The notes beneath the pieces are model-generated. The model did not search any database, was not told the DNA's origin, and was given only the letters and a program-made list of their open reading frames with translations. A DNA stretch of 23,112 bases from the IMG/VR virus record IMGVR_UViG_3300035698_015491, positions 1 through 23,112 of that record; one strand, given 5' to 3'. Below, piece by piece: positions 1 to 23,112 of the stretch. How positions within the stretch are numbered: the stretch's first letter is position 1; every line of letters begins with the position of its first letter. Position numbers and translations under genes: made by a program. Origin of the DNA: a virus.

Positions 1-164
1 CAGCTCTCAGTGGTTGGTTGGATTGTCTGGTGGAGCAAGGAGAGATAATAAAGGAAGGTGGCTGGTATCACTTCCAGGATTCAAAAGAGAAATTTTACGC
101 TAAGGATTTTGAGGAAATATGGGAGAAGGGAGGCTTGAAAGATGGGGATAATGCCACTGAGTGA
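1..164 (+). CDS. C-terminal end of a truncated gene, possibly RecA-like recombinase
   Basis: The frame starting at base 3 is open from the window edge to the TGA at 162-164 and encodes about 53 residues. It contains the stretch DCLVEQGEIIKEGGWYHF followed by a lysine-rich tail. A hydrophobic helix, then 'G-x-I-x-x-x-G-x-W-Y', resembles the C-terminal lobe of RecA/UvsX-type recombinases, and the recombination nucleases downstream would fit that. The similarity is short and the rest of the gene is outside the window, so the identity is a guess. The next gene overlaps its 3' end (ATG at 142), which supports a compact operon. Confidence 0.45.
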   Translation, partial: ALSGWLDCLVEQGEIIKEGGWYHFQDSKEKFYAKDFEEIWEKGGLKDGDNATE

Positions 165-509
165 GATTATTTTGAAGAAGGTTAAGCTTGAACTGACTGG
201 CGCCATTGATCCTATAATGATTCAGGACTTGAAGATTTCCCATACAGCGGATATAGTCTCTGACCAGATTATTCAGAAGATACACTACTCCTTGGCTGGC
301 CAAGAGGGGCGAGAGATAAAATTCCCGAAGGATTGGTGGAAGCGTTTAAGGAAAGATGGTTCCCTAAGTGGCTCAGGAGAAGGCATCCAGTGGTATATAG
401 GTTTTATCAAGGAATTACCCTCTATCCGGATTATGTATTGCCGGAAATGGAGAATATCTGTTATGTGACTGAGTTTCAAGGGACAGAAGAAGAAAGGGAG
501 AAAAGATGA
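142..509 (+). pseudogene. conserved phage protein interrupted by a -1 frameshift
   Basis: Two overlapping frames together read as one protein. The frame from ATG 142 gives LKISHTADIVSDQIIQKIHY and continues to KFPKDWW at 331-339. It then degenerates into low-quality sequence up to a stop at 466-468. The -1 frame takes over exactly there with EAFKERWFPKWLRRRHPVVY and runs to TGA 507-509, overlapping the ATG of the next gene at 506. The joined product (about 122 residues) has the 'DWW-EAFKERWFPKWL' pattern I associate with small conserved phage proteins of unknown function. The likely lesion is one missing G in the tggtgg run near 337-339. No slippery heptamer is visible, so a programmed shift is unlikely. 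It could be a true mutation or an assembly error. Confidence 0.6.
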
Positions 510-862
510 TGAATGAAAATATGATAGATAAGATGGTGCAAGAGTCTTATTTGAAGGAGCGAAAACGGAGATTGGTGAGGTTGGTTATTGATAGTTTGCA
601 TGTTCAAGAGGAAACCATACGTAGCTTTATGGGGCCGCTTCTGAAGGGGCCATTTGGCCGTAGGGCAAATGAAGCATTAGAGAAGATCGCAAATGATGCC
701 AGAACTTTAGCTAGCCAGTTGTCTGATTATTTGGGATGGTACGAAACACGTCCAGAGAGGATGCCAGCTTATGTCCAGACAAACTTTGAGGATCATATAA
801 AGTTTCTGCAAGAAGAGTTTTCTAAGGCGAGCAAGAAGATTGTGGATGGTGAGGATAAATGA
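506..862 (+). CDS. hypothetical helical protein, 118 residues
   Basis: The ATG at 506 overlaps the stop of the preceding broken gene (ATGATGA), and its own TGA overlaps the next start at 859, so it sits inside a translationally coupled operon. The product is charged and predicted mostly alpha-helical, with no cysteine pairs, signal peptide or membrane segment. I do not recognise the family. A second ATG follows directly at 509. The position between recombination-type genes suggests a replication or recombination accessory role, but nothing in the sequence proves it. Confidence 0.75.
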   Translation: MMNENMIDKMVQESYLKERKRRLVRLVIDSLHVQEETIRSFMGPLLKGPFGRRANEALEKIANDARTLASQLSDYLGWYETRPERMPAYVQTNFEDHIKFLQEEFSKASKKIVDGEDK

Positions 863-1377
863 CTCGCACTAAAACTGAAATAGGTCGTAGCTCTAAGAGA
901 AAGGGTAACGCTTATCAGCTTAAAATAGCTAAATTGTTCACTGCCTGGTGGGGTTATCCCGTTTATAGTACTCCTGCTTCTGGTGGAACTCACTGGGAAG
1001 GTGACCTTATTTGCCAGGAGCAGGATTTGCCTTTCTCAGTTGAATGTAAGAAGCAAGAAAGCTGGTCGTTTGATGGGTTATTTCGGGAACTTTCTCCTCT
1101 ATGGGGTTTTTGGTCGCAATGTAAAAGAGATGCCCAGGAAAGCGGCAAAGCTGGCCTTTTAGTATTCTCTAAGAACCGTCGGCCAGATTATTTTATGATT
1201 AAGAATGGGGCTCTAATGAGGTTAGAGGAATGGTGTGGTTTTTTTGGAGGAAGTCCTATATTAGAAGTTCATAAAAGCACTGGGAGTATAAATATTGGTC
1301 TCCTCAGTGAGTTTTTAGACTGGCTTGACCCAGAAGGAGTGAAGGCTTGTTTTAAGGAGAAGAAAAATGGGAACTAA
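859..1377 (+). CDS. PD-(D/E)XK nuclease, probable Holliday-junction-resolvase-like protein
   Basis: The 172-residue product begins with a basic segment SSKRKGNAYQLKIAKLF (residues 11-27), like the N-terminal helix of archaeal and phage Hjc-type resolvases. This is followed by TPASGG and WEGDLIC (D49) and then FSVECKK (E62, K64). Asp followed by Glu-x-Lys on adjacent strands is the catalytic signature of the PD-(D/E)XK fold. Members cleave branched DNA during recombination or packaging, or act as restriction-type nucleases. The gene overlaps both neighbours (ATGA at 859; the next ATG at 1367 lies within it). Position beside SbcC/SbcD-like genes supports a recombination role. The exact substrate is inferred. 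Confidence 0.75.
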   Translation: MTRTKTEIGRSSKRKGNAYQLKIAKLFTAWWGYPVYSTPASGGTHWEGDLICQEQDLPFSVECKKQESWSFDGLFRELSPLWGFWSQCKRDAQESGKAGLLVFSKNRRPDYFMIKNGALMRLEEWCGFFGGSPILEVHKSTGSINIGLLSEFLDWLDPEGVKACFKEKKNGN

Positions 1378-1786
1378 TTTTTATCTATTAAATGCTGAGC
1401 ACGTAGGGAAGCGCTCAGCTGCTGGGCCTTACTGTTGGGATTGTGGAATTTCTCTTTGTAAAGATGGAGAAAGTAGCGTTCATCTTTCAAAGGAATGGTA
1501 TGAGAAATGTCCCATCTGTGGCGATAGGCCGATTGACGAGCCTTTAGAGGTTTCAGTTGCTGGCCGGGAACTTGGATTTAATAAGAGCAAGCCAGCTAAA
1601 AAGACTGGCGTCTGTTCCTGCTCTTCTTTCACTTGGGCAATATGGCCAGGAGATGATGAAGATTTTAGTAGGAGAAGAAAAATTAAAGATGAGTATGGAC
1701 GAAAGTATACCAAGAAGGAGTTTGATAAGATGTTGGAGGAATGTCCGATAATATTTGAGAGTATGATAGGTCAAGAATTTAGTTGA
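1367..1786 (+). CDS. MGTNFY-type zinc-binding phage protein
   Basis: The product of 139 residues starts MGTNFYLLN, then HVGKRSAAGPY and two CxxC pairs (C23/C26 and C48/C51) that probably bind one zinc ion. Small proteins starting MGTN-[FY]-Y with a HIGKRS-like segment and CxxC pairs recur in phages. Their function is unknown to me. A conserved WPGDDEDF segment and a C-terminal amphipathic helix complete the protein. The start lies 11 bases before the end of the resolvase-like gene, with AAGGAG just upstream. No membrane or secretion signal is visible. Confidence 0.7.
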   Translation: MGTNFYLLNAEHVGKRSAAGPYCWDCGISLCKDGESSVHLSKEWYEKCPICGDRPIDEPLEVSVAGRELGFNKSKPAKKTGVCSCSSFTWAIWPGDDEDFSRRRKIKDEYGRKYTKKEFDKMLEECPIIFESMIGQEFS

Positions 1787-1809
1787 AAAAAAGAAAGAGG
1801 GAGATTGAA

Positions 1810-2271
1810 ATGAAAAGACGTAGATGGTGGTGGGCAGTTTCCATTGTAGTTTGCCTGATTTTTGTTTTTGGAGCAATTTTTGTTTCCTCAGATATTATTT
1901 TTATTGATAAAGCAAAGGGGGATTGGAATATTTCTCATTTTATGAGAAGTAAGCAGGAAATAATAGAGGAAATTGAACATAAGAAAATTCCAGGTTATGC
2001 TAGAGGGGGTATGGAGCAGATTGAGTATCGGTCTAATCGAGCTATATTTGAACTTCTGGTGGATATTCGGGATATAGATGCCTACGAATTGAATTTTGAT
2101 ATGAGATCGAAAGAGGAGATGCTTCATGATATTGAAACAAGGGGTTTTTGGCTTTATGCTGTAGGTTGTAGGGGGCAAATTGAGGTTCGTTCTCTTCAGG
2201 CCACTGCTGAAGTTCTGGCTGACATTAGAGACATTAAATTGGAAAAACTTAAAGAGGAGGCATTGAAATGA
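1810..2271 (+). CDS. single-pass membrane protein with an internal duplication
   Basis: I chose the ATG at 1810, not an in-frame TTG upstream, because it follows AGGGAGATTGAA, the same start context used at 21983 and 22421. The 153-residue product has a basic N-terminus (MKRRR) and a membrane segment at about residues 8-30. The rest consists of two roughly 50-residue repeats, each starting MRSK-x-E and ending in (V/A)DIRDI: about residues 44-91 and 94-141. This looks like tandem duplication of a small soluble domain displayed on one side of the membrane. The TGA overlaps the ATG of the SbcD-like gene at 2268. Function unknown. Confidence 0.7.
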   Translation: MKRRRWWWAVSIVVCLIFVFGAIFVSSDIIFIDKAKGDWNISHFMRSKQEIIEEIEHKKIPGYARGGMEQIEYRSNRAIFELLVDIRDIDAYELNFDMRSKEEMLHDIETRGFWLYAVGCRGQIEVRSLQATAEVLADIRDIKLEKLKEEALK

Positions 2272-3323
2272 GATTCATAGCTACAGCGGATTTACACGCC
2301 AGCAATCATCCGCTCTTCTCTTTTGTTACTAAGAAGGGACTGAATAGCAGGCTTGAAGATGTTTTGAAAGTGCTCAATCAGATGAGAGTCTACGCTGAAA
2401 AGAATGGCATAAAGAATTTTCTCTTTTTAGGGGACCTCTTCCATTCCAGAACCCGCCTCAGCGTTGATGTGCTTCACCTGGTATGGGATATGTTTCTGAG
2501 TTTCAAGCTGGCCGGCATAGATGTTTATCTGCTTTCCGGGAATCACGATTTATTCCAGAGAAGCTCTACTTTCTATTCAGTAGAATCCTTCACGACTGTC
2601 TGTGAAGTCATCAGGGAGCCGAGAATGTTTGAGATAGACAGTGAGAAGATATATGCTCTTCCGTTTATAGATGACTTGAGTGAAAGAAGAAAGGCGTTGA
2701 AGGAATTGATCAAGGATAAAAGCAAAGGTGGCCTTCTTATCTCTCATACGCCAGTCATCGGAGCCAAAGCTAACGATAATCCTATAAGCGTTATTCAGGC
2801 TATGGGTTTGAAGGAGTTGTACCCAGAATTATTCAGCCTAATCCTATTGGGAGATTTTCACCAGCATCAATGGCTGGCCGATAATGTTATGTATGTAGGA
2901 AGTCCGCTTCAAATAGATAGAGGAGAGATGAACCAGGAGAAAGGCTTCTGGGATATAACACTGGAAGGGAAGAAATTCAAGACAAAGTTGATCCCCGCCA
3001 ACGCTCCGAAGTTTGTAACTCTTGATGAAGAAAGTGAAGAAGAGGTTGATGTGAAAGGGAATTACGTGAAGGTGGTTATCCCAACGGGTATGGGGGCCTC
3101 AGATGTAGCCGACATACGAAAGGCGTTGGAAGAGCAAGGAGCCAGAGCCGTGAAAGTTGAGCAGGCTCCGAAGGTAGAGGAAGTGAAAAATAGAATGGGG
3201 TTGAAACTGGATATGACTTTTCAGCAGATGGCGACTAAATATGTCAAAGGTAGTGAGAGCGGATTAGACGAAAAAAGACTTATTAAGATAGGAGAGGAAT
3301 TGATGGAAGAGTCTGATGTCTGA
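2268..3323 (+). CDS. sbcD: SbcD/Mre11-like DNA repair exonuclease subunit (T4 gp47-like)
   Basis: The 351-residue product carries the metallophosphoesterase motifs of the Mre11/SbcD/gp47 family in order: DLH (D8, H10), GDLFH (D56), GNHD (N92, H93), a histidine at H160 in LLISHTP, and GDFHQHQ (D196, H198, H200). These bind two metal ions for nuclease activity on double-strand ends. The partner ATPase is encoded at 3933. In phages this pair drives recombination-dependent replication and end processing. The length fits a phage gp47, shorter than bacterial SbcD. The start overlaps the previous stop (ATGA) and the 3' end overlaps the next start at 3316, so expression is coupled. Confidence 0.93.
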   Translation: MRFIATADLHASNHPLFSFVTKKGLNSRLEDVLKVLNQMRVYAEKNGIKNFLFLGDLFHSRTRLSVDVLHLVWDMFLSFKLAGIDVYLLSGNHDLFQRSSTFYSVESFTTVCEVIREPRMFEIDSEKIYALPFIDDLSERRKALKELIKDKSKGGLLISHTPVIGAKANDNPISVIQAMGLKELYPELFSLILLGDFHQHQWLADNVMYVGSPLQIDRGEMNQEKGFWDITLEGKKFKTKLIPANAPKFVTLDEESEEEVDVKGNYVKVVIPTGMGASDVADIRKALEEQGARAVKVEQAPKVEEVKNRMGLKLDMTFQQMATKYVKGSESGLDEKRLIKIGEELMEESDV

Positions 3324-3597
3324 TACTTATTTTATTTCTATAGGTGAAGAGATAGGCCGCCTGGTCACAGAGAAGAATATAAAGTATGGTGATTCCTTCC
3401 AGCTCGCAGGTGAGATATTAAAAGTTCTCTACCCTAATGGAGTAAACCCAGAACAATATGGAGATATGCTGGGAGTTGTTAGAGTGATTGATAAACTCTT
3501 TAGAATTGCTACTGACGATAAGTCTGAGGAGCCCTGGAAGGACATCGCAGGCTATGGTGTTTTGGGGGTGGCGAGGAAGAGGAAAAAGGGAGCTTGA
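3316..3597 (+). CDS. conserved phage protein of the YGDSF...QYxDML...RVIDKLFRI type
   Basis: This 93-residue protein contains KNIKYGDSF, LYPNGVNPEQY, VRVIDKLFRI and EPWKDIAGYG. The set is typical of a small alpha-helical phage family often placed among nucleotide-modification-associated domains, with a fold reminiscent of MazG/dCTP pyrophosphatase-like bundles. I am confident of the pattern but not of an enzymatic activity. The gene overlaps the end of the SbcD-like gene by 8 bases and is followed after one base by the next small gene. No membrane segment is present. A basic tail (RKRKKGA) ends the protein. Confidence 0.75.
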   Translation: MSDTYFISIGEEIGRLVTEKNIKYGDSFQLAGEILKVLYPNGVNPEQYGDMLGVVRVIDKLFRIATDDKSEEPWKDIAGYGVLGVARKRKKGA

Positions 3598-3598
3598 G

Positions 3599-3727
3599 AT
3601 GCAACTAAAGGGTTTGAATATCTATAATTATCCTAATTGGAGAGGGAAGGGCAAGACCCGTCAGCTCGCTGTAATGCGGGCAGTTGTAGCTCTTGGGGAG
3701 ATGATAAAAGATAAGGAGCCTAAATAA
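3599..3727 (+). CDS. small hypothetical protein, 42 residues
   Basis: The ATG at 3599 follows GGGAGCTTGAG and comes one base after the preceding stop. A longer in-frame reading from 3488 would overlap the upstream conserved gene completely and is rejected. The product starts MQLKGLNIYNYPNWRGKG and has a basic middle and a short amphipathic helix. It ends in TAATG overlap with the next start at 3727, good evidence that it is translated. No family recognised. Confidence 0.6.
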   Translation: MQLKGLNIYNYPNWRGKGKTRQLAVMRAVVALGEMIKDKEPK

Positions 3728-3933
3728 TGCCAGAACTATCTGATCGGGAAAAGACTATACTATCCGAGGCCAGCGAGAAAATTATTGACGGTGCCGCAAA
3801 TAAGGTACTGGAATACCTCTATGAGCTTGGCCTGACCCATATGCAAATTATGTTCGTGATGGAAACGATGAAAATGTATGTGCTCTTCAACGTGATGGAC
3901 GAAGATAGCAAAGAAGATGAGGAGGAGGGGTGA
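3727..3933 (+). CDS. small acidic helical protein, 68 residues
   Basis: The start overlaps the previous stop (TAATG) and the stop overlaps the SbcC-like start (TGATG at 3931-3935). The product is alpha-helical, methionine-rich in its centre (HMQIMFVMETMKMYVLFNVM) and ends in an acidic tail DEDSKEDEEEG. The acidic tail region also encodes the GGAGGAGGGG ribosome binding site of the next gene. Lying between the two subunits of the nuclease/ATPase complex, it may be an accessory factor, but that is only positional inference. Confidence 0.65.
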   Translation: MPELSDREKTILSEASEKIIDGAANKVLEYLYELGLTHMQIMFVMETMKMYVLFNVMDEDSKEDEEEG

Positions 3934-5804
3934 TGTTCCAGATAAAAGAATTAACCATTCGGAACTTTATGCGTTGCCGGAAAGCAAAGTTTGATTTTAG
4001 TCGACATAACTTTGCTTTGATTCTCGGCCCCAATGGAGCCGGCAAAACTACTATCTTCTCAGCCCTCTGCTGGTGTCTCTTCGGGAAGACTCCCAGAGGT
4101 CTGGAACACGATGATGTGGTCAACTGGGATGTGGATGAGAATTGCCAGGTGATTGTAGAACTTGATGACAACGGAACTCCAGCTTCAGTTGCTCGTGCCA
4201 GGAAAATGAAGAGTGGCAAGCCCAACGACTTGATTTTCTACATCGGTAAAGAAGATAAGACCCACTCCTCTATGACTGAGACGCAGAAGCTAATCAATGA
4301 CTTTGTAGGAATGGACTACTTGACCTTCACCAACAGCGTTATTTTCCCCCAAGGGATAGTTGAACATTTTGCCGCCCTCACGGATGCGGAACAGAAGGCG
4401 GTGCTGGAAAGGATACTGGGGTTGGAAAAGCTTAATGAATTCCAGAAGAAAGCTAAGAAGAAAGTTGAGAAGCTTCAACTGGAGGACGATCAGCTGGAGT
4501 TGAAGCTCTCTCAGGATAATGGCTTGTTGGAAGCGCATATACGAGAGAAAGCCAGCCTTAAAGAAAGCAAAGAGAAGTGGCAAGGAATTAGGGAGCATAA
4601 AGTCAAAGCTAAGAAAGCTGAAATAGCTGGCCTACAAAAAGAGAAGGAGAAATCTGAGACGAACTTGGTCAGGATAAAGCGCCAAATGCACATAACCAAA
4701 AAAGGGATGGTTATAGCTGACGAGATAGAAGAAAATATAGAAGAATTGAGAGGAGAGGAAAAGAAAGTAAGGGCTTCCAGAGCTAGAAGAAGCGCCCAGA
4801 TAGACATTATAGAAAAAGAAATCAAGGGAATCCGAGAAGAAACAGGTATCACCAGCGGACTTGAAGGCAAACCGATTTGCCCCGTCTGTGGTCAGAAGCT
4901 AACCAAAGACGGAATAGTGAAGCACGTGAGAAAGCTGGAGAAGAAGCGGGAAGCCAAAGAAGCTGAATTAAAAGGGATGGAAGAGGATTGGGCTGAAGAT
5001 GAACTATTATTGAAGGAGGTTATCAGCAAACAGCATGAACAACAAGAAATCAAAGCGGAGATTGAGACCAAGAAAAGAGATTATCAGAAGCTGGAAAAGC
5101 TGGAATGGCAGGCTCAAGAGACTTCTAAAACGTCGCAACAACGGGAATCAGAACTAAGGAAAGCAATAGAGGAGTTGAAGAAGGAAGCTAATCCTTACGG
5201 GGTTTTAGTGGGGAAGGCTGAGAAGAAGCTGGGAAAGCTAAAGGAGAAGCTTTACGAAGGCCTTGAAGACCGAAAGGTTATTGAATATGATTTACAATAC
5301 TACGACTTCTGGGTTGAGGCTTTCGGCAACAAAGGAATGAAGAGCCTTATCTTGGATTCAGTTGTTCCCAGGCTGAATGAGCGAGCCGCTTACTATTCTT
5401 CGGTGATGACCGGCGGGAATATCAAGATCAGGTTTCATACGCAGACGCCTTTGAAAAGCGGAGAGGTGAGGGAGAAGTTCGGCGTGGATGTCTCCAGCGT
5501 TGAAGGAGCCAGGATTTACAAGGGTTTGTCCGGAGGAGAAAAGAAAAGAGCAGATATGATCAACCTTATGGCCCTCAGGGATTTAGTCCAGAACCGAGCC
5601 ACCAAGCAGTTCGGGCTTTTGTTGGCTGATGAGGTCTTCGACAGCTTAGATTCTGAAGGAATTGACAGTGTTATAGGGCTCTTGATGAAGGAAATGAAGG
5701 ATGGCTGCAAGGTATATGTCATCAGCCATAACGACGATATGAAGGAATATTTCCAGGATGTACTGAATGTTAGCAAGGTTGATGGGGTGAGTCAAATAAA
5801 TTAA
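3933..5804 (+). CDS. sbcC: SbcC/Rad50-like ATPase subunit (T4 gp46-like)
   Basis: The product of 623 residues has an N-terminal ATPase half with Walker A GPNGAGKTT (about 32-40) and a Q-loop at FPQG. It is followed by a long coiled coil interrupted by a zinc hook CPVCGQKL (about 316-323), then a second coiled coil. The C-terminal half has the ABC signature LSGGEKKRAD (about 531-540), Walker B GLLLADEVFD and the H-loop VISHNDD. This is the full Rad50/SbcC/gp46 architecture with shorter arms than bacterial SbcC. It pairs with the 2268 gene product in double-strand end processing. An in-frame GTG at 3930 precedes the ATG; I prefer the ATG at 3933, which overlaps the previous stop. Confidence 0.94.
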   Translation: MFQIKELTIRNFMRCRKAKFDFSRHNFALILGPNGAGKTTIFSALCWCLFGKTPRGLEHDDVVNWDVDENCQVIVELDDNGTPASVARARKMKSGKPNDLIFYIGKEDKTHSSMTETQKLINDFVGMDYLTFTNSVIFPQGIVEHFAALTDAEQKAVLERILGLEKLNEFQKKAKKKVEKLQLEDDQLELKLSQDNGLLEAHIREKASLKESKEKWQGIREHKVKAKKAEIAGLQKEKEKSETNLVRIKRQMHITKKGMVIADEIEENIEELRGEEKKVRASRARRSAQIDIIEKEIKGIREETGITSGLEGKPICPVCGQKLTKDGIVKHVRKLEKKREAKEAELKGMEEDWAEDELLLKEVISKQHEQQEIKAEIETKKRDYQKLEKLEWQAQETSKTSQQRESELRKAIEELKKEANPYGVLVGKAEKKLGKLKEKLYEGLEDRKVIEYDLQYYDFWVEAFGNKGMKSLILDSVVPRLNERAAYYSSVMTGGNIKIRFHTQTPLKSGEVREKFGVDVSSVEGARIYKGLSGGEKKRADMINLMALRDLVQNRATKQFGLLLADEVFDSLDSEGIDSVIGLLMKEMKDGCKVYVISHNDDMKEYFQDVLNVSKVDGVSQIN

Positions 5805-5815
5805 AGGAGCCTTGA

Positions 5816-6160
5816 ATGAGTGTAAATTATGATTCAGTTGTGATGTTTGGAACGACTTCGGAGGATGATTATAAGAAGCTACCTGCGGATATGAGAGAGG
5901 TATTGAATGAATGCCAAGAGATTTTTGATGATGAGGAAGGGGATTGGGTAAATGATTTCAAAGGTTGTCAATTGGTAGTAGACAATTTTGATACCGCAGG
6001 GGTTTTTATTGCCTTTGGTCGTGAGATAAGTAGCATTGCAGATGAGGATGGACCTGAGGAGATAAAACCGGAAATTTTTGAGAAAACGAAGGCACTGAAA
6101 GCGGCGTTTAATAGATATGGAATTGAGCCTAAGCTGTTTCATTATTTATATGTGGGGTGA
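5816..6160 (+). CDS. hypothetical acidic protein, 114 residues
   Basis: The ATG at 5816 follows AAAGGAGCCTTGA with good spacing, and the stop overlaps the GTG start of the next gene (GTGA). The product is acidic, with an N-terminal segment SVVMFGTTSEDDYKKLP and a mixed alpha/beta composition. No cysteine motif, membrane segment or catalytic signature is apparent. I do not recognise it. Confidence 0.7.
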   Translation: MSVNYDSVVMFGTTSEDDYKKLPADMREVLNECQEIFDDEEGDWVNDFKGCQLVVDNFDTAGVFIAFGREISSIADEDGPEEIKPEIFEKTKALKAAFNRYGIEPKLFHYLYVG

Positions 6161-6618
6161 ACAAATTGAATAGAGGTTATTACGGAATAGGTATTTACCA
6201 CGTTAAGACTGGTTTCAACATAGGAACTTTGTGGAGAAGTGCTTATATCTATGGTGCTGATTTCATTTTCACTATTGGGAAGAGGTATAAGAAACAGGCC
6301 AGCGATACGCTCTGCACTTATAGACATGTTCCCCTTTGGCATTTCACTAACTTCAGGGATTTCAAAGACCACATTCCTTATTCAGCTCAAATAATCTGTG
6401 TGGAAATTGCTGATGGAACGGAATCTCTGGCCACATTCAAACATCCTGAGCAGGCTATTTATCTCTTAGGTGCGGAAGATGATGGTCTGCCAGAAGATAT
6501 ATTAAAAGGTAGGAAGAAGGTTTGCATACCATCAGTGAGATCTTATTGTCTAAATGTAGCGGTAGCAGGATCAATTATAATGTATGATAGATTTGTTAAG
6601 AGAAATAAAGAAGATTGA
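6157..6618 (+). CDS. SPOUT-family (SpoU/TrmH-like) RNA 2'-O-methyltransferase
   Basis: The 153-residue product fits the minimal SPOUT methyltransferase core: motif 1 FNIGTLWRSA (about residues 20-29), motif 2 YLLGAEDDGLPEDIL (about 105-119) and motif 3 CLNVAVAGSIIMYDR (about 131-145). These form the trefoil knot that binds S-adenosylmethionine. The size matches TrmL-type enzymes, which methylate the ribose of tRNA position 34, but substrate cannot be read from sequence. The start is GTG in a GTGA overlap with the preceding stop. A phage RNA methyltransferase may protect or retune tRNAs. A link to the tRNA-like RNAs in this window is possible but untested. Confidence 0.88.
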   Translation: MNKLNRGYYGIGIYHVKTGFNIGTLWRSAYIYGADFIFTIGKRYKKQASDTLCTYRHVPLWHFTNFRDFKDHIPYSAQIICVEIADGTESLATFKHPEQAIYLLGAEDDGLPEDILKGRKKVCIPSVRSYCLNVAVAGSIIMYDRFVKRNKED

Positions 6619-6631
6619 AAAGGAATATTGA

Positions 6632-6835
6632 ATGAGATTTAATAGAAAGCGCGGCTTGGATTATTGGGATAGATTATTTAATTTTGGGGTAGGTATTCTC
6701 TTCGTGTGTGGGACTATCTTTATGTGTAGTATTTTTGTTTGTTCTTGGTGGATTACAGTGCTTATGTTTGTTGGGGCTTTTTGTGGAGCTATGTTTGTAT
6801 ATTTTGCATTTGAAGGTATAAGCGAAGAGCGATAA
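6632..6835 (+). CDS. small membrane protein with two membrane segments
   Basis: The product of 67 residues starts with a basic segment MRFNRKRGLDYWDRLF. It then has two hydrophobic stretches at about residues 17-34 and 38-57, separated by a tryptophan-containing turn, and a charged tail. AAAAGGAATATTGA precedes the ATG. It sits between the methyltransferase and the sliding clamp. No family recognised; small hairpin membrane proteins like this are common in phages. Confidence 0.6.
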   Translation: MRFNRKRGLDYWDRLFNFGVGILFVCGTIFMCSIFVCSWWITVLMFVGAFCGAMFVYFAFEGISEER

Positions 6836-6860
6836 AAGAAAATTAGAAAAGGAGATCTGA

Positions 6861-7937
6861 ATGAAACTAAGTTGTGAGAAGAAAGTGTTGTTACCAGCTT
6901 TGATGAAGGCTAAGCATTGTCTAACCACTAAAGGAAATCTGCCAGTGCTGGAAACTGTGTTGTTGGAAGCGGAGGAATCACTGAGATTGACTACCACTAA
7001 TCTGGTTCTCACTGCTCTGATCAATTGCGAGGCAAACATTGAGGAACCTGGAAAGCTCTGTGTAGATGGCTTGAAGTTTCTGGAAATAGTGAGAAGATTA
7101 CCTGGAGAAGAGGTGAGCTTTTCTCAGAAAAAGGAGACTTTGATAGTGGATTCAGGCAAGGCGCATTTTGAGCTGGCCACTATACCGGCTGAGGAGTTCC
7201 CGGAGGTGAAGTTAGCGGTTCTTGGAGAAAAGCAGGCAAACATAGGAGAGCTTATCAGCTTGATGTCTAAGGTGTCTTTTTGTGCTGATACCGACTCTTA
7301 CAAGGGTTTCAATGTTGTATTCCTCGGAGATGACATTATAGCCACTGACGGCAGAAGGCTGGCTAAGGTTGAGAAGCTGGAAGAGTCAGACGTTAAAGCC
7401 TCTCTATCGGTTGACTTCGTGAAACTGCTCCCGGTTATGTTTGGAAAAGACGCTGGAACTGGAAAGATAAATTTGAAAGATGGACGAGTAATCTTCAGTG
7501 ACGGGAATGTGACTTTTGCTTCTCAATTGATGGAGAAGCAAGCTCCGGATTGGTGGCAAATATTTCCCACTGAGTCCAATTGCTCTTTCAAAATAAACAA
7601 GCAAGCCTTCTCCAGCAGCGTAGAACGAGTAGCGCTATTAGGAGATGAAAGCTTAGCTGTACGCCTGGATATAACTGACAAGGTGATCCTCACTGCTAAC
7701 TCTGATAGTGGAATGGCCAGGGAAGAGCTGAGCGTTGATGAGCTTAAAGGTGAGGTGAAGATAGCTTTCAGTGCCAGGTTGCTTAGGGGTTTGGAGAAGA
7801 TAGACGCTGAGGAGCTTATCGTTAAGTTTGTGAGCTCTGATTCGGCTATAGTGGTTGAGCCTTCTAATCCCGGCTATCTGGAACAAGGCTTTATTTTCGT
7901 GATGATGCCCTTGAAAATAGAGAAGGAAATCGAATGA
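6861..7937 (+). CDS. dnaN: DNA polymerase III beta-type sliding clamp
   Basis: The 358-residue product is the length of a bacterial DnaN and shows the three-domain pattern. The N-terminal segment includes LPVLETVLLEAEESLRLTTT. A central ATDGRRLAKVEKL at about residues 160-172 corresponds to the conserved ATDGHRLA loop. A C-terminal FVMMPLKI corresponds to the usual MPMRL ending that forms part of the partner-binding pocket. Clamps encircle DNA and tether polymerases and other enzymes carrying a clamp-binding peptide. GGAGATCTGA precedes the ATG. The 3' end overlaps the next start (ATGA at 7934). A phage with its own beta clamp probably also has its own polymerase outside this window. Confidence 0.93.
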   Translation: MKLSCEKKVLLPALMKAKHCLTTKGNLPVLETVLLEAEESLRLTTTNLVLTALINCEANIEEPGKLCVDGLKFLEIVRRLPGEEVSFSQKKETLIVDSGKAHFELATIPAEEFPEVKLAVLGEKQANIGELISLMSKVSFCADTDSYKGFNVVFLGDDIIATDGRRLAKVEKLEESDVKASLSVDFVKLLPVMFGKDAGTGKINLKDGRVIFSDGNVTFASQLMEKQAPDWWQIFPTESNCSFKINKQAFSSSVERVALLGDESLAVRLDITDKVILTANSDSGMAREELSVDELKGEVKIAFSARLLRGLEKIDAEELIVKFVSSDSAIVVEPSNPGYLEQGFIFVMMPLKIEKEIE

Positions 7938-8152
7938 TAATCTTAGCTTTTCTTGCAGGAATGATAATCGGAGGAGTAGCCGGGATCAACTCTACCTTTA
8001 GAGCGCTAAGATACCGCAAGATGGTTATTATGAAGCATTCAGATTGGATCTATATGGCAAGAAAGACTTTCGCTCCCAGCTATATGGGCTCGAAACACTT
8101 CTATGACTGCCGAAGATCTTCACCTAAACAACTTTCGCTCCCAGCTATATGA
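7934..8152 (+). CDS. small membrane protein whose 3' end runs into the repeat array
   Basis: The ATG overlaps the clamp stop (ATGA). Residues 1-20 (MIILAFLAGMIIGGVAGINS) form a membrane segment, followed by a basic stretch to about residue 44. From base 8067 the reading frame runs through repeat 1 of the array (encoding TFAPSYMGSK), spacer 1 and part of repeat 2 before stopping at 8150-8152. The last 28 residues are therefore array sequence, not an independent protein domain. The original gene probably ended differently and was truncated or extended when the IscB locus arrived. Alternatively the array evolved over its 3' end. Confidence 0.5.
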   Translation: MIILAFLAGMIIGGVAGINSTFRALRYRKMVIMKHSDWIYMARKTFAPSYMGSKHFYDCRRSSPKQLSLPAI

Positions 8153-8267
8153 ACTCGAAACTTTCGATCACTGAAGCAGGAAGGAGCATATATTCGCCTT
8201 TCGCTCCCAGCTATATGAACTCGAAACAACCCGGCCACTTTCGCTCCCAGCTATATGAACTCGAAAC
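8067..8267 (+). CRISPR. CRISPR-like array: four 30-nt repeats, three spacers
   Basis: Four direct repeats of 30 nt lie at 8067-8096, 8132-8161, 8198-8227 and 8238-8267. The repeat starts CTTTCGCTCC and ends AACTCGAAAC. Repeats 2-4 are identical; repeat 1 differs at two positions (GG for AA at 8087-8088). Spacers are 35, 36 and only 10 nt long and share no sequence. The repeat has terminal inverted sequences TTTCG/CGAAA and the GAAAC 3' end typical of CRISPR repeats. The array points the same way as the iscB gene and lies directly upstream of its guide-RNA region. No cas1, cas2 or other cas gene is in the window, so spacer acquisition would have to come from elsewhere or no longer occur. Confidence 0.88.
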
Positions 8268-8632
8268 TCTTGTCTTTATCGGCATCGCAGTTTTGCCCAT
8301 TTTGCTGAAACTAAGGTTGGTGGCGGAACAAGCTAAAATACCGTCGAACTATAAAAATAGCTGGGAATGGAAGCAGGATAAAGGTCACCTAATGAGTCAA
8401 GCCTTCAGTAATGGAGGTGTAGCCCAAGACCTTTGCTGGATAGGTGCACACCCTGGAGTGTGGCTTCAGCTCCTCGCTCTGTGGACAGTGAGCCTGAATA
8501 CTCGCCCTGGTTCGCCAGGGAAGGCAATAAATAGCGGTAACGCTATAAACAGCTTGCTATCGCTAAACCCTATTCAGAGTGTCCAAGAAGCAAGTAACAA
8601 CTTTTCGGGGAGAGGTTAATCCCTCTCCCTTG
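8238..8632 (+). ncRNA. IscB guide RNA scaffold (omega RNA / HEARO-like) with an anti-repeat
   Basis: The region between the array and iscB has no credible gene and folds well. The core of repeat 4, TCCCAGCTAT (8245-8254), is perfectly complementary to 8357-8366, and TCGA at 8261-8264 can pair with TCGA at 8344-8347, forming a repeat/anti-repeat duplex in cis. Inside that loop CTTGT 8269-8273 can pair with ACAAG 8328-8332. Further stems are 8447-8451/8458-8462, 8483-8487/8580-8584 and 8494-8500/8571-8577 (7 bp). Two capped hairpins follow: CCCTGG-TTCG-CCAGGG (8505-8520) and ATAGCG-GTAA-CGCTAT (8531-8546). A final 8-bp hairpin 8608-8615/8622-8629 ends just before the iscB ribosome binding site. 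IscB guide RNAs (HEARO family) occupy this position. The exact 5' and 3' ends are inferred. Confidence 0.85.
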
Positions 8633-8649
8633 AGAAGAGAGGAGAAGTT

Positions 8650-10221
8650 ATGAAACTAAAACTTGATAAGGATCAATTATCGTTTGTGTTTATGCCTTTT
8701 GCTCCTACAGATAGAAAAGAAAAGGTTATTTTAGGTATTGATGACGGTGGCAAGTATGTTGGTTATGCTCTTTATTCTGCTGTCGCTTTTGCAACTAATT
8801 CTGGAAAGATTCTGGAGACTGGTGTGATCTATGTTGGAAACAGAATCAAAAAGAAATTGGAACAAAGACGGGGATTTAGAAGAGGTAGGAGAAGTAAGCT
8901 CGGCTCCAGGCCTAAAAGGTTTGAGAATCGGAAAGCTGGCACTTCGCCTTGTGTGTGGTGTGGGGCTAATGCCGAAGTAGGGAAAGATTTCTGTGGTATT
9001 TGTCAGCGATCTTTGAGCAAATCAGAGAAAGCTCACATAAGGAAGGATCCTAAATATTATAAGCTTCCACCTCCCAGTATAAAGGCTAAGAAGGATTGCG
9101 TTTTGAGAGCCGCTAAAATACTGGTCAAGAGATATGATATTAAAAAGGTAATAGTGGAAACTGCCACTTTTGATTTTCAGAAGTTGGCCGATCCTGATAT
9201 TGAGGGTAAGGAATACCAGCAAGGCCCGGGATATGGTTATCATACTAAGAAGCAAGCTTTAACTTCTTTTTATGGTTGGAGGTGTGCTTATTGTGGGGCC
9301 GAAGATAAGAAGAAATTAGAGATTGAACATATAAGGCCAGTTTCAAGGGGTGGAACGAGTCAATGGGAGAATCTGGCATTAGCTTGTGTGGAGTGCAATA
9401 GAAAAAAAGGGAACAGGACGCCGGAAGAAGCGGGAATGAAACTTAATTTGAAATATGAATATCAAACTAGGAGTGGCAAGAGGAAAGTTACTGCTGATCA
9501 TACTGCGCCACTTAGCAGATTTATGTATGCTGCTCACGTTCAGGCGGGCAAGACTTATCTGGTTCAGGAGCTTAGGAAACTTTTTCCAGAGGTGAAGGAA
9601 ACCAACGGTTCTATGACCAGTTATTGGAGAAAACAATATGAGGGATTGGAGAAATCGCATTCAGCCGACGCTATGATAATAGCCAGCTTTGGAGCACCAA
9701 GAAAGCGAGGCGAGAAGCGGAAGCTGGATTATACTGGAGCAGTTCACTATAAGATAAAAGCTCAAGGTTGTAAAACCAAACAGAAATACAACGCTTCCAC
9801 ATATTCGCTTTCATGCCCAGCTATTTCTGAGCTCGACAACATTAGAGGTAAAGAAGTGTTGAGAATAAGAAGCAAAGGTAAGATTAAAGGAGAGTATAAG
9901 CTTAATAAACAGTTTGTTGAGATCAACAACAGATGGAAAAAGAAAGTAACGGTAAATGATTCTATCAGAGATAGGATTACTGAGCAGGAATTTTTCAAGG
10001 GAGATTTGGTTAAGACGGATGGGTTAATTGGTAGGATTACAAAGATATTGAGCTCTGGGTCTGTTGGTATTATGGTGTCTAATAATGGGAATAGTAAGGA
10101 GTATACCAGGATACCTAAAAAGTTTGAGCTTCTTAGTCGAGCAAGAGTTCTTTTTGAAGAGGTTGATTGGGAAAGCATACAAGCGGAAGGTAGGAAGGAT
10201 AAAAGCGTTGCTTTGAAATAA
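8650..10221 (+). CDS. iscB: IscB RNA-guided DNA nuclease (RuvC + HNH), Cas9-ancestor family
   Basis: The 523-residue product has all IscB core parts. RuvC-I is [14 protein letters not shown] (D31). The arginine-rich bridge helix is [12 protein letters not shown] (about 72-83). RuvC-II is [11 protein letters not shown] (E170). The HNH domain has CAYC (C212, C215), [12 protein letters not shown] (H227), N241 and [11 protein letters not shown] (C246, C249). RuvC-III is [12 protein letters not shown] (H337, D340). IscB uses a guide RNA to cut double-stranded DNA. Unusual features are a short, diverged N-terminus in place of the usual PLMP domain, an extra CxxC...CxxC zinc ribbon (C101, C104, C115, C118) after the bridge helix, and a long C-terminal region. 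GAGAGGAGAAG precedes the ATG. No transposase gene is nearby. All catalytic residues are present, so activity is plausible. Confidence 0.93.
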
Positions 10222-10329
10222 AATGAAAAAGGATTGAACGATAACTCTCAGATTGCACAGTAACTACGCTAATGTTAGTAAAAAAGAAGAAAAAGACTGA
10301 GAAACATTTTTATAGGAATGGATACAACC

Positions 10330-10349
10330 AGCTATTATAGCTATTCTAA
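10330..10349 (+). promoter_or_regulatory. palindrome/promoter-like element between iscB and the packaging genes
   Basis: The 177-base gap 10222-10398 contains no good gene. At 10330-10349 AGCTATTATAGCTATTCTAA combines a palindrome (AGCTAT-T-ATAGCT) and a TATTAT box. It resembles the more conserved elements at 12904 and 18022, which also lie ahead of structural genes. It also resembles part of the IscB array repeat (CCAGCTAT ... AACTC ... GAAA at 10328-10356). A clear -35 box is not visible. It may be a late promoter for the packaging module or a remnant of the element's right end. Confidence 0.35.
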
Positions 10350-10398
10350 CTCTGAAAAGTAAAACTGATATTTCTTTATTAATGAGGGGGTGCGAGGA

Positions 10399-10800
10399 GT
10401 GGCTGACCAGAAAATTCAATTTTGGGATAAATTACACCGGAGGTTGAGGACGGTTATTGTGAAGGATGAAGGCGAAGTAATGATTTCAGATTTGGAGTAT
10501 CCAGCTAATCAGAACCCGTTTCACAATCTGGACGAGGAGATTGAAGGGAATGGAGCTGATCCGGCGGGGTTCAGGATTTTGTTCGAGATCAGGAATGAGC
10601 TGAAAGGGTTGGATAGTTTGATTATGTATCTTTATTTTTTCAGTGGATGGAGCTATAACCGGATAGCCGCATTTTTATCCTGTAGCTCGTTCTATATTTT
10701 TAGCAGGATGCAGAAGATCAAAGAGATTATAAGCCAAAATGAGGAATGTAGGAAGCTGTGGGGAGAAGTAAAAGGCAAAAATAAAGAAGAGGAGGATTGA
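10399..10800 (+). CDS. sigma-region-4-like helix-turn-helix protein
   Basis: I chose GTG 10399 because AGGGGG at 10385-10390 lies 8 bases ahead; an in-frame GTG at 10390 has no ribosome binding site. The 133-residue product has an acidic middle (FHNLDEEIEGNGADP) and a C-terminal segment ELKGLDSLIMYLYFFSGWSY followed by NRIAAFLSCSSFYIFSRMQK. That segment has the layout of a sigma-70 region 4 type helix-turn-helix. Such proteins at the head of packaging modules often control late transcription or serve as DNA-binding terminase accessories. It is the first gene after the IscB locus. The role is inferred from fold-like pattern and position. Confidence 0.6.
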   Translation: MADQKIQFWDKLHRRLRTVIVKDEGEVMISDLEYPANQNPFHNLDEEIEGNGADPAGFRILFEIRNELKGLDSLIMYLYFFSGWSYNRIAAFLSCSSFYIFSRMQKIKEIISQNEECRKLWGEVKGKNKEEED

Positions 10801-10805
10801 TTAGA

Positions 10806-11402
10806 ATGAGATATGGAGGTGTTCCAGGAGAGGAAGACGCCAGACAAAAGCGGGCTTATCTCTACTATCGAAACCTGGGACCAGAGAAAAGAAGTTTGGA
10901 GAAAGTGGCTGAGAAGTTTGGTATGTATAAGACCTCTCCAGGAATATGGAGTTCTAAGTTTCATTGGCTCCAGCGCGTTAAGGAATATGACGAGAAGGTT
11001 TTAGGTATAGTGGCTAAGAGCACTGAAAAAGCTACCATTGAACAGATGAAGAAAGTGCATACTCTTACCCTTAAGAGCACTGATAACATTATTCAGATGG
11101 TGGATAAGGTGATCAAGAAAGCCAAGAAAGTTCTGAATGATGGTGGCTTTACTCCCACTAATATAGCTGAACTGCGGATAGTAGCTGGAGTGCTGGGAGA
11201 TGTGGTCAAGTTGAGAGAGTTGGTAACTGGAGGAGTAACCGAGAGGACTGAGCAAAAATTTACATTGGAGGAGTTGCTTAAATTAGATGGAAAAGATGGA
11301 AATGTTGATAAGAAGACCCAGATTAAAGCACAAGACTTGCTGGGAACTTTCAGACATAAATACTCCAGAGATGAAGTTCTGCCGGGAAGCACTCAGAATT
11401 AA
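10806..11402 (+). CDS. terS: probable terminase small subunit
   Basis: The ATG at 10806 is 10 bases after GAGGAGGA; a TTG at 10797 is too close to that site. The 198-residue product has an N-terminal helix-turn-helix-like segment (YRNLGPEKRSLEKVAEKFGM then SSKFHWLQRVKEYDEKV) typical of phage small terminase subunits. This is followed by a long helical oligomerisation region and a linker. Small terminases recognise the packaging site and recruit the large subunit, encoded next. The 3' end overlaps the next reading frame by 32 to 116 bases depending on the start chosen there. Confidence 0.78.
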   Translation: MRYGGVPGEEDARQKRAYLYYRNLGPEKRSLEKVAEKFGMYKTSPGIWSSKFHWLQRVKEYDEKVLGIVAKSTEKATIEQMKKVHTLTLKSTDNIIQMVDKVIKKAKKVLNDGGFTPTNIAELRIVAGVLGDVVKLRELVTGGVTERTEQKFTLEELLKLDGKDGNVDKKTQIKAQDLLGTFRHKYSRDEVLPGSTQN

Positions 11403-12123
11403 GCTTTGGAGCAAGCAAGTAGAGATTTTCAATGCTTTGTTTGATCGGAAAAATGTGGTTGTCCGGAGCGGCCACGGTATCGGCAAGAGCTATGTCACGG
11501 CGGCTGTTATCTTGACCTTCTTGATTACCAAGTGGCCTTCAAAAGTGATCTCTACTGCTCCAACATTTCGGCAAGTGGCTGATATCCTCTGGAAAGAGAT
11601 TCGTGAGATTTACTGGAATTCCCGGCTTCCCAGTACGGTAGGCGGTAGGATGTTGACTCTCAGATATGAGCTGGGAGAGAACCATTTTGCCGTAGGATTC
11701 CACCCCAGAGAGAACCGCCTGACCGATTTCCAGGGCTTCCACAGCGAACATATTCTTTTGGTGCTGGATGAAAGCCCCGGCGTTTCTAAGGCGCTTTACG
11801 ATGCCGGGATGACTCTACTGACGTCTGAGAATAGCTATTGCCTCCAGATAGGCAATCCTACAAGCAGAAGCGGGCATTTCTGGCAGGCTTTTAATGGAAA
11901 TAAGTATTATAAGGTTCACATAAGTTGCTTTGATAGCCCGAATATCACCGGAGAATGCAATATTCCAGCATTGGTAACGTCGAAATGGATCAAAGAAAGA
12001 GGAGAGGATTGGGGAGAGGATTCGGTGCTTTATAAGACAAAAGTTTTGGGAGAGTTTCCGGGTGAAGATGCTGAAAGAGGAATACCGCTTTCTTGGTTGG
12101 AAGAAGCAGGGTTGAGGTTATAA
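11371..12123 (+). CDS. terL: terminase large subunit, ATPase part (separate gene)
   Basis: The frame has the packaging ATPase motifs: Walker A RSGHGIGKS (residues 32-40 from ATG 11371), a STAPTFRQV coupling-type segment, and Walker B HILLVLDES (D133, E134). Translation ends with the TAA at 12121-12123, just after the ATPase domain. The nuclease domain is encoded by the next gene. I prefer ATG 11371 because MKFCREALRIKLWSKQ matches the usual start of the adenine-binding region in large terminases. An upstream ATG at 11287, 12 bases after GGAGGAG, would add 28 residues and overlap terS more deeply. The motor that packages DNA would need both products. Confidence 0.82.
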   Translation: MKFCREALRIKLWSKQVEIFNALFDRKNVVVRSGHGIGKSYVTAAVILTFLITKWPSKVISTAPTFRQVADILWKEIREIYWNSRLPSTVGGRMLTLRYELGENHFAVGFHPRENRLTDFQGFHSEHILLVLDESPGVSKALYDAGMTLLTSENSYCLQIGNPTSRSGHFWQAFNGNKYYKVHISCFDSPNITGECNIPALVTSKWIKERGEDWGEDSVLYKTKVLGEFPGEDAERGIPLSWLEEAGLRL

Positions 12124-12860
12124 TGCACATAATCGGCGGAGATATTGCTCGAATGGGGCGGGATCAAAGCGTTGGTATTCTGGTTGACAATGAGGAAACA
12201 GAGCATATAGTTCATGGGATTTTTGAGATTAGCAAGACTCGGACGAGGGAAGTGGTGAATTTCTTTGAAGAGCTACATAGGAGCCAGCACCCTATGTTTA
12301 TGGCGATAGATGCGGTTTTCAATCCGGGAGTTGTGGATGAGTTGGTGGACTTACGATATCCTGTATTCCCGATTATTGGTGGGGCTGTTCCTTCTGATCC
12401 CCAGTTCTTCAATCTACGTTCCGAGCTATACTGGCGCCTCAGAAGAAGGTTGGAAAGGCGTGAAGTGAAATTCTTGAATCTGACTCCAGAACAGAAGAAC
12501 AGATTGCTCTGGGAGCTGACGAATATTAAATATGAATATACTCTTAAAGATAAGATCCGTTTTGAGAGCAAGGAAGATATGATTAAACGGATTGGCAAGT
12601 CTCCTGATTATGCTGATGCTCTGTCTTATACTTGCGTCAGTTTGAGAGAATGGGATGAGATTGCTCCAGGAGATATGGATATAGCTTATGGCGACCGTGG
12701 AGCCTACGATAAGAGCACTTGGGCTAGAGATGTAGACAAAGCCTCAAATCCTTTGAAAGACGTTCCCTATGCTCCAGAGCTGGGTTCTTTTGGTGCGACT
12801 CCGATGATACCACATTTCGGAACAGATTATGACATTCCAGATGATGATGAAGATGATTAG
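12123..12860 (+). CDS. terminase large subunit, RNase H-like nuclease part (separate gene)
   Basis: The ATG at 12123 overlaps the stop of the ATPase gene (TAATG), so translation is coupled. The 245-residue product begins MHIIGGDIARMGRDQS, the usual first strand of the terminase nuclease domain (D7). It continues with FMAIDAVFNPGVVDEL (D63) and KSPDYADALSY (D165), giving the three acidic residues expected to bind metal in the RNase H-like fold. The C-terminal tail is acidic (DIPDDDEDD). Most phages encode ATPase and nuclease as one protein. Here the break falls in the natural linker, so two cooperating polypeptides are plausible. Confidence 0.82.
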   Translation: MHIIGGDIARMGRDQSVGILVDNEETEHIVHGIFEISKTRTREVVNFFEELHRSQHPMFMAIDAVFNPGVVDELVDLRYPVFPIIGGAVPSDPQFFNLRSELYWRLRRRLERREVKFLNLTPEQKNRLLWELTNIKYEYTLKDKIRFESKEDMIKRIGKSPDYADALSYTCVSLREWDEIAPGDMDIAYGDRGAYDKSTWARDVDKASNPLKDVPYAPELGSFGATPMIPHFGTDYDIPDDDEDD

Positions 12861-12903
12861 TTTCACCGTAAAGAGCTTTTCAGCGTTTGTTGAAACTGAG
12901 CAA

Positions 12904-12923
12904 AGCTAAAATGTGGTTCTAAA
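12904..12923 (+). promoter_or_regulatory. conserved intergenic promoter-like element, copy 1
   Basis: AGCTAAAATGTGGTTCTAAA lies in the 98-base gap between the terminase nuclease gene and the gene at 12959. It matches the element at 18022-18041 at 19 of 20 positions and, like it, is followed by an A-rich run. It contains a TAAAAT box that could be a -10 element. A standard -35 box at proper distance is not seen. A phage late promoter or an RNA processing site are both possible. Confidence 0.45.
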
Positions 12924-12958
12924 GAAAAAAAATAAATAATTTTGAGAAGGAGTTTTGA

Positions 12959-13147
12959 ATGCCAGGAAAGTCCGGAGCCAAGAAGCATGGAAAAAACAAG
13001 CCTAAGTGCGAACACTACCGCCAGGCTCACAGGAGAGAAAAGAATAAGGCAACCAGATTAAAGGCTATGATCAAGAAACTTCCTTCCAGCAACAATATGA
13101 GGAAGCAGGCTGAAAAAAGAATTAAGGAACTTGACAAGGAGAACTAA
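12959..13147 (+). CDS. small lysine/arginine-rich protein
   Basis: The 62-residue protein is strongly basic: MPGKSGAKKHGKNKPKCEHY followed by RQAHRREKNKATRLKAMIKK. Small basic proteins with a KCxxYRxxHRREKNK segment are common next to portal and terminase genes in phages. I know no proven function; nucleic-acid binding is suggested by charge. GAGAAGGAGTTTTGA precedes the ATG, and the stop lies one base from the next start. Confidence 0.75.
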   Translation: MPGKSGAKKHGKNKPKCEHYRQAHRREKNKATRLKAMIKKLPSSNNMRKQAEKRIKELDKEN

Positions 13148-13148
13148 T

Positions 13149-13310
13149 ATGAGAGCAGCAAAAACAATTTTAGACGAAGCACTAACCTTCCAAGCTAAAA
13201 CTTCAGAGCAGGCCATAGCTGTTTTAGCCAGGTATCAGCTCGAAGTATTACTGGATAACCGGGAATTGTTGAAGAAGTTATTGAAACAGATAAATTATAA
13301 GAAGAATTGA
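13149..13310 (+). CDS. small hypothetical helical protein, 53 residues
   Basis: The ATG at 13149 begins one base after the preceding TAA. The product (MRAAKTILDEALTFQAKTSE then QAIAVLARYQLEVLLDN and a basic tail) is predicted to be two helices. The tail of the preceding gene supplies AAGGAG about 10 bases ahead. It lies directly before the portal gene. No family recognised. Confidence 0.6.
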   Translation: MRAAKTILDEALTFQAKTSEQAIAVLARYQLEVLLDNRELLKKLLKQINYKKN

Positions 13311-13327
13311 CAAGGAAGTGACGTAGT

Positions 13328-14734
13328 ATGGCTAAGGTATTAACCGTTAAAGACATTTTAGAAGGCAGGCTTCCCTTCAGAAGAGCGAAATATGGCACCA
13401 GTGTAACGGTGGCTATGGGGAGCTGGGAAACGACAGGAAAGCACGAATTCAAGGTGCCGGAAGAGCGGAAAGAGCGCTATGATATGAGCTGGGAATATTA
13501 CCTGGAGAATCAGTTTGCCAGACCCGTCATCAATCTCGCCGCTTCAGCTACTTTCGGTAAGGGCATCATCATAACCGGGGACGATGATCAAGTGGTTTGG
13601 GCCAGGAGCTTTCTCGGCCAGGTGGACTTGTTCCAGGTGGGAATAGAATCCGGCATATATGGGGATAACTTCTTCAGAATCTTTAGCGATAAGGAGCTGG
13701 AGAATAAATTCTACTTGGCTATGCTGCCTCCGAAGACCATTGACCAGAAAAATGTGGATGGCGAAAACGTAGCCGACGTGAAGGATTATGTCCAGATGTA
13801 CGGGAATGATGCTGGCACGAAGAAAGTTATACCAGCTTCAGAGATGGTACACGTGATGGTGAATGCCGTTTCCAACTCCAAGTTCGGCAACAGTGATCTT
13901 CACCAGCTCTACTACTGGCTCGATATGTACGACAGTGTTACAGAGGAAGCTGACAAAAGAAGGATGTTTGCCTCTCAGCCGATAGGAGTTTTCACCGGTG
14001 TAGACACCCGCTACCGAGCCGCACTGAAGAGCCGGATAGCTTCCGTGACCAGAGACAGAGATCAAAAGGTTGGGTTGAGAAGGAGCCTACCTCCAGGAAG
14101 CCAGATGTTTCTGCCTAAAGGTATGGACTATCACTTCGAGGAGCCGGAAGGTAAGTTTGATTTGGAAGCGATGCTGAATCGGATAGCCATTGTAATAGCT
14201 ACAGCGGCAGAGACGCCTTTGCACTTCCTGAATTTAGCCGAAAAGATGGCTCTGAAAGTGGCTAACGTTTCGATGTTCCCTTTCACCAAGAAGATACAAA
14301 GGAGACAGGAGATATTCTCAGGCAAGTTCGAAGAAATTCTCTACAAGGCTTACCTGCTATCGGTGGGAGTGGAGAAGAGCGGGCCTCTGCCCTGGGAGGG
14401 GAATAATAAAGAGTTTGACCTCCAGGTGAGCTTTCCTCCGATCTTCGACTATGAATTGGCGGAAATCGAGAAGATGAATAAGAGTATTGTGAGCATTTGG
14501 CAACTTAAACTCATCAGCCGCAAGACGGCGCTGGATATGGTCTGTAAATATTTTGGCCTGGATGTGGAAAAGGAAGAAGAAAGGTTGGGGACAGAGAAGG
14601 AAGAAGAACCGGAGGAGAGTTTCTCGCCAATGGAAATAGCAATCGGTGAAATCGGCTCAGCAGTGGCCAACGGTGAAATCACCAAAGAAGTGGGAACCAG
14701 GATAATAAACAAGCTGCTGGAGAAGTGTAACTAA
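13328..14734 (+). CDS. phage portal protein
   Basis: The 468-residue protein has the size and pattern of a portal. Signs are an early segment with ENQFARPVINLAASATFGKG, a helical stem region, RMFASQPIGVFTGVDTRYRA, and PPGSQMFLPKGMDYHFEEPE followed by MLNRIAIVIATAAETPLHFL. A C-terminal acidic region (EKEEERLGTEKEEEPEESF) follows. Portals form the dodecameric ring at the capsid vertex through which DNA is packaged. The order terminase-portal is the usual one. AAGGAAGTGACGTAGT precedes the ATG. The gene is richer in G+C than most small genes in the window. Confidence 0.85.
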   Translation: MAKVLTVKDILEGRLPFRRAKYGTSVTVAMGSWETTGKHEFKVPEERKERYDMSWEYYLENQFARPVINLAASATFGKGIIITGDDDQVVWARSFLGQVDLFQVGIESGIYGDNFFRIFSDKELENKFYLAMLPPKTIDQKNVDGENVADVKDYVQMYGNDAGTKKVIPASEMVHVMVNAVSNSKFGNSDLHQLYYWLDMYDSVTEEADKRRMFASQPIGVFTGVDTRYRAALKSRIASVTRDRDQKVGLRRSLPPGSQMFLPKGMDYHFEEPEGKFDLEAMLNRIAIVIATAAETPLHFLNLAEKMALKVANVSMFPFTKKIQRRQEIFSGKFEEILYKAYLLSVGVEKSGPLPWEGNNKEFDLQVSFPPIFDYELAEIEKMNKSIVSIWQLKLISRKTALDMVCKYFGLDVEKEEERLGTEKEEEPEESFSPMEIAIGEIGSAVANGEITKEVGTRIINKLLEKCN

Positions 14735-14781
14735 AGCTGGTTGTATCGGATTAACTCTATTTGGTGTTATTATAAGTAGAA

Positions 14782-15045
14782 GGGAGCACAAGGAGTTCCT
14801 ATAAAAATCATTGGAGATCTACTCCTCGCTCCCGCAGTAATTGAGGCACAGAGCGTTCCTATTACAACCTCTATATGGCAAATACGCTCCGCCTCGCAAT
14901 AATCGGGGCACAGGAGGTTCCTATCACAAACTATGGCAAAGCTACCTCCCGCCCCTGCCATTTTCTCATTAACGAGGGAGGCAAAGGGGGTTCCTATCAT
15001 ACAAGCCCTGCCACAAAGCGGGGCTCTTAAAATACTCCCCGCCTC
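14782..15045 (+). ncRNA. four tandem covarying hairpins with conserved TTCCTAT
   Basis: The 332-base gap between portal and the 15067 gene holds four hairpins on one plan. Each has an outer stem of 5-6 bp, an asymmetric internal loop (ACA or AAA on the 5' side, single C on the 3' side), an inner stem of 6 bp ending in T, then TCCTAT opening a loop of about 25-42 nt. Units are 14782-14833 (GGGAGC-ACA-AGGAGT / ACTCCT-C-GCTCCC), 14843-14895 (GAGGC-ACA-GAGCGT / ACGCTC-C-GCCTC), 14905-14955 (GGGGC-ACA-GGAGGT / ACCTCC-C-GCCCC) and 14978-15045 (GAGGC-AAA-GGGGGT / ACTCCC-C-GCCTC, one G-U pair). Stem sequences change with compensation while loop bases are kept, which is strong evidence for a selected RNA (or single-stranded DNA) structure. 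Function unknown; the last unit ends 11 bases before the ribosome binding site of the 15067 gene. Confidence 0.85.
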
Positions 15046-15066
15046 TCATTACAAAAGGAGGAGTAG

Positions 15067-16947
15067 ATGGAATCAATAATCAGGTTGTTCAAAGCGGTTG
15101 AAGTTTTGACAAAGCAGAGAGAAAATCCAAGCAAAGAGCTATTACAGGAAACCATTAAGAAGGGGTTCGTTTTCTCACCAAAAGTCGTTTATAACTATTC
15201 CCGTTTCGAGCTCGCCCAGGTGATAAATGTTGTAGAGAAAGAGCTGGGATTGACCGCTGAGAAGATGAACAGCTCGTTTCACAAATCCTGGGGAAAGGTT
15301 AAGGAAGCAAGTATTATTCAGTTGGTTCTTGAGCAGTTGGTTCATTATTTCACTACCTATGGCTTCGAGAGTATGGGAATTTACAGCCAGGACTCTGTTT
15401 ATATCCCCAGCGAAAAGTTAGAAATCCCGGAATTGGAAGAAGGGATAAGCCTGACTGTGATAAAGGGATATACGAAAGATGAACTCAAAAGTAAACTAAT
15501 AGCTTTACTTCAGTCAGGGATAGCTTTGGCAGAGGACACTCTAAAGGATGTTGTTGACCTGGCCACTTATCTTGAAATAACGGCGGAAGAGATAAGCACA
15601 GTGAAGAATAAAGAAGCGAGGGTAATGTTATATGGTTACTTAGATCTTATCCCGAAAAATCCAGTGGAATTTTTAAGGTACGCCATCTATAAATCCACGA
15701 ACAAGACCCTATTGATCAAGGATAATGCTACCATTGAAGAAATCAAATCAAAAGACAACTTGAATGTGCTCAATGTATTTCTCAAATATGGACGGGAATA
15801 TGGCTTTGAGAGATTGGCCGAGATCTTCCTGCGGTTCAAGCCTCTCTTCCTCGCCTTCAGGTCTAATCAAAGAATGAAAGTTGTCACCAACAGGATCAGA
15901 AGGCTTGCTAAGAAGTATCATCAGCCAATGCCTAGTGATTATCTGAATGAAATTACTTCCAGGATTAAGAACGGAATTGAAATAAACATAAATGAACTTG
16001 AGAAGGAATTAAGCAAAGCGAACGCTTTTAGGAAGATAAGGCTTGCTTATGCTTTGAAGTTCAGGACAGGAAATGTGGACTCAATTCTTTACCGGATACG
16101 AAATGGGAAAGGCTATGCTACGAGCTTTGAGTTCCAAGAAAAAGCTACCGCTCAGAGGATATTGGAAGTTGTCTTGAGCTCGATAGTTAAAGGCTTAGAT
16201 GTTAAAGATAAGAAGATTTACATTCCTGACTATGTGACCTACGCTCTTCCAGCGACTGAGAAACAGTTTACAGGAGACTTTCCTTCCGGGACTTACATAA
16301 AAATACCAAAGGACATGATTGTGGGTATTCACTGGGAAAACGTTGGCAATAACAGAATTGACATTGATCTCTCTATGGTTAATGCTGAAGGTAAATTTGG
16401 CTGGGATGCTGATTATAGGTCGAGTGATAGGAGTGTTTTGTTTTCTGGAGATATGACTAATGCCAAGAGGCCGAACGGTGCTTCGGAGTTCTTCTATGTG
16501 GCAAGGCAAGAAGCGAATTCATATATACTCTTTGCCAACTATTACAATTTTGAAAAGGATATAGAAGTGCCGTTGAAGGTGATTGTGGCGAAAGAGCGAG
16601 TGGAGAATCTCTCAAAGAATTATATGGTTAATCCCAACAATGTGATTGCCATTGCCAAGACGAAGATTACCCAGATGCAGAAGATATTGGGGTTCTTGGT
16701 GACGACGCTTGATGAGTCGAGGTTCTATTTTGCTGAGACTTATCTGGGAAGATCAATAACCTCTTGTGGATCTGAATTCGTTGAGCATAGCAGGAAATAT
16801 CTTTTTGATTTCTACAGTGATACGATTAGCTTGAATGATGTATTGGGCAGAGCAGGAGCTATAATGGTTTCTAATAGGGAAGATTGTGATATTGACCTAT
16901 CACCAGAGAGATTAGAAAAGGACAAGATAATTAGCTTGATATGTTGA
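15067..16947 (+). CDS. large helical-repeat protein with a TerD-like domain, possible RNA-binding protein
   Basis: AGGAGGAG lies directly before the ATG. Residues 1 to about 390 of 626 look alpha-helical and repeat-like, with basic conserved-looking segments FLRYAIYKSTNKTLLIK, FERLAEIFLRFKPLFLAFRS, NRIRRLAKKYHQPMPSDYLN and FRKIRLAYALKFR. Residues about 420-500 resemble a TerD-type beta-sandwich: VGIHWENVGNNRIDIDLSM followed by RSVLFSGDMTNAKRPNGASE. This parallels VGLGWD...DLD...DGSV..SGD in TerD proteins. A C-terminal region of unknown type follows. The gene is flanked by the four-hairpin array upstream and a tRNA-like RNA starting four bases after its stop. HEAT-type helical rings that bind tRNA-like Y RNAs (Ro60/TROVE) are the nearest analogy, but I see no vWA/MIDAS motif, so this is only a hypothesis. 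Confidence 0.7.
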   Translation: MESIIRLFKAVEVLTKQRENPSKELLQETIKKGFVFSPKVVYNYSRFELAQVINVVEKELGLTAEKMNSSFHKSWGKVKEASIIQLVLEQLVHYFTTYGFESMGIYSQDSVYIPSEKLEIPELEEGISLTVIKGYTKDELKSKLIALLQSGIALAEDTLKDVVDLATYLEITAEEISTVKNKEARVMLYGYLDLIPKNPVEFLRYAIYKSTNKTLLIKDNATIEEIKSKDNLNVLNVFLKYGREYGFERLAEIFLRFKPLFLAFRSNQRMKVVTNRIRRLAKKYHQPMPSDYLNEITSRIKNGIEININELEKELSKANAFRKIRLAYALKFRTGNVDSILYRIRNGKGYATSFEFQEKATAQRILEVVLSSIVKGLDVKDKKIYIPDYVTYALPATEKQFTGDFPSGTYIKIPKDMIVGIHWENVGNNRIDIDLSMVNAEGKFGWDADYRSSDRSVLFSGDMTNAKRPNGASEFFYVARQEANSYILFANYYNFEKDIEVPLKVIVAKERVENLSKNYMVNPNNVIAIAKTKITQMQKILGFLVTTLDESRFYFAETYLGRSITSCGSEFVEHSRKYLFDFYSDTISLNDVLGRAGAIMVSNREDCDIDLSPERLEKDKIISLIC

Positions 16948-16950
16948 AAA

Positions 16951-17083
16951 GCCCCGCTGTGGCGTTCTGGCGCCAGGTAAGAGTAGAATAGTTGAAAGAG
17001 AAATAGCAAGTTGCGGGAACCAGAAATAATCCGCTAAAGTTAATTCTCAGGTGCAGAGTGGGTGAATCCTGCCAGCGGGGCAT
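16951..17083 (+). ncRNA. tRNA-like RNA 1 (133 nt)
   Basis: The segment starts GCCCCGCTGTGGCGTTCTGG. Its first nine bases pair perfectly with CAGCGGGGC at 17074-17082, an acceptor-like stem followed by a discriminator-like A. A D-arm-like hairpin TGGCG-TTCTGG-CGCCA lies at 16960-16975. A degenerate T-arm (GCAG ... GGTGAATC-CTGC, 17054-17073) directly abuts the acceptor strand. In place of the anticodon arm is an insert of about 78 nt with possible stems GAGAA 16998-17002/TTCTC 17045-17049 and GCGG 17013-17016/CCGC 17031-17034. No CCA is encoded. It starts just after the stop of the 15067 gene. Two relatives lie at 22817 and 22986. Confidence 0.8.
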
Positions 17084-17093
17084 AAGGGTATAG

Positions 17094-17321
17094 ATGAAGA
17101 TAAAGAAGAGATGGCAACTAATGACAGAAACCGAATTTGATAGCTTATTAACTCAAGCTCCAAATCTCTGTGGAAAGCTGGGGATAACAAAAGAGAAGTG
17201 GAGGGAAGAGCAGAAGCCAAAGCCTCTAAGTATGGGAGCTTGTCCTGATTGTGGAGGGCCGCTGGTTCCTGGGGGAGGCTGTCCTGTTTGTGCTGTGTGT
17301 GGGTGGAGTGAGTGTAGTTGA
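17094..17321 (+). CDS. small zinc-ribbon protein
   Basis: The 75-residue product has a helical N-terminal part (TETEFDSLLTQAPNLCGKLG). It ends in a zinc ribbon, CPDCGGPLVPGGGCPVCAVC then GWSECS, with six cysteines in CxxC pairs. That ending resembles the C-terminal zinc finger of class II ribonucleotide reductases, but the rest of such an enzyme is absent, so only the zinc-binding module is supported. ATAAGGG lies shortly before ATG 17094; an internal ATG at 17121 is possible. Confidence 0.65.
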   Translation: MKIKKRWQLMTETEFDSLLTQAPNLCGKLGITKEKWREEQKPKPLSMGACPDCGGPLVPGGGCPVCAVCGWSECS

Positions 17322-17344
17322 AGATAAAGAAAGGAGAAGAAGAG

Positions 17345-17560
17345 ATGAGTTGTAAAGCCGAAGATATGGAGAGGGGTCTATGTATACTTATGGAGATTAT
17401 GCGTAAGTCTATGTCTACAATGAAGGAGCTTGCTTTTGCTTTAGAGTGTGCTGCTAAAAGGACAAAGTGTTTTTCTATTGATGGACAAGCTATCTCAGAA
17501 GAAGAGTTTGGGAGACGGTGGAAGAAAGAAGGATCAAGAAGAGGGTTGAGAAGGAATTGA
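17345..17560 (+). CDS. hypothetical protein, 71 residues
   Basis: I chose ATG 17345, which follows AAAGGAGAAGAAGAG; an upstream TTG at 17318 has no suitable site. The product has cysteines at positions 3, 13, 35 and 42 without a clear zinc motif, a helical centre (MEIMRKSMSTMKELAFALEC) and a basic C-terminus (WKKEGSRRGLRRN). The TGA is directly followed by the next ATG at 17561. No family recognised. Confidence 0.6.
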   Translation: MSCKAEDMERGLCILMEIMRKSMSTMKELAFALECAAKRTKCFSIDGQAISEEEFGRRWKKEGSRRGLRRN

Positions 17561-17713
17561 ATGGTTAGAATTAAAGGCCAAAGAACTACCTGGAAAGAGC
17601 TTTCAGACGCTTTAACTGTTTTAGAAGCTAAGCTCCAAAAGCGTGATGTAGAAAGCGTTAAAATAATCAAGAAAGGGGTGAAGAAGGATGACAGTAAAAT
17701 TCAGAAGAAGTGA
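17561..17713 (+). CDS. small basic hypothetical protein, 50 residues
   Basis: The ATG directly follows the previous TGA, and GAAGGAATTGA serves as the ribosome binding region. The product begins MVRIKGQRTTWKELSDALTV and ends with a lysine-rich tail. The next gene starts within it at 17688. Coupled spacing is the main support; no family recognised. Confidence 0.5.
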   Translation: MVRIKGQRTTWKELSDALTVLEAKLQKRDVESVKIIKKGVKKDDSKIQKK

Positions 17714-17819
17714 AGTGAAAATGGAGAATGGCTTCATGGCCAGAGAAGCAAGTGGTGGTTTAGTGGAATTGAATTGCTTGGTCAGCTTGGCGGGTAGAGA
17801 TGACAAGGACTGGGGATAA
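17688..17819 (+). CDS. small hypothetical protein, 43 residues
   Basis: The ATG at 17688 follows AAGAAGG and overlaps the preceding gene by 26 bases; its TAA overlaps the next ATG (TAATG at 17817-17821). The product starts MTVKFRRSEVKMENGFMARE and ends RDDKDWG. Support comes from the overlapping start and stop arrangement only. Confidence 0.45.
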   Translation: MTVKFRRSEVKMENGFMAREASGGLVELNCLVSLAGRDDKDWG

Positions 17820-18013
17820 TGAAAAAGCACATAGTGGTGAAAGCCCAGAAGCGCAAGAGGAGAAATAAGAGGAAGTATGGAAGGAGGATGGATAGTATAA
17901 GCTATAAAAGAGAGGAAACTGTAGGCCAGATAAAGGAGTTAAGGTTAAGAGGAGGAAAGCCTACAAGAAAACTTAGAAGGTTATGGGAGAAGATTCTGGG
18001 GAGGGGCAAATGA
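17819..18013 (+). CDS. small highly basic protein, 64 residues
   Basis: The start overlaps the preceding stop (TAATG). About half of the residues are lysine or arginine (KAQKRKRRNKRKYGRRMD and a C-terminal RKLRRLWEKILGRGK), so nucleic-acid binding is likely on charge alone. It lies upstream of the MuF-like gene. Low-complexity composition makes family assignment impossible by eye. Confidence 0.5.
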   Translation: MKKHIVVKAQKRKRRNKRKYGRRMDSISYKREETVGQIKELRLRGGKPTRKLRRLWEKILGRGK

Positions 18014-18021
18014 GAAGAATT

Positions 18022-18041
18022 AGCTATAATGTGGTTCTAAA
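18022..18041 (+). promoter_or_regulatory. conserved intergenic promoter-like element, copy 2
   Basis: AGCTATAATGTGGTTCTAAA lies in the 122-base gap ahead of the MuF-like gene and contains a perfect TATAAT. It differs from the copy at 12904-12923 by one base and is followed by the same kind of A-rich run. No clear -35 box is visible, which would suit a phage-specific polymerase factor. A tiny reading frame at 18057-18128 (23 residues) follows it, but I do not call it as a gene. Confidence 0.5.
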
Positions 18042-18135
18042 AAAAAGAAAAGGAATATGAACAACTTAACTCATCAAGAAATATTTAACCATAATACTCT
18101 AAAAACAAGTAATGTCTTAAGGAGTTGATAAAGTA

Positions 18136-19566
18136 ATGCCAGATATCTCCAAAGCCATAGAGAAAGCCACCCAGAAAGCCATTGATTCTTATGGCAGATA
18201 TGAGGAAACTCATCTAAAGAAGCTATTCAATCTGCACCTTGAAGCCAGAAGAAACATAGAAAGAGAGATAGCTTCCAGATGGGCACTCATACCTAAGGAT
18301 GTTACCAGCACTGCGGCCATCAGGAGACTTCGGGAAATGCAAAGAGCTGTAACCGCTGAAATGGAGATCTTCCGAGCCAAGCTGGCCAATGAATTGCCAG
18401 AGATGGTTAAAGGAGCCGGAGACAAGGGCATCCAGATGGGGCAATCAGAGCTGGAAGCGCTCCTGGCTAATATGGATAAAACCATTACGCCTTCTTTCAG
18501 CATATTGAATAAGCAAGCGATAGAGGTATATTCTGAGTATGCTTTGCAGCTCAGTGACGCTGATACCGTTCAAGCTCTGAAACAGATACAAAGCAGGCTT
18601 CAGCTGGGATTGATCCAGGGTGACACCGTGGGAAAACTAACGACAGACATACGACAAATGATCGGAGCTGAACGGGGTAAACCAGCTAAGGGGCTTACTG
18701 CAAAGGCAAGAAGAATCGCTAGAACCGAGGGCGCCAGGTCTTTTGAAGCAGGTCATACCGCCTATGGTAAGAGCACTGATTGGATAATAGGAGAGAGACA
18801 TAGGGTTAACCCGGTAGGTCCCTGGCCATGTTCGATTTGTGAGCCATTAGAGGGAAATGAATACTATTATGATAAAGGTGAAAGTGCGGGGAATCCTCAG
18901 CACCCCAATGGGCGTTGTTATACAACTTATATTTATAGGAGTGACCTTTTCACTCCAGCTGAAATAACTCAGATGAGAGAAGAAGCTGGAGTAACTCTGC
19001 CTATTAAAGGGCCTGTAATTCTCAAGCCATCTGCTAAGATAAAGACTGGAATTGATATTTTTGCACATAAGTATGGTGGATATAAGACAGAGAGAGCGAC
19101 TCATTTTGATAGTTTGGGAAACCAATTCTTATTCAAAAAGCAAGTAGGTAAAACTCCTCAGTTGGCTTATAATAAGGATGAGATAGTGTTATTAAGGGGC
19201 AAGGGAGCAATTGTTGTCCATAATCACCCTAATGGCTCGTCTTTTTCAATGGAAGATATTGGCTTTAGTAGCTATGCGAATGAAAAACAAACTTGGGTAG
19301 TGGGTAAAGAGTATAAGTATAGTTTACAACCGAAAGCTGGTAAGGGTTGGCCAACTGGCGAAAGAATACAGCGTGTTTATGGTAAGTACGAGGAAGTAGT
19401 TGCAGAGGAGTGGAAAAATGATGTTTATCAGCTTATTTCAACTCCTTCTGGGTTGAAGCCGAGATTGACTGAACGGGCAGCTTCAATAAAATATAGCCAT
19501 ATAATTATGAAGAATACAGCTAAAGAATTAGGCTTAGAATATACTAGAATTCCAGTAGGAGGTTAG
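18136..19566 (+). CDS. MuF-like phage head protein with a JAB-like C-terminal domain
   Basis: Residues 1-280 have the pattern of the phage Mu protein F family: a helical region, then ARRIARTEGARSFEAGHTAY, PWPCSICEPLEGNEYY and NPQHPNGRCYTTYIYR. These proteins are minor head components near the portal. Residues about 300-476 are extra and contain VVHNHPNGSSFSMEDI (H362, H364, D374), close to the HxHP...SxxD metal site of JAB/MPN and RadC-type proteins. MuF proteins of prophages are known to carry C-terminal toxin or enzyme domains delivered with the virion. This one may be a metalloprotease-like or nuclease-like effector. TTAAGGAG precedes the ATG with good spacing. Confidence 0.8.
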   Translation: MPDISKAIEKATQKAIDSYGRYEETHLKKLFNLHLEARRNIEREIASRWALIPKDVTSTAAIRRLREMQRAVTAEMEIFRAKLANELPEMVKGAGDKGIQMGQSELEALLANMDKTITPSFSILNKQAIEVYSEYALQLSDADTVQALKQIQSRLQLGLIQGDTVGKLTTDIRQMIGAERGKPAKGLTAKARRIARTEGARSFEAGHTAYGKSTDWIIGERHRVNPVGPWPCSICEPLEGNEYYYDKGESAGNPQHPNGRCYTTYIYRSDLFTPAEITQMREEAGVTLPIKGPVILKPSAKIKTGIDIFAHKYGGYKTERATHFDSLGNQFLFKKQVGKTPQLAYNKDEIVLLRGKGAIVVHNHPNGSSFSMEDIGFSSYANEKQTWVVGKEYKYSLQPKAGKGWPTGERIQRVYGKYEEVVAEEWKNDVYQLISTPSGLKPRLTERAASIKYSHIIMKNTAKELGLEYTRIPVGG

Positions 19567-19567
19567 A

Positions 19568-19681
19568 ATGCCAAAAACTAAAGATGGTGGATATATTATA
19601 GACGAACCGGAAGCAGGAATTGGTTATAAGCCATATAAGAAAGCAACGGAAAAGAAAAAGAAGAAGACTGAGAAGAAATAG
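19568..19681 (+). CDS. small lysine-rich protein, 37 residues
   Basis: The ATG comes one base after the MuF-like stop, and AGGAGG at 19557-19562 provides a ribosome binding site inside the end of that gene. The product starts MPKTKDGGYIIDEPEAGIGY and ends in a run of lysines. In a MuF-toxin arrangement this is the place where an immunity protein might sit, but 37 residues is very short and I see no supporting motif. Confidence 0.5.
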   Translation: MPKTKDGGYIIDEPEAGIGYKPYKKATEKKKKKTEKK

Positions 19682-19695
19682 AGGAGTTGAGAGGT

Positions 19696-20721
19696 TTGAA
19701 AATAAGTAAGCCGAAATTGATTGTTTGTGAGAGTTGTGGTAAAGAAAGACCACATCAGGCATTTGGGCTTTGCAATCTTTGTTATGCTAAGCGGTACTAT
19801 CGAAAGCATAGAGTGCTGAAGGAGCGTAAAGAGAGGTTTTGTGCTTGTTGTGGAAAGGTATTTATGCCAAGGAAATTTAGTTCGAATCAGAAATTTTGTA
19901 GCCATAGTTGTAGTGAAAGAGGCGATTTGACTAAGATCTGTCGGTGGTGCCATAAGGAGTATAAGGTTACGAAAAGACGCTTTGAGATTTCCAAGTGTTG
20001 TTCCCGGTCTTGTTTGGCAAAATACGAGCAAAGTAAGAAAACTAAAGAAGAGAGATCTGAAATAGCTTCTAAAAGGGCTTATAACCGCTGGGCCAAATAT
20101 ACACCTGAAGAACGTAGCCAAATGAATACCGGGGAGAATAATCCTCGTTATGGTTGTGTGGTTACAGAGGAGACGAGGCGAAAAATATCAGAGGGGAATA
20201 TGGGCAATATCCCTTGGGATAAGGGCTTGACTAAATATACCGACCCCAGGTTGAAAGCTGCTGGTAAAAAGGTAGCTGGTTCGGGTAATGGCATGTTCGG
20301 TAAAGTTCCTTCTTCGAGATGTAATCTTAACCACGGGGGATTCCGAGATGATCTGGGGCATAATGTGAGAAGCACCTGGGAGGCGAACGTAGCTAGGATC
20401 TTTAATTATCTTGGGATCGAATATGAGTATGAAGGGGAGACCTTCAGGTTAGGTGAGACTTGCTACACTCCAGATTTCAAACTTGGAGCAAAACAATTCT
20501 GTGAGGTTAAGGGATTTATGAGGCCAAAGAGTAAGATGAAGATTGAGAAGTTCATTGAGTTATTCCCAGAGTATTCATTGTTTCTGATTGATAAGGATGT
20601 CTATGAATTCCTGGAGATAGAATTTAGTCAGAAGGTTTCTATGTGGGAGTTTCCAAAGCGGATTGAGGAAAAGGAAGATAGAACTAAGGACCAGTTTCTG
20701 CTTGAGTTTGCGAATAATTAG
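19696..20721 (+). CDS. free-standing homing endonuclease (zinc fingers, NUMOD3, PD-(D/E)XK nuclease)
   Basis: I prefer TTG 19696, 9 bases after GAGGAG; a TTG at 19687 is too close to that site. The 341-residue product has several CxxC zinc-finger-like units (CESC, CNLC, CACC, CSHSC, CRWC, CSRSC). It then has NUMOD3-type repeats (NTGENNPRYG, ISEGNMGNIPWDKG, GSGNGMFGK). The C-terminal nuclease region has RSTWEANVARIFNYLGIEYE, YTPDFKLG (D260) and FCEVKGF (E270, K272). Modular DNA-binding pieces joined to a PD-(D/E)XK or VSR-like nuclease are typical of phage homing endonucleases. It probably arrived as a mobile gene after the MuF-like gene. Confidence 0.82.
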   Translation: MKISKPKLIVCESCGKERPHQAFGLCNLCYAKRYYRKHRVLKERKERFCACCGKVFMPRKFSSNQKFCSHSCSERGDLTKICRWCHKEYKVTKRRFEISKCCSRSCLAKYEQSKKTKEERSEIASKRAYNRWAKYTPEERSQMNTGENNPRYGCVVTEETRRKISEGNMGNIPWDKGLTKYTDPRLKAAGKKVAGSGNGMFGKVPSSRCNLNHGGFRDDLGHNVRSTWEANVARIFNYLGIEYEYEGETFRLGETCYTPDFKLGAKQFCEVKGFMRPKSKMKIEKFIELFPEYSLFLIDKDVYEFLEIEFSQKVSMWEFPKRIEEKEDRTKDQFLLEFANN

Positions 20722-20843
20722 AAGAGCTAACCCCAGACCCTAAAAAAAGAAATAAAAAAGACTTGAAAAACCCTTAAAAACAATAAAAAAGAAGTTCAAA
20801 ACACAACCATAAAAAGGAAGAAAAAGCTAAAAGGAGTAAGCAA

Positions 20844-21053
20844 ATGAAAGAAGGTATTCTGAAGATTCTGATGAAGCACAGAGGCACCCGGCTAGACCGG
20901 ATCAAGGCAACAAATTATCTGGATTTAGACGTGGTTGGAGAGGTAGTAGCTGAGGAGATAATAGCTTATATGGAAGAGGAGTTGGTTCCTTCCAGCGAGG
21001 GAGGTGTGTTACACTGGACTGAACCAGGTGGAGCTGCACCCAGGGGAGGATAA
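20844..21053 (+). CDS. hypothetical protein, 69 residues
   Basis: AAAAGGAGTAAGCAA precedes the ATG. The product has an amphipathic helical N-terminus (KEGILKILMKHRGTRLDRIK) and a glycine/proline-rich end (EPGGAAPRGG). The middle resembles a short winged-helix or phage accessory protein but is not recognisable with confidence. The upstream gap 20722-20843 is A-rich, with AGCTA followed by CCCTAAAAAAAG, loosely like the elements at 12904 and 18022. No other structure is seen there. Confidence 0.65.
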   Translation: MKEGILKILMKHRGTRLDRIKATNYLDLDVVGEVVAEEIIAYMEEELVPSSEGGVLHWTEPGGAAPRGG

Positions 21054-21054
21054 T

Positions 21055-21201
21055 ATGGGAGCCATAATAGTTATAGGAGTTATAGCCGTTGTCTTTGCTC
21101 TGGAGTACCTTGTTCTCAGGAAACTAAGAGGAGATATGGTGAAGATGGAGAAGGCACTTGAGAAACTAAAGGAGGAGATGAATAATGGACGTCAGCGATA
21201 A
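21055..21201 (+). CDS. small membrane protein with a cytoplasmic coiled coil
   Basis: ATG 21055 follows GGGGAGGATAAT, one base after the previous stop; an upstream in-frame ATG at 21004 is inside the preceding gene. The 48-residue product has one membrane segment (residues about 3-20) and a charged helix (KMEKALEKLKEEMNNGRQR). The gene overlaps the next start at 21185. This shape is shared by many small phage proteins near tail or lysis genes; function unknown. Confidence 0.65.
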   Translation: MGAIIVIGVIAVVFALEYLVLRKLRGDMVKMEKALEKLKEEMNNGRQR

Positions 21202-21598
21202 GTATGTTAATATGTGCCGGAAGGCGCTGGAGGTGCAGGATTACTACAAAGGGCATACTGTTGAGTTGGGAGACTTTTATTGGCATCGCAACAATGGTAT
21301 TGGGGTGATAGGGAATGAGGATCTATTTAACCGCCCTTTTATAGTATTCTGGCTTTCCAGGCTTGATCAGCTAATAGATATGCTTGAAGGCAACTTTAAG
21401 CTTCCCAGCACTAAGTTGATGTTCTTTTCTATGTGGGATGAAGGCTCAGGAGCTTGGAGTAAATGCGGTTGTGAGACGCTGGAACAGCTTTTCTTGGTCT
21501 GCATTATGTGGGTGCAGTACAAGAAGAAATGGGATAAAGTTGGGGAGAAATGGACGACTATAGACTTCGTAGAGAGAGGTGGGATTGTCTCAGTGTAA
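21185..21598 (+). CDS. hypothetical protein, 137 residues
   Basis: The ATG overlaps the end of the preceding gene, with GGAGGAG 6-12 bases ahead. The product has many aromatic residues, a helical segment FIVFWLSRLDQLIDMLEGNF, a CGC pair near residue 94 and a segment ETLEQLFLVCIMWVQYKKKW. It looks like a compact soluble alpha-helical protein, commonly seen as an uncharacterised phage gene. I cannot assign a function. Confidence 0.7.
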   Translation: MDVSDKYVNMCRKALEVQDYYKGHTVELGDFYWHRNNGIGVIGNEDLFNRPFIVFWLSRLDQLIDMLEGNFKLPSTKLMFFSMWDEGSGAWSKCGCETLEQLFLVCIMWVQYKKKWDKVGEKWTTIDFVERGGIVSV

Positions 21599-21600
21599 AA

Positions 21601-21687
21601 TGATGCTGAAAACGCCTGAATGTCTTTTACAAAGAATGGCTCTAACAGTGAATAAAATGGACTCCGCTACGGGGGTAAACAGCATCA
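21601..21687 (+). other. structured intergenic element closed by an 8-bp stem
   Basis: TGATGCTG at 21601-21608 is perfectly complementary to CAGCATCA at 21680-21687 and encloses 71 bases between two genes. Inside, CTTT-TAC-AAAG and ACTCC-GCTACG-GGGGT can form smaller hairpins. The segment CTACGGGGGTAA (21668-21679) occurs again in the next intergenic gap (21936-21945 region). It may be a small RNA, a leader of the 21704 gene or a protein-binding site. Confidence 0.45.
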
Positions 21688-21703
21688 AAAAAGAGGAGAG
21701 AAA

Positions 21704-21865
21704 ATGATTGAGAAATTGAAGGTTAATATTGGAAACTTCTTTGGTTATGCTGAGGGAGAACAAGCAATAGAGCGTATTACAGCCAAGTTGAATGAGGTTA
21801 TAGAGGCTCTAAACAATATAGAGCATCCCAGAAAAGTAATAAAATACAAGGAAAATGAGCAGTAA
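21704..21865 (+). CDS. small hypothetical helical protein, 53 residues
   Basis: AAGAGGAGAGAAA precedes the ATG at 21704. The product starts MIEKLKVNIGNFFGYAEGEQ, continues with a helix rich in Ile/Leu/Glu and ends in a basic-acidic tail. It stands alone between two structured gaps (21601-21687 and 21867-21945). No family recognised. Confidence 0.55.
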   Translation: MIEKLKVNIGNFFGYAEGEQAIERITAKLNEVIEALNNIEHPRKVIKYKENEQ

Positions 21866-21866
21866 T

Positions 21867-21945
21867 TTACCCCTAAAAGAAGCAAAAAGCCTAAAAGCCC
21901 GATGCTTATCCAGCAAGGGTTCAAGATGTGTCTCTACGGGGGTAA
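21867..21945 (+). other. structured intergenic element closed by a 7-bp stem
   Basis: TTACCCC at 21867-21873 is complementary to GGGGTAA at 21939-21945, closing a 79-base element with an inner TGCT/AGCA hairpin (about 21903-21915). Its 3' end shares CTACGGGGGTAA with the element at 21601-21687. A stretch AGGGTTCAAGA recalls a T-loop but lacks a proper stem, so I do not call it a tRNA-like RNA. Confidence 0.4.
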
Positions 21946-21982
21946 GATAAGATATTTTTACAAGTAGAAAAGGGAGATTGAA

Positions 21983-22165
21983 ATGTTTCAGAAAGCAGTG
22001 TTTTATATAGAATGTTTTGGAAGTGGTATTTTTGCTGGTAGGCTATTCAAAAGCTTTTGGAGCTATAACAGCCAAGAGGTGTATTTGTCAATGGTGGGGT
22101 TGTGTGTTTGTTTGTTAGCTGTTATTGCATTATTCCTGAGAGTGGGAGGGAAGAAAAATGCCTGA
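21983..22165 (+). CDS. small membrane protein, 60 residues
   Basis: AGGGAGATTGAA precedes the ATG, the same leader as at 1810 and 22421. The product has hydrophobic segments at about residues 4-23 and 35-53 and a basic tail GGKKNA, so a two-pass or hairpin membrane protein is likely. It overlaps the next start at 22158. A holin-like role cannot be excluded but there is no specific evidence. Confidence 0.6.
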   Translation: MFQKAVFYIECFGSGIFAGRLFKSFWSYNSQEVYLSMVGLCVCLLAVIALFLRVGGKKNA

Positions 22166-22409
22166 TGTTTATCTTGTTGAAGATGAATATTCACCTTATT
22201 ACTTTGATATGGGAGGATCTTCCGAGTCTGAAGATTGTTTCAGGATTTCTCTCAGCGATGAGCAGTATGCTAGGATAACGAAAACGTTGGCTGAAGCTGA
22301 TAAAGTGCAGAAGGAATTAAGGGGGTTTTATGATAAAGTAATGGAAAATATGAGGCAAAGGAATATTGAGGAAAAATTGATAGGAACATATTGTGCTTTT
22401 GAGCAATAA
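22158..22409 (+). CDS. hypothetical acidic protein, 83 residues
   Basis: The ATG overlaps the preceding gene by 8 bases, with GGGAGGGAAGAAA ahead. The product has an acidic, tyrosine-rich N-terminus (VEDEYSPYYFDMGGSSESED) followed by a long helix (DEQYARITKTLAEADKVQKE). No motif recognised. Confidence 0.6.
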   Translation: MPDVYLVEDEYSPYYFDMGGSSESEDCFRISLSDEQYARITKTLAEADKVQKELRGFYDKVMENMRQRNIEEKLIGTYCAFEQ

Positions 22410-22420
22410 GGGAGATTGAA

Positions 22421-22507
22421 ATGTGGCCCTGGTGGGTTATTCCGTTGATACCAATATTGCTGAAGATTCTGGAAATAGTTAGAGAAGCTATGAATGATTT
22501 TATGTAA
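22421..22507 (+). CDS. very small membrane peptide, 28 residues
   Basis: AGGGAGATTGAA directly precedes the ATG. The peptide MWPWWVIPLIPILLKILEIV plus a short charged tail is a single tryptophan-rich membrane segment. Support comes from the strong ribosome binding site and the 11-base gap after the previous stop. Confidence 0.5.
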   Translation: MWPWWVIPLIPILLKILEIVREAMNDFM

Positions 22508-22519
22508 AAGGAGGAAAGG

Positions 22520-22675
22520 ATGAGTTATGAGGGACTGGTAGAAAAGGCTATACGGGATGCGAAGACATTTGGCTCTCAGTATGGGGCTTGTTATGCTCTT
22601 CTGGCCATAGCCGACCGCCTGAACGAATTGGTTAAGCAGGGAGAGCGCCCAAAGAGCACTGAGGTTAATATATAG
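22520..22675 (+). CDS. small hypothetical protein, 51 residues
   Basis: AAAGGAGGAAAGG precedes the ATG. The product (MSYEGLVEKAIRDAKTFGSQ, then YGACYALLAIADRLNELVKQ and a short polar tail) is predicted to be two amphipathic helices. The pattern of an alanine-rich helix followed by LNELV is common in short phage proteins. No function known. Confidence 0.55.
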   Translation: MSYEGLVEKAIRDAKTFGSQYGACYALLAIADRLNELVKQGERPKSTEVNI

Positions 22676-22692
22676 AAGGGAGGTGAGCTAAG

Positions 22693-22815
22693 GTGGACAC
22701 AGTTTTTATGGTTATGGTGGCTATAGTGGGAATAGTTCTTATAGTAGGTTTTCTGGGCTTCTGCTGGAACATCGGCAAAGGAGTAAAGAATGTAGCTCAA
22801 GGGAAGAAGAAATAA
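22693..22815 (+). CDS. very small membrane protein with GTG start, 40 residues
   Basis: A strong AGGGAGGTGAG lies 5-6 bases before GTG 22693. The product begins (M)DTVFMVMVAIVGIVLIVGF, a single membrane segment, and ends in a basic tail GKGVKNVAQGKKK. Its TAA is one base ahead of tRNA-like RNA 2, the same gene-then-RNA layout as at 16947/16951. Confidence 0.6.
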   Translation: MDTVFMVMVAIVGIVLIVGFLGFCWNIGKGVKNVAQGKKK

Positions 22816-22816
22816 C

Positions 22817-22977
22817 GCCCCGCTGTGGTGTTCTGGGAAAACAACTATACGTGAAGGAGCAAAGCCTGATGGGAAGGCGAGAGAATCAACTCCGAGGCGT
22901 TCACTACCAACGAAGCCCTGAATGTTATGGTAGCGAAAAGCAGCTCCAAAGCAGGTTCAAATCCTGCCAGCGAAGCA
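22817..22977 (+). ncRNA. tRNA-like RNA 2 (161 nt) with a large structured insert
   Basis: It starts with the family 5' end (one base different from RNA 1 and 3) and ends with a perfect T-arm GCAGG-TTCAAAT-CCTGC (22951-22967) that abuts CAGCGAAGC. The acceptor-like stem has seven pairs of nine: the 3' strand reads GCGAAGC where the others have GCGGGGC, giving two C-A mismatches. A D-arm-like hairpin TGTT-CTGGGAA-AACA lies at 22829-22843. The insert is a nested arm, GTGAA 22851-22855/TTCAC 22900-22904, GGAG 22856-22859/CTCC 22890-22893 and GCCT-GATGGGA-AGGC 22864-22878, followed by a TACCA/TGGTA hairpin at about 22905-22932. Function unknown. Confidence 0.75.
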
Positions 22978-22985
22978 TCATTGAC

Positions 22986-23096
22986 GCCCCGCTGTGGCGT
23001 TCTGGCGAAAACGCTGGGGTAACAAGGCGACTAACACCACGTGAGACCTTGACTCATAGTGTGGTAATAACAGGTTCGAATCCTGTCAGCGGGGCA
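22986..23096 (+). ncRNA. tRNA-like RNA 3 (111 nt)
   Basis: This is the cleanest member. A 9-bp acceptor-like stem pairs GCCCCGCTG 22986-22994 with CAGCGGGGC 23087-23095, followed by A. A D-arm-like hairpin GCGTT-CTGGCGAA-AACGC lies at 22997-23014. A perfect T-arm ACAGG-TTCGAAT-CCTGT lies at 23070-23086. Where an anticodon arm would be there are about 55 nt with one hairpin: ACCAC 23036-23040/GTGGT 23061-23065 plus TGAG 23042-23045/CTCA 23053-23056 around a 7-nt loop ACCTTGA. That loop lacks the usual U33 context, so it is not an ordinary tRNA. No CCA is encoded. Confidence 0.8.
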
Positions 23097-23112
23097 ATTA
23101 CCCTGGGAGAGG

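Follow-up and report, generated by a model that had tools for sequence, protein, structure and literature searches.

A phage IscB-type nuclease locus with a CRISPR-type repeat array, a complementary anti-repeat and an effector lacking the PLMP domain

In omega RNAs the guide comes first and the guide-adaptor stem follows. CRISPR-associated IscB loci were reportedly described by Altae-Tran et al. 2021; in these, an array is said to precede the IscB gene, with its last repeat running into the omega RNA scaffold. How a single long guide RNA gave way, in Cas9, to a crRNA and a tracrRNA that are separate molecules is, to our knowledge, still an open question. In published structures the guide-adaptor hairpin is the counterpart of the Cas9 repeat:anti-repeat duplex (PMC9640706; PMC9581776), and the loss of the PLMP domain, which is absent from Cas9 and whose deletion abolished nicking and activity in IsrB, has been assigned to the route that led to Cas9 (PMC9581776). 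The IscB known as TbaIscB stands at the base of the Cas9 lineage, and the type II-D Cas9s combine an effector and an array without adaptation genes (PMC11706934). CRISPR-associated IscBs go by the name 'CasIscBs' in PMC13180657, and one survey reported HEARO/IscB systems not to be CRISPR-associated (PMC9755519).

The 23,112-nt IMG/VR virus record analysed here (the window) holds a locus that resembles the CRISPR-associated IscBs in that an array stands before an IscB-type gene and its last repeat leads into a predicted omega RNA scaffold, and that differs from them in its phage replicon, in the missing PLMP domain, in an anti-repeat placed some 100 nt beyond repeat 4 and in a decayed repeat inside the open reading frame (ORF). 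The other scanned genes of the window are those of a phage (sliding clamp, SbcC-like, terminase, portal and head morphogenesis), and 19687-20721, which carries a NUMOD3 motif and putatively encodes an endonuclease of the homing type, may hold a second mobile nuclease. Repeat detection finds four copies of the 30-nt repeat CTTTCGCTCCCAGCTATATGAACTCGAAAC 5′ of the IscB-type ORF and on the same, plus strand: repeat 1 at 8067-8096, repeat 2 at 8132-8161, repeat 3 at 8198-8227 and repeat 4 at 8238-8267, copies 2-4 being the same at all 30 positions and copy 1 differing by GG in place of AA. At up to three mismatches, TTTCGCTCCCAGCTAT is found six times in the window against 0.26 expected. The spacers, also on the plus strand, measure 35 nt (spacer 1, 8097-8131), 36 nt (spacer 2, 8162-8197) and, by the layout of the array, just 10 nt (spacer 3, 8228-8237), and repeat 4 continues directly into the scaffold, the arrangement that characterizes a CRISPR-associated IscB.

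Target searches gave no credible match for spacers 1 and 2, BLAST matches at E=4 and E=0.1 being judged chance; spacer 2 has no exact 20-nt match among viral contigs, no spacer matches any other part of the window, and no exact copy of the repeat was found elsewhere in viral contigs. Neither Cas1 nor Cas2 occurs among the scanned proteins of the window, which may come from a genome fragment. An effector and an array without adaptation genes are also what the window has in common with type II-D Cas9, from which it differs in effector length (523 aa versus about 750 aa) and in failing the Cas9d model. Around the array itself, a 72-aa ORF (7934-8149), whose start overlaps the stop of the sliding-clamp gene as ATGA, has a hydrophobic stretch at its start, spans repeat 1 and ends in repeat 2. 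This reads as though a small gene had been invaded at its 3′ end by the array; in that case the bases preceding repeat 1 would form a guide directed at the site as it was before the interruption. A 156-aa ORF overlapping the RNA (8149-8619), without a Pfam match, was taken as spurious, and scans for intrinsic terminators and promoters gave nothing useful.

The protein encoded downstream of the array (8650-10221, plus strand) is, by domain, profile and structure searches, an IscB-type RuvC/HNH nuclease of 523 aa. It carries RRXRR (PF14239) and HNH domains, the RuvC fold having a bridge helix and an inserted HNH; it scores 189 bits in the NF040563 guided_IscB model, above the cut-off of 175, and falls short of both the Cas9d model NF049971 (50.8 of 375 bits) and the Cas9 models. 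Residues D31, E170, H227, H337 and D340 are invariant in 39 sequences, namely the effector and 38 viral relatives, and by this alignment the RuvC and HNH catalytic residues are intact. The nearest solved relative is TbaIscB (E=2.8e-55), which shares a CxxCG motif after the bridge helix and is set apart by an identity of 37%; YnpsCas9 and other type II-D Cas9s come next. YnpsCas9, IscB and II-D Cas9 are likewise the top Foldseek matches of an AlphaFold model of the effector that is of moderate quality (mean pLDDT 65, residues 376-445 below pLDDT 50). Cas9d has the RuvC-I motif GIDxGGKY in common with the effector and also starts near RuvC-I, and a large insert between the bridge helix and RuvC-II, such as the REC insertion of Cas9d, is absent from the 523-aa protein. 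In a tree of 51 proteins the effector groups with TbaIscB, YnpsCas9 and Cas9d (support 90/94), a placement to be read with caution in view of long branches; since such branches join one another when Cas9d is included, the tree was rebuilt without Cas9d, whereupon a clade of the window protein with TbaIscB was not rejected (p-AU 0.73), nor was it shown. Taken together, the place of the protein is in the TbaIscB/type II-D Cas9 neighbourhood. On the cellular side, a set of IscBs (L209-L210 and L218-L223) from genomes of the phylum/class of a Lachnospiraceae genome have the CxxCG motif after the bridge helix and keep PLMP; by sequence, these look like the nearest cellular relatives found.

The effector itself has lost the PLMP domain. 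A PLMP profile built from the N-termini of relatives scores 2.6 bits in it against at least 33.9 bits in 111 relatives, with 6.4 bits in one late-starting relative, and no reading frame of the window gives a significant match to the domain. Because PLMP is a defining feature of IscB, we refer to the effector as IscB-type and not as a typical IscB. Furthermore, since deletion of PLMP abolishes nicking in IsrB, the comparison suggests that the PLMP-less effector may either be inactive or need compensation.

A preliminary description of the locus had held that the core of the repeat, TCCCAGCTAT (8245-8254, present in each repeat), is perfectly complementary to 8357-8366. This is exactly so, and pairing goes on beyond those 10 nt as far as 8373, so that 8238-8254, the first 17 nt of repeat 4, face 8357-8373 with 16 of 17 positions paired, two of them as G-U, and a single C/A mismatch. 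A comparable ungapped duplex arose in only 2 of 2,000 dinucleotide shuffles of the scaffold and is therefore rarer than chance, in keeping with the claim that the scaffold holds a tracrRNA-like anti-repeat; by gapped duplex energy the result is marginal, at -24.1 kcal/mol versus -19.2 ± 2.6 kcal/mol in shuffles, 48 of 1,000 being as good. From pairing and duplex prediction we place the anti-repeat at 8343-8374 (plus strand), with its core helix at 8357-8373 and a weak TCGA extension at 8344-8347. The pairing of this TCGA with the one in the repeat, likewise put forward earlier, does appear in the predicted duplex over 8343-8374, but it amounts to four base pairs on the far side of an internal loop, in a word complementary to itself, and would carry little weight alone. 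On the main point the earlier observation was correct and understated. All four repeats are able to pair with the anti-repeat, the pairing half being intact in each.

In the predicted fold the two stem strands enclose a scaffold segment at 8268-8342, and the remaining omega RNA core, with a terminal hairpin near the ribosome-binding site, would occupy 8375-8640 (both plus strand). The fold of 8238-8640 is more stable than those of shuffled sequences (z-score -2.63) and, taken alone, contains the cis helix with pair probabilities of 0.81-1.0 except at the mismatch. No Rfam family matches at its gathering threshold; a local match to positions 93-127 of HEARO (RF02033) at 8448-8482 (plus strand) is suggestive, its 18.2 bits, with E=0.24 when all Rfam families are counted, lying far below the gathering score of 83. 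The predicted RNA resembles canonical omega RNA in its location 5′ of the ORF and in this local match, and differs from it in the sub-gathering score and in that the guide-adaptor strand is a CRISPR-type repeat in four copies. Because the guide-adaptor stem is equated with the repeat:anti-repeat duplex, the helix is one to be expected of an omega RNA in cis, where the anti-repeat is the descending strand of the stem that any omega RNA has. The unusual part is that the ascending strand is copied three more times upstream, with the 35-, 36- and 10-nt spacers in between.

No close homologue suited to covariation was found in viral contigs (protein and alignment scans), in one genome-contig scan, by phage and plasmid tblastn or in about 790 genomes, and the IscBs that these searches did return were all some 25-40% identical. 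We inspected 77 distinct IscB loci for arrays, each with 400 nt or more of upstream sequence, and one further real array came to light, on a 94-kb viral contig (L200, IMGVR_UViG_3300032007_000052, the locus lying at 2429-3082); the other candidates, a coding repeat (L088), a duplicated omega RNA hairpin (L116), L150 and L221, were rejected as not CRISPR-like. Like the window, L200 has its IscB preceded by a CRISPR-type array that leads into an omega RNA. Its 36-nt repeat occurs three times with a 66-nt period, and the last copy starts a HEARO match of 106 bits and takes the place of the guide-adaptor stem in canonical omega RNA, a parallel that supports the same reading of the window locus. 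L200 differs in that its repeat folds alone as a hairpin, whereas the partner strand of the window repeat lies some 100 nt away. The L200 IscB belongs to a different, distant branch of the tree and keeps PLMP, a separate stand-alone HEARO RNA of 127 bits is present just upstream, and the repeat core is absent from other viral contigs.

We consider it likely that this phage locus is of the CRISPR-associated IscB type, belongs to the TbaIscB/early-Cas9 lineage and makes an omega RNA whose guide-adaptor stem is built from the repeat and the anti-repeat at 8357-8373. The ascending strand of that stem would have been multiplied into the four-repeat array with its spacers, array and scaffold would most likely be co-transcribed, the anti-repeat would pair in cis with one or another of the repeats, the sequence 5′ of the paired repeat would become the guide, and the PLMP-less IscB would presumably cut DNA with it. 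Against this explanation stand the HEARO score far short of gathering, the marginal gapped energy, the 10-nt spacer 3, the loss of activity on PLMP deletion in the related IsrB, the moderate quality of the effector model and the long branches of the tree. As for which repeat would serve, repeat 4 had been proposed as the cis partner, and it has the high pair probabilities given above when 8238-8640 is folded alone; in folds of the full array transcript, however, prediction favours repeat 3 as the partner of the anti-repeat, by about 6 kcal/mol. By constrained ensemble energy over the whole array, repeat 3 (-186.8) comes before repeat 2 (-184.8), repeat 4 (-180.8) and repeat 1 (-178.6); these values are rough and do not single out repeat 4. 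With spacer 3 of only 10 nt, a guide 5′ of repeat 4 would run into repeat 3, making repeat 4 a poor guide carrier and leaving room for repeat 3 in cis or for repeats 2-3 in trans. The array spacers may actually serve as guides, and possibly in trans, though that use is unproven.

Alternatively, the guide-adaptor strand may simply have been duplicated in tandem, leaving a passive array whose spacers do not act as guides and one ordinary omega RNA as the functional species. The small number of repeats, the 10-nt spacer, the lack of Cas1/Cas2 among the scanned window proteins and of spacer targets, and the presence of a decayed repeat copy within the ORF as well would all suit such an origin; we nevertheless find it doubtful, since the spacers differ whereas repeats 2-4 share all 30 nt, the 35 and 36 nt of spacers 1 and 2 look like regulated lengths, and L200 has a matching arrangement with its 66-nt period. 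Unlikely, too, is a dual-RNA system in which the repeat-spacer RNAs of spacers 1 and 2 act as separate crRNAs that pair in trans with a tracrRNA-like scaffold: repeat 4 or repeat 3, physically linked in cis to the anti-repeat, should win the competition, and neither a processing signal nor a spacer target was found, even if the intact pairing half of all four repeats, the full length of spacers 1 and 2 next to a repeat 4 whose own spacer is too short for a normal guide, and a PLMP loss and RuvC-I motif that are both Cas9d-like speak in its favour.

The repeat copy in the effector gene raises a different role for the anti-repeat. The IscB coding sequence carries GCTTTCATGCCCAGCTATTTCTGAGCTCGAC at 9807-9837 (plus strand), which can be aligned to the end of spacer 2 plus repeat 3 and matches the reverse complement of the anti-repeat (8343-8374) more closely still: its score of 32 compares with a best of 25 in 1,000 synonymous shuffles of the whole ORF, none of which reached it. 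The duplex predicted between this site and the scaffold has an energy of -37.8 kcal/mol, versus -24.1 kcal/mol for an array repeat, and a local duplex test at 9807-9837 gave -39.7 versus -20.3 ± 3.9 with none of 1,000 shuffles as good, although here the site was picked after it had been seen and the whole-ORF test is the fairer one. The encoded residues fall within a stretch (residues 376-445) that the structure model does not predict reliably. The last bases of spacer 2, CATATATTCGC (8183-8197), resemble CACATATTCGC (9796-9807), just 5′ of the ORF pseudo-repeat, and the ORF copy may therefore derive from a spacer 2-repeat 3 unit. The site at 9807-9837 could be either a captured, decayed repeat or a scaffold-binding site on the effector mRNA. 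In two paralogous IscB loci of one contig (L088 and L094), the 3′ end of the ORF is complementary to an upstream RNA segment, within GC-rich hairpins. That the window anti-repeat mainly pairs with the mRNA of its own effector at 9807-9837, and so controls expression, we regard as very unlikely: the stronger duplex and the outcome of the synonymous shuffles speak for it, but in the fold of a long transcript (8060-9900) the probability of this helix is near 0, the site could be a repeat that the ORF has captured as a fossil, and the case comes from one genome only. Chance pairing with no omega RNA present is scarcely credible, for despite the missing Rfam match at gathering threshold and the marginal duplex energy, so few shuffles equal the ungapped score, and the anti-repeat lies on the right side and at the right distance for a guide-adaptor stem with the right gene adjoining.

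CRISPR-associated IscBs as such are already known; what is new to us in the present locus is its phage location, the loss of PLMP and the ORF-borne repeat. Together with L200, it shows that IscB loci with CRISPR-type arrays occur in viruses, in contrast to the survey cited above (PMC9755519). The locus combines parts of both guide-RNA states, with an anti-repeat scaffold, four strands able to pair with it and an IscB-sized effector that lacks PLMP as Cas9 does, and it is compact enough for direct laboratory study. The preliminary description had called it an intermediate between a single omega RNA and the crRNA/tracrRNA pair, a term that fits its anatomy, while the evolutionary step itself is not demonstrated given the long effector branch and the 90/94 support for its grouping. 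It is quite improbable as a whole, yet conceivable, that the PLMP-less phage IscB is a true dual-RNA nuclease, served by several spacer-repeat RNAs in trans and one scaffold whose anti-repeat also controls the effector mRNA; were this the case, the locus would be a living intermediate between the omega RNA and the crRNA/tracrRNA pair.
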